Below are positions 1 through 44,138 of a stretch of 44,138 nt of DNA, piece after piece (within the stretch, counting starts at the first letter, position 1; the number at the start of each line of letters is the position of its first letter). A program made the position numbers and the translations under genes. The DNA is from Ilumatobacter nonamiensis YM16-303. GTDB taxonomy: Bacteria > Actinomycetota > Acidimicrobiia > Acidimicrobiales > Ilumatobacteraceae. The stretch lies in assembly GCF_000350145.1 (NCBI RefSeq), contig NZ_BAOL01000080.1, positions 1-44,138 on the forward strand, written 5' to 3'. Under the pieces are notes generated by a model, which did not search any database, was not told the DNA's origin, and was given only the letters and a program-made list of their open reading frames with translations.

Positions 1-1659
1 CGCCAGGAATCGTCGACCGATCCCGGTGCGGCGCAGATTCGCCACGGCGATCCCGAGCAGAGCCAGCACGATGCCGCCGAAGATGACGAATGCCGGATTC
101 TCGTTCTGCTGGCGAACGCTTCGCGCGGCGATGTCGACGCCGAAGAACGTCGGTTCCTTCACGAACGCCGGGACCCCGGCGCGCAGCTGCGTGATCACCT
201 CGTTCTCGAGGTACAGCGACTGGATCGCGACGGCGGCGGCGATGGTGACGACCGCGAGTTGGACGCCGCGTATTCGTACGGCTGGCAGGCCGACGACCAC
301 ACCGACGATCACGGCGACCACCACCCCGATGGCTCCTGCGATCGGCCACGGGAGTCCCGGTCCGTCGACGGGCACGAGGTTGGACCCGCGGCCGATGCCG
401 TCGGCCATCATCCGTGCAGTGATGAAGGCGGCGATGCCGGCGAACGACATCTGCGCCAACGAGATCTGGCCGGTGTACCCGGTGAGCACGACGAGCGACA
501 GACTCACGATCGCGAAGATCAAGCCTTGCTGGAGCGACCCGGCGAAGCGGGTGCGCCCGCCGGAATTCTCGAAGACGAACGCGAGGAGCGAGATCACGGT
601 GACCCACACCAGCGCGTGCTCGAACATTCGCTTCGGCATGGGAGCGAGCGGGAGACGCCGCTCCTTGATCGTGCCGCGGATCGGCAACGACTGTCCCTTC
701 ACGTAGAGCACGATGACGATCACGATCAGCGGAATCGCCTCGCTGACCCCGTTCTGGAGCCACGTGAGGCCGGACACATCGAACCAGTCCGCCTTGTTCA
801 GTTCGAGCAGGTTGCGAACCGCTCCGAGCGCGAGGCCGCCCGCGATCGCGAGTGGAATCGAGCGCAGGCTGCCGATCAACGCAGCCGCCAGCGCGGGGAC
901 GATCAGGGCAGTCAGTCCGATCGGCGTGATCGTGCCCTGGATCGGACCGACGACGATCACGGCCAGGGTGGCGCTGACCGAGGCGATCACCCAGTTGACA
1001 GCGGCCAGCGTCTGCGGCGAGTAGCCGAGGAGGATGGCCCCCTTCTCGTTGCCGGCCGCAGCGCGGGTGGCGAGTCCGAATCGCGTGTAGCGGTAACCCG
1101 CCCACAGGACGAGCCCGAACAGCAGGCTGAACAAGAACGCGTAGATGGAGTTGCGGGGGAAGGGCTTTCCGAGCCCGAGGAAGTTCTGCACCACCTCGTC
1201 GGGAACGACGCTGCGCGGCTGCGGGAACGCCGTGCCGAAGTTGAGCAGCGCCACCCCCTGGAGGTAGAGCAGGATGCCGACCGATGCGACGACCTTGCCG
1301 AGCGGCGCAGCGTTGCGCAACGGACGGAACACCAGGAAGTGCACCGCCAACCCGAGGAAGGCGGCCATCAGGAGCGCGATCATCAACGAGGGAAGGAACG
1401 GCCATCCCCCCGAATCGCTCAGCGTGATCCGCACCGGAACGTTGAGCGTGTGGGTCGGGAGGAAATCGAGCCACGGCAGGAACAGTTCGCCCCGGTTCCA
1501 CGCCGTGTCGAACGTGAACATGCCGTACATGGCGAGTGCGCCGTGTGCGAAGTTGATGACGCCCGAGCCCTTGTAGGACACGACCAGGCCTGCGCCGAGC
1601 ATGGCGAACAGTGCGCCCAGGCCCAGCCCACCGATCAGATCGAAGATGATGTCATTCAC
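1..1659 (-). CDS. Fused LivH-LivM branched-chain-type ABC transporter permease (partial, cut by window edge)
   Basis: Inner-membrane permease of a HAAT-family ABC importer for branched-chain amino acids, amides or related small acids. The reading frame stays open from a GTG at 1659 to the left edge (553 codons, no stop). Residues 1-320 read like LivH (SYKGSGVINFAHGALAMYG near residue 30, then FRPLRNAAPLGKVVAS). A basic linker lies near residues 325-340, and a second module reads like LivM (TGYTGQISLAQMSFAGIAAF), reaching RRTGIGRRFLA at the edge. The two permeases are usually separate genes, so this is a fusion. A GGGGGA stretch precedes the GTG. The binding-protein gene lies upstream on the same strand, 149 bases away, with a strong hairpin between. 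The ATPase genes presumably lie beyond the edge. Substrate cannot be told from sequence. Confidence 0.9.
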   Translation of the reverse strand, partial: MNDIIFDLIGGLGLGALFAMLGAGLVVSYKGSGVINFAHGALAMYGMFTFDTAWNRGELFLPWLDFLPTHTLNVPVRITLSDSGGWPFLPSLMIALLMAAFLGLAVHFLVFRPLRNAAPLGKVVASVGILLYLQGVALLNFGTAFPQPRSVVPDEVVQNFLGLGKPFPRNSIYAFLFSLLFGLVLWAGYRYTRFGLATRAAAGNEKGAILLGYSPQTLAAVNWVIASVSATLAVIVVGPIQGTITPIGLTALIVPALAAALIGSLRSIPLAIAGGLALGAVRNLLELNKADWFDVSGLTWLQNGVSEAIPLIVIVIVLYVKGQSLPIRGTIKERRLPLAPMPKRMFEHALVWVTVISLLAFVFENSGGRTRFAGSLQQGLIFAIVSLSLVVLTGYTGQISLAQMSFAGIAAFITARMMADGIGRGSNLVPVDGPGLPWPIAGAIGVVVAVIVGVVVGLPAVRIRGVQLAVVTIAAAVAIQSLYLENEVITQLRAGVPAFVKEPTFFGVDIAARSVRQQNENPAFVIFGGIVLALLGIAVANLRRTGIGRRFLA

Positions 1660-1759
1660 GCCGTCCCCCGGTCGTGTTGATGTGCGGTTGTCGGTTCAGA
1701 GATTCGAGTTCACGGCGTCCCTCCCCATCGACGCCGTGACTCCGATCGATTCGTCCGAT

Positions 1760-1788
1760 CGCCGCCCGGCCGTCACGGCCGGGCGGCG
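1760..1788 (-). terminator. Strong hairpin between binding-protein and permease genes (attenuator or terminator)
   Basis: A perfect 13-bp stem (CGCCGCCCGGCCG and its complement) closes a 3-base loop TCA. It lies 21 bases after the stop of the binding-protein gene and about 100 bases before the permease start, both on the minus strand. No T-run follows, so it may stabilise the 3' end of the binding-protein mRNA and lower permease expression rather than end all transcription. That is inference from position. Confidence 0.7.
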
Positions 1789-1808
1789 ACTGGATCGATT
1801 CGTGGTGC

Positions 1809-3317
1809 TCAGCCGCCGGGGCGAAGCTCCGTGCCGGCGACCAGATCGAGGCCGGTGAACTCCTCGACGACCAGGTCGAGCTGTTCGCCGTCCCACTGGT
1901 TGGCCCCCACGGTTGCGTTGCAGACCGCCACGTACGGCTCAGGTGCTCCCGAGCAGTCGAGTGGCGTGCTCCCGAAGGTTTCCTGCGTGCCGTCGGTGGC
2001 GGCGAGAGCGTCCGCGATCGCCTGACCGGTCACTTCGCCCTCCACGTTCTGGGAGAACTCCCAGATGTTCATCATCGAGGCGAAGCCGGCGCTGGCGAAC
2101 GTCTTGAAGATGTCGTCCTCCGACATCCCGTACTCGGCACCCTTCTCCTGATAGGTCGTGGCCTCCTCGAGACGCTTGCCCTCGAGGCTGTCGAGCGGGG
2201 ACAGCAGGCCGCTGGAGGTGCCGACGATGTAGATGCCCTCGGCGGTTTCACCCGCGGCGCGCATGGCTTCGAAGTCGGTGCACGAGCTCGAGAGAACCAA
2301 CGGGGTCTCCTCCACGGTCCAACCGAGGCGCCCGAGAGCGTCGACGAAGTTCCAGCAATCGGAACCCTGTGCCGAGTAGATGATCACGTCCGGATCGTTC
2401 TCGAGCACTTCGGTCGCCTGCGGAGTGACGTCCGGGGCGGCCGGGGCAATCGGCACGCCGATGTAGGTGAGGTCGGGCTTCTCGCCGGCACGCTCGCTCG
2501 CTGCCGGCTCGGATCCGTTCAGGACGTCGAGCGGCTTGGCCTCGAGGTCGTTGTAGCAGACCACGCCGGGAGGCGTGTCGGCCCATGGCACCGAGACCGT
2601 GTTGACCTCGATGCCCTCCAACTCCTCGATCTGGTTCGTGGCGAATTCGACGAGTCCGGTGTGGGCGCCGAGGCATCCACCGCCGGCGCCGATCGAGTAC
2701 ACGCCCTCGGACGTGAAGTCGGCGATGGTCACCGGGGTCCCCACGATCACCGGGATGTCCGAACCCTGGTAGATCGAGAAGTGATTCCCGAAGAAGTTGA
2801 ACGTGGACAGTCCGAGTTCGACTCCGCTGGCCGCCAACTCGTTGGCGCACCGTTGCGAGTCGTCGGGTGCGACGACCATCTTGCAGAGTTCGATCTCGAT
2901 CGGACGTCCACCGAGCCCACCGAGTTCGGCGTTGATGTAGTCAGCCGCCGCCTGGATCGCGATCGAGTACTCGGGGAACGAGCCTGCGGGGTCCCCCTCG
3001 GCGTTCTGCACACCGATTCGGATCGGCTCGCCGGTGGCTTCACCCGCTGGTTCGGCGGCTGCTTCGTCGCCACCACCGTCGTCGGCCTCACTGCTTTCGG
3101 TTTCACCGGCATCGTCGCCGGCCGCATCGCTGGACGGAGCCTCCTCCGAGTCGGTGCCGGTGTCGTCCGACGCCTCCTCGGCCGCCTCGGTGCTGGCCGC
3201 TTCACCGTCGCTTCCGTCGTCGCTGTCACTGTCGCTCCCGCACGCTGCCGCGATCAGCGCGAAGCTGAACACCGCAGCGGTAACACGGCGAGTGCGCCGA
3301 TTGGATCGAGTCGTCAT
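1809..3317 (-). CDS. ABC transporter substrate-binding lipoprotein, branched-chain amino acid type (Peripla_BP_6-like)
   Basis: Extracytoplasmic solute receptor for the adjacent fused permease, 502 residues. The start at 3317 is chosen because it gives a basic n-region and hydrophobic stretch ending in the lipobox LIAAAC (Cys26), and GGGGGAA lies 9 bases upstream; the open frame runs further upstream but without coding character. Residues 28-97 form an acidic, Ser/Asp/Glu/Ala-rich low-complexity tether. The type I periplasmic-binding fold begins at EPIRIGVQNAEGDPAGSF. Several Cys residues in the mature domain could form disulfides outside the cell. Ligand unknown; branched-chain amino acids, amides and aromatic acids are all possible for this family. 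An operator-like motif lies about 85-105 bases upstream. Confidence 0.9.
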   Translation of the reverse strand: MTTRSNRRTRRVTAAVFSFALIAAACGSDSDSDDGSDGEAASTEAAEEASDDTGTDSEEAPSSDAAGDDAGETESSEADDGGGDEAAAEPAGEATGEPIRIGVQNAEGDPAGSFPEYSIAIQAAADYINAELGGLGGRPIEIELCKMVVAPDDSQRCANELAASGVELGLSTFNFFGNHFSIYQGSDIPVIVGTPVTIADFTSEGVYSIGAGGGCLGAHTGLVEFATNQIEELEGIEVNTVSVPWADTPPGVVCYNDLEAKPLDVLNGSEPAASERAGEKPDLTYIGVPIAPAAPDVTPQATEVLENDPDVIIYSAQGSDCWNFVDALGRLGWTVEETPLVLSSSCTDFEAMRAAGETAEGIYIVGTSSGLLSPLDSLEGKRLEEATTYQEKGAEYGMSEDDIFKTFASAGFASMMNIWEFSQNVEGEVTGQAIADALAATDGTQETFGSTPLDCSGAPEPYVAVCNATVGANQWDGEQLDLVVEEFTGLDLVAGTELRPGG

Positions 3318-3401
3318 TTCAACATTCCCCCATTGTGAATCGTGCATGCGGCCATCGGCCGCCCCCTGCGAACAGCGGTTGCTCTCCGCTGCGTCGGAAA
3401 G

Positions 3402-3421
3402 TAACCGAACGACCATTAAGG
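3402..3421. promoter_or_regulatory. Operator-like site A upstream of the binding-protein gene
   Basis: Reads TAACCGAACGACCATTAAGG. The 13-base core CCGAACGACCATT (3405-3417) recurs exactly at 17473-17485. Joined with that second copy it suggests a dyad of the form TAACYGAA-N6-TTCRGTTA, typical in size and symmetry of TetR-family operators. It lies 85-105 bases upstream of the minus-strand binding-protein start at 3317, where a promoter is expected. Binding protein inferred, not shown. Confidence 0.5.
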
Positions 3422-3478
3422 AAACGAGGCGGAGCGGACCAATCTCGATCAGGGGGTGAGGCCGGCTGCGACGCCTCG

Positions 3479-4513
3479 TCACCGGTTCGGGTCGACGAGC
3501 ACCTTCACCTGTTCGCTCGTTCCACTGGCCAGATCGGCCAACGCTGCTTCGAACCCGTCGAGGCCGGTGGTCGACGTGTGGAGCGGTTCGACCTGGATCC
3601 GCCCATCGGCGATCATCCCCATCGCCATCTCGAACTCCTCGTGCAGGTACGCGAGCGAGGATGTCACCGCGATCTCCTTCACCAGCCACGCACCGGGCGA
3701 GATCGGCGCGTCGCCCTCGGCGAGTCCGATCAGGCACATCGCGCCTCCCCGGCGCGCGAGGTCGACGGCCGACTGCACGGCGAACGGACGCCCGACGCAT
3801 TCGTACACGATGTCGGCACCGAGGCCGTGAGTGAGTTCGGCGATCAACGTGTCGGTCTCCTCGCCCGGAGCGACGGAATGATGCGCGCCCAGCGCGCACG
3901 CCAGCTCGCGACGCTGCGCGTTCGGTTCGACCACGACCACCTTGCCGGCGCCGGCGGCGCGCACCCACTGCATGGTGGCGAGCCCGATCGGGCCGCCACC
4001 TTGGATGACGGCGATGTCGCCGAGTCGCAGCGCGCTCGTGCGGACCGCGTGGAACGCCACGGTAATCGGTTCGACTTGAGCTGCCTGCAGGTCGGTCAGA
4101 CCGGAGTCGGTCCGCACGACACGGCTCGAGGCGACCGCGAGCCTCGGAGCGAAGCCACCGTGCGGTGGAGCCAGTTCGTCGCGGCCGACCGCCGACAGGA
4201 ACGAAACCTGACACCGATCGGCTTGCCCACGACGACACGCCGTGCACTGCCCGCACGCCGGAGCGGCAGCGACGACGACGCGGTCACCTTCGGACAACGA
4301 GTTGACCTCGGCACCGATCGCCGACAGCGTGCCCGACCACTCGTGGCCACAGATCGCCGGGTTGTACGGGCGGCCCGACTGGTACGCGTGGATGTCGGTA
4401 CCGCAGATCCCGCAGTACGCGATGTCGACGACGACTCCGGCGGGTGCGGGAGTCGGGTCGGGAAACTCGACGAGTTCGACTGTTTCGGTTCCGGTGATGA
4501 GGGCAGCGTGCAT
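3479..4513 (-). CDS. Zinc-dependent alcohol dehydrogenase (MDR superfamily)
   Basis: Cytoplasmic NAD(P)-dependent oxidation of an alcohol or polyol, 344 residues, the usual length for medium-chain dehydrogenases. The start at 4513 has the strong site GGAGGAGAAA 5-14 bases upstream; the frame extends further but without this signal. Catalytic zinc ligands are visible as the Cys of YCGICGTD and the GHEWSG motif. The structural-zinc lobe is CGQCTACRRGQADRC, which carries the expected spaced cysteines. The Rossmann motif is GGGPIGLATMQWV. It resembles threonine/sorbitol/butanediol dehydrogenases; a butanediol-type role would fit the acetoin-type dehydrogenase genes near 20 kb, but this is speculation. 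It is divergent from the ABM gene at 4611 with 97 bases between. Confidence 0.9.
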   Translation of the reverse strand: MHAALITGTETVELVEFPDPTPAPAGVVVDIAYCGICGTDIHAYQSGRPYNPAICGHEWSGTLSAIGAEVNSLSEGDRVVVAAAPACGQCTACRRGQADRCQVSFLSAVGRDELAPPHGGFAPRLAVASSRVVRTDSGLTDLQAAQVEPITVAFHAVRTSALRLGDIAVIQGGGPIGLATMQWVRAAGAGKVVVVEPNAQRRELACALGAHHSVAPGEETDTLIAELTHGLGADIVYECVGRPFAVQSAVDLARRGGAMCLIGLAEGDAPISPGAWLVKEIAVTSSLAYLHEEFEMAMGMIADGRIQVEPLHTSTTGLDGFEAALADLASGTSEQVKVLVDPNR

Positions 4514-4610
4514 GTTCGGTTTCTCCTCCGGCTCGTCGTCGGGTGCGAGCGCATGGACATACTGACCCGCGTCCGCTCCCTCCCGACGAGTCCGAACCGG
4601 AGAACACCCA

Positions 4611-4958
4611 ATGAGCCTCATCGCCGTCGAAGCCGCGATCACCGTTGCCGACCCCTCCACCCGCCAAGCCCTGATCGACCGATCGATTCCGATCCAGCAG
4701 GCGACCCGTGACGACGAGCCCGGCTGCGTGGTCTACTGCTTCGCGGCCGATCCGTGCGAGGACGACCTGATCCAGGTGTACGAACTGTGGGAGTCCGAGG
4801 AATCTCTCCAGGCGCACTTCGACCACCCGAACTACCACGCCATGCGGGACATGCTGGGTGCCGGAGGACTCGTGAGCGCGGTGAGCCGGAAACATCGCAT
4901 CGACGCCACCGCGCCGGTCTACAACGCGGATCGCACGCCGAGCGCTGCATTCGACTGA
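4611..4958 (+). CDS. Antibiotic biosynthesis monooxygenase (ABM)-domain protein, putative quinol monooxygenase
   Basis: Small dimeric alpha-beta-barrel protein of 115 residues. The ABM signature is seen in the order TVADPSTRQALI (helix 1), DEPGCVVYCFAADP (strand), IQVYELWESEESLQAHFDHP (strand plus helix), typical of YgiN-like cofactor-free quinol oxygenases and of many small stress or catabolic proteins. The ATG at 4611 follows GGAGAACACCCA. It is the first gene of a plus-strand pair with the Rieske oxygenase at 5042, although the oxygenase has its own promoter signals in the 83-base gap. The substrate is not deducible; an aromatic or quinol product of the oxygenase is a reasonable guess. Confidence 0.8.
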   Translation: MSLIAVEAAITVADPSTRQALIDRSIPIQQATRDDEPGCVVYCFAADPCEDDLIQVYELWESEESLQAHFDHPNYHAMRDMLGAGGLVSAVSRKHRIDATAPVYNADRTPSAAFD

Positions 4959-5016
4959 GACGAGCGACGGTTCCGACCTCGACGCGACGTCGGATCGCTC
5001 CCGCTACGTCGAAAAG

Positions 5017-5041
5017 TGATCGTCTGATCAATAATGGGCAG
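5017..5041 (+). promoter_or_regulatory. Leaderless promoter with operator-like palindrome for the Rieske oxygenase
   Basis: TGATC-GTCT-GATCA (5017-5030) is a perfect 5-bp dyad. Its last base begins AATAAT (5030-5035), which sits exactly at -12 to -7 if transcription starts on the A of the ATG at 5042. No ribosome binding site is visible before this ATG. A repressor bound to the dyad would cover the -10 region. Confidence 0.5.
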
Positions 5042-6457
5042 ATGACAGCGACCGAGAACTCCGAACTCGACACCGGAGCACGCTCGCCGGGCCTCTCCTA
5101 TCAGGACCTGCTCGACGCCGACACCCATCCGGTACACGAGGTCCTGCGCCTCGAATCTCCCAAGTACCTCGGCAGCGAGGACGTCCCCATCGAGCGGTAC
5201 ACCTCGCGGGAATGGCACCGACGAGAGGTCGACCAGATGTGGTCGAAGGTGTGGCAGTTCGCATGCCGCGAGGAACACATCCCCGAGGCCGGCGACTACA
5301 TCATCTACGAGATCGCGGAACTCTCGTTCCTCGTCGTGCGTCAGGACGACGGCTCGATCAAGTCGTATCCGAACGCCTGCCTCCACCGCGGCCGCCAACT
5401 CAAGGAGTACGACGGACACTGCTCCGAGATCCGTTGTCCGTTCCACGGATTCGCGTGGAAGCTGGACGGCAACCTGCAGGACGTGCCGGCGGCGTGGGAC
5501 TTCCCACACGTCGATCAGCGCCCTGACGACTTCACCTTGCCCGAGTGCAGCGTCGACACCTGGGCCGGGTTCGTCTTCATCAACCCCGACCCCGATGCCT
5601 CGCCGCTCGCCGAACAGCTCGGTGATCTGATCGAGCACTTCGAGGTGTGGAACCTGGAGGACCGCTACGTCGAAGGGCACGTGTCGCGGATCATCGAGGC
5701 GAACTGGAAGATCGCGCAGGAGGCGTTCTGCGAGGCGTACCACGTCAACGCCACACACCCGCAGATCCTCACGTACCTCGGCGACGTCAACAGCCAGGTC
5801 GACGTGTTCGAGAACTGCTCACGGGTGATCACGCCCGGTGGCACGCCGAGCCCGCTGCTGGGCGACGTCGACCTCACCGAGACCGACCTTGCACGGGCGA
5901 TGCTCGACGTCCGTGTCGACCACGAATCCCCCGTGTCGATTCAGGAGGGACACACGGCGCGCGCCACCTTGTCGCAGATGACGCGGGAGCGCTGGCGCCC
6001 GATCGTCGGCGACGCGGTCGATCAGATGAGCGACTCGGAGATGATGGACTCGCTCGACTACACGGCGTTTCCGAACTTCCACCCCTGGGGCGCGTTCAAC
6101 CGGATCGTGTACCGGTTCCGCCCGAACGGCGACGACCACCGCTCGGCGATCATGGAGTGCTTCCTGCTCTCGCCGTTCAAGGGTGAGCGACCGCCGCCGG
6201 CCGAGGAGATCAAGCTGGGCGTCGACGACCCCTGGACGGACGCCCCGGTGCTCGGAATGCTCGGCAAGGTCTTCCAGCAGGACGTGTTCAACATGGCCAA
6301 GGTGCAGAAGGGTCTCGAGACCACTCGGAAGCCGGGGGCGACGTTCTCCAATTACCAGGAGTCGAAGATCCGCTGGCTGCACACCTTGCTCGGCGAGTGG
6401 GTGAACGACGACGTGCCGGTCAGTGTCGGCACCGGAGCGAAAGCGCGCCAGTCGTGA
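5042..6457 (+). CDS. Rieske non-heme iron ring-hydroxylating oxygenase, alpha subunit
   Basis: Catalytic subunit that oxygenates an aromatic or related substrate, 471 residues, typical for the family. The Rieske [2Fe-2S] ligands are Cys113, His115 (CLHRGRQL) and Cys132, His135 (CPFHGF). The mononuclear iron site is in the C-terminal domain: ANWKIAQEAFCEAYHVNATH supplies His234 and His239. The start at 5042 agrees with the family N-terminus and a leaderless promoter; the long upstream extension of the frame is rejected. The next gene overlaps its stop (GTGA). No beta subunit, ferredoxin or reductase is adjacent, so it is probably an alpha-only oxygenase fed by a redox partner encoded elsewhere. 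Substrate unknown. Confidence 0.92.
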   Translation: MTATENSELDTGARSPGLSYQDLLDADTHPVHEVLRLESPKYLGSEDVPIERYTSREWHRREVDQMWSKVWQFACREEHIPEAGDYIIYEIAELSFLVVRQDDGSIKSYPNACLHRGRQLKEYDGHCSEIRCPFHGFAWKLDGNLQDVPAAWDFPHVDQRPDDFTLPECSVDTWAGFVFINPDPDASPLAEQLGDLIEHFEVWNLEDRYVEGHVSRIIEANWKIAQEAFCEAYHVNATHPQILTYLGDVNSQVDVFENCSRVITPGGTPSPLLGDVDLTETDLARAMLDVRVDHESPVSIQEGHTARATLSQMTRERWRPIVGDAVDQMSDSEMMDSLDYTAFPNFHPWGAFNRIVYRFRPNGDDHRSAIMECFLLSPFKGERPPPAEEIKLGVDDPWTDAPVLGMLGKVFQQDVFNMAKVQKGLETTRKPGATFSNYQESKIRWLHTLLGEWVNDDVPVSVGTGAKARQS

Positions 6458-6666
6458 ACGGCATCGTGCATCCCTTCACCGGCGCCCTCCACGAGCAGGA
6501 TGGGAACGGCAACATCCGCGTCACGCTCGGCGACAAGGTCGGCATCTTCGGCACCGACGGACACTGGATCTCCGGCGAACTCCGCGAGTGCGACCCCCAA
6601 CTGTGCGGCTGGGTCGGCGGCCCGATCGTCACCAACCACCGCGTCAACCCCGCGCCCGACGCCTGA
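6454..6666 (+). CDS. Small conserved-looking protein coupled to the Rieske oxygenase (unknown function)
   Basis: Predicted 70-residue protein, not recognised. The GTG start at 6454 overlaps the oxygenase stop (GTGA), suggesting translational coupling; GGAGCGAAAG lies some 12 bases upstream. A longer version from 6397 would run deep inside the oxygenase gene and is less likely. The protein has a beta-rich look: IVHPFTGALHEQDGNGNIRV, then a DKVGIFGTDGHWISGEL stretch and DPQLCGWVGGP. There is no signal peptide or membrane segment and only two cysteines. Position suggests an accessory role for the oxygenase or its pathway. A terminator-like hairpin follows 2 bases after its stop. Confidence 0.7.
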   Translation: MNGIVHPFTGALHEQDGNGNIRVTLGDKVGIFGTDGHWISGELRECDPQLCGWVGGPIVTNHRVNPAPDA

Positions 6667-6668
6667 CC

Positions 6669-6695
6669 GCGCGTTGGTGGCAGGCACCGACGCGC
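6669..6695. terminator. Bidirectional terminator-like hairpin between convergent genes
   Basis: GCGCGTTGGTG and CACCGACGCGC pair over 11 positions (one G-U) around the loop GCAGG. It sits between the stop of the small gene (6666) and the stop of the convergent nitroreductase gene (6701). Confidence 0.65.
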
Positions 6696-6700
6696 AGGTT

Positions 6701-7354
6701 CTAGGACCAGGTGTTCCAGCGGACGAATTCTTCGGCGGGTGGACGTTTGGCGAGCTGGAAGTCGGTGCCGATCGTGTACGCCACCGGGAACAAGCCGGCC
6801 TGGCTGTAGTCGTCGTACGGGATCTCGAGGATCTCGGCGACGTCGCGCTCGTTCGAGAGATGCAATGACGTCCACGCCGAGCCGAGTCCACGCTCACGCA
6901 GCGCCAGCATGAAACTCCACACCGCGGGGAGGATCCCGCCCCAGCGTGACGCCTGGCGACCCGACGGCGTCCCCTCCCCCATTCGATCCGCGAGCAGCGG
7001 GATCACGAGGATCGGAACCTCGTGCATGTGCTCCGCCAGGTGTCGAGCCGACTGGTTCACGCGATCGGCCTGCGAGCCCGGTTCGGGCTCGGGAGCACCC
7101 GCATAGGCGGCTTCGAAGTTCGCGCGGTAGATGTCGGCGATCTGGCCACGCTTGTCCACGTCGTCGACGATCATCCACCGCCAACGCTGCGAGTTCGATC
7201 CGGTCGGCGACTGATGAGCGATGTCGATGCAGTCGAGCAGTACGTCGCCTGGGACGTCGCGGGTGAGATCGAGACGCTTGCGGACACTGCGCGTCGTCGT
7301 CAGCACCTCGTCGGCGCTGAGACCGAGTGTGGCGTGCGGCGCGCGCTCGGTCAT
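6701..7354 (-). CDS. Nitroreductase-family FMN oxidoreductase
   Basis: Flavin-dependent reductase of 217 residues, standard for the family. TTRSVRKRLDLTRDVP at the N-terminus matches the RRSxRxF-type FMN-phosphate contact region; SPTGSNSQRWRWMIVDD is the typical flavin segment (SPTGxNxQxW), and ERGLGSAWTSLHL is the C-terminal flavin-contacting motif. Its ATG (7354-7352) overlaps the stop of the PPOX gene as ATGA, so the two are co-translated from the promoter at about 7894. Members reduce nitroaromatics, enones or quinones; the partner protein suggests linked flavin or F420 chemistry. Exact substrate unknown. Confidence 0.88.
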   Translation of the reverse strand: MTERAPHATLGLSADEVLTTTRSVRKRLDLTRDVPGDVLLDCIDIAHQSPTGSNSQRWRWMIVDDVDKRGQIADIYRANFEAAYAGAPEPEPGSQADRVNQSARHLAEHMHEVPILVIPLLADRMGEGTPSGRQASRWGGILPAVWSFMLALRERGLGSAWTSLHLSNERDVAEILEIPYDDYSQAGLFPVAYTIGTDFQLAKRPPAEEFVRWNTWS

Positions 7355-7887
7355 GCGCCCGTCCCGGCATCGACCGCCGGTGCCTGCGCGGCCATCCATT
7401 CCGCGGTGGCTTTGCCCATCTTCGCTCCGTCGTATCCGATTCGCTGCGTCGGCTCGACCTCCAGAATCACCCGACGTGGGGAGTCGAGGAACTGGACGAA
7501 GAGCGCCGCAGCATCGGCGTCGTCGGGGCGGATGGCACCGGCCAGCGCCGGGTAGAACCACTCCTTCGTCGCGTCGTCGTCGTGCAACGTGCACGTGCCC
7601 TTGTACGTGACCGTCTTGTTGCGCGCCATGCTCGATCCGGTCGACGTGACCACGATGCACACCCGCGGGTCGCGCTTCACTGCGCTGATTCGTGCTCGCT
7701 GACTCGACGCCGTGAGCCAGAACCGGCCCTCGCGATACACGTACGACATGATCACCCCGACCGGCCAGCCCTCCTTGTTCGACCAGATGAAGGTGCACTC
7801 GTTCTGTGCGTCGAGCATCTGCGCCTCGTCGTCGTCATCGAGGCCGAATACGGTCACGTCTTCGTAATTGTCGGCTGGTTCGCTCAT
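7351..7887 (-). CDS. Pyridoxamine 5'-phosphate oxidase-like (PPOX/FDOR split-barrel) flavin or F420 protein
   Basis: Split-beta-barrel oxidoreductase of 178 residues. Diagnostic stretches are NKEGWPVGVIMSYVYREGRF, LTASSQRARISAVKRDPRV and VTYKGTCTLHDDD, the order found in F420- or flavin-dependent reductases of actinobacteria. The ATG at 7887 has no Shine-Dalgarno but has TACCGT at -12 to -7, so the mRNA is probably leaderless. It is first in a two-gene operon with the nitroreductase. Cofactor choice cannot be fixed from sequence; F420 is likely given the lineage. Substrate unknown. Confidence 0.85.
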   Translation of the reverse strand: MSEPADNYEDVTVFGLDDDDEAQMLDAQNECTFIWSNKEGWPVGVIMSYVYREGRFWLTASSQRARISAVKRDPRVCIVVTSTGSSMARNKTVTYKGTCTLHDDDATKEWFYPALAGAIRPDDADAAALFVQFLDSPRRVILEVEPTQRIGYDGAKMGKATAEWMAAQAPAVDAGTGA

Positions 7888-7899
7888 GTCCGAACGGTA
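7888..7899 (-). promoter_or_regulatory. Leaderless -10 element for the PPOX-nitroreductase operon
   Basis: On the minus strand TACCGT (7899-7894) is followed by six bases and the ATG at 7887, placing it at -12 to -7 of a transcript starting on the initiation codon. The same segment on the plus strand reads CCGAACGGT, a half-site-like match to site C at 15084. Confidence 0.45.
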
Positions 7900-7992
7900 C
7901 GGCGACGGCGACGCACGAAACGATGCGGACCACCACACCGAGCGAGTCCATCCGGACATCTCCGTCCCATCGGGTGCTTTCGTCTGCAGAAG

Positions 7993-8011
7993 TCCCCGGA
8001 AACACCGGGGA
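7993..8011. other. Short perfect hairpin upstream of the D-threonine-aldolase-like gene
   Basis: TCCCCGG, loop AAACA, CCGGGGA. It lies 29 bases upstream of the start at 8041, inside the 153-base divergent region that otherwise shows no clear signal for the plus-strand gene. It could be an operator or an mRNA leader structure. Confidence 0.4.
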
Positions 8012-8040
8012 CCCGGGCGTGGGCGTGGTTCACTCGGGGA

Positions 8041-9084
8041 ATGAGCAGTGATCGACCCACTCGACCGGATCCGACCACGATCGACGACCTCCCGACTCCG
8101 GCGCTCGTCGTGGAGAAATCGATCTTCGAATCGAACCTCGCTGCGATGGATGCCGTGCGACCGGGAACCGAGCTCCGCCCCCACGTGAAGGCGTTCAAGT
8201 CGACGGCGTTGGCCGCTCGTCTCGCCGCCGACGGCCACACCGGCTTCTGCTGCGCCACCCCGCGCGAGGTGGAGGGACTGGTTGCCGCCGGTCTCGGCCA
8301 CGACGTGTTGTTGGCCAACGAGTCGCTCGACCTCGCCCGTCTCGGTGTGCTCGTGGCGGACGACAGCGTCGAAGCGAACATCACCGCTGCCGTCGACTCC
8401 GACTCGACGGTCGACGCAGTGATCTCCAGCGGGATCCGGTCGGTGCTGATCGACGTCGAGGTCGGCCTTCCGCGCTGCGGGTGTGATTCGACGGACGCTG
8501 GACGACTGGCGGACCGCGCCCGATCCGCAGGGCTGGAGGTCCGCGGGGTGATGGGCTACGAGGGTCACTTGATGATGGTCGAGGATCGAGCAGAGCGCAT
8601 CGAGCGAGTCGGCGCCGCGATGGAGCAACTCGTCGCCGCGGCAGGCGACGTCGGCGGCGACATCGTCTCCGCCGGCGGCACGGGCACGTTCGACACCAAC
8701 ACGTGGTGCACAGAGATCCAGGCCGGCAGCTACACCCTGCTCGACAGCGATTACGCCAAGCTCGATCTTCCGTTCCAGGTCGCGCTGAACGTCCTCGGCA
8801 CGGTGATCTCGATCAGCCCGAAGGGGTGGATCATCGCCGACACCGGGCTCAAGTCGATGGCGATGGACCACGGCAATCCGTCGTGGGACGGCGGGGACGT
8901 GTTCTTCCTCTCCGACGAACACGCCACTCTGCTCCCGCCCGATTTCGAGAACTGGTCGGTCGGCGATCGCGTCCGGCTGCAACCGGCACACGTCGATCCC
9001 ACGATCGCGAAGCACGAGTGCATGTGGGTCGTCGACGGAGACGACATCGTCGACCGGTGGGAGGTCGATCTCCGCCACTGGTGA
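8041..9084 (+). CDS. D-threonine aldolase / D-serine dehydratase-like PLP enzyme (alanine racemase N-terminal fold)
   Basis: PLP- and metal-dependent fold-type III enzyme, 347 residues. The N-terminal barrel begins DDLPTPALVVEKSIFESNL; the Schiff-base lysine region is RPHVKAFKS, matching RPHxKxHK of the family. GTGTFDTNT gives the phosphate-binding loop (GGTGT) and QAGSYTLLDSDY follows as usual. The C-terminal beta domain ends AHVDPTIAKHECMWVVDGD, with the His-x-Cys metal pair seen in D-serine dehydratase/D-threonine aldolase. It likely cleaves a beta-hydroxy-D-amino acid to an aldehyde plus glycine, or dehydrates it. The ATG at 8041 has only GGGGA immediately before it, so initiation signals are weak. 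Confidence 0.88.
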   Translation: MSSDRPTRPDPTTIDDLPTPALVVEKSIFESNLAAMDAVRPGTELRPHVKAFKSTALAARLAADGHTGFCCATPREVEGLVAAGLGHDVLLANESLDLARLGVLVADDSVEANITAAVDSDSTVDAVISSGIRSVLIDVEVGLPRCGCDSTDAGRLADRARSAGLEVRGVMGYEGHLMMVEDRAERIERVGAAMEQLVAAAGDVGGDIVSAGGTGTFDTNTWCTEIQAGSYTLLDSDYAKLDLPFQVALNVLGTVISISPKGWIIADTGLKSMAMDHGNPSWDGGDVFFLSDEHATLLPPDFENWSVGDRVRLQPAHVDPTIAKHECMWVVDGDDIVDRWEVDLRHW

Positions 9085-9145
9085 CACCGGCCCGTCATGC
9101 CGCCGGCTTCACCTGCGCACGTTCTCGAGGACGTGTCGCAGGCAG

Positions 9146-9196
9146 GGTTCTCGTCGCGCTTGCGCCCGTCCGCCGGGCAGAATCGCGACGAGAACC
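9146..9196. terminator. Bidirectional terminator-like inverted repeat
   Basis: GGTTCTCGTCGCG (9146-9158) and its exact complement (9184-9196) form a 13-bp stem over a 25-base loop that itself contains GCCCG/CGGGC. It lies between the convergent stops at 9084 and 9207. Confidence 0.7.
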
Positions 9197-9206
9197 ACAA
9201 CGACGG

Positions 9207-9989
9207 TCAGTAGGGCATCGTGCCGCCGTCGACGGGGAACATGCATCCGGTCATGTTCTTGCCGGCGTCCGACGCCATCAGCACGGCGACAGCTGCCACC
9301 TCTTCGACCTTGTTCGGTCGCTTGATCGCCGACTCCGAGCTGAACGCCTCGATCAGCGCGTCGTAGTTCTCGAGTCCCATCGCGATCGCGGAGTCCGGAC
9401 CGGTCGCCCGCACGATGTCGGTCTCGATGATTCCCGGCAGGATCGCGTTCACCGTGATGCCGAGCGTTCCCGTCTCGTGGGCCGCGGCCTTCACCAGCCC
9501 GTTGACGGCGTGCTTGGTCGCGGCGTAGCCGGGAATGCCGGGCTTGCCGAGTTTGCCCTCGACCGACGACGTGACGATCACTCGTCCCGTCTCGCGCGGA
9601 ATCATGTGTTGCAGCGCGCGGCGCATTCCCCAGAACACGTGGTTCAGGTTCCAGTCGACCTCGAGTTCCCACTCCTCGTCGGTCATCTGGAAGACCGGCG
9701 CGGTCATCTGGACGCCACCTGAATTGAGACAGCAGATGTCGAGCTGGCCGTACTGCTCGATCGTGAAGTCGATCAGTCCTTCCACCGCTTCCTGCTTGGA
9801 GGCATCACCGGCGTAGAACGCAGCGTTGTCACCCGCGTCCATCTCCTCGAGGCATCGTTGACCCTTGGCTTCGTTGCGACCGTTGACGACGACCTTGGCG
9901 CCTTCCGCGATGAATGCATCGGCCATGCCGCGGCCGATGCTGCGTGTGCCGCCCGTGATGCAGGCGACCTTTCCGTCGAGCTTTCCCAT
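9207..9989 (-). CDS. Short-chain dehydrogenase/reductase (SDR), paralogue 1
   Basis: Classical SDR of 260 residues, NAD(P)-dependent oxidoreductase of the cytoplasm. The cofactor motif is TGGTRSIGRG. The catalytic triad is intact: Ser in VIVTSSVEGK, Tyr and Lys in GYAATKHAV. The usual NNAG is replaced by LNSGG. The C-terminus CMFPVDGGTMPY is nearly the same as that of the next gene. It starts 27 bases after the stop of its paralogue (10017) behind AAAGGAACTCTC and they are evidently co-transcribed. Close similarity along the whole length suggests tandem duplication with diverged substrates. Substrate unknown; neighbouring sugar transporter genes suggest a sugar or polyol, which is inference. 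Confidence 0.9.
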   Translation of the reverse strand: MGKLDGKVACITGGTRSIGRGMADAFIAEGAKVVVNGRNEAKGQRCLEEMDAGDNAAFYAGDASKQEAVEGLIDFTIEQYGQLDICCLNSGGVQMTAPVFQMTDEEWELEVDWNLNHVFWGMRRALQHMIPRETGRVIVTSSVEGKLGKPGIPGYAATKHAVNGLVKAAAHETGTLGITVNAILPGIIETDIVRATGPDSAIAMGLENYDALIEAFSSESAIKRPNKVEEVAAVAVLMASDAGKNMTGCMFPVDGGTMPY

Positions 9990-10016
9990 GAGAGTTCCTT
10001 TCGTCCTGTTCCCGGC

Positions 10017-10796
10017 TCAGTAGGGAGCCGTGCCGCCGTCGATGGAGATGAGCGAACCGGTGATCCCGGCCCCGGCGTCGGAAGCGAGCAGCGTCGCCAC
10101 CGCGGCGACGTCCTCGACCTCGTTGAGACGCTTGATCGCCGATTCGGAGGCGAACATCTCCAACAAGCCGTCGTAGTCCATGCCCATCGACTCCGCGGCG
10201 GCGGGACCCTCCGCCATCATGATGTCGGTCTCGATCGCTCCGGGGCAGAGTGCGTTCACCGTGATCCCGAGCGTGCCCACCTCTTGCGACGCCGACTTGA
10301 TCAAGCCGTTGATCGCGTGTTTGGCGACGACGTAGATCGAGATCCCCGGCTTGCCGACCTTGCCCTCGAGCGAACTGACGCTCATGACACGACCCGATTC
10401 CTGCGGGATCATGTAGTGGAACGCTCGACGCATCGTCCAGAACGTGTGCCAGAAGTTCCACACGAGCGAGTCCTGCATGGCCTCGTCGGTCAGCTCCGCG
10501 ATCGGGGCATGGTTGGACGCACCGCCGGCGTTGGCGACCAGGATGTCGATTCGTCCGAAATGATCCACCGTGCCGTCGACGATCGCCTCACACGATTCAC
10601 GTTGCTTCACGTCGCCGGCGATGAAGTGGACACGATCCCCCGCATCCAGTTCGGCCAGAGTGCGCTCGGCCTTGCTCGCATCGCGCCCGTTGACGACGAC
10701 CTGTGCCCCTTCGTCCAAGAAACCTCGGGCGACTCCGAGGCCGATACCTCGCGTTCCGCCGGTGATACAGGCAACCCGCCCGTCCAGTACTCCCAT
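10017..10796 (-). CDS. Short-chain dehydrogenase/reductase (SDR), paralogue 2
   Basis: Classical SDR of 259 residues. The start at 10796 follows GAGGGGAA at good spacing; the open frame continues upstream but without coding character. Cofactor motif TGGTRGIGLG, then VANAGG in the NNAG position. The catalytic Ser lies in VSVSSLEGK and Tyr/Lys in IYVVAKHAI. It shares long segments with the following SDR (SEGK-like loop, EVGTLGITVNA, ESAIKR, ASDAG, DGGT-PY). Both may be subunits of one complex or act on related substrates. It lies between the binding-protein gene of the sugar importer, with a strong terminator between, and its paralogue. Confidence 0.9.
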   Translation of the reverse strand: MGVLDGRVACITGGTRGIGLGVARGFLDEGAQVVVNGRDASKAERTLAELDAGDRVHFIAGDVKQRESCEAIVDGTVDHFGRIDILVANAGGASNHAPIAELTDEAMQDSLVWNFWHTFWTMRRAFHYMIPQESGRVMSVSSLEGKVGKPGISIYVVAKHAINGLIKSASQEVGTLGITVNALCPGAIETDIMMAEGPAAAESMGMDYDGLLEMFASESAIKRLNEVEDVAAVATLLASDAGAGITGSLISIDGGTAPY

Positions 10797-10865
10797 GAAT
10801 TCCCCTCGATCTTCTGTCGTTCGCGGCGACCGTAGCGCGGCTGCGCCCGGCCGATCGGAGTTGGA

Positions 10866-10903
10866 CCGCAGCGGCCGTCGGACGGATCCGACGGCCGCTG
10901 CGG
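10866..10903 (-). terminator. Very strong terminator-like hairpin after the sugar-binding protein gene
   Basis: A perfect 17-bp stem (CCGCAGCGGCCGTCGGA with its complement) closes the 4-base loop CGGA. It lies 31 bases beyond the minus-strand stop at 10935 and about 70 bases before the SDR start at 10796. There is no T-run; GC-rich stems without U-tracts are common terminators in actinobacteria. Confidence 0.75.
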
Positions 10904-10934
10904 GAGCCAACCGTTCAGTCGCTCGCTCCTGGAA

Positions 10935-12230
10935 TCAGACGCCCCAGAGCTCGGCGAACTGCTGATCCATGCCCTCCGGCCCCGGCCAACCATCGGTCGG
11001 GATCAGCGGCTCGGCCACCTCGGGCGAGTTGACGAGGAACGACGGCACCATGGCGTTCTCGCGCTCTTCCGGGTTGTCCATTCCGACCGCGTCGCGCGCC
11101 ATCGCGTCGACCATGAGCCATCCGGCGTAGGTCTTCGGGTTGGTCGTCCAGAACTGCTGCGTCCCATCGACGATCTCCTGGAGGATCTGGCCGTTGTAGT
11201 CGACACCAACGAGATTGACGCCCTCGAGCAGGTCCGCGTCCTGGAGGGTGGCGACGACGCCACCGGCCAGTCCGTCGAATGCGAAGTGCAGGTAGTCGAT
11301 GTCCGGGTTCGACTGCAGCGACGCCACGATGGCGCCCGGCACCTCACCAGCCAGCAGTTGGTCGAGCGTCAACGCGAGTTCCTCGAACGTGCAGTCGGGG
11401 CAGTTCGCGTCGTAGGTCGCCTGCGACGCCTCGCTCTCGACGGCCAGCACCGTGAAGTCCGGGATGTTGACCATCAACACGTTGGCCGAGCCACCGGAGT
11501 CGGCGATGATCGCGTTCGAGATCATCTCACCGGCGACCTCGACCGACGTTGCGTCGCCGCACTGCATCGCGAAGCCGTCCTCGGCGGGCAGGGTCGCATC
11601 GAAGCAACTCATCGTCTTGATCCCGGCCGCGTTCGCCGCGTCGAGCTGATCCTGGATCAGCGCCGGCGGTGTGCCGGAGATCCCGACGTAGTCGACACCC
11701 TGATCGATCGCCTGCTGGAAGGACGACGCAGCGTCGGTGGTGTAGGTGATGGTCTCGAGGTTCCATCCGAGTGCTGCGGTGGCCTCTTCGAAGCCGATGC
11801 CGATCGCTGCGCACGATGGCAGCGAGCAGTCGAGCCACGCCACCGTCTTCGCCTCCGGCACCGAGTCGAGCGGAATCGTCGGACCGATGTCGGCAGGCGG
11901 GACGAGGTTCTCGTCGACGAACGCCTGCGCTGCTGCGACGCCGTCTCCGCCCTCCGCGGCGGCCTCGTCATCGCCGGCCTCGTCGTCCGCGGCTTCTTCG
12001 TCGGCGGCGTCTGCTGCGTCCTCGGACGCCTCGTCATCGGCTGCCTCTTCCTCGGCAACCTCGTCGTCGGCGGCCTCGGTCTCGGTTGTTTCTTCTTCGG
12101 CAGCCGCCGTTGCGGATGCTTCGTCGTCGCCGGAGTCGCCGGAATCGTCGGAGTCGTCGCTGCCCCCGCACGCGGCGACGGCGAGTGCCAACGCCAGCGG
12201 CGCGGCAAGGATTCGTGTTCTGGACTTCAT
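10935..12230 (-). CDS. Sugar ABC transporter substrate-binding lipoprotein (type I periplasmic-binding fold)
   Basis: Receptor for the CUT2-type importer encoded divergently at 12342-15031; 431 residues. The N-terminus MKSRTRILAAPLALALAVAA precedes Cys21, a clear lipobox. Residues 25-97 are an exceptionally acidic Asp/Glu/Ala tether. The sugar-binding fold then shows TVAWLDCSLPSCAAIGIGFE, AIDQGVDYVGISGTPPAL and DYLHFAFDGLAGGVV, as in RbsB/Peripla_BP_4 proteins. Two ATG codons lie in tandem (12233, 12230) behind AGGGGGAA; the second has better spacing and is used here. It is followed by a very strong terminator, allowing separate, high expression of the receptor. Ligand unknown. Confidence 0.88.
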   Translation of the reverse strand: MKSRTRILAAPLALALAVAACGGSDDSDDSGDSGDDEASATAAAEEETTETEAADDEVAEEEAADDEASEDAADAADEEAADDEAGDDEAAAEGGDGVAAAQAFVDENLVPPADIGPTIPLDSVPEAKTVAWLDCSLPSCAAIGIGFEEATAALGWNLETITYTTDAASSFQQAIDQGVDYVGISGTPPALIQDQLDAANAAGIKTMSCFDATLPAEDGFAMQCGDATSVEVAGEMISNAIIADSGGSANVLMVNIPDFTVLAVESEASQATYDANCPDCTFEELALTLDQLLAGEVPGAIVASLQSNPDIDYLHFAFDGLAGGVVATLQDADLLEGVNLVGVDYNGQILQEIVDGTQQFWTTNPKTYAGWLMVDAMARDAVGMDNPEERENAMVPSFLVNSPEVAEPLIPTDGWPGPEGMDQQFAELWGV

Positions 12231-12266
12231 CATTTCCCCCTGTGTAGTTGTGGTATTGGTCACAAG

Positions 12267-12282
12267 CTAATTGACCAGTTAG
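12267..12282. promoter_or_regulatory. Operator-like dyad D in the divergent sugar-importer promoter
   Basis: CTAATTGACCAGTTAG is a near-perfect inverted repeat (CTAAxTG/CAxTTAG) in the 111-base region between the binding-protein and ATPase genes, an AT-rich spot in GC-rich DNA followed by TATATT. It resembles the half-site CAGTTAG of the site at 17473. A single regulator here could control both directions. Confidence 0.5.
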
Positions 12283-12341
12283 TATATTTCTCGCATCGAA
12301 GGGGCATCATCGACGAGGTTCGATGCGAGTGGGGGAAATTC

Positions 12342-13862
12342 GTGTCCAAACTGCTGGTCGTCCGCGACCTGACCAAGTCATTTCCGGGCCAGGTCGCGCT
12401 CGACGAATTCGACATCGAGATCGAGGCCGGGCGTACTCACGCACTGGTGGGACAGAACGGATCGGGCAAGTCGACGTTCATCAAGATCCTGGCCGGCTAC
12501 CACGAACCCGACCCCGGCTCGTCGGCCCGACTCGCCGGACATGATCTGCGCCTCGGCGACGGGGAAGCGGCGAAGGACGCCGGAGTCCGGTTCGTCCACC
12601 AGGATCTCGGACTCGTCGACACGCTGAACGCCGTCGAGAACATTTCGATGGGCGTGGGCTACACCACGGGCCGGTTCGGCCGGATCAACTGGCAGGCCGA
12701 CCGGCGACGAGCGGTGGACGGACTCGCCGCACTCGGCTTCACCGACGTGCCGGTCGATGTCCCCATCGCCGCGCTCGCCCCGTCGGAGAAGACCGCGGTG
12801 GCGCTTGCGAGAGCGCTCGACGGCTGGGAGGACAACGCCCATCTGCTCGTGCTCGACGAGCCGACCGCGTCGCTCCCCGGCGCCGACGTCGAACGGCTCT
12901 TCCGCGCGATCCGACTGCTCAAGGAACGCGGCGTCGCGATCCTCTACGTGTCGCACCACCTCGACGAGGTGTTCGAGATCGCCGACGACGTCACCGTGCT
13001 CCGCGACGGCGTCCGGGTGACCACCGAGTCCACCTCCGACCTCGACCACGAACGGCTCATCGAGCTGATGATCGGACACCGACTCGAGCACGTCGACCAT
13101 CGCTCGGTCGCTCGCGTCGGCGAGACCGCCGGCCTGGCGGTCGAGTCGATTCGAGGCGGAACGATCGCCGACCTCGATCTCGTCGTGCAGCCCGGCGAGG
13201 TGGTCGGCGTCGCCGGGATCACCGGATCGGGACGCGAGCTGGTCGCCCCGTTCATCACCGGCCAGGCCCCGAGCGAATCCGGGAACGTGGTCGTGTGCGG
13301 CACGTCGATCCCGAACTACGACCCGCACGCCGCGATCTCGGCAGGAATGGCGTTCGTCCCGGCCGACCGGGCGACCCACGGCATCATCCCGCTCGAGTCG
13401 GTCACCCACAACCTCACCCTGGCCGATGTCGATCGGAACTGGCGCGGCGGTCGTCTGCGCCACCGGGACGAGCGCGCCGAGTGTCTCGAATGGATCGATC
13501 GACTCCAGATCAAGACCGCCGGTACCGGGGTTCCGATCGCAGCACTGAGCGGCGGGAACCAGCAGAAGGTCCTGTTCGGTCGGAGTCTCCGCCTGACTCC
13601 GTCGGTCCTCGTCCTCGACGAGCCGACGAGTGGGATCGATGTCAAGGCAAAGGATCAGATCCTCCAACTGATCGATCAGGCGGCCGGCGACGGTGCCGCA
13701 GTGCTCGTCGTGTCGACCGACACCGACGAACTCGTCCAAGCCGCGCACCGCATCTTGATCATGGTGGGCGGCACGATCGTCGCCGAGCTCAGCGGAGCGG
13801 ACATGACCACCGAAAACGTCGAACGAGCCCAGCTCCAATCCACGAAAGCAACCACTTCATGA
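12342..13862 (+). CDS. Sugar ABC transporter ATP-binding protein (two-domain, CUT2/RbsA type)
   Basis: Cytoplasmic ATPase with two fused nucleotide-binding domains, 506 residues, as in RbsA/MglA. Domain 1 has Walker A GQNGSGKST (37-45) and Walker B LLVLDEPT (168-175) but its signature region is LAPSEK (145-150), not LSGGQ. Domain 2 has the degenerate P-loop GITGSGRE (292-299) with a normal signature LSGGNQQKV (402-410) and Walker B VLVLDEPT (422-429), the asymmetric arrangement of this subfamily. The GTG start at 12342 lies behind GGGGGAA. Its stop overlaps the permease start (ATGA). Confidence 0.92.
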   Translation: MSKLLVVRDLTKSFPGQVALDEFDIEIEAGRTHALVGQNGSGKSTFIKILAGYHEPDPGSSARLAGHDLRLGDGEAAKDAGVRFVHQDLGLVDTLNAVENISMGVGYTTGRFGRINWQADRRRAVDGLAALGFTDVPVDVPIAALAPSEKTAVALARALDGWEDNAHLLVLDEPTASLPGADVERLFRAIRLLKERGVAILYVSHHLDEVFEIADDVTVLRDGVRVTTESTSDLDHERLIELMIGHRLEHVDHRSVARVGETAGLAVESIRGGTIADLDLVVQPGEVVGVAGITGSGRELVAPFITGQAPSESGNVVVCGTSIPNYDPHAAISAGMAFVPADRATHGIIPLESVTHNLTLADVDRNWRGGRLRHRDERAECLEWIDRLQIKTAGTGVPIAALSGGNQQKVLFGRSLRLTPSVLVLDEPTSGIDVKAKDQILQLIDQAAGDGAAVLVVSTDTDELVQAAHRILIMVGGTIVAELSGADMTTENVERAQLQSTKATTS

Positions 13863-15031
13863 CCACCACGATCAACGCCGAGCCGAACGAGGACGTGCCC
13901 GAGGAATCACCGGACGAGATCGAGCGGCACTCCGCGCCGTCCGCGAGCTGGGTCCATCGCATCGGCCTCGACCGGTTCAGCGGGCTCTACCTGCTGGCAG
14001 CGTTCTTCATCTTCTTCGGGATCACCGAGAACAACTTCCTCGTCTGGAACGGGAGCATCGAGTTCGTGCTCACCGAGAAGGTCATCGTCGTCCTCCTCGC
14101 GCTCGCCTTCCTCGTCCCACTCACCACCCAGACGTTCGACCTCTCGATCGGCGCCACGATGGCGTTGAGTCTGGTGATCGTGAACAAGGTCGCGCTCGAA
14201 ACCGATCTCCCCGACGGCGTCGGGGCCCTGCTCGGAATGCTCGCGTGTCTGGTGATCGGTGCACTGAACGGCTTCATCGTCGTCAAGCTGCGGGTGAACA
14301 GCTTCATCGCGACGCTCGGCATGAGCCAGGTGATCGCGGCGATCATCCGCCGGATCCACGACGGTGGCAACATCACCAATGCGTTCGGCGAGAGCTACAT
14401 CAACTTCGGCAAGTCGAGCCTGTTCTCGTTCAAGTGGCCGTGGTCGGACACGCAGATCGAGCTGCCGTACTACTTCTTCTTCGGACTGATCGTGGCCACC
14501 ATCATCTGGTATGTCCTCGAACACACTCCGGTCGGCCGCAAGATGTTCGCCACGGGCGGAAACGCCGAAGCAGCTCGGCTCTCGGGCGTGAAGACCGATC
14601 GGATGGCCTGGGGGTCGCTGATCGCTTCCGCCGGGATCGCCGGATTCGCCGGGCTCATCTACTCCTGGAAATTCGCGGTCTACACCTCCTCGGTGGGCCC
14701 GCCGCTGTTGTTCACCGCGGTCGGCGCCGTCTTCTTCGGTGCCAGCCAGCTCAAAGGTCGTCCGAACGTGTGGGGCACGATCATCGCGGTCTACGTGCTG
14801 GCGTTCGGCATCAAGGGAATCGGCCTCCGCTACCCCAGCGAGATCGACTGGATGCAGCCGATGTTCGAGGGGCTCACGCTCATCGTCGCCGTCGCCGTCG
14901 CGAGCCGACAGGCCGTGGTCAAGGTCAACCGGCGTCGCACCACGGATTCCGGCAGTGACTCGACACCGGAACAACCATCGCCGACGAACAAGCTCACCGA
15001 CGACACCGCGGTCGCCGAGCCCACCGTCTGA
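13859..15031 (+). CDS. Sugar ABC transporter permease (CUT2/RbsC type)
   Basis: Membrane channel of the importer, 390 residues with about ten hydrophobic segments. A 35-residue acidic cytoplasmic N-terminus precedes LYLLAAFFIFFGI. Family hallmarks are TQTFDLSIGATMALS, LNGFIVVKLRVNSFIATLG (the EAA-like coupling loop region) and GGNAEAARLSGVKTDRM. The charged C-terminal tail of about 40 residues (Ser/Thr/Pro/Asp-rich) is longer than usual. It is coupled to the ATPase by ATGA overlap and followed by a terminator-like hairpin. Substrate probably a pentose, hexose, polyol or inositol-type compound, going by family only. Confidence 0.9.
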   Translation: MTTTINAEPNEDVPEESPDEIERHSAPSASWVHRIGLDRFSGLYLLAAFFIFFGITENNFLVWNGSIEFVLTEKVIVVLLALAFLVPLTTQTFDLSIGATMALSLVIVNKVALETDLPDGVGALLGMLACLVIGALNGFIVVKLRVNSFIATLGMSQVIAAIIRRIHDGGNITNAFGESYINFGKSSLFSFKWPWSDTQIELPYYFFFGLIVATIIWYVLEHTPVGRKMFATGGNAEAARLSGVKTDRMAWGSLIASAGIAGFAGLIYSWKFAVYTSSVGPPLLFTAVGAVFFGASQLKGRPNVWGTIIAVYVLAFGIKGIGLRYPSEIDWMQPMFEGLTLIVAVAVASRQAVVKVNRRRTTDSGSDSTPEQPSPTNKLTDDTAVAEPTV

Positions 15032-15041
15032 ACCACCGCCA

Positions 15042-15066
15042 GCCGGCCGGGGACCACCCGGCCGGC
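15042..15066 (+). terminator. Terminator-like hairpin after the sugar importer operon
   Basis: GCCGGCCGGG and CCCGGCCGGC form a 10-bp perfect stem over loop GACCA. Outer bases CCACCG and CGGTGG can extend it. It begins 11 bases after the permease stop. Confidence 0.7.
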
Positions 15067-15083
15067 GTCCGGTGGGAGTTCAC

Positions 15084-15101
15084 GAAAGACCGTTCGGTAA
15101 G
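15084..15101. promoter_or_regulatory. Operator-like site C upstream of SDR 3
   Basis: GAAAGACCGTTCGGTAAG; its complement, CTTACCGAACGGTCTTTC, aligns with sites A and B (T-ACCGAACG-YC-TTC). It lies 74-91 bases upstream of the SDR start at 15175, suggesting the same regulator. Confidence 0.45.
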
Positions 15102-15174
15102 TTCGGCTCGCTCGCAAGCACACCACCGATCGACCTCGACAGCACCGTCGACCAACCCAAAACAGGAGCACAAC

Positions 15175-15930
15175 ATGGATCTCGGACTCAGCGGCAAGAA
15201 GGCACTCATCACCGGCGCCACCAAGGGAATCGGACGCACCGTCGCCGAGACGTTGCTCGCGGAAGGTGCATCGGTCGCGATCTGTGCGCGCACCGCCGAG
15301 GACGTCGACACGGCGGTCGAGGAGATGTCGTCGCTCGGCACCGTCGTCGGCGCGGCCGTCGATGCTGCCGATGGCGACGCTGTCGCGGCGTGGGTCGCGT
15401 CGTCGGGAGAGCAGTTGGGCGGAATCGACGTCTTCGTCCACAACACCTCCGGCAAGGGAGCGAAGTCGCCCGAGGGCTGGATCAACAACTTCAACATCGA
15501 CATGATGTCGCTCGTGCTCGGGGTCGGAGCCGCACAGGATGCCCTCGCCGACGGCGGCGGATCGGTCATCAGCATCGGCACGACCGCCACCACGGAACAC
15601 TTCGCGTCGGGCTCGAACAGCTACAGCGCGTTCAAGTCGGCGGTGACCAACTGGACGCTCGGCCAGGCCCAGGTGCTCGGCAAGTCGGGCATCCGCTGCA
15701 ACGTCGTGTCACCCGGTCCGATCTTCGTGGAGGGTGGCGACTGGAACATGATCAAGGACCACATGGGCGACTTCTACGAGGCCACTCAGAAGACGCATCC
15801 GGGCGGAGAACTCGGCACGACACAGGACGTCGCGAACGTCGTGGCGTTCCTCGCCGGCGACGCGGCCAAGCACGTCAACGGTGTCAACGTCACCGTCGAC
15901 GGCGGCTTCCTCAAGCGCATCGATTTCTGA
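15175..15930 (+). CDS. SDR-family oxidoreductase with Thr in place of the catalytic Ser
   Basis: SDR of 251 residues. Cofactor motif TGATKGIGRT and C-terminal VNVTVDGGFL are canonical. Tyr and Lys are in SYSAFKSAV, but the residue 13 positions before the Tyr, normally Ser, is Thr (IGTTATTEH), and the NNAG motif reads HNTSG. Activity is still possible because Thr can support the oxyanion role, but this may be an atypical or substrate-restricted member. The ATG follows AGGAG at 7-base spacing. An operator-like site lies about 80 bases upstream. It is 22 bases ahead of the ThuA-like gene and probably co-transcribed with it. Substrate unknown. Confidence 0.87.
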   Translation: MDLGLSGKKALITGATKGIGRTVAETLLAEGASVAICARTAEDVDTAVEEMSSLGTVVGAAVDAADGDAVAAWVASSGEQLGGIDVFVHNTSGKGAKSPEGWINNFNIDMMSLVLGVGAAQDALADGGGSVISIGTTATTEHFASGSNSYSAFKSAVTNWTLGQAQVLGKSGIRCNVVSPGPIFVEGGDWNMIKDHMGDFYEATQKTHPGGELGTTQDVANVVAFLAGDAAKHVNGVNVTVDGGFLKRIDF

Positions 15931-15952
15931 GCGGTCGAGGACGGACGACTCG

Positions 15953-16723
15953 ATGACCGACACCGACCAGGGCAGCCGGATCGACGTCACGCTCGTCGCC
16001 GGCGGGATGTACCACGACATCGACTTCGCGCGGCTGCAACTGCTGACGCTGCTCGGCGAACACGAGGAGTTCCGCGTTCGGGTGCAGCCCGATTACGAGG
16101 ACACCGACGCGATCGCGGCCGGGTCGATCCTTGTCAGCTACACGTGCAACCTGCGGCCGACCGAGAGGGCGCAGCGAGCGATCCGCGAGTGGGTCGAAGG
16201 TGGCGGTCGCTGGGTCGCACTGCACGGCACGAACTCGGCACTCGACGTCGGAACGCCCAACGGGGTCGACTCTCCGCGCATCTTCCCGCTGTGGGCCGAC
16301 ACGCTCGGATCGCAGTTCGTCGCGCACCCGCCGATCATGCCGTACCTGGTGGAACGCTCGGTCGACGACCATTGGCTCGTCGCCGGGATCGAGCCGTTCG
16401 AAACCGACGACGAGCTGTACCTCTCCGAGCATGCCGACCGGAACGCGCTGGAGCCGTTGCTCCACACGAAGTGGCAGGGCGACGCCCGCGGGTTCGTCGA
16501 ACACGACTGGACCGACGGTCCGGAAGAGCACCTCGTGATGTATCTGCGACAGCTCGGCGAGGGTGCCGTACTCTACAACACGCTCGGCCACTGTCGCGGC
16601 CACTACGACATGGTCCCGGTCGTCGACTACTACCCCCAGATCGAGCGTGGATCGTGGGAGCAACCCGCCTATCACGAGCTTCTCCGCCGGTCGCTCCGGT
16701 GGGCTCGCGGCGAGTCCAGCTGA
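15953..16723 (+). CDS. ThuA-like (trehalose-utilisation-type, glutamine-amidotransferase-fold) protein
   Basis: Protein of 256 residues with the ThuA domain: VTLVAGGMYHDIDFARLQLL near the N-terminus, then SILVSYTCNLRPTERAQRAI, VEGGGRWVALHGTNSAL and, near the end, GEGAVLYNTLGHCRGHYDM. ThuA-fold proteins are linked to sugar catabolism (3-keto-glycosides, trehalose), and some act with dehydrogenases. The start at 15953 follows GAGGACGG. Its place after an SDR and a sugar importer fits a sugar-degradation role; the substrate is not known. The hydrophilic sequence shows no signal peptide. Confidence 0.85.
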   Translation: MTDTDQGSRIDVTLVAGGMYHDIDFARLQLLTLLGEHEEFRVRVQPDYEDTDAIAAGSILVSYTCNLRPTERAQRAIREWVEGGGRWVALHGTNSALDVGTPNGVDSPRIFPLWADTLGSQFVAHPPIMPYLVERSVDDHWLVAGIEPFETDDELYLSEHADRNALEPLLHTKWQGDARGFVEHDWTDGPEEHLVMYLRQLGEGAVLYNTLGHCRGHYDMVPVVDYYPQIERGSWEQPAYHELLRRSLRWARGESS

Positions 16724-16779
16724 TGGTCGCACCGCCCGACCGGTCCGGCGCGTTCGGACAGGTTGCGCGCGGGCGTGGC

Positions 16780-16785
16780 TACAGT
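16780..16785 (+). promoter_or_regulatory. -10-like element for the tetR gene
   Basis: TACAGT lies 10 bases before the ATG at 16796, with no Shine-Dalgarno in between, so the transcript leader would be only a few bases. The context GCTACAGTCC resembles the context CTACTGTCC at 17460-17468 before the DUF35 gene. Confidence 0.4.
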
Positions 16786-16795
16786 CCTGGACCAC

Positions 16796-17398
16796 ATGAC
16801 AACTTCCGCTGCACCTGACGACGGGCCGCCCGCGAGGATCGGGCGACCGCCCAAGGTCGATCGGGACGGCACGCCGACACGCGAGCGGTTGCTCCGCGCG
16901 GCGGCCGACGCGTGCGTCGAGTTCGGCTACGAAGGCGCCACGCTGTCCGACATCGCCCGCCGCGCCGAGGTGTCCACTCCCGCCATCTACAGCCACTTCT
17001 CCGGCAAGGCCGAACTCCTCGTCGAGGCGTGTCAGCGCGAGTTGAACACGATCAGCAGTAGCAAGCTCCGCGAGGTGGAGGGGCTCCGCGAACTGAGTCA
17101 GTTCTGGATCCAACCGGAGTTCGGCCGATCGAGGATCATCGTCGCCGAGATCCACTGCGCTGCGATTCGCCAACCCGACGTCGCCGAGTTGCTGGGCACG
17201 TGGCAGCAGTCGATCACGACCACGCTGGAGAACATGGCCGGACTGACGACCGCTCAAGCGCAGCAGTTGTTCCTGATCCTGATCGGTCTCGCGCACCTCG
17301 ATCAGGTGAAGGGGATCGACGTCTCCGCCGAGGCCACCGAAGCAGAGGTCTCCGCGGTGCTCGAGGGGTGGCTCGGCGATCGATATCTCGACCGCTGA
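16796..17398 (+). CDS. TetR/AcrR-family transcriptional regulator
   Basis: DNA-binding repressor of 200 residues. After a disordered, proline-rich stretch (IGRPPKVDR) the TetR N-terminal domain follows: TRERLLRAAADACVEFGYEG, then the helix-turn-helix ATLSDIARRAEVSTPAIYSHF. The C-terminal helical ligand-binding domain contains a Gln-rich part (LTTAQAQQLF). It lies between the ThuA-like gene and the DUF35-thiolase operon, both on the same strand. An operator-like dyad starts 75 bases after its stop, in front of the next operon. Related motifs upstream of other catabolic genes suggest it controls several units; CoA thioesters or fatty-acid-like ligands would be typical, but this is inference. 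Confidence 0.9.
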   Translation: MTTSAAPDDGPPARIGRPPKVDRDGTPTRERLLRAAADACVEFGYEGATLSDIARRAEVSTPAIYSHFSGKAELLVEACQRELNTISSSKLREVEGLRELSQFWIQPEFGRSRIIVAEIHCAAIRQPDVAELLGTWQQSITTTLENMAGLTTAQAQQLFLILIGLAHLDQVKGIDVSAEATEAEVSAVLEGWLGDRYLDR

Positions 17399-17460
17399 CG
17401 AGGGACGAGATCGTCGGCGAACACGGTTCGCCCGCTGGGAGATCGGCGACATCCGACTGC

Positions 17461-17492
17461 TACTGTCCGTTCCCGAACGACCATTCAGTTAG
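17461..17492 (+). promoter_or_regulatory. Promoter with operator-like site B for the DUF35-thiolase operon
   Basis: TACTGT (17461-17466) is a candidate -10; CCGAACGACCATT (17473-17485), identical to the core of site A, begins at the expected transcription start and runs on into CAGTTAG (17486-17492). The right half TTCAGTTA mirrors the left half TAACCGAA seen in site A. A TetR gene ends 75 bases upstream. Confidence 0.55.
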
Positions 17493-17538
17493 TGCACTCC
17501 GAGGGCATTTCGCTCCGGGCGCACATCGAGGGAGCCAC

Positions 17539-17982
17539 ATGACCACCACCGTTGCCGTCGCCGACGGCATCTTCGAGATCCGCGACGGAAAGCCCGTCCT
17601 GTTGGGGACCCGTTGCACGAACTGCGACAACCACATGTACCCCCGCCAGACCGGCTGCCCCCGGTGCCTGTTCAACGAGCAGGAGGACGTCGAACTCGCC
17701 ACCGAGGGCACGCTCTGGACGTGGACGGTGCAGGCGTTCCCGCCGAAGTCCCCGCCGTATCTCGGCCCGGTCGGTGACGACTTCGTCCCGTACGGCGTGG
17801 GGTACGTCGAACTTCCCGGACAACTCCGGGTCGAAGGACGACTCACGATCTCGGACCCCGACCAGCTGCAGATCGGCATGCCGATGGAGCTCGTGCTCGA
17901 TCCGCTGACCGTCGACGAGGACGGCAACCAGGTCGTCACCTACGCATTCGCACCCAAGAACGAGAACGGAGACCCGTCATGA
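17539..17982 (+). CDS. DUF35 OB-fold protein with zinc ribbon (thiolase/aldolase partner)
   Basis: Protein of 147 residues with a rubredoxin-like zinc ribbon, Cys26, Cys29, Cys40 and Cys43 (CTNC and CPRC), followed by a DUF35 OB fold (EGTLWTWTVQ, YGVGYVELPGQLRVEGRL). Such proteins bind thiolase-fold partners, and in steroid side-chain breakdown a DUF35 domain is required by the Ltp2 retro-aldolase. Here the partner is encoded directly downstream with an ATGA overlap. The ATG at 17539 follows GAGGGAG. It probably channels acyl-CoA to the partner; substrate unknown. Confidence 0.88.
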   Translation: MTTTVAVADGIFEIRDGKPVLLGTRCTNCDNHMYPRQTGCPRCLFNEQEDVELATEGTLWTWTVQAFPPKSPPYLGPVGDDFVPYGVGYVELPGQLRVEGRLTISDPDQLQIGMPMELVLDPLTVDEDGNQVVTYAFAPKNENGDPS

Positions 17983-19118
17983 GCGACGTCGCAATCGTCG
18001 GAATCGGAATGCACGAGTTCGGTCGCCACGACGGCATCTCGGGCATGGACCAGGGCGTCACCGCGGTGCGCCGCGCGCTCGCCGACTGTGGTCAGCAGTG
18101 GTCCGCCATGGAGTTCGCCGTCGGCGGCTCGATGGACGGAGGTGCCGCCGACACGATGGTCAGTCGGATCGGACTCACAGGCCTGCCGTTCACCAACGTC
18201 GTCAACGGCTGCGCCACGGGCGGAACCGCCCTCGCCCAAGCGGTCAACACGATCCAGTCCGGTGCCGGCGATCTCGGCATCGCGATCGGGTTCGACAAGC
18301 ACGAGAAGGGCGCGTTCCGGATCCGCGGCCCGCGCGGCAAGGACTGGTACGGCGGCTCCGGCCTCGCGCTCACCACGCAGTTCTTCGGCATGAAGATCAA
18401 CCGCTACATGCACCAGTACGGCATCACGCAGCCGACCTTGGCGAAGGTCGGGGCGAAGGCGTTCCGCAACGGTGCGTTGAACCCGATGGCGTGGCGCCGC
18501 AAGCCGCTCAGCGAGCAAGAGGTCGCCGAGTCGCTGATGCTCTCCTACCCCCTCACGCAGTACATGTTCTGCTCCCCCGGCGAAGGTGGCGTGGCGATGG
18601 TCCTGTGCCGCGCCGACAAGGCGAAGGAGTACACCGACCGCCCGATCTACCTCAAGGCCGCGGCCGTGCGGACCCGCAAGTTCGGTTCGTTCGAGGTCCT
18701 CGCCCCGTCGATCGCGATCGAGCACGATCCGGGCCCGACCGCCGCCGCGTCGAAGGCCGCGTTCGAGATGGCCGGGATCGGCCCGGAAGACGTCGATGTC
18801 GCCCAGTTGCAGGACACCGAAGCCGGTGCGGAGATCATGCACATGGCCGAGAACGGCTTCTGCGAGCACGGTGAGCAGGAGCAGATGCTCGCCAACGGCG
18901 AGACCGAGATCAACGGCCGCCTGCCGGTGAACACCGACGGCGGCTGCCTCGCGAACGGCGAGCCGATCGGCGCGTCCGGCCTGCGCCAGGTGTACGAGAA
19001 CGTGCTGCAGCTGCGCGGCGACGCCGGCGAGCGGCAGGTCCCGAACGACCCGAAGGTCGCCTACACCCACGTCTACGGTGCCCCTGGCATCAGCGGCGTC
19101 ACCATCCTTTCCCGCTAG
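17979..19118 (+). CDS. Thiolase-fold protein with altered catalytic motifs (SCP-x/Ltp2-like, putative C-C lyase)
   Basis: Thiolase superfamily protein of 379 residues. The N-terminal nucleophile region is kept: VNGCATGGTAL with Cys78. However the usual GHP-x-G motif is NGEPIGASG, with Glu328 where the catalytic His should be; the NxH-type region reads AQLQDTEAGAE; and the C-terminal Cys-Gly motif is replaced by YTHVYGAPG. It therefore probably does not carry out standard Claisen thiolysis. Thiolase-fold proteins paired with DUF35 proteins include the retro-aldolase Ltp2, so aldol cleavage of a hydroxyacyl-CoA is a fair alternative. It is translationally coupled to the DUF35 gene. An inverted repeat separates it from the dehydrogenase genes. 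Confidence 0.85.
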   Translation: MSDVAIVGIGMHEFGRHDGISGMDQGVTAVRRALADCGQQWSAMEFAVGGSMDGGAADTMVSRIGLTGLPFTNVVNGCATGGTALAQAVNTIQSGAGDLGIAIGFDKHEKGAFRIRGPRGKDWYGGSGLALTTQFFGMKINRYMHQYGITQPTLAKVGAKAFRNGALNPMAWRRKPLSEQEVAESLMLSYPLTQYMFCSPGEGGVAMVLCRADKAKEYTDRPIYLKAAAVRTRKFGSFEVLAPSIAIEHDPGPTAAASKAAFEMAGIGPEDVDVAQLQDTEAGAEIMHMAENGFCEHGEQEQMLANGETEINGRLPVNTDGGCLANGEPIGASGLRQVYENVLQLRGDAGERQVPNDPKVAYTHVYGAPGISGVTILSR

Positions 19119-19123
19119 CCATT

Positions 19124-19200
19124 CGGTGTCAGACACCCGATGGCACGGCTCGCGAACAGCGACCCTGCTCACCGACTCGACCATCGGGTGTCTGACACCG
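19124..19200. repeat. Inverted repeat with GGTGTC-A-GACACC palindromic arms
   Basis: The 20-base arm at 19124-19143 (CGGTGTCAGACACCCGATGG) recurs as its exact complement at 19181-19200, 37 bases apart. Each arm also holds the self-complementary core GGTGTC-W-GACACC. The same core occurs at 44114-44138. It begins 6 bases after the thiolase stop and ends 29 bases before the E1 alpha start, the usual place of intergenic palindromic (REP-like) elements; it could act as a terminator or processing site. Confidence 0.85.
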
Positions 19201-19229
19201 TTTGACCGACCCTGAACGACTGGACACAC

Positions 19230-20219
19230 ATGGAACTCTCGACCGACGTGTTGACGGACATGCACCGACGCATGGTGCGGATCCGTCTCTTCGAAGAAGC
19301 CGCCGGCAAACTCGCCGAGGCGGCGAAGCTCCCCGGCTTCCTCCACCTGTACGTCGGCCAGGAGGCCGTCGCCTCGGGAGTGTGCACGGCGCTCACCGAC
19401 CAGGACCAGATCACGTCGACGCACCGCGGTCACGGCCACCTCGTCGCCAAGGGCGGCGAGTTCAAGCCGATGATGGCCGAGCTGATGGGGAAGGCCACCG
19501 GCTACAACAAGGGCAAGGGCGGTTCGATGCACATCTCGAACCTCGATGTCGGGATGCTCGGCGCGAACGGCATCGTCGGTGCCGGTGCTCCGATCGCGGT
19601 CGGTGCCGGATTCGGGAACAAGCTGAAGGGCAACGGCAACGTCGCCGCCGCGTTCTTCGGTGACGGTTCCACCAACATCGGCGCGTTCCACGAAGCGGCC
19701 AACATGGCGTGCGCGTTGAAGCTCCCCGTCCTGTTCATCTGCGAGAACAACGAATACGGCGAGTTCACCGCCCGGGACAAGACCATGGCGATCACCGACA
19801 TCGTCGACCGCGCCGCCGGCTACGGGATGCCGGGCGTGATCGTCGACGGCATGGACGTCGTCGCGATCCACGAGGCAACCATCGAGGCGAAGAACCGTGC
19901 CGTGCGCGGCGAGGGCCCGTCACTGATCGAGGCCAAGACGTACCGCTTCTACAATCACCACGGCGTCCAGAACCTCGGGCTGAAGTACCGGACCGACGAC
20001 GAGGTCGCCGAGTGGAAGCAGCGCGATCCGATCTTCACCTTCGAAGACCGGATGATCGACGCCGGAACGGCAACCCGCGACGACTTCGACGGTGTGTGGG
20101 CCGAGCTCCGTGCCGACATCGACGAGGCAATCCAGTTCGCCGAGGACAGTCCCGTCCCCGACGTCGACCAGCTCCTGGTCGACGTGTACACCGAGATGCC
20201 GGCAGGAGCGACGTCATGA
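19230..20219 (+). CDS. 2-oxoacid/acetoin dehydrogenase E1 component, alpha subunit (AcoA-like)
   Basis: Thiamine-diphosphate-dependent subunit of 329 residues. HRGHGH (65-70) and GKGGSMH (95-101) are the substrate/TPP region, and the TPP motif runs from GDGSTN (144-149) to CENNEYGEF (171-179). Length and motifs match the alpha2-beta2 E1 type of pyruvate, branched-chain or acetoin dehydrogenases. With E1 beta, an AcoX-like protein and E2 downstream, the acetoin-type assignment is favoured: cleavage of acetoin or a related 2-ketone/2-oxoacid to acyl-CoA and aldehyde or CO2. The ATG at 19230 has a weak TGGA upstream. It lies on the same strand as the thiolase operon, after a palindromic repeat. 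Confidence 0.9.
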   Translation: MELSTDVLTDMHRRMVRIRLFEEAAGKLAEAAKLPGFLHLYVGQEAVASGVCTALTDQDQITSTHRGHGHLVAKGGEFKPMMAELMGKATGYNKGKGGSMHISNLDVGMLGANGIVGAGAPIAVGAGFGNKLKGNGNVAAAFFGDGSTNIGAFHEAANMACALKLPVLFICENNEYGEFTARDKTMAITDIVDRAAGYGMPGVIVDGMDVVAIHEATIEAKNRAVRGEGPSLIEAKTYRFYNHHGVQNLGLKYRTDDEVAEWKQRDPIFTFEDRMIDAGTATRDDFDGVWAELRADIDEAIQFAEDSPVPDVDQLLVDVYTEMPAGATS

Positions 20220-20298
20220 GCGTTCCCCGGCCACGCAGGCCGCTGTCGACCGCTCGCTCGCTGGCGCTCGCTCTCTCGCATTCGGAAAGGGGCTCAAA

Positions 20299-21288
20299 GT
20301 GAGTCGCAAGATCAGCTACGTCCAGGCGTTCAACGAAGCCGTCCGTCAAGAGATGCGCGCCGACGAGACGGTGTTCTGTGCCGGCGAGGACATCGGAGGA
20401 TTCGGCGGCGTGTTCCAGACCTACGCCGGCCTCCAGGAGGAGTTCGGCGAGGAACGCGTCGTCGACACGCCGATCAGCGAGCAGGCGATCATCGGCCTCG
20501 GCGTCGGTGCGGCCGCCACCGGATCGCGCCCGATCGTCGACATCATGTTCATGGACTTCATCTGCGTCGCGTTCGACCAGATCGTCAACCAGGCCGCGAA
20601 GATGAAGTACATGTTCGGCGGGTCGGCCACCGTCCCGCTCACGATCACCACCGGTGGCGGCGGTGGCCTGTCGGCGGCAGCACAGCACAGCCAGTCCCTC
20701 GAAGCGCTGATCTGCCACATCCCCGGACTCAAGGTCGTCCACCCGTCCAACCCGTACGACATGAAGGGGTTGATGACCGCCTGCATCCGCGAGGACAACC
20801 CGACGATCATGATCAAGCACAAGCGGTTGCTCGGCATGCAGGGCGAGGTCCCCGAAGAGCCGTACATGATCCCGCTCGGCACCGCGGCCACGCTGCGCGA
20901 AGGCGCCGACGTCACGGTCGTGGCATGGGGCCGCATGGTCAACGAGGCGTTCGACGTTGCCGAGAAGCTGGCCGAGGACGGCATCGACGTCGAAGTGATC
21001 GACCCGCGCACGCTCCAGCCACTGGACAGCGAGACGATCGTCGAGTCCGTCCGCAAGACGAACCGGGCCGTGATCGTGCACGAAGCGGTGCGCTTCGCCG
21101 GTCTGGGTGCCGAGGTCGCCGCCCAGATCCAGGAAGAGGCGTTCGACTACCTCGACGCACCCGTCGCCCGCGTCGCGGCTCCGTTCTCTCCGGTCCCGTT
21201 CACGCCTGCGCTCGAACAGCACTACCAGCCGTCCGCGGCACGGATCGAGCAGGCGATTCGGGACATCGTCGCCCGTCCCGGGGCCTGA
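20299..21288 (+). CDS. 2-oxoacid/acetoin dehydrogenase E1 component, beta subunit (AcoB-like)
   Basis: Transketolase-like beta subunit of 329 residues. It begins SRKISYVQAFNEAVRQEM from a GTG at 20299, behind GAAAGGGG; an in-frame ATG far upstream lies inside the E1 alpha gene and is rejected. Family motifs are GEDIGGFGGVF, RVVDTPISEQAIIGLGVGAA, DFICVAFDQIVNQAAKM and, in the C-terminal domain, VEVIDPRTLQPLD followed by VHEAVRFAGLGAEV. The gap of 79 bases from E1 alpha is wider than elsewhere in this operon and holds no obvious structure. Confidence 0.92.
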   Translation: MSRKISYVQAFNEAVRQEMRADETVFCAGEDIGGFGGVFQTYAGLQEEFGEERVVDTPISEQAIIGLGVGAAATGSRPIVDIMFMDFICVAFDQIVNQAAKMKYMFGGSATVPLTITTGGGGGLSAAAQHSQSLEALICHIPGLKVVHPSNPYDMKGLMTACIREDNPTIMIKHKRLLGMQGEVPEEPYMIPLGTAATLREGADVTVVAWGRMVNEAFDVAEKLAEDGIDVEVIDPRTLQPLDSETIVESVRKTNRAVIVHEAVRFAGLGAEVAAQIQEEAFDYLDAPVARVAAPFSPVPFTPALEQHYQPSAARIEQAIRDIVARPGA

Positions 21289-21292
21289 TCCG

Positions 21293-22369
21293 GTGCCGAC
21301 CGCTGCCGCCACCTCCAGGGGCCGAGCCCCGAGCGGCGACGCGGCAACGGTGGGCATCATCGTCAACCCCCACGCCGGGAAGGACATCCGTCGGCTCGTG
21401 TCCGCCGCTGGGCAGACCTCCGATGCGGTCAAGATCAGCATCATGCGACGCGTCGCCGCCGGCGCCATCGAGCAGGGTGCCGATCGCGTCCTGATGAGCA
21501 CCGACACGCATCACCTCGCGGAGCGTGCCGTCGAAGGGCTCGACGGGCCGATCGAATTCCTTGAGAGTCCGCAAACCGGTTCGCACCACGACACCGTCGC
21601 CGCGGCGCGATCCCTCTGGAAGCAGAACACACGAGCGGTCATCGCTCTGGGCGGCGACGGCACATGTCGTGACGTGGCAACCGGCTGGCCGGACGCTCCG
21701 CTGATCGCCATCTCGACGGGAACGAACAACGTGTTCCCCACGTCCGTCGACGGCACGACCGCCGGTGTCGCCGCGGCGCTCGTCGCCGCCGGAAGCGTGA
21801 AGTCGTCCGACGTCACCTCCAGGGCGAAGCGAGTGTCGTTGCAGATCGACGACCCGCAACGTGACACGCTCGTCCATGAGGAAGCCCTCGTCGAGGCAGC
21901 CCTGATCGACGCGACGTTCGTCGGTGCCCGTGCCGTTTCCGATCCTGCCTCGATCCGCTGGGTCGTCGCATGCATCGCCAGCCCATCGAGTACGGGACTC
22001 GCCGGCATCGCGGGCCGCGTTCACCCGCTCCGTCGAGATGATCCGGGTGGCGTTCTGATCCGCCTCGGTCCCGGGAGCCGCCGCGTTCGGGTTCCGTTGT
22101 CACCGGGGTCGTTCTCGACGCTCGACATCGCCTCGGTGGAGCCGCTCCGCGACGGCGACACGGTCGTCCTCACGGGCCGCGGCGTCTTGGCATACGACGG
22201 CGAACGGAACACTCCGGTATCAGCCGGGGCCACCATCTCCGTCTCGGTCAGCCGGACCGGCCCCCACATGATCGATGTCGACGAGGTGCTGCGACTCGCG
22301 GCACTCGATCGACGCTTCGACGTCTGCGCAGCAGACCACCCCTCACGAAAGGACACCCATGGCGACTGA
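21293..22369 (+). CDS. acoX: AcoX-like ATP-NAD kinase-fold protein of acetoin catabolism
   Basis: Protein of 358 residues with the diacylglycerol/NAD-kinase fold: GIIVNPHAGKDIRR at residues 21-34, glycine-rich LGGDGTCRD (119-127) and the second motif STGTNNVFP (141-149). AcoX proteins of acetoin operons have this architecture and an unsettled biochemical role. The gene sits between E1 beta (4 bases upstream) and E2 (overlap of 11 bases), which supports this identification over a housekeeping NAD kinase. The GTG start at 21293 is used. It may phosphorylate or sense a cofactor for the complex. Confidence 0.82.
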   Translation: MPTAAATSRGRAPSGDAATVGIIVNPHAGKDIRRLVSAAGQTSDAVKISIMRRVAAGAIEQGADRVLMSTDTHHLAERAVEGLDGPIEFLESPQTGSHHDTVAAARSLWKQNTRAVIALGGDGTCRDVATGWPDAPLIAISTGTNNVFPTSVDGTTAGVAAALVAAGSVKSSDVTSRAKRVSLQIDDPQRDTLVHEEALVEAALIDATFVGARAVSDPASIRWVVACIASPSSTGLAGIAGRVHPLRRDDPGGVLIRLGPGSRRVRVPLSPGSFSTLDIASVEPLRDGDTVVLTGRGVLAYDGERNTPVSAGATISVSVSRTGPHMIDVDEVLRLAALDRRFDVCAADHPSRKDTHGD

Positions 22370-23795
22370 GTTCCTCATGCCGAAGCTCGGACTCACGATG
22401 GAGGAGGCCACCATCGCGGAGTGGCTGATCGCCGATGGCGAGCAGGTCGAACCCGGTGCCGCGGTGCTGCGGATCGAGACCGACAAGACCGAGACCGACG
22501 TGGAGGCGCCCTCGAGCGGACGGCTCCACATCGCTGCCGACGTCGGCGACACGTTTGCGTGCGGAGAGCGGATCGGCTGGTTCCTCGACGATGGCGAGGC
22601 GCCGCCGACGGGTACCGCGCCCGCCGGTACCGCGTCCGCTCCACCCGCCACCGTGGCCGAAGCACCGTCGACTCCCGACATGGGGGCGACGGCGGTGTCG
22701 AGTGTCCAGTCGGAAGCGGGAGGACGAATCATCGCGTCGCCGCTCGCGAAGCGCGTCGCGAAGGAACGAGGAATCGACCTGCGCAACGTGCGCGGCACCG
22801 GACCCGGTGGCCGAATCGTGAACGCCGATCTCGACGGGGTGGAGGCCACTCCGACGCTCGCGGCCCCACCGGCCGCGGCGCGACCCGCCGCACGGGGCGG
22901 TCAGGTCGCGGCGACCGCGGCGGCGCGTCAGCTCGCCGATCTGCTCGGTGTCGATCTCTCCGCCGTTCCGGCCGATCCCGTCGACGGCCGCGTCTCACGC
23001 GATGGCGTGGCTCGGTTCGTGCGCTCGCTGATCGGAACGTCACCCGGAACAGGCATGCCCCCGCAAGCGGCGACGTCGGTCCCTGCACTCGCTCCCGCGA
23101 TGCAGGAGCCGACATCGGTCACCAAGCTGAGTGGGATGCGCGGCACGATCGCCAAGCGCATGCACGAATCGCTCGACCAGATGGCGCAGCTGTCGCTGTT
23201 CATGGACGCCGACCTCGATGCGATCGTCGCCGACCGCGCGCGCCGCAAGGCCGACGGTGCCGCACCGAGCTACACCGACTACGTGATCGCCGCCGCGGCA
23301 CGAGCCCTGCGTGCTCATCCCCACGTCAACTCCCAGATCACGGACGACGGCATCGCCCTCCTCCCCGACGTCCACGTCGGCATGGCCGTGGCACTCGACG
23401 GCGGGTTGATCGTGCCGGTCATCCGCGACACCGCTGACCGCGATCTCTCCTCTCTGGCGGCGGAATCGTCACGACTCGCGGAAGCGGCACGGTCCGGATC
23501 TCTCGGGCTCCCCGACCTGGAGGGCGGGACGTTCTCGGTCAGCACCCTCGGGATGTTCGGAGTCGACGGCTTCACCCCCGTCATCAACCCACCGAACACG
23601 GCGATCCTCGGAGTCGGCCGCCTTCGGGACGACCTGGTGCTCGACGACGATGGCAACGTCACGTCGATCAAGCGGCTCACGCTCAGCCTCACCTGGGACC
23701 ATCGAGCCTTCGACGGAGCGCCCGCCGCGGAGTTCTGCCGCGCGATCGTCGACCTCCTCGGTGACCCGGCCGCCCTCGACACCCCCGCCGACTGA
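22359..23795 (+). CDS. Dihydrolipoamide acyltransferase (E2) with two E3-binding-type domains
   Basis: Core acyltransferase of the dehydrogenase complex, 478 residues. The lipoyl domain (1-78) carries Lys43 in ETDKTETDV. After a Pro/Ala linker a peripheral-subunit-binding domain spans about 124-160 (ASPLAKRVAKERGIDL, GTGPGGRI). A second, more diverged copy spans about 184-222 (ATAAARQLADLLGVDLSAV, DGRVSRDGV). The catalytic domain (253-478) ends with DHRAFDGAPAAEF, holding the active His. The ATG lies behind GAAAGGAC inside the end of acoX. No E3 gene is present in the window, so E3 is shared or encoded elsewhere. Confidence 0.93.
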   Translation: MATEFLMPKLGLTMEEATIAEWLIADGEQVEPGAAVLRIETDKTETDVEAPSSGRLHIAADVGDTFACGERIGWFLDDGEAPPTGTAPAGTASAPPATVAEAPSTPDMGATAVSSVQSEAGGRIIASPLAKRVAKERGIDLRNVRGTGPGGRIVNADLDGVEATPTLAAPPAAARPAARGGQVAATAAARQLADLLGVDLSAVPADPVDGRVSRDGVARFVRSLIGTSPGTGMPPQAATSVPALAPAMQEPTSVTKLSGMRGTIAKRMHESLDQMAQLSLFMDADLDAIVADRARRKADGAAPSYTDYVIAAAARALRAHPHVNSQITDDGIALLPDVHVGMAVALDGGLIVPVIRDTADRDLSSLAAESSRLAEAARSGSLGLPDLEGGTFSVSTLGMFGVDGFTPVINPPNTAILGVGRLRDDLVLDDDGNVTSIKRLTLSLTWDHRAFDGAPAAEFCRAIVDLLGDPAALDTPAD

Positions 23796-23816
23796 GCCGC
23801 CGATCGGAGCATGCAG

Positions 23817-24287
23817 ATGGTCGACTACCAGAACCTCTTCCACGTCGGGATCCGGGTGCCGGACATCGCCGACGCGATGGACGAACTCGGCAACAGCATG
23901 GGCGTCACCTGGGCAGCCGTTCGGGAGAACCCGGCCCAGACCCTCTGGTCGCCCGAGAACGGACTCCAGGAGATCCACCTCAAGTTCGTGTACTCCGCGG
24001 AGGGCCCACAACACATCGAATTGCTCGAGGGCCCTCCCGACACGTTCTGGGACGGACGCGGGTGCACGGGAGCACACCACGTCGGAGTGTGGTCAAACGA
24101 TGTGGCGAGTGACACCGACGGCCTGATCGCCTCGGGGTGGACGCTGGTCGGTGCCCAGGTCGACCCCGCCGAGCACAACGGCTACGGGATGTTCACCTAC
24201 CTCCAGCCACCGACCGGTCTGATCGTCGAACTCGTCGACAGTTCCGTGCGCCCTCACTTCGAACAGTGGTGGGCCGGCACCGCCTGA
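23817..24287 (+). CDS. VOC-family (glyoxalase/bleomycin resistance/dioxygenase-fold) protein
   Basis: Metalloprotein of 156 residues with two beta-alpha-beta-beta-beta units. Candidate metal ligands occur at the expected four places: His in NLFHVGI, Glu in HIELLEG, His in HHVGVW and Glu in IVELVDS. Similar proteins are lactoylglutathione-lyase-like or methylmalonyl-CoA/ethylmalonyl-CoA epimerase-like enzymes. Two ATGs (23811, 23817) are possible; CGGAG at 23805-23809 gives proper spacing only to the second. It ends the dehydrogenase run, 21 bases after E2, and is probably co-transcribed. Function in the pathway unknown; aldehyde detoxification or epimerisation are options. Confidence 0.85.
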   Translation: MVDYQNLFHVGIRVPDIADAMDELGNSMGVTWAAVRENPAQTLWSPENGLQEIHLKFVYSAEGPQHIELLEGPPDTFWDGRGCTGAHHVGVWSNDVASDTDGLIASGWTLVGAQVDPAEHNGYGMFTYLQPPTGLIVELVDSSVRPHFEQWWAGTA

Positions 24288-24397
24288 GCCGACATGCCGC
24301 GGTCGTCCGCGGCCACCAAGGTCGCGTCTGAGGCTCCGACCACGAGTCCGCCACCCCGATACCATCAGTCCGCCCGCGTCGTGATCGAGACGCTCAG

Positions 24398-24610
24398 ATG
24401 AGCAGGGGTGTCATCGGTGAGGAGTACAGGAACGAGCGGATCTCGGATGGGGACATGCTGACGATCTTCGTCGCGGCCGCTGTCGTGTGGCTCGCGCTCC
24501 TGACCTTGTTCCTGGTCTTCTTCGCCGGGGCAAGTAGGCGCCAACGGACCGACGACACCGAACCATCCGATCCCGCGTCGGCATCAGACGCCTCGGACCC
24601 CTCCGGCTGA
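24398..24610 (+). CDS. Small single-pass membrane protein, unknown function
   Basis: Predicted 70-residue protein with one transmembrane helix (about residues 21-43, FVAAAVVWLALLTLFLVFFA) followed by Arg-rich RRQR and an acidic Ser/Pro/Asp tail, so the C-terminus is likely cytoplasmic. The ATG at 24398 has a weak GAGACG upstream; the internal ATG at 24455, directly behind GGATGGGGAC, would give a 51-residue protein starting just at the membrane segment. It is not recognised. It stands alone between the dehydrogenase run and the glycan locus. Confidence 0.55.
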   Translation: MSRGVIGEEYRNERISDGDMLTIFVAAAVVWLALLTLFLVFFAGASRRQRTDDTEPSDPASASDASDPSG

Positions 24611-24671
24611 CACCGGACTCGCGCTCGTTCCCGCCCGAACCGAAACGAACTCTCGGCTGTGCGAGATGAAG

Positions 24672-24677
24672 TACGAT
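24672..24677 (+). promoter_or_regulatory. -10-like element at the sulfotransferase start
   Basis: TACGAT lies seven bases before a GTG (24685) that is in frame with the ATG at 24676. If this is the -10 element the transcript starts on or near the GTG and the ATG, which overlaps the hexamer, would not be used. No Shine-Dalgarno is seen before either codon. Confidence 0.4.
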
Positions 24678-25635
24678 GCGATCAGTGGTTCCCCCCACCA
24701 CGACTCCAGAACGACTGCTCATCCTCGGCACTCCACGTAGCGGCACGACGTGGACGAGCGAGATCGTCGGCACGGCTCCTGGCGCGCGCCTCGTGCACGA
24801 ACCCGACAACGAGGTGAACGATCCGTTCGCGCTCCTTGCCAAGGTCGGTCTCGGACGATTTCCCGTCCTCGAGTCCGTCGCGCAATGCCCGGATGCCTAC
24901 CGCCAACTCTGGCGCGCGGCGTTCGAACACGGCGGGTCGCCCGACACGCTCCGCGCCCGTGCCGCGAACACCCTGTTGACGCGGTCACCCCGCCCGATCC
25001 GCGACGAGATCTTGTCAGGCCGGCCGTCGAGACGGGGACGCGTCCTGCAGTTCGGACTCGAACGGCTCGCCGAGCCACGGTCGGCATCTGCGACCGCCCC
25101 GCTGACCGTGGTCAAGTCGGTCCATGCGCTCTTCGCCGCCGACATGGTCGTCGAGCTCGCCGCACCGACCGTCGTGGTCATCAGGCGCCACCCGCTCAGC
25201 GTGTTGTCCAGCTGGATCGAGTTCGACTGGCCACCGCAGGGGCTCGAGAACGACCCCGAGAAAGTTCGTCTCGCTGGTCTCGAGAACGTCGCACCCTTCG
25301 CGGCCACGACCCATGACGAGCGACGAGCGATCAGCTACGCGATCCTGCATCGACGGGTCGATCGACTGCTCGCGGAGAACCCGTCTTGGCACGTCGCCGA
25401 CCACGACTGCATCTGCGGCGATCCGCTCGAGGAGTTCCGTTCGCTGTTCGATCGTCTCGGACTCGAGTGGTGTCCCGCCACCGAAGCTGCGGTTCGTCAG
25501 TCCGACACCCCCGGCACCGGATACGACACGCAGCGGGTCGCGAGCGAGCAGATCGACGTCTGGCGCCGGCGCCTCGACGACGATCAGATCCGAGCCCTCA
25601 CCGCCGTTCTCACGCACTACGGAGTCGCCCTGTGA
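24676..25635 (+). CDS. PAPS-dependent sulfotransferase family protein
   Basis: Predicted transfer of sulfate from PAPS to a hydroxyl or amine, probably of a glycan or lipid-linked precursor; 319 residues. The 5'-phosphosulfate-binding loop is GTPRSGTTW (18-26). The 3'-phosphate-binding motif is TVVVIRRHPLSVLSSW (165-180), with the expected Arg and Ser residues. LVHEPDNE lies between. No signal peptide. The true start may be GTG 24685 (see the promoter element). It precedes the phosphatase-superfamily gene by 38 bases and is on the same strand as a GT2 gene, at the edge of the exopolysaccharide locus. Confidence 0.85.
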   Translation: MRSVVPPTTTPERLLILGTPRSGTTWTSEIVGTAPGARLVHEPDNEVNDPFALLAKVGLGRFPVLESVAQCPDAYRQLWRAAFEHGGSPDTLRARAANTLLTRSPRPIRDEILSGRPSRRGRVLQFGLERLAEPRSASATAPLTVVKSVHALFAADMVVELAAPTVVVIRRHPLSVLSSWIEFDWPPQGLENDPEKVRLAGLENVAPFAATTHDERRAISYAILHRRVDRLLAENPSWHVADHDCICGDPLEEFRSLFDRLGLEWCPATEAAVRQSDTPGTGYDTQRVASEQIDVWRRRLDDDQIRALTAVLTHYGVAL

Positions 25636-25673
25636 ATCTCCCAACCCCCCATCCCCATCCGGAGGTCAGCACC

Positions 25674-27389
25674 ATGAGTCAGCAGCGCGTCGCAGTCATC
25701 GGTCTCGATGCACTCGAGTGGTGGGATCTCGAACGGTTGATCGCGCAGGGTACGACCCCGAACCTGGCACGGCTGATCGACAACTCGAACGTCGTACGCA
25801 TCGAATCCGACATGCCCTACCGGGCGGAGTCGATCTGGACCGAGTTCTTCACCGGGCGTACTCGAGACGAGAACCGCTATTGGACCACCGCCCTGTTCGA
25901 CCCGGCCTCGTACGCGACCTGGGTCATCGGCGCGTATCGCGGGAACCCGTTCTACGCCCGACCTGACATCGTGCCGGTCGTCCTCGATCTTCCACACGTC
26001 GCGATCTCACCCGAGTCCCGTGGCCTGCAGGTCACGGGCTGGGGTGCCCACTCGCCACAGTTTCCGACCGCGTCGCTGCCGAGCCCCGTCGCCGCGGAGA
26101 TCGATCGAACCTTCGGCGTCAACCGGGCGATTCACAACGACAGCCACGCAGGTTGGCACAACCCCCAGTACCACGCAGCCCTCACGGAGGCGCTGATCGA
26201 CGGCGCCGCGACCAAGGCCAAGATCGTGCCGTGGATGCTCGAGCGCCAGCCGGATTGGAATCTCTCCATCACCGTGTTCACCGAGCCGCACGTGTCGGGG
26301 CACCAGTTCTGGCACGGTGTCGATCCTTCGCATCTCCTCCACGGAACACCCGAGGCCGACCGCGCCGGCGCGCAGCACGACACGGTGATGAGCGCCGTCG
26401 ACACCGCCGTCGGCAGCATCGTCGACTCGCTGCCCGACGGTGTGGAAGTCGTCGTGATGGCCGCGCACGGCATGCAGGACAACGGCAGCGACGTGACCGG
26501 GGGCGTGCTCCTCGCCGAGCTGCTCCATCGCCACCATTTCGGTCGGCCGCTCCTCGATCTCGGACCGTTCGATCCGGATGATCCCCCGATCGTGCTTCCC
26601 CACGAACTGCAACCGGCGGACTATCTCGCCGACCGGATCGTCGAGCCCCGGGGCACGATGAACGACCACTCCGCCGTACCGGAGGCGACCCGCCGTGCGA
26701 TGCACTGGGCCCGCCAGCGGCGCCCTGACATCACCCGTTCGACGGAAGAGATGGTGTGGAAGCTCTCCGGCAAGGGCGACCGGGCGACATGGTGGGAACC
26801 ACGACCGCGAGCAGAGGCAGATCCGTTCGTCGACCTCGCCCGTGCGACTGCCCGTCGGCCCCTCGATTACCAGATCCCGTGCTGGTACCGCCACCGTTGG
26901 CCGGAGATGCCTGCGTTCGTGCTGCCGGCCTTCTCCGACTCCCACATCCGGATCAACCTCGAAGGTCGCGAAGCCCACGGGATGGTTGCGGCGAGCGACT
27001 ACGCGCGCGTCCTGGACGAAACCGAGGCGCTCGTCCGCGCGTGTACCGACGCCCGCACCGGCGAGCCGATCGTCGATGAGATCACGCGACCCCGTGCCGC
27101 GAATCCCTACGATCCCGACGGGCCCACGTCCGACCTGGTCGCGTCGTTCCGATGCGCCTCCGACGCGATCCGTCATCCCGATCTCGGCGTGATCGGCCCG
27201 TCCCCGTTGATGCGGGCCGGCGAACACACCCCCACCGGGTGGGTCGCCCGCCGTGCCGATGGCCATACCGATCACGCCGAGCGCTTCGGGCCGTACGACA
27301 TCGCCCCGACACTGCTCGACCTCGCGGGCCTGCCGTCGAGCCCGCACCATACGGGTCGCTCGTTCGTCGAGCTCCTGCGCCCGGCATGA
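25674..27389 (+). CDS. Alkaline-phosphatase-superfamily protein (type I phosphodiesterase/nucleotide pyrophosphatase-like)
   Basis: Protein of 571 residues. The fold is recognised by VIGLDALEWWDLERLIAQG with Asp12, TPNLARL, the nucleophile region ESIWTEFFTGR, TEPHVSGHQFWHG, VVVMAAHGMQDNGSD and the C-terminal YDIAPTLLDLAGLP with HTGRSF. The Asp that usually precedes the His in the DHG motif is Ala here (AAHGM), so metal coordination may differ from the classical enzyme. The ATG at 25674 is chosen for GGAGG at 8-base spacing. There is no signal peptide, so it would act in the cytoplasm. It may handle phosphate or sulfate esters of glycan precursors; this is inference from neighbours. Its stop overlaps the GT2 start (ATGA). 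Confidence 0.82.
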   Translation: MSQQRVAVIGLDALEWWDLERLIAQGTTPNLARLIDNSNVVRIESDMPYRAESIWTEFFTGRTRDENRYWTTALFDPASYATWVIGAYRGNPFYARPDIVPVVLDLPHVAISPESRGLQVTGWGAHSPQFPTASLPSPVAAEIDRTFGVNRAIHNDSHAGWHNPQYHAALTEALIDGAATKAKIVPWMLERQPDWNLSITVFTEPHVSGHQFWHGVDPSHLLHGTPEADRAGAQHDTVMSAVDTAVGSIVDSLPDGVEVVVMAAHGMQDNGSDVTGGVLLAELLHRHHFGRPLLDLGPFDPDDPPIVLPHELQPADYLADRIVEPRGTMNDHSAVPEATRRAMHWARQRRPDITRSTEEMVWKLSGKGDRATWWEPRPRAEADPFVDLARATARRPLDYQIPCWYRHRWPEMPAFVLPAFSDSHIRINLEGREAHGMVAASDYARVLDETEALVRACTDARTGEPIVDEITRPRAANPYDPDGPTSDLVASFRCASDAIRHPDLGVIGPSPLMRAGEHTPTGWVARRADGHTDHAERFGPYDIAPTLLDLAGLPSSPHHTGRSFVELLRPA

Positions 27390-28336
27390 CCTCACCGACG
27401 GTCTCGGTGATCGTCCCGGCGTACCAGGCCGAGGAATACCTCGACGCGGCACTGGCGTCGGTGTCGTCACAAACGACACCCGCCGACGAGGTCGTGGTGA
27501 TCGACGATGCGTCGAGCGACGACACCGCGTCGATCGCTCGACGGTGGGCAGACCGGCTGCCGATCACGCTGGTCGAGAAGCCGGTCAACGAGGGTTTGGG
27601 AGCGGCGCGGGCTTCAGGAATCGCTGCATCGTCCGGCGACCTGTTGGCGCTGCTCGACAGCGACGACGTGTGGTTCCCCGATCATCTCGGCGTCATGCTC
27701 GAGCAGTTCGAGCGCCGACCTGGACTCGTCACCGCGGGAAACCTCCGGTGGTGGCCGGGAGACCGGATCGACCCGACCCCGTCGTTCGAGCTCAACGAGG
27801 TCCCGCCGGCTCCCGAGCAACGGCTCGAGATCTTGCGTCGCAACTTCCTCTTCGTGGGCACCCTCTTCTCGCGCGACGATCACGATCGGGCCGGCGGCTT
27901 CTCTGCGCGTCGGAAGGACGAGGACTGGGAACTCTGGATCCGGATGATCCGCCAGGGTGTCGAGGTGTCGACGACCGGCTGCGTGACCGTGCTGTACCGG
28001 CAACGCTCGGACTCGCTGTCGAGTCTGGACGGTTGCCTCGACGACGACATCGACGTGCTGCGATCGCTCGACGCGCTCCGCGACGACGAGGCCCAGGTCG
28101 TGGAAACGACACTGCGACGGCTGATGGCGCGGCGCAAACTGCTCGACGGATACGACCTCGCTCGTGCCGACCGGATCGGCGATGCGCGCCGGGTCTGGCT
28201 ACGCGCCGCCATCGAGGATCGGTCGGTCCGCTGGGGCCCGGGTCAGAGCGGGAGCACCAGCGTTCGAGCCCTCGCCTGCATCGCCGGCCCGCGCCGCGCG
28301 GTTGCCTGGCGCGACGACCGCCACGCTCCGAAGTAG
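27386..28336 (+). CDS. Glycosyltransferase family 2 protein
   Basis: GT-A-fold glycosyltransferase of 316 residues using a nucleotide-sugar donor. It starts PTVSVIVPAYQAEEYLDAAL; EVVVIDDASSDDT is the nucleotide-binding region, LLALLDSDDVWFPDHL contains the metal-binding DxD, and DEDWELWIRM holds the acidic ED catalytic-base motif. No membrane segment. It is coupled to the preceding phosphatase-superfamily gene by ATGA overlap, suggesting the two act together. It converges on the flippase gene. Confidence 0.9.
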   Translation: MTSPTVSVIVPAYQAEEYLDAALASVSSQTTPADEVVVIDDASSDDTASIARRWADRLPITLVEKPVNEGLGAARASGIAASSGDLLALLDSDDVWFPDHLGVMLEQFERRPGLVTAGNLRWWPGDRIDPTPSFELNEVPPAPEQRLEILRRNFLFVGTLFSRDDHDRAGGFSARRKDEDWELWIRMIRQGVEVSTTGCVTVLYRQRSDSLSSLDGCLDDDIDVLRSLDALRDDEAQVVETTLRRLMARRKLLDGYDLARADRIGDARRVWLRAAIEDRSVRWGPGQSGSTSVRALACIAGPRRAVAWRDDRHAPK

Positions 28337-28337
28337 A

Positions 28338-28392
28338 ACCACGCACCCCCCACGCGATCGGGATCGGGTCCGCACGGCGCCGCCTGCGTGGT
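28338..28392. terminator. Weak inverted repeat between convergent genes
   Basis: ACCACGCA (28338-28345) and TGCGTGGT (28385-28392) are complementary, 39 bases apart, in the 57-base gap between the GT2 stop and the flippase stop. It could be a bidirectional terminator but the stem is short and the loop long. Confidence 0.3.
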
Positions 28393-28393
28393 C

Positions 28394-29761
28394 TCAGCGC
28401 GAAGATCGCAACCGAGGGAGGAGGCGGCGCCACAACCCGCGCACGTCGACGACGAGTGCACGCGGCGACAGGGTTCGACGTAGCGACACATCGAATCGGT
28501 CACGCAGGAAGATGTAGTTGACACTGCAGACGCTGGCGTAGGCGATCGACGACGTGGCAGCCGCGCCTTCGGCTCCGTATCGGGGCACGCTCCACCACAG
28601 CCCGACCACGGTCACCACGACACCGAGGGCTTGCGCGATCGACGGACGACCGGGCCGGTTCGCGCCCATCAACGAGCCGGTGATCACCATGTTGCAGGTC
28701 CACAGGACGAGCCCGGGAAGGAGGAGTCGCAGGGAGGTGCCGGCCGCGCGGAAGTCGGCGCCGTACACCAGGCTGATGAGATCCGGCCCGAAGACCGCGA
28801 GGAACAGTGCGATCGCGATGGCGCCGAGCGCGACGATCCGCAGAATTCGTTCCACGAGTCGGCCGCGTTCGTCCTCCTCGGCCTGAGCCGTACTGGTGAG
28901 CACGACCCGAGACACCTGCTCGAACAACGCAACCATCATCGAGCCGACACTGATGGCAACCGCATACAGACCGATCTGTGCGGCGCCGACGAAGGCGGGC
29001 ATCACGACGAGGTCGAGACGCGCGTTCGCGATCCGACTGAGGGTTGCACCGAAACTGCGTACGCCGTAGCCGATCGCCGTGCGGGTCTCGCCGACATCGG
29101 CCGCCCGGAGTCCACTGACGAGCACGAGCACGATCACACCTCCGAGGGCCGTCACGCCGAAGCCGGCGATCTGCACGGCGAGCACCCAGCCGACGGTGTA
29201 GCTGTCGCTGATCCACAAAACGAGCGCGCCCACGGCATACACCAACGGCTGGCTGACGACGAGCACCGCGAAGGTCAGGAAGAATCGATTCGACGACACG
29301 AGCGATCGCATCGCGTTGGCCGCCATCACGATGTAGATCGTGAACATCATCACGCGTGCGAGCGAGATCACATCGTCGGACTGCTCTCCGAAACCGATCG
29401 GGATGAGGAGTTCCGTGATGGCCAGGCTCGCCGTCCCCAGCACGAGGACGCTCACCAGGGATCCCGCGAGCAGCGATGGGGACGGCCATCTCGCGGTCGC
29501 TTGGAGATACGACAAGCCGGCCGTGAAGCCCAGTCCACCGATGGCCGCAGCGGTGACGACCCACGCCATGATTGCCGCGACCTCTCCACGACCCGAGGGT
29601 CCGAGGAGTCGAGCATTGAGGACTCCGGTTCCCAGTTGCAGCACGAGGACGATGGCGCTGGCCACCATCCCGGACAGCATCGATCGCGTCATCGACCGCG
29701 ACCGAAGCCGCTCGGTGAGCAGTACGCGGCGCTCGGTCGGCGTCCACTCCGTCACGGTCAT
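28394..29761 (-). CDS. Polysaccharide biosynthesis flippase (Wzx/MOP superfamily)
   Basis: Membrane protein of 455 residues with about 12-14 hydrophobic helices that would flip lipid-linked repeat units across the membrane. The first helix region is MLSGMVASAIVLVLQLGTGV, followed by NARLLGPSGRGEVAAI, the typical first-loop motif of Wzx-like transporters. The start at 29761 is chosen by this N-terminus; the longer frame from 29905 reads through the promoter region of the divergent sulfotransferase gene and is unlikely. No strong ribosome binding site is seen. It lies apart from, but on the same strand as, the exopolysaccharide operon. Confidence 0.88.
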   Translation of the reverse strand: MTVTEWTPTERRVLLTERLRSRSMTRSMLSGMVASAIVLVLQLGTGVLNARLLGPSGRGEVAAIMAWVVTAAAIGGLGFTAGLSYLQATARWPSPSLLAGSLVSVLVLGTASLAITELLIPIGFGEQSDDVISLARVMMFTIYIVMAANAMRSLVSSNRFFLTFAVLVVSQPLVYAVGALVLWISDSYTVGWVLAVQIAGFGVTALGGVIVLVLVSGLRAADVGETRTAIGYGVRSFGATLSRIANARLDLVVMPAFVGAAQIGLYAVAISVGSMMVALFEQVSRVVLTSTAQAEEDERGRLVERILRIVALGAIAIALFLAVFGPDLISLVYGADFRAAGTSLRLLLPGLVLWTCNMVITGSLMGANRPGRPSIAQALGVVVTVVGLWWSVPRYGAEGAAATSSIAYASVCSVNYIFLRDRFDVSLRRTLSPRALVVDVRGLWRRLLPRLRSSR

Positions 29762-29825
29762 CGCTCTGCGCCTACCGCTGTCCACGTCGATCCCGACGAG
29801 GTTCCGACCCCGCTCTCGGCGATGG

Positions 29826-29831
29826 TAGATT
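29826..29831 (+). promoter_or_regulatory. -10-like element for the second sulfotransferase
   Basis: TAGATT is followed at 4-7 bases by GTG codons at 29836, 29839 and 29842, all in frame. The middle GTG gives the same hexamer-to-start spacing (7 bases) as at 24672-24685. No ribosome binding site is visible. Confidence 0.4.
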
Positions 29832-29835
29832 GTGC

Positions 29836-30519
29836 GTGGTGGTGGCGTCTCGACTCGCATTCGGAACGGTGTCCACCGTTGCCGGACAGCCATCTCGCAT
29901 GACACCTGTCGCGAGGGTCTCCCAGTCGGCGCTGAAGCTGTCCCGACAAGGGCGCACCTTCAATGCGACGATCGGTCGGACGCCGGAATTCGTCTGGTAC
30001 CGAGTCGCCAAGGTCGCCACACGATCGATCTACGCCTCGTTGCGCGACGCCGGCGTCGATTTCGCGGCGGAGCACCCCTACGACGTCGCGGTTCCCTCGT
30101 CGCTGGCCGCCTCCGTCTTCTCGTTTGCCTTCGTACGTGATCCCCACGAACGGGTGGTGTCGGCATGGCAGGACAAGGTGATCCACCAGAACCATTTCGA
30201 GCTGACGCCGTCCGAACGCGAGCGGCTTCACGACTTCGACGAGTTCGTGTCGTTCGTCGAGGAACTCGACGTGACGTCGTGCGACCCTCACCTGCGAGCA
30301 CAGACGTCGCTCATCGATCTGGACACCATCGACTTCGTGGGTCGTTTCGACCATTTGGCGCGCGACTTCGCGACCGTGTGCTCCCGACTCGACCTTCCCA
30401 GCCCCCAGCTCGAACAGCGGAATCGCAGCGAACCGCGCGCCGATCCGTACACCCCCGCCACGCGAACACGAGTCGCGTCGATCTACCGCGACGACATCTC
30501 GACGTTCGGGTTCGGGTGA
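29836..30519 (+). CDS. Sulfotransferase family protein (carbohydrate sulfotransferase type)
   Basis: Predicted PAPS-dependent glycan sulfotransferase of about 227 residues, of the type (Sulfotransfer_2) also found in animal HNK-1/chondroitin enzymes. The 5'-PSB-like loop is VWYRVAKVATRSIY and the 3'-PB motif is FAFVRDPHERVVSAWQDKV. It differs from the sulfotransferase at 24676, so the locus encodes two unrelated-looking sulfotransferases. The start is uncertain: one of three GTG codons (29836, 29839, 29842) just behind a -10-like element, or ATG 29899. No signal peptide or membrane anchor. Convergent with the glycosyltransferase operon, with a hairpin between. Confidence 0.82.
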   Translation: MVVASRLAFGTVSTVAGQPSRMTPVARVSQSALKLSRQGRTFNATIGRTPEFVWYRVAKVATRSIYASLRDAGVDFAAEHPYDVAVPSSLAASVFSFAFVRDPHERVVSAWQDKVIHQNHFELTPSERERLHDFDEFVSFVEELDVTSCDPHLRAQTSLIDLDTIDFVGRFDHLARDFATVCSRLDLPSPQLEQRNRSEPRADPYTPATRTRVASIYRDDISTFGFG

Positions 30520-30543
30520 CGACCGACCCGGCGTCGTCGGTCG
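30520..30543. terminator. Bidirectional terminator-like hairpin
   Basis: CGACCGAC (30520-30527) and GTCGGTCG (30536-30543) form an 8-bp stem over an 8-base loop, filling the 26-base gap between the convergent stops at 30519 and 30546. Confidence 0.6.
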
Positions 30544-30545
30544 GG

Positions 30546-31772
30546 TCAGCACTGCACGCCGATCGAGCGATAGACATCGAGTGTTCGCTCGAGGTAGTGA
30601 CGGTCGGTGAACTCCTCCTCCACCCACGATCGTCCGGCTCGGCCCATCTCGACGATCGTTGCGTCGGGTGTCTGTCTCACCACCCGAAGTGCGTCTGCGA
30701 GGTCGCCGACATCTCCGCTTCGAAAGAGCCAGCCGGTCCGCCCCGGCTGCACGAGTTCGGTGATACCACCGATCGAAGCTCCGACCACGGGAGTCGCGAG
30801 AGCGTACGCTTCGAGGACCGACACCGGGGCGTTCTCGTACCATTCCGACGGCAGGACGACCGCCCGCGCGGAGCGGACGAGGTCGTGAAGGTCGGGGCCT
30901 CCCACATGGCCGAGGAACGTGACCTCCGCGCCGAGTGACGCGGCCTGCTGTCGCAGCGCATCGTGATCAGGTCCGGTCCCGGCGATCGTCAACGCCACGC
31001 CGGCAGTGTGGACCGCGGAGACCAGCGTGGCGAGCCCCTTCTCCGGTGCGAGTCGTCCGAGGTACACGACGTCGCGACCCGCCTTCTCGGCGGGCATGAA
31101 GTCGTCGGGTCGCACGTAGTTCGGGATGCGCACGAACTGCGACGCGTCGAACCCCCATTCGACGAACTTGTCGATGTAGAACCGGCTCGGGCTGATGAAA
31201 CGATCGACGCACCGGGCAAACGTGCCCATCGTGCGATGCAGAGCGGTTTCGGCGAAGACCACCGAGCTCAGCACCGCGGAGTCCTTGATGCAGCGTCGCC
31301 GAATCACGTTGTGGATCCGCCCGCCCTTGCAGCGTTCACAGATCGCGTCGTCGGTGATCATGCGGTAGGCGGGGCAGGCGAGCTTCAGATCGTGCGTCGT
31401 GAGCACGGTCGGAACACCGCGTCGGTGAAGCGTCGGGAGGATCGACGGCGAGATGTGGTGATACACGTTGTGCAGATGAGCGATGTCCGGACGCGTTCGG
31501 TCGATGAGGTCGCCGATCCGGCGCCGAGCCTGCGGGGAGTGCACCACCCGTCCTGCAGCGACGGCGCGTTCCCGGAACGAGTAGTCCCGTCCGAACTCGA
31601 TCTCGTCGACGAAGTAGTCGGACCAAGGTGAGTCGAGATTGTCGGGATGACGCATCGCGAAGTCGACGACCTCCCATCCCTCCGTCCGGAACAGGCGGCT
31701 CTGTTCGAGATGCATCACGTCGGCGCCACCGCGCCGGTAGTGATAGTTGTTGACGTTCAGCAGCGTGGGCAC
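30546..31772 (-). CDS. Glycosyltransferase family 4 protein (last gene of the exopolysaccharide operon)
   Basis: GT-B-fold retaining glycosyltransferase of 408 residues. The N-terminal acceptor domain starts LLNVNNYHYRRGGADVMHLE, followed by VPTVLTTHDLKLACPAYRMI and a CERCKGG-type cysteine cluster seen in a GT4 subgroup. The donor domain shows DVVYLGRLAPEKGLATLV and the E-x7-E motif region SEWYENAPVSVLEAYALATP. The GTG start at 31772 lies 4 bases after the stop of the upstream gene; the frame continues far upstream inside that gene and is not used. Confidence 0.9.
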   Translation of the reverse strand: MPTLLNVNNYHYRRGGADVMHLEQSRLFRTEGWEVVDFAMRHPDNLDSPWSDYFVDEIEFGRDYSFRERAVAAGRVVHSPQARRRIGDLIDRTRPDIAHLHNVYHHISPSILPTLHRRGVPTVLTTHDLKLACPAYRMITDDAICERCKGGRIHNVIRRRCIKDSAVLSSVVFAETALHRTMGTFARCVDRFISPSRFYIDKFVEWGFDASQFVRIPNYVRPDDFMPAEKAGRDVVYLGRLAPEKGLATLVSAVHTAGVALTIAGTGPDHDALRQQAASLGAEVTFLGHVGGPDLHDLVRSARAVVLPSEWYENAPVSVLEAYALATPVVGASIGGITELVQPGRTGWLFRSGDVGDLADALRVVRQTPDATIVEMGRAGRSWVEEEFTDRHYLERTLDVYRSIGVQC

Positions 31773-31776
31773 GTGA

Positions 31777-32928
31777 TCACCGATCCAGGACGCCTTCGTA
31801 CGCATCGAGCCACTGGTCGGTGATGCGGTCCCAGTCGAACTCACCTCCGGCTCGCGCGAGCGCTCGGGCACGGAGTTTCTCCGCCTGCTGATCGTCGCTG
31901 ACCACCGCCAGCAGTGCCGCCTCGAGCGCGTCGACGTCGCCAGCGTCGAACACGACACCGGCGTCGCCCACCAGGTTCGCGTTCGGCGGGATCGAACTGG
32001 TGACGATCGCCGATCCGTACGCGAGCGCGTCGAGCATCGACAGCGACATCCCTTCGACGTCGGAGGGCAGCACGAAGACCTGGCAGTTCGAGTAGAGCTC
32101 CGCGAGTCGCTCGTCGTCGGCCTCCCCGAGGAACACCACCCGGTCGTCCTCGCCGGCGAGTTCATGCAGGCGCTGGTCGTAGTCGGACTCGTACCATGCG
32201 GGGCCGGCGATCGCGAGTCGCAGGTCGAGGTCGGTGGGGAGACGACGAAAGGCCTCGATGAGCAAGTGGACGCCCTTCTCCGGAACGAGCCGCCCGACGA
32301 AGAGGAGAAAGTCTCTTCGGCCGAGCCCGAACTGCGCGATGTCGTCGACGGGCGCCTGCGATCGCGGCTCGGCGCCGTTGGCGATGTAGCTGACCGCTCG
32401 GCCGTGACGTTGCTCGAGATCGTCCTTGAGTTCCTGCGAAACCGCCAGTGTCAGGTGCGGCACCCGGACCGAGGCCCATTCGGCGAAACGCAGATAGAGC
32501 TTGCCGGCGCCGCTCCATTTGCTTCGTTGCCAGTCGAGCGCATGGACGGTGAGGACGACGCGTTTGCGAAACAACCGCGGCAGGAGCGCGAGCGGTGCCG
32601 ATCCGATCGCGTGGTAATGGACGATGTCGGAGTCGGAGACCAGCTCCCCGAGGGTCGCGCGCAACGACCGGGTGAACGTGTCGCCGTATTTGGTGCGCAG
32701 GCCGTTGGCGCGCTTCAGCTCGACCCCGCGGTAGGTGTTCCCGGCGTAGTCGAGCCATGTCGGGCACCACACTCTGACCCTCGCCTTGCCCGATGCGACG
32801 AGGCGCGGACAGATCGATTCGAGGACCCGCTCGATCCCCGCACGCTGGCCGGGGAATCCGCGGCTGCCGATCATGGCAATCCGCATGGGACGCCGTTGTC
32901 CGGCCGTGGTCGCCGGCGGCGAGGTCAC
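31777..32928 (-). CDS. Glycosyltransferase family 4 protein
   Basis: GT-B glycosyltransferase of 383 residues. MRIAMIGSRGFPGQRAGIE near the N-terminus is typical of rhamnosyl/mannosyl-type GT4 enzymes (DUF1972 subgroup); IANGAEPRSQAP, FLLFVGRLVPEKGVHLLIEA and the VEGMSLSMLDALAYG stretch mark the donor domain. The GTG at 32928 overlaps the previous stop (GTGA), which favours it over the in-frame ATG at 32886 nearer the domain start. Part of the minus-strand exopolysaccharide operon. Confidence 0.9.
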   Translation of the reverse strand: MTSPPATTAGQRRPMRIAMIGSRGFPGQRAGIERVLESICPRLVASGKARVRVWCPTWLDYAGNTYRGVELKRANGLRTKYGDTFTRSLRATLGELVSDSDIVHYHAIGSAPLALLPRLFRKRVVLTVHALDWQRSKWSGAGKLYLRFAEWASVRVPHLTLAVSQELKDDLEQRHGRAVSYIANGAEPRSQAPVDDIAQFGLGRRDFLLFVGRLVPEKGVHLLIEAFRRLPTDLDLRLAIAGPAWYESDYDQRLHELAGEDDRVVFLGEADDERLAELYSNCQVFVLPSDVEGMSLSMLDALAYGSAIVTSSIPPNANLVGDAGVVFDAGDVDALEAALLAVVSDDQQAEKLRARALARAGGEFDWDRITDQWLDAYEGVLDR

Positions 32929-33848
32929 GTCTTCGCGCCCTTCTCGATCGTCTGTGCTTCAGCGGTCACGCGATTGGCGAGCACGTCGCGGATCGCAGCC
33001 ACATTGCCTTTCGCTCGTTCGCGATTGCGGCGCGCGTTCACTGCGAGGAACGCTGTGGCAGAGATCAGGAACGCGAGGCGACTGAAGCGCCGCCCGGCGA
33101 CGACCGGCCGAATGGCCACCTCGCGATAGCCCCACGCCTTGTCGTGGCGTGGGAGCGCCGTGAGATGCCAGAGTCGCGCATCACCCACGCTGCGCAGCGC
33201 GTGGCCATCCAGATGGAGAGCGTGCGAGAATTCGAGGTCTTCACCGAGCGCGTATCCGGCGAAGGCGTCGTTGAACCGACGTCCACGTACCACCGACATG
33301 CGATACGCCATGTTGCAGCCGATGAGGTGTTCGACGCGCCGGTCGGAGCCCCGAGGACTCTGACTCGACCAGCCCGATCGATACACGCGGCCCGTGGTTC
33401 GACCCGGCAGCAGGAGAAGGCCGCGGAGCACGGGGAGCTCGTAGTCGTGGTCGTCGTCGATCGACCCGCCTGCCCCGACGAGCGCGGCATCGCTCCAGAA
33501 GGCTTCGACGATGCTGCGCATGTACGACGGATGGAGCACGACGTCGTCGTCGAAGAACACGATGAGATCGGTGTCGACCAGGTCGAGCGCGAGATTGCGA
33601 CTCGCGGTGAGACCAGGTTCGTCCTTCGTGACGATGCGCACGTTCCGTCGGTCGCCGCCCGCGATCTCGTCGCACAGCTCGACCGTCTGCTGACGGCGAT
33701 CGGGGTCCGCGTCGTCGATGATCAGAACGTCGGCAACCACTCCGTCCTGCCAGAGGACACTCCGCAGACACCTGCGGAGGTCATCGGTCCGGTGCCGGGT
33801 GCACACGACCGCCGTGATCGTGGGCGTTGACACGGTCGGTGCGCTCAT
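32925..33848 (-). CDS. Glycosyltransferase family 2 protein
   Basis: GT-A glycosyltransferase of 307 residues. PTITAVVCTRHRTDDLRRCL starts the domain; VLIIDDADPD is the nucleotide site, LIVFFDDDVVLHPSYM has the DxD motif, and GYALGEDLEFSHAL holds the ED motif. A hydrophobic segment near residues 266-284 (LAFLISATAFLAVNARRN) could anchor it to the membrane. The ATG at 33848 overlaps the stop of the O-antigen-ligase-like gene (ATGA), and its own stop overlaps the next start. Confidence 0.9.
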   Translation of the reverse strand: MSAPTVSTPTITAVVCTRHRTDDLRRCLRSVLWQDGVVADVLIIDDADPDRRQQTVELCDEIAGGDRRNVRIVTKDEPGLTASRNLALDLVDTDLIVFFDDDVVLHPSYMRSIVEAFWSDAALVGAGGSIDDDHDYELPVLRGLLLLPGRTTGRVYRSGWSSQSPRGSDRRVEHLIGCNMAYRMSVVRGRRFNDAFAGYALGEDLEFSHALHLDGHALRSVGDARLWHLTALPRHDKAWGYREVAIRPVVAGRRFSRLAFLISATAFLAVNARRNRERAKGNVAAIRDVLANRVTAEAQTIEKGAKT

Positions 33849-35233
33849 CTGGTCGACACCTGCCCGTAGCCCCACGTCGCGCATGCTGCGAGGTACCACC
33901 ACGACATCGTCTGATTGAGCAGATTCTCACCGGGCGCCATCACCAGGATGGCGAGGCAGCATGCGACTGCTGCACCTGCCAGTGCCGCGTCCCACTCACC
34001 GGTCGCACCCCGACGGCGTCGTCGAAGGGTGATGCCCATCGCCACCGCTGCGGCGAACAGCGAGGCCAGCCCGAGGATGCCGATCTCGACGTACACCTGA
34101 ACGAATACGTTGTGCGGTTCGAGCCCCTCGGGGCGTGTGTCGAGGATGACTTGCGGTCCGATCCCGGTCACGGGGCTGTCGTTGGCGAGCGGAATCAGCT
34201 CCTCCCAGTACTGCACGCGCCACTCGAAGGAGTTCTCCGGAACGTCGGAGGGAATGTAGGCGAAGTCCTGTTTGTCGCCGAGGTCGGCGACGCGGTCTCG
34301 CACGGAGGGGACGGCTGCACCCACGACGAGCGTCCCGGCGAGCAACACGACCACGAGCCAGCGGGCCTGGCGATACGCGAGGTAGCTGATACCGATCGCG
34401 AACGCGATCCACCCGGAACGGTTGTACGTCGCGATCAGGAGACATGCTGCCGCGATGGCGAGGCCGCTGCTCAGCCAGCGTTGGCGCCCCCGACTCCCGA
34501 GAGCAGTCGCAACAGCGAGCAAGCCGATGAGAACCAGGTATGTCGCGAACGGATTGGGGTGCACGAATGTCGAGCGGACTCGACCGAGCCCGCCATTCGT
34601 GACGGTGTAGTTGCCGGTGATCCAATGGACGTAGCCGACGGCGACGGGGATGATCGCGCTGCACAGGGCCGCGGTGACGAGCCGGCGCGCCCGGTCGGGC
34701 CGTTCGACCAGGAGTTGTTCGAGCACGACGAACATCGCGATGCCGGATGCGATCTCGAGCGCCCCGACCACCGACGTGCCGATCAGCTGTGAGGTGGTGA
34801 CCGAGGCACAAACGGCCGCGCCGAACACGACCAGTCCGCGCGTTCCGACGCTCAGTCGTCGCCACTCGCCTTCCCGGTGCTGGACGACAAGCCAGACGAT
34901 TGCCAGTGCGAGAAATCCTGCAGCGAGCATCGCACCCGGACCGAGTTCCGTGGTCCCGAGCGCGTCCAGCGACGGGCGCACGACCAGCACGGCGAGTACG
35001 AACCACTCGAAGCGGAGCGCTGCGACCAGTCCGAATGCCAGCCCGACGGGAGCAGCGAGCACGATGACCAACTCGGTGCGGCCAAGGTTCGACCCGAGGT
35101 CGATGGCCAGCAGTGCGAAAGCTGCAACGACGAGCGCCACCAGGGTGACCACGACCATCATCGCGATCCGCGGGCGTGCCTGCGGCTCGACGGCTGTCTC
35201 GATGCTGCGGCTCCTTTCGTCGACGGTCATCAT
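33845..35233 (-). CDS. O-antigen ligase / Wzy-like polymerase family membrane protein
   Basis: Multi-pass membrane protein of 462 residues with roughly ten helices. After helices such as IAMMVVVTLVALVVAAFALL, the Wzy_C-type region reads STFVHPNPFATYLVLIGLLA; the large external loop contains FEWRVQYWEELIPLANDSPV and GPQVILDTRPEGLEPHNVFV, with the conserved His-Asn pair of the family. In a Wzx/Wzy locus it would polymerise or ligate repeat units outside the membrane. Two tandem ATG codons (35233, 35230) are possible starts. It lies 9 bases after the Wzz-like gene. Confidence 0.87.
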   Translation of the reverse strand: MMTVDERSRSIETAVEPQARPRIAMMVVVTLVALVVAAFALLAIDLGSNLGRTELVIVLAAPVGLAFGLVAALRFEWFVLAVLVVRPSLDALGTTELGPGAMLAAGFLALAIVWLVVQHREGEWRRLSVGTRGLVVFGAAVCASVTTSQLIGTSVVGALEIASGIAMFVVLEQLLVERPDRARRLVTAALCSAIIPVAVGYVHWITGNYTVTNGGLGRVRSTFVHPNPFATYLVLIGLLAVATALGSRGRQRWLSSGLAIAAACLLIATYNRSGWIAFAIGISYLAYRQARWLVVVLLAGTLVVGAAVPSVRDRVADLGDKQDFAYIPSDVPENSFEWRVQYWEELIPLANDSPVTGIGPQVILDTRPEGLEPHNVFVQVYVEIGILGLASLFAAAVAMGITLRRRRRGATGEWDAALAGAAVACCLAILVMAPGENLLNQTMSWWYLAACATWGYGQVSTR

Positions 35234-35242
35234 CCCAAGTGG

Positions 35243-36451
35243 TCAGCGGCCGGCGTCGGCGTGGTCGGGTCGACGGCGCGTGATGCGGAGCTCATCGGCG
35301 ACCTCACTTTCCGCTTGGGCGGCCACGACGACGTCAACGTCTTCAGGATCGAGACCGACCACCTCGTCCTCGGCAACGACGAGATCGTCAGCCTCGGTGG
35401 CCTCATGTGACATCGGGTCGGTTTCGATGGACTCGTCGATCGTCTCGACGTCGTGATCCTGCTCCCCAGGTCGCTCGCCCTCGGTTGCAGCGGAGTCGTC
35501 GTCGGTATCCGTACGTCGCACCGGCCAACGATCCGAGAAGAAGTAGGCGGCCGCAAGGACGACGAGCAGCGCGACGATTCCCGCGACCACCATGGAGCGA
35601 AGGGCGCCGTTGACGCTGCCGGTCTCGACGACGTCCGTCGATTGAAGCAGCGGCTCGTTCAGCAGGTCCTCCTGGATCGCGGAAATCTGCTGCAAACGGA
35701 GTGACGCTGCCGCGCCTGACTGAACCGACTCCTCGAGACGAACCTGTTGCGCCGACCAGGGCGGCAGCATCGGCTCGATGGCAGCGAGTTCGTTCTCCTT
35801 CTCCGTGAGGACCGCGACGAGTTCGGCCTGCACGGTCGGACTGATGACCGCTGCAGCGATCTGGTTGCGGAGGCTGAGAATGTCGGCGCTGCGCCGAGCC
35901 GCCTCCTCGACGAGGTTCGCGCTCCCGGCCTCGGTTTCGATGTCGAGGAGGGATTGGATCGACTCACTCGACTCCGTGTCGGCCGCCTCGAGCGCTCGCT
36001 GGATCTGACGACGCTCGATCTCGGAGTGGATCGTCAGCGCTTCGCGCACGCCGGCATCGAGTGCCAGTTCGGCCTGTTCGGCGTCGGAGGCCACGAAGGC
36101 GACGCGAACATCGCTCCCCTGCCCGACGGTGGCGGCGGTGATCGAGCCCGAGCCGGACGGTGCGATCTCGTCGACCACCGCAGCGACCTCGCTCCCGCTC
36201 AGGGTGCTCTCGAGGTCGTCGGCGACCGACCGGACGGCAGCCGGCGTGTCGGCCTGCGTGAATTCGGTGATCGACAACACGCCGGTCGCCTCGAACTGGC
36301 TGTCGGAACTGGCGGAGTACCAGAGCCCGCCTGCGATGGCGGCGACGACCGGAACGATCACGATCAGCGCGCGCCACGATCCTCGAACGGCGTCTGCCAG
36401 TTCGAAGGACTTGACCTCGGGATCGTCTGGGGAGCGTGGTGGACTCGTCAC
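35243..36451 (-). CDS. Chain-length determinant (Wzz)-like membrane protein with long acidic tail
   Basis: Protein of 402 residues. An N-terminal helix (about 28-47, ALIVIVPVVAAIAGGLWYSA) and a second near residue 300 (MVVAGIVALLVVLAAAYFF) enclose a coiled-coil-rich external domain, the layout of Wzz/polysaccharide co-polymerases. No Walker motifs follow, so no tyrosine-kinase domain is fused. Instead a roughly 80-residue acidic tail runs to the C-terminus. The GTG at 36451 has GAGG upstream and gives the compact N-terminus; the frame extends upstream without coding character. It likely controls glycan length with the polymerase encoded next. Confidence 0.82.
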   Translation of the reverse strand: MTSPPRSPDDPEVKSFELADAVRGSWRALIVIVPVVAAIAGGLWYSASSDSQFEATGVLSITEFTQADTPAAVRSVADDLESTLSGSEVAAVVDEIAPSGSGSITAATVGQGSDVRVAFVASDAEQAELALDAGVREALTIHSEIERRQIQRALEAADTESSESIQSLLDIETEAGSANLVEEAARRSADILSLRNQIAAAVISPTVQAELVAVLTEKENELAAIEPMLPPWSAQQVRLEESVQSGAAASLRLQQISAIQEDLLNEPLLQSTDVVETGSVNGALRSMVVAGIVALLVVLAAAYFFSDRWPVRRTDTDDDSAATEGERPGEQDHDVETIDESIETDPMSHEATEADDLVVAEDEVVGLDPEDVDVVVAAQAESEVADELRITRRRPDHADAGR

Positions 36452-36465
36452 AGGGAACCTCGTCT

Positions 36466-37836
36466 CTATTCGGATTGGTTGTTGACGGTTGTTTCGGCCG
36501 GGGGGATCAGGGCGGGCAGCGGGGGTTGACGGGGTGTTCCGCCGCCGCCGACCGTCGCCGGGCCGTTGTTGGCGATGACCTGGAGCTCGACCACGATCGT
36601 TGCCATGTCGGCGCGTTCGTCGTCGCCCCACGGAAACGTTCCGACAGCCTCGGCATCGACACCGAGATAGGTCGCGTCCCACCCCGAGTCGTCGGTGATG
36701 TAGGCGCCGTAGTCACGGAAAGCCTCGACGAGACGGTGTCCGACGTCGGTGTCGACCCCGAGGCTCTCGGCCGTGGCATCCGGCGGGAGAGCGACGAGCG
36801 AGCCCATGACGACGTTCGGGTTGGCTCCTCGGTACGTGGAAGCACTGGCGTATCCGTCCGACGTGACTGCCGGCCATCGATAGCTCGACTCCTTCGTGCC
36901 GCCCCAATACAAATGCTCCGCAGAGACGAGCAGATCGAGTGCGTGGGAGATCGGAGATTCGCCGCTCAGTTCACCCGGACGAATGGCGCCACCGAGCTGG
37001 TTCAGGCCCGACCCACCGTGCGCGCCGAGCCGTCCGTCCCCGTAGATGTCCGAGATCAAGATTTCGTCGTCCAACCACTGCGCGTGAAGTGGACCGGCCT
37101 CATCGCAACGCGCGAGCACGTTGAGGTTGTAGATCGTCCGACCGTCGGGCTGCAGGAACACGCCCGGGTTGTTCGGTGTCTCGTTCTCCGTCACGGGCGG
37201 AGGCACCCAGCCGTCGGGTAGGTGCATGTCCAGTCCGGACCGCTCGGTACTCGCACACCGTTCGCGCCACGAGCCGACGCGCAGGATCTCGCGAAGAGGA
37301 TCCTCCGCCGACGTCTTCATGAGCGTCGACTCCTCGAGTAGCTGACGCGGCGTGGACGTGAAGCCCGCGGGCACGTAGTCGGCCCCCGAGCCGATCGCCA
37401 CGTTCCAGATCGACGTCGACTCGAACGGGCGGAGCCACGCGTCACGAGGATTCTCCGGCGTGGCGTCCGAGGGGTCGACGACGTCACCTGCGGCTTCTGT
37501 CCCCACCTCGTCGGAGACGTCGTCTCCGGACGGAGCGGTCCCAACGCTCGGAGCCGTCACGCCCGGGGTCACCGACTTCGAGATCACACCGGCGTCCGGC
37601 CCGGTGTCGCTCGCCGCCGCGGTCACGGCCACCACCGCCGCACTGCAAGAGACGATCGCCCATGCGATGAAGTGTCGGGACCGCCGCGAACGGCGGGTGC
37701 TCGACGAGGGTGACTGCTTCGTTCGATCGTCCGCGAACTCGTCCTTCGTGCCGGCAACCAGAGGAGGTGCTGCGTCGCTGCGGTCGGGCACCCGCGCGAT
37801 GCAGCTCGCTCCACCGGCGCGCCGATCAGCTGGCAC
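36466..37836 (-). CDS. Secreted or membrane-anchored protein of unknown function in the exopolysaccharide operon
   Basis: Protein of 456 residues, not recognised. A basic N-terminus (STRRSRRSR) precedes one hydrophobic helix at about 55-75 (FIAWAIVSCSAAVVAVTAAA), then a Thr/Ser/Asp-rich linker and a folded outer domain from about residue 130 (PFESTSIWNVAIGSGADYVP). Later stretches are GAHGGSGLNQLGGAIRPGEL, SHALDLLVSAEHLYW, YRWPAVTSDGYASASTYRG and HRLVEAFRDYGAYITDDSG. Outward location between the sugar transferase and Wzz suggests glycan binding, modification or anchoring; this is inference. The GTG at 37836 overlaps the sugar transferase end by 11 bases. Confidence 0.75.
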   Translation of the reverse strand: MPADRRAGGASCIARVPDRSDAAPPLVAGTKDEFADDRTKQSPSSSTRRSRRSRHFIAWAIVSCSAAVVAVTAAASDTGPDAGVISKSVTPGVTAPSVGTAPSGDDVSDEVGTEAAGDVVDPSDATPENPRDAWLRPFESTSIWNVAIGSGADYVPAGFTSTPRQLLEESTLMKTSAEDPLREILRVGSWRERCASTERSGLDMHLPDGWVPPPVTENETPNNPGVFLQPDGRTIYNLNVLARCDEAGPLHAQWLDDEILISDIYGDGRLGAHGGSGLNQLGGAIRPGELSGESPISHALDLLVSAEHLYWGGTKESSYRWPAVTSDGYASASTYRGANPNVVMGSLVALPPDATAESLGVDTDVGHRLVEAFRDYGAYITDDSGWDATYLGVDAEAVGTFPWGDDERADMATIVVELQVIANNGPATVGGGGTPRQPPLPALIPPAETTVNNQSE

Positions 37837-39412
37837 CGCTGCCCGCCGCGACCACCACGAAGGTCCGCGCCACGATGTGCAGATCGTGACGCAGGCTCCA
37901 GTTGTCGACGTAGTAGAGATCGAGGCGCTTGTACTGGGCGAACGACACGTTGCTCCGCCCCGACACCTGCCACAGGCCCGTGATCCCCGGCAGGACGCGC
38001 AAACGGTCGTGCAGGTCGTCGCTCCATTGTGCGACTTCCGAGAGGAGCGCCGGCCGCGGGCCGACGACGCTCATCTCGCCGCGGATCACATTCCAGAACT
38101 GCGGGATCTCGTCGATCGAAAACTTCCGCAGCACCCGGCCGACGGAGGTGACGCGTGGATCCGAGCGGATCTTGAACAGCGCACCGTCTGACTCGTTGGC
38201 GCCCTCGAGCTGATCGCGACGTTGCTCCGCATCGACGACCATCGTTCGGAGCTTGATGATCTCGAACGGTTGCCCGTCGCGACCGACTCGCTGCTGTCTG
38301 AAGCACACCGGCCCACCGGTTTCGACCCAGATCGCCATCGCCGATGCGAGCAACACCGGGGCCGTGACGAGCAGTCCGAGCGCGGCAAAGAGGACGTCGA
38401 ACGTCCGCTTGGCGATCCTGCGCCATCCGTCACGGATCGTCGGTTCGATGTACAGCAGTGCACGGCCGTCGAGTTCCTGCAGGCGGATCCGCCGGCTCGC
38501 GATGTCGGTCAGCGACGACACCATCGTGACATGCACCCCGCGATCGGTGAGCTTTCGTGCGAGCCCATTGAGTGCCGCCGGGCGGATGGTTCGGGGTGAC
38601 AGGATGACATTGTCGACTCCCGTTTCGTCGAGCACCGCCATGACATCATCGACGCCACCGAGCACCGTGACGCCCCCGCGGGATCCCAGGTCGTCGGGGC
38701 CGACGAATCCGATCGGTTCGTAGCCCAGCTCGGGATTTCGGCGCATGGCGTGGACGAGACTGATGCAGTCCGAGTCCGTCCCCACGACGAGGATTCGACG
38801 GACGAGCCGTCCCGAAGCACGAAGTCCCACGAACACACGATTCGCGACCCTGCGCTCGGCGCCGAGCGCCGCGATGGTGCACACCACGATGAGCACGACC
38901 CAGAGCCGCGAGAGCTCGATCACTTTGAGGACGAAGGCCAAGGAAGTGATCGACAATCCGCCGATCACGCACGCTGTCGCGATGTTCCGGAGTTCGTCCG
39001 CAGCGGCGCGATTCGCTCGAGCGATGTAGAGACGCGACCCCACCATCGCGATCATCCAGATCGGAATCGAGAGGACGAGCAGAATCAGCTGATTCTGGGT
39101 GTTTCGTTCCGAGACGGGTTTCGCGATCGCCTGGATGAGAAAAGCCAACGCACAGCCGACGACGACGGCACCCACGTCGGCGACGAAGAGCAGCATTCGT
39201 GCACGCGACGGTGACACGGCTCGATCCGCGACGCCGACCGGGCCCACCGGTGGGGACGGTCGTGGCGGCGCAGGCGTCGCTGACGCCGACCAGTCGCGAT
39301 CCGCGGCTCGGATGACGGTTCGCGTTCGTCGAGCGCCGTGTCTGGCCTGCGGACGATCGACCGTCAGCACGCGCCGCCGAGTCGTCGAGTCAGCCGTCAC
39401 AACCGACCGCAT
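37826..39412 (-). CDS. Undecaprenyl-phosphate sugar phosphotransferase (polyprenyl glycosyl-1-phosphate transferase, WbaP/CpsE type)
   Basis: Initiating enzyme that moves a sugar-1-phosphate to the lipid carrier, 528 residues. A basic, disordered N-terminus (1-70) is followed by four hydrophobic helices (about 72-185), a nucleotide-binding-like domain (RRILVVGTDSDCISLVHAM, 205-305) and the catalytic bacterial-sugar-transferase domain (333-528). The latter holds KRTFDVLFAALGLL, FEIIKLRTM, SIDEIPQFWNVIRGEMSVVG with PRP, and the C-terminal GLWQVSGRSNVSF. It is the first gene of a seven-gene minus-strand operon. The 256-base region upstream holds its promoter but no obvious ribosome binding site precedes ATG 39412. 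Confidence 0.92.
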   Translation of the reverse strand: MRSVVTADSTTRRRVLTVDRPQARHGARRTRTVIRAADRDWSASATPAPPRPSPPVGPVGVADRAVSPSRARMLLFVADVGAVVVGCALAFLIQAIAKPVSERNTQNQLILLVLSIPIWMIAMVGSRLYIARANRAAADELRNIATACVIGGLSITSLAFVLKVIELSRLWVVLIVVCTIAALGAERRVANRVFVGLRASGRLVRRILVVGTDSDCISLVHAMRRNPELGYEPIGFVGPDDLGSRGGVTVLGGVDDVMAVLDETGVDNVILSPRTIRPAALNGLARKLTDRGVHVTMVSSLTDIASRRIRLQELDGRALLYIEPTIRDGWRRIAKRTFDVLFAALGLLVTAPVLLASAMAIWVETGGPVCFRQQRVGRDGQPFEIIKLRTMVVDAEQRRDQLEGANESDGALFKIRSDPRVTSVGRVLRKFSIDEIPQFWNVIRGEMSVVGPRPALLSEVAQWSDDLHDRLRVLPGITGLWQVSGRSNVSFAQYKRLDLYYVDNWSLRHDLHIVARTFVVVAAGSGAS

Positions 39413-39577
39413 CGAGCCACTCGTTCACCGATCACGCTCCTCAACATCTCGACCTCGAATGTGCGGTACCAACGTTCCGCCCGACACGTTTGCTAGCACC
39501 GACGTGTACGTCGATCGAGATGCCGGCTCGGAAGTAACGCTCTGTTCACGCACCCGATTCGCAACGTTCGATTGTGC

Positions 39578-39593
39578 TGTGTCCGTGGACACA
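39578..39593. promoter_or_regulatory. 16-base palindrome upstream of the exopolysaccharide operon
   Basis: TGTGTCC-GT-GGACACA is perfectly symmetric and lies 166 bases upstream of the sugar transferase start, in the longest gene-free stretch (39413-39668). It could be a regulator binding site. The rest of this stretch shows only the hairpin at 39631-39658. Confidence 0.4.
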
Positions 39594-39630
39594 CCACTGG
39601 CGTGTACGGTGGTGGCCTCAGCGCGCAGGG

Positions 39631-39658
39631 TGGTCGCCCCGGTTGCCGGGGCGGACCG
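39631..39658 (-). terminator. Terminator-like hairpin after the PPOX gene
   Basis: CGCCCCGG, loop TTG, CCGGGGCG, with outer GGTC/GACC pairing around one unpaired base. It lies just beyond the minus-strand stop at 39669 of the PEP-SDR-PPOX operon and would insulate the exopolysaccharide promoter. Confidence 0.6.
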
Positions 39659-39668
39659 TGATGAATCG

Positions 39669-40091
39669 TCAGGCCAGGGTCTGCGTCTTGCCCTCGATGA
39701 AGGTGGGCGTGAGTTCGAAACTCGCCCAGCGCCGGCCCGCATCGAGGGCGGCGTCGATGCCCGCGATGAACCGGTCCGCGCCGTCACCGAGGTAGTGACG
39801 GGCGGCGGCACCGATGTCGGTGTCCATGTCGAAGTCGACCTCGCGCACCGGGCCCTCCAACGTGACGTACCGGGCGAGTGGAACGGAATGTTCGTGAACG
39901 CACAGACTCGCTCGACCACGAGACCTCAATGCGGCCACCTTGGCCGAGGTCGTCGGGCTCTGGAAGCGGGCCACTCCGTCGACCCAGCAGAACCAGATCG
40001 GGGTCCCCATCGCTCGACCCGAACCCAGCACCACGCTCAGCACCGCGTCACGCGGTTCGGCCAGGAACGCGTCGATCTCGTCGCGGGTCAT
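39669..40091 (-). CDS. PPOX-class (pyridoxamine 5'-phosphate oxidase-like) flavin/F420-dependent protein
   Basis: Split-barrel protein of 140 residues. MTRDEIDAFLAEPRDAVLSV begins the domain and MGTPIWFCWVDGVARFQSP, SRGRASLCVHEHSVPLARYV and TLEGPVREVD follow in the canonical order of FDOR-B-type enzymes; the WASFELTPTFIEG end is also typical. The ATG at 40091 fits the family; the open frame continues upstream in a reading frame that would overlap the SDR gene and is rejected. It lies 23 bases after the SDR stop, third in the operon starting at 42642. Substrate unknown. Confidence 0.82.
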   Translation of the reverse strand: MTRDEIDAFLAEPRDAVLSVVLGSGRAMGTPIWFCWVDGVARFQSPTTSAKVAALRSRGRASLCVHEHSVPLARYVTLEGPVREVDFDMDTDIGAAARHYLGDGADRFIAGIDAALDAGRRWASFELTPTFIEGKTQTLA

Positions 40092-40114
40092 CGCCGCCAC
40101 AACTGCCGCCCGGA

Positions 40115-40888
40115 CTACCGGTTGCCGCCGTTGACAAGCAGCGTCTGTCCGGTGACCCACGACGCCGCATCCGAGGCGAGGAACACGACCGCGTTCGCGA
40201 CGTCGTCGGGAGTTCCCAACCGGCCGAGCGGCACACCGAGCTTCTTGCCGAGCGTCGGGATGTCCTCCTCCGACGCGCCGAAGAACTCCATGAACACCTC
40301 GGTCGGAACCGGTCCCGGCGCCACACCGTTGACGCGAATCCCGCGCGGGGCGAGCTCGGTCGACATCGTGCGCGTGAGACTGTCGACGCCGGCCTTCGCG
40401 ACCGCGTACGGACCGTTGTTCGGCGACGGCTTCAATGCCGCACCCGACGAGATGTTGATGATCGAACCACCATCGTCGAGCACTCGCGCTGCGGCCCGCG
40501 AGCCGGTGAAGACCGCGCGCAGATTGAGGTCGAGCTGGTAGTCCCACTGGCGATCCGGCATGTCGGCGAGATGTCGCGGTGTCCGGTCGTCGGCACCGCC
40601 GGCGTTGCTGACCCAGATCGTCACCTGACCCATCTCGTCCTTGGCGCGATCGGCCAGGTCATCGACGAACGCACCGTCGGTGATGTCACCCGGGATCGCC
40701 AGGGCGCGGCGGCCGAGCGCACGAACCTTCTCGGCAACGGCATCGATCTCGTTCTGTCGACGCGCCGTGAGCACGACATCGCATCCGGCCTCGGCGAGCC
40801 CGACCGCGATTCCCTCCCCGATCCCGCGTCCGGCGCCGGTGACGACGGCGACGTGGCCATCCAATGCGAAGCGATCGAGGATGCTCAT
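40115..40888 (-). CDS. Short-chain dehydrogenase/reductase (SDR)
   Basis: Classical SDR of 257 residues. Cofactor motif TGAGRGIGEG, VSNAGG in the NNAG position, catalytic Ser in INISSGAALK, Tyr and Lys in PYAVAKAGV, then RGIRVNGVAPGPVPTEVF and the end VTGQTLLVNGG. All catalytic residues are intact, as in FabG-like and 3-hydroxyacyl/steroid dehydrogenases. The ATG (40888) overlaps the PEP-enzyme stop (ATGA), so expression is coupled. Substrate unknown; divergence from a Rieske oxygenase suggests an aromatic or alicyclic compound. Confidence 0.9.
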   Translation of the reverse strand: MSILDRFALDGHVAVVTGAGRGIGEGIAVGLAEAGCDVVLTARRQNEIDAVAEKVRALGRRALAIPGDITDGAFVDDLADRAKDEMGQVTIWVSNAGGADDRTPRHLADMPDRQWDYQLDLNLRAVFTGSRAAARVLDDGGSIINISSGAALKPSPNNGPYAVAKAGVDSLTRTMSTELAPRGIRVNGVAPGPVPTEVFMEFFGASEEDIPTLGKKLGVPLGRLGTPDDVANAVVFLASDAASWVTGQTLLVNGGNR

Positions 40889-42642
40889 CCCGGAACCTCC
40901 ACGACCTTCACCGAACCGGTCGAACCGTCGATCTCGATGGTCGCGCCGTCGGGAATTCGCTTCGTTGCGTCGACGACCGAGACCGCGCATGGAAGGCCGA
41001 GCTCGCGGCACATGATCGCCGCGTGGCTCGCGACGGCGCCGACGTCGACCACCACCCCCTCGGCAGCGAGGAAGAGCGGCACCCATGACGGATCGGTCGT
41101 CGGCGCAACCATGATGTCGCCGGGTCCGATCGCCCCCGGATCCGACGGATCGAGGATCACCCGAGCGGTTCCCGTGACGACTCCGGGCGAACCCATCGTC
41201 CCCTGCAGCACCTCGCCGGGTGACGCGACCGACGCCACTCCCCCGCCCCGCTTCGCCCACGTCGAGATCGGCGGCACACCCTCCTCGAGTTTGACGATGT
41301 AGGGCGGCTCCAGCGTCTGCAGCAGCGCGAACGTCGTCTCTCGCTCGCGGATCGTGGCGACCATCGATGCGGGATCGACGAGAAAGCCATCGACCTCGTC
41401 GTCGAGCAGCATGAAGATCTGCTGCGGATCGTCGAGGACCCCATCGGCGACGCACCGTGCGCCGACCTCGGTCAGCGCGAGCTTCGCCTCGTGGATCAGC
41501 CGGATGCACGCGTTCTTGCCCATCTCGCGCATTCCGTAGAACACCGCAGCCGATGCGATCCCCGCGTGCAGACCGCCGTGCGCCTCGGGATCACCGGCGA
41601 CGATCTCGAGCAGTTCAGCGGTCAACCGCTCCCGCTCGGCGACACCTCGCACATGGGCATCGCCGGGGGATTTCGCGTCGTCCTGATGTCGCATTCGTTC
41701 GAGCATCCCGAGCGCGAGCGACGGCTTCGTCGTCCACGAGTGTGCCCGCAGGTCCCATTCGTTGGGCCCGCGGTGGCCGTGAACGGCGATCAAGTCGGCC
41801 CACGCGTCGAGGAAGCCCACCGCGTCGTCGTTCCCCGAAGCGGTGAGGCGGTCGAGCAACCCGTCGACCCCGGCATCGAACTCGTCCATCAGGAACGGGG
41901 AGTCCTTGACGCGGCGGGACAGTTCCCACATGACGACCCCGGCATCGGCCGATTCGACACCACCGATCGCAGTCATCACCTTGACCGCGTCGTCTCCGCG
42001 ACCGATGGCTTCGCAGATCGCCTGGACGGCACCGGGCCCGAGGGACGCGGCGAGCGCCGACTGACAGTACGCGGTCCATGCCCAGTCGAGGTCGGGACCG
42101 GCGAGCTGACGCGCGCGAGCGACGAGGTCGGCGTTCGACATCGCCGACAGATCCGGACGATCACGAACCACGTCGAGCGCGTAGCGTGACGCTTCCTCCT
42201 GAGCCGGGAACTCGGCCGTGCTCATCGCCCACGCCATCGACTCGGCCAGTTTCCGGCTGGCTGCCTCGTTCTCGTCGTCCGGATGCGGCGTGTACTTCGG
42301 CACTCCCGGCCGATCGCCGAAGTACGCGAGGTCGATCGCCGCAGGGCTGGCGCCGGGCATCCGAACGCCCATCACACGGGGCAGCGACAGTTGGTTGTAG
42401 AAGTAGCCACCCCAGTTGCCGAACACCTCGGGGGGATCGACCGCGTACTCTTCCGGTTCGAGCACGCCGAACGCGCAGTAGCCGTTCGCCACGCCGGGAA
42501 CGCATCCCTTCGCCCACCCGAGGCTCCACCCGAGCGGGCTGAACGGCTCGGGTCCGACCTCGTCGGCGTTGGCCCGTGTGTAGTACGGAAAGCGCGTGCT
42601 GATCTCGGTGTCGGTGATCCACGTGTCGACGGATTCGGTCAT
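40885..42642 (-). CDS. PEP-utilizing-type protein with swivelling phospho-His domain but no ATP-grasp domain
   Basis: Protein of 585 residues. The C-terminal 90 residues form the PEP-utilizing mobile domain: MVAPTTDPSWVPLFLAAEGV, then VGAVASHAAIMCREL with the phospho-acceptor His540 and GLPCAVSVVDATKRIPDG. The first 480 residues resemble the substrate-binding part of rifampicin phosphotransferase-like or phenylphosphate synthase-like proteins (RGPNEWDLRAHSW is conserved in that group). No ATP-grasp nucleotide-binding domain is encoded in this gene or its neighbours, so another protein would have to charge the His, or the protein has another role. ATG 42642 follows GAGGGGGAA. First gene of a three-gene operon. 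Confidence 0.83.
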   Translation of the reverse strand: MTESVDTWITDTEISTRFPYYTRANADEVGPEPFSPLGWSLGWAKGCVPGVANGYCAFGVLEPEEYAVDPPEVFGNWGGYFYNQLSLPRVMGVRMPGASPAAIDLAYFGDRPGVPKYTPHPDDENEAASRKLAESMAWAMSTAEFPAQEEASRYALDVVRDRPDLSAMSNADLVARARQLAGPDLDWAWTAYCQSALAASLGPGAVQAICEAIGRGDDAVKVMTAIGGVESADAGVVMWELSRRVKDSPFLMDEFDAGVDGLLDRLTASGNDDAVGFLDAWADLIAVHGHRGPNEWDLRAHSWTTKPSLALGMLERMRHQDDAKSPGDAHVRGVAERERLTAELLEIVAGDPEAHGGLHAGIASAAVFYGMREMGKNACIRLIHEAKLALTEVGARCVADGVLDDPQQIFMLLDDEVDGFLVDPASMVATIRERETTFALLQTLEPPYIVKLEEGVPPISTWAKRGGGVASVASPGEVLQGTMGSPGVVTGTARVILDPSDPGAIGPGDIMVAPTTDPSWVPLFLAAEGVVVDVGAVASHAAIMCRELGLPCAVSVVDATKRIPDGATIEIDGSTGSVKVVEVPG

Positions 42643-42748
42643 GTGTCGGTTCCCCCTCAATTCCCCTGGTCGACGGTGATGTCCACGCGCTCTCGTCGCT
42701 CCACCGGACGGCGTGCGGTTCGTGGCGCGTGCCGCCGACCAGCGAAAC

Positions 42749-42765
42749 TTAACGGGTCGTCGGTA
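42749..42765. promoter_or_regulatory. Weak operator-like site in the divergent region before Rieske oxygenase 2
   Basis: TTAACGGGTCGTCGGTA; its complement TACCGACGACCCGTTAA partly matches site A (ACCGAACGACCATTAA) with one gap. It lies in the 163-base region between the divergent PEP-enzyme and oxygenase genes, about 41 bases before the oxygenase start. Confidence 0.25.
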
Positions 42766-42805
42766 TCTCCGAGGACGCGGAGCGACGAGCGGTGTGGAGG
42801 CCACG

Positions 42806-44080
42806 GTGGACGCAACAATGGACGAATCCCTCATCGAGCGGATCCGTCGCGACATGGCGTTCGAGTTCGACCGCACCGCTCCTCCCGAGGGTTTCCCGGC
42901 CTTCCACGACATCTCGACCGACCGCCACACGAGCGACCTGTTCCACGAGCTCGAACGGGAGCACCTGTGGACGAGAACCTGGGTGATCGGCGGGCGCGTC
43001 GAAGACGTCCCGAATCCCGGCGACTACATGACGTTCGACGATCTCGGTGTCCCACTCCTGATCGTGCGGGGCACGGACGGCGAGATCCGCTGCTTCTACA
43101 ACACGTGTCAGCACCGCGGTGCTCCGGTCGTCCGAGAAGAACGGGGGTCGTCACGACGGCTGCGCTGCCAGTACCACTCGTGGACGTACGAGGTCGACGG
43201 AGGGACCCTCGTGTCGATCCCCGACGAACGCGATTTCGTCGACCTCGACTGGGAGCAGCGCTGCCTCCCGCGTGCGAACTGCGACACCTACGGCGGGTTC
43301 ATCTTCGTCAACCGCGACCTCGACGCGACACCGCTCGGCGACTGGATCGCACCGCTCCGACCGATGCTCGATCCGTTCCAGACGACGGCGCTCCGCGAGG
43401 TCTACCGCGAGTCGCGCATCGTGCCGTGCAACTGGAAGGTGACCGCCGAGGCGTTCCTCGAGGTGTACCACTTCCGCCACATCCACTCCCACAACGGCGT
43501 CAGCGTGCTCGACAACCGAGGGGCGGCAATGGGCCTGTACCCGCATGGCCACAGCCGGATGATCACGCCGTACTCGAAGCAGAACGTGGAGCGCTCCGGC
43601 ATGGCGGCGTGGGACGACTGGAAGTACGTCGATCAACCCGGAATGCGCACGATCGACACGGTTCCGGCGATGGTCGACTGCACCAGCTCGGCCGTCAGCA
43701 TCTTCCCGAACACGATCATTCCGCTCGGGCGGATCGGGTTTCCGATCAACATCTTCTGGCCCGTCGACAAGAACACCACCCGACTGGATTGGATCTACTA
43801 CGCACTCCCGCCCGGAGGCGAGGACCGGTTCCCCGACGAACTCAGCGACGACTGGAAGTCGCGTCGTTCCGTCTACAACCAGATCATGGCCGAAGACGAG
43901 ATGAACATGGCTCCGATGCAGCGATCGATGGAGTCGCCGGCCCTGACCGGCATCCCGATCAACTACCAGGAACGTCGGATCTGGCACCTCCACGAGGAGA
44001 TCGACCGGATCATCGGCACCGAGAACATCCCCGAGCACCTCCGCATGGAGCCGTTGCTCGATCCGTACGTCGAGCGTTGA
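42806..44080 (+). CDS. Rieske non-heme iron oxygenase, alpha subunit (second copy)
   Basis: Catalytic oxygenase subunit of 424 residues. Rieske ligands are Cys101 and His103 (CQHRGAP) and Cys121 and His124 (CQYHSW). The mononuclear iron histidines are His222 and His227 in EVYHFRHIHSH, preceded by CNWKVTAEAF. The GTG at 42806 is chosen because GGAGG ends 5 bases upstream; the ATG at 42818 is the alternative. It is clearly a different subfamily from the oxygenase at 5042. No beta subunit or reductase is adjacent. It is divergent from the PEP-SDR-PPOX operon and is followed by palindromic repeats. Confidence 0.92.
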   Translation: MDATMDESLIERIRRDMAFEFDRTAPPEGFPAFHDISTDRHTSDLFHELEREHLWTRTWVIGGRVEDVPNPGDYMTFDDLGVPLLIVRGTDGEIRCFYNTCQHRGAPVVREERGSSRRLRCQYHSWTYEVDGGTLVSIPDERDFVDLDWEQRCLPRANCDTYGGFIFVNRDLDATPLGDWIAPLRPMLDPFQTTALREVYRESRIVPCNWKVTAEAFLEVYHFRHIHSHNGVSVLDNRGAAMGLYPHGHSRMITPYSKQNVERSGMAAWDDWKYVDQPGMRTIDTVPAMVDCTSSAVSIFPNTIIPLGRIGFPINIFWPVDKNTTRLDWIYYALPPGGEDRFPDELSDDWKSRRSVYNQIMAEDEMNMAPMQRSMESPALTGIPINYQERRIWHLHEEIDRIIGTENIPEHLRMEPLLDPYVER

Positions 44081-44088
44081 CCCGGGCT

Positions 44089-44138
44089 GCGGTGCCATCC
44101 GGTGTCTGCGGTGCCATCCGGTGTCTGACACCGGATGG
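44089..44138. repeat. Tandem 19-base repeat ending in a 25-base palindrome (continues to window edge)
   Basis: GCGGTGCCATCCGGTGTCT occurs twice in tandem (44089-44107, 44108-44126). From 44114 to the edge the DNA is a perfect palindrome with arms CCATCCGGTGTC and GACACCGGATGG around one T. The core GGTGTC-W-GACACC is shared with the repeat at 19124-19200. It begins 8 bases after the oxygenase stop and may continue past the window. Confidence 0.8.

Follow-up and report, generated by a model that had tools for sequence, protein, structure and literature searches.

The thiolase fold is a textbook case of one fold that serves thiolysis, condensation, acyl transfer and aldol cleavage. Among its members, the benzoylsuccinyl-CoA thiolase BbsAB acts in anaerobic toluene breakdown. 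In enzymes of the HMG-CoA synthase or OleA type, the catalytic glutamate near the cysteine comes from another segment. The roles of the usual thiolase motifs are given in the available part of a paper whose subject is a mycobacterial thiolase-like protein: the asparagine of NEAF holds the catalytic water, GHP helps to form the oxyanion hole and the cysteine of CxG is the base (PMC3406046). In the DUF35/SCP2 branch of the superfamily, HDxF is the normal motif, the counterpart of NEAF/NxH.

Other residues are used in the aldolases of this fold. According to the accessible portion of PMC12329534, Ltp2 uses Tyr294 of YDHF and Tyr344 while Sal uses Tyr302 and Cys304 of YDCY, a glycine standing for the nucleophilic cysteine in CtSal. 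The IpfD sequence from the record of the ibuprofen plasmid pIBU218 has a glycine and YDAF; we identify IpfD with a "hypothetical protein" of this record because its gene is flanked by the dioxygenase genes and an OB-fold gene. Propionyl-CoA is ascribed to the thiolase encoded by ipfDE in the text available from PMC9195938. For the acylase subunit PhlC, the available sections of PMC6392133 describe density for acetyl-Cys88, a transfer to carbon and the presence of a GHP-type histidine, His347.

The DUF35-thiolase locus

The window is the whole stretch of 44,138 nucleotides analysed here, from Ilumatobacter nonamiensis YM16-303, whose genome (4.28 Mb) is available in 399 contigs. It carries a thiolase-fold gene and a DUF35 gene together with the following features.

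16763..17398, + strand: TetR-type regulator, upstream of the DUF35 gene (Pfam TetR_N)
17539..17982, + strand: DUF35 / ChsH2-type protein with zinc ribbon and OB fold, 147 aa (Pfam, PDB matches, sequence)
17979..19118, + strand: 379-aa protein with a thiolase fold, belonging to the Cys / QDTE / GEP family
18210..18212, + strand: Cys78 codon, retained nucleophile position (aligned with the nucleophile of SCP2-thiolase and BbsB)
18810..18821, + strand: Q278-D279-T280-E281 codons, at the place of HDxF (alignments)
18957..18965, + strand: G327-E328-P329 codons, at the place of GHP (alignments)
19074..19088, + strand: Y366-G-A-P-G370 codons, C-terminal loop at the place of CxG
19230..20219, + strand: E1 alpha of a 2-oxoacid/acetoin-type dehydrogenase (Pfam E1_dh, 287 bits)
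20245..21288, + strand: E1 beta, start approximate (Pfam Transket_pyr and Transketolase_C; NCBIfam NF006667, 372 bits for a cut-off of 321)
21293..22369, + strand: NAD-kinase/diacylglycerol-kinase-fold protein, start inferred (Pfam NAD_kinase 41.5 bits, DAGK_cat 33.6 bits)
22359..23795, + strand: dihydrolipoamide acyltransferase (E2) carrying lipoyl and E3-binding domains, start deduced from its translation (Pfam 2-oxoacid_dh, E3_binding, Biotin_lipoyl)
23811..24287, + strand: VOC protein, end of the co-directed run (Pfam Glyoxalase_4, 50.7 bits)

The NAD-kinase-fold protein is presumably AcoX-like, to judge from its place among the E1 and E2 genes. VOC genes occupy the same place in annotated plasmid operons; the VOC protein of the window matched no solved structure by sequence at E values up to 0.1. 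A gene for a ThuA protein lies, like that of the TetR regulator, upstream of the DUF35-thiolase pair. The profile scan of the adjacent genes returned ThuA, SDR, TetR, DUF35, E1/E2, NAD-kinase-fold and VOC proteins, and among these scanned genes there is no KAS/HMGCS-like gene, no HMG-CoA synthase gene and no second thiolase gene. Among the matches listed, the thiolase-fold protein has its closest named relatives, at 98 and 96% identity, in bins of uncultured Ilumatobacter.

The pairing with a DUF35 protein, noted in the preliminary description of this DNA, is borne out by the gene arrangement: the DUF35 gene starts with an ATG at 17539 and its stop overlaps the ATG of the thiolase gene by 4 nt. 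Its product scores 62.6 bits with Pfam OB_ChsH2_C and 30.7 bits with zf-ChsH2, both above the cut-off, and the zinc ribbon and OB fold are assigned from sequence and Pfam. It carries CX2C-X10-CX2C, a zinc-ribbon pattern that is given in the available portion of PMC12329534. Its matches in the PDB are the DUF35 protein of 6esq, ChsH2 and BbsA.

Active-site residues and predicted structure

The motifs of the thiolase-fold protein are NGCATGG (Cys78), LQDTEA (Q278-D279-T280-E281), NGEPIGASG (Glu328) and YGAPG (366-370). In alignments with SCP2-thiolase and BbsB, Cys78 falls on the nucleophile position, while Gln278 stands at the place of the HDxF histidine and Glu328 at that of the GHP histidine. 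The second cysteine of the SCP2 thiolases, located in HDCF, corresponds to Thr280. The C-terminal cysteine of classical thiolases is absent from the window protein and also, in these alignments, from zebrafish SCP2-thiolase and BbsB.

Most of this had been seen in the preliminary description. The retention of Cys78 and the change of GHP to NGEP with Glu328 are exact in residues and coordinates. LQDTEA was correctly read, but it had been compared with NxH when the reference motif in this branch is HDxF. In the same way, the reading of YGAPG holds but not its status as an anomaly, because SCP2-thiolase and BbsB already lack the C-terminal cysteine. The opinion that a standard thiolase would be unlikely to work with such a site finds support in the replacement of both the HDxF and the GHP histidines.

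Compared with thiolases of the SCP2/BbsB type, the window protein thus has the fold and the nucleophilic cysteine but neither of the two histidines. Compared with the Ltp2/Sal class, it has a DUF35 gene beside it but no YDxF tyrosine, which is replaced by Gln278, and Cys78 has not been lost. Nor is there a counterpart of the GHP-type His347 of PhlABC-type acylases. We conclude that, judged by its sequence, the protein would fall outside both the Ltp2/Sal class and the ordinary SCP2/BbsB thiolases. No NCBIfam model recognises it at its cut-off.

The AlphaFold model of the protein has a mean pLDDT of 87.5, with values below 50 at 118-123, 125-129 and 239-244. Its best Z scores were obtained with the 6esq thiolase (52.9), zebrafish SCP2-thiolase (52.1, chain 6hrv_B), a Pyrococcus thiolase (51.5) and BbsB (51.1). 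Lower values were found for PhlC-type chains (48.0), Ltp2 (45.6) and Sal (43.6), so that the scores place the predicted structure nearer to true thiolases than to the Ltp2/Sal aldolases. TbSLP, which has YDCF, sits between the thiolases and Ltp2 (47.0); in the available portion of PMC12329534, the authors of the Sal study think that it is an aldolase.

A family with constant motifs

Relatives were collected by sequence (the best 80 of at least 573 confirmed in genome contigs) and completed with loci of a class sample, ten named plasmid loci and, for comparison, loci of three other thiolase-fold types. This gave 206 thiolase-fold rows, each with at least 300 of the 378 profile positions filled. 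Because these rows entered the set through their resemblance to a small number of seeds, the counts that follow are not population frequencies: a cysteine with QD[T/S][E/D] and GEP is found in 124 of the 206 rows (QDTE 108, QDTD 12, QDSE 4), a cysteine with HDCF and GHP, as in SCP2 thiolases, in 47, a serine with HDAF and GHP in 7, and a glycine in place of the cysteine with YDxF or YENF and no GHP in 27. Apart from one odd row, the motif sets never mix; GEP without the cysteine, GEP with HDxF and GHP with QDxE all have zero occurrences in the 206 rows. The odd-looking L202, with a cysteine, QDNT and GEA, is the lone row of intermediate appearance.

The members with GEP, hereafter the GEP family, are hosted by Actinomycetota, Alpha- and Gammaproteobacteria and a myxobacterial bin. 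In the class sample, 33 of 296 genomes have a match at E ≤ 1e-80, and in the phylum sample 8 of 296 do so at E ≤ 1e-100, the genome of the window being counted in both. Seven more loci, from four genomes of the same phylum, carry the same motifs.

Conservation was calculated on 123 clade members, the most basal member, L191, being set apart. Gln278 and Glu328 have a frequency of 1.00 (rounded) in these members, whereas both positions are His at 1.00 in the 47 SCP2-like rows and position 278 is Tyr at 1.00 in the 27 YDxF/YENF rows. Glu202, Glu291 and Gln300 likewise reach 1.00 (rounded) in the 123 members, and none of these five residues is found in the 47 SCP2-like rows. L191 also has Gln278 and Glu328, as well as Glu202, Glu291, His12 and Ser333, but lacks most other clade-specific residues. 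The constancy of the five positions argues for selection and against decay. The clade-specific conserved histidines are His12 and His108, on segments other than those of the motif positions; His108 is a methionine in L191.

Trees were built without the motif columns and are unrooted. The quick tree has 66 rows, namely two PDB rows and representatives of the 206 chosen by identity limits (GEP 16 of 124, HDCF/GHP 16 of 47, Ser 6 of 7, YDxF 25 of 27, odd 1 of 1). A more careful tree has 52, after removal of 6 long or odd rows, IpfD and L202 among them, and thinning by 8 others (14 in all). In both, the 16 GEP representatives group as a single clade (SH-aLRT 96 in the quick tree; 98/97 in the careful one). 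The superfamily tree proposed in the earlier work gave a divided answer about the aldolases. GEP and YDxF proteins are separate clades in both free trees, but holding them together yields a log-likelihood 11.12 above that of the quick free tree, whose search had overlooked this better tree. Common ancestry of the GEP family and the YDxF aldolases is thus compatible with the data (p-AU 0.736).

Unmixed motif sets, a single clade and five fixed acidic or amide positions argue that the GEP family is an old, constrained variant. The GEP proteins are not chance oddities but a real, conserved variant of the DUF35-linked thiolases.

Among the CC-licensed PMC papers listed for the GEP family, its motifs or its operon, no title or abstract start describes the family, and no characterised member was met with. 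The available parts of papers on an estrogen cluster, on tomato Sphingobium and saponin, and on a "thiolase family protein" give no substrate for the family. Sphingobium TomTYG65, the strain of the saponin paper, has one GEP-family copy. Catabolic clusters of Rhodococcus and sphingomonads that include a GEP member may be misassigned, because the plasmid records name these members only as "thiolase family protein" or, in one record, as "acetyl-CoA acetyltransferase".

Gene neighbourhood

Neighbours were counted at 90 loci, not dereplicated, made up of the 80 best genome-contig relatives mentioned above and the ten plasmid loci. The DUF35 gene lies at most 300 bases upstream in 78 of them; four are cut by a contig end and eight fail the adjacency test, although two of these eight (L036 and L126) have a DUF35 gene farther upstream. 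DUF35 is absent among the genes called at two of seven further loci (L204 and L206). DUF35 linkage in the GEP family is not universal.

Counts of other neighbours rest on matches to named query proteins within 8 kb at E ≤ 1e-12, an all-against-all clustering having been set aside for the shadow ORFs of GC-rich DNA. At the 90 loci, these were AMP-ligase (52), SDR2-type (49), VOC (26), P450 (23), ACAD (16), E2 (15), ECH (14) and E1 alpha (12); Rieske and other genes are, like P450, also frequent. By their predicted products, the ACAD, ECH, SDR and ligase neighbours look like beta-oxidation genes.

A downstream VOC gene on the same strand was searched for at E ≤ 1e-8 with two extra VOC queries and found at 28 loci. 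The slot between the thiolase and VOC genes holds an AMP-ligase in 18 of the 28, once with a P450 after it. It holds E1a-E1b-AcoX-E2 in 4 and ACAD-E1a-E1b-E2 in 4 others; no gene was detected in it at the last 2. Annotated plasmid records show an operon with ACAD, E1, E2 and VOC in N. aromaticivorans, Novosphingobium ES2-1, Croceicoccus, N. capsulatum and N. humi, the record of the last stopping just before the thiolase gene. The plasmid of Sphingobium TomTYG65 has the same operon without VOC. The operon of N. aromaticivorans DSM 12444, which is culturable, makes the GEP family testable; on its plasmid pNL2 the DUF35-thiolase pair is SARO_RS18650/18655.

The thiolase-fold protein had been supposed to feed the dehydrogenase genes that follow it. 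This direction is not favoured by a slot that is occupied by a ligase at 18 of 28 loci and by E1/E2 at 8 of 28. Ligase and E1/E2 complex, both makers of acyl-CoA, alternate in one place, which suggests a supply of acyl-CoA to the pathway. Gene position therefore suggests that the dehydrogenase is a supplier rather than being fed, a later role being possible.

Candidate mechanism and other explanations

The best reading is a thiolase-like C-C cleavage through an acyl-Cys78 intermediate with a rebuilt second half-site, to which we give a probability of about 0.48. The acyl-Cys78 step is taken as likely because none of the 124 GEP rows lacks the cysteine, and C-C cleavage is favoured because the neighbours resemble beta-oxidation genes. 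The starting acyl-CoA would come from the E1/E2 complex here and from a CoA ligase in other genomes. Cys78 would attack a carbonyl in a substrate of the acyl-CoA type, a 3-oxoacyl-CoA or a similar 1,3-dicarbonyl being the most likely. As in thiolases, the tetrahedral intermediate would be held in an oxyanion hole formed by the backbone at Cys78 and at the glycine loop near the C-terminus, Gln278 acting as hydrogen-bond donor in the role of the HDxF histidine. Glu328, perhaps assisted by Glu281 (Glu or Asp in the family), could be the acid/base for the leaving carbanion in place of the GHP histidine and the second cysteine. The DUF35 protein may contribute to CoA binding or to the form of the pocket. 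Overall, an unusual substrate would undergo thiolase-like (retro-Claisen) cleavage of a C-C bond.

The main alternative to C-C cleavage is plain acyl transfer. The protein would be an acyltransferase or thioester hydrolase in which Cys78 accepts the acyl group of a CoA ester and hands it on to water or to an acceptor other than carbon, Glu328 serving as the base, and C-C bonds would be neither made nor broken. Such an activity would explain why the acyl-enzyme half of the site is intact when the residues dealing with a carbanion (HDxF histidine, second cysteine, GHP histidine) are altered. The acetyl-Cys88 of PhlC, described in the available sections of PMC6392133, is a precedent in a DUF35-linked thiolase fold, although its acceptor is carbon and the enzyme retains its GHP-type His347. 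Moreover, the neighbourhood, beta-oxidation-like, points to no acceptor, and this explanation seems unlikely, if worth keeping in view.

A retro-aldolase like Ltp2, Sal or IpfD, the analogue chosen in the preliminary description, appears doubtful. The fold and the DUF35 partner are the same, and the ancestry allowed by the trees would agree with it. Two Rhodococcus plasmids even carry a YDxF gene and a GEP gene in one cluster, but the two are distinct and each has a DUF35 gene to itself. The characterised enzymes need the YDxF tyrosine, and CtSal has a glycine at the nucleophile position, as far as the available portion of PMC12329534 goes. All 27 rows of the aldolase class, IpfD included, combine Gly and Tyr, whereas the 124 GEP rows combine Cys and Gln, which is the reverse pattern; an Ltp2-type aldolase was rejected as best reading on this residue test. 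On present evidence, the earlier work saw the anomaly correctly but chose the wrong analogue.

An ordinary thiolase with other histidines at the catalytic places, an outcome that the earlier work had allowed for, is very improbable. Clade-specific His12 and His108 might be put forward for it, but they are on other segments, His108 is not kept in L191, and the aligned positions, Gln and Glu at 1.00, appear from the sequence to leave no histidine there. That the protein has no catalytic activity and serves DUF35 or some other enzyme as a structural partner, as the loss of both histidines and the second cysteine might suggest, is hardly credible with Cys78, Gln278 and Glu328 kept together in 124 of 124 rows from several phyla and with a scan of the adjacent genes that showed no other thiolase gene.

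Comparison with known systems

By structure scores, the nearest described systems are true thiolases. BbsAB (7pxp) likewise joins a thiolase fold to a DUF35 subunit with the nucleophilic cysteine in the same place (phmmer E 2.2e-43 between BbsB and the window protein), but it has HDAF and GHP where the window protein has QDTE and GEP. SCP2-thiolase type 1 of zebrafish (6hsj/6hrv) shares the fold, the nucleophilic cysteine and the lack of the C-terminal CxG cysteine (31% identity over 350 aligned residues). However, it has HDCF and GHP, both missing from the window protein, and it is not known to have a DUF35 partner. The thiolase of 6esq, the top structural match, has DUF35 in common with the window pair but still has HDCF and, within GHA, the GH; none of the adjacent genes scanned beside the window pair is an HMG-CoA synthase gene.

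The Friedel-Crafts acylase PhlABC also associates a thiolase-like subunit, PhlC, with a DUF35 subunit, PhlB, but it keeps His347 and has a KAS/HMGCS-like subunit, PhlA, neither of which has an equivalent in the window protein or among the adjacent genes scanned. A glutamate from the N-terminal half, as in HMG-CoA synthases, was considered and set aside: visual inspection gave a single candidate, Glu45, where the consensus of the alignment has Gln. CerJ/ChlB3 was also dismissed as a model for an acidic GHP position; in the available text of PMC9573744, ChlB3 keeps the histidine and has an aspartate five residues after it. A tested example of an acidic side chain in place of the GHP histidine was not found.

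Ltp2-ChsH2, Sal-Shy and IpfD-IpfE unite a thiolase fold with DUF35 as the window pair does. Nevertheless, Ltp2, Sal and IpfD have the tyrosine of YDHF, YDCY and YDAF where the window protein has Gln278; Sal and IpfD have a glycine where it has Cys78, and IpfD is devoid of GHP where it has GEP. A nucleophile that is kept, with a carboxylate at the place of a histidine, offers a natural test of which half-site decides the chemistry. Tentatively, the GEP class could be added to these systems as a Cys-Gln-Glu site, where others have Cys-His-Cys/His, for a C-C cleavage or acyl transfer new to the superfamily, supplied by a ligase or an acetoin-dehydrogenase-like complex.

Other genes of the window

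Among the other genes of the window are:
5045-6454, Rieske oxygenase alpha subunit
8035-9081, gene whose product has an Ala_racemase_N and a D-ser_dehydrat domain
21293-22369, AcoX-like gene of the NAD-kinase/diacylglycerol-kinase fold, flanked in the operon by those for E1 beta and E2
42803-44077, Rieske oxygenase alpha subunit

The product of 8035-9081 is of the D-threonine aldolase/D-serine dehydratase kind. Each of the two Rieske alpha subunits matches five NCBIfam models, all far under their cut-offs.

Thiolase-fold relatives

The genome of I. nonamiensis itself carries a second thiolase-fold gene, which has a Ser instead of the nucleophile Cys and retains HDAF and GHP:
G000:C397:4487-5596, Ser-type thiolase-fold gene (locus L002)
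G000:C397:5902-5991, DUF35 zinc ribbon, about 0.3 kb from that gene

This Ser/HDAF/GHP type accounts for seven of the 206 collected thiolase-fold rows, and six representatives of these seven form a single clade in both unrooted trees (66 and 52 rows, motif columns excluded). Motif reading of the same 206 rows also revealed one, L202, with Cys, QDNT and GEA, possibly an intermediate or an independent case of the residue replacement seen in the GEP family.

The GEP-family gene also occurs in two bins titled Bifidobacterium breve (L068 and L074), much as in Acidimicrobiia-type bins. It shares 78% identity with the thiolase-fold gene of the window, and these bins are probably mislabelled or mixed.

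On Rhodococcus plasmids, the GEP and DUF35 pair shares its gene cluster with an aldolase-type pair:
L122 9118-10718, YDxF and DUF35 pair
L123 10719-12340, YDxF and DUF35 pair

They lie there together with genes annotated as CoA transferases and a phosphotransferase. With both pairs in one cluster, a single pathway may use both the aldolase-type and the GEP-type chemistries.
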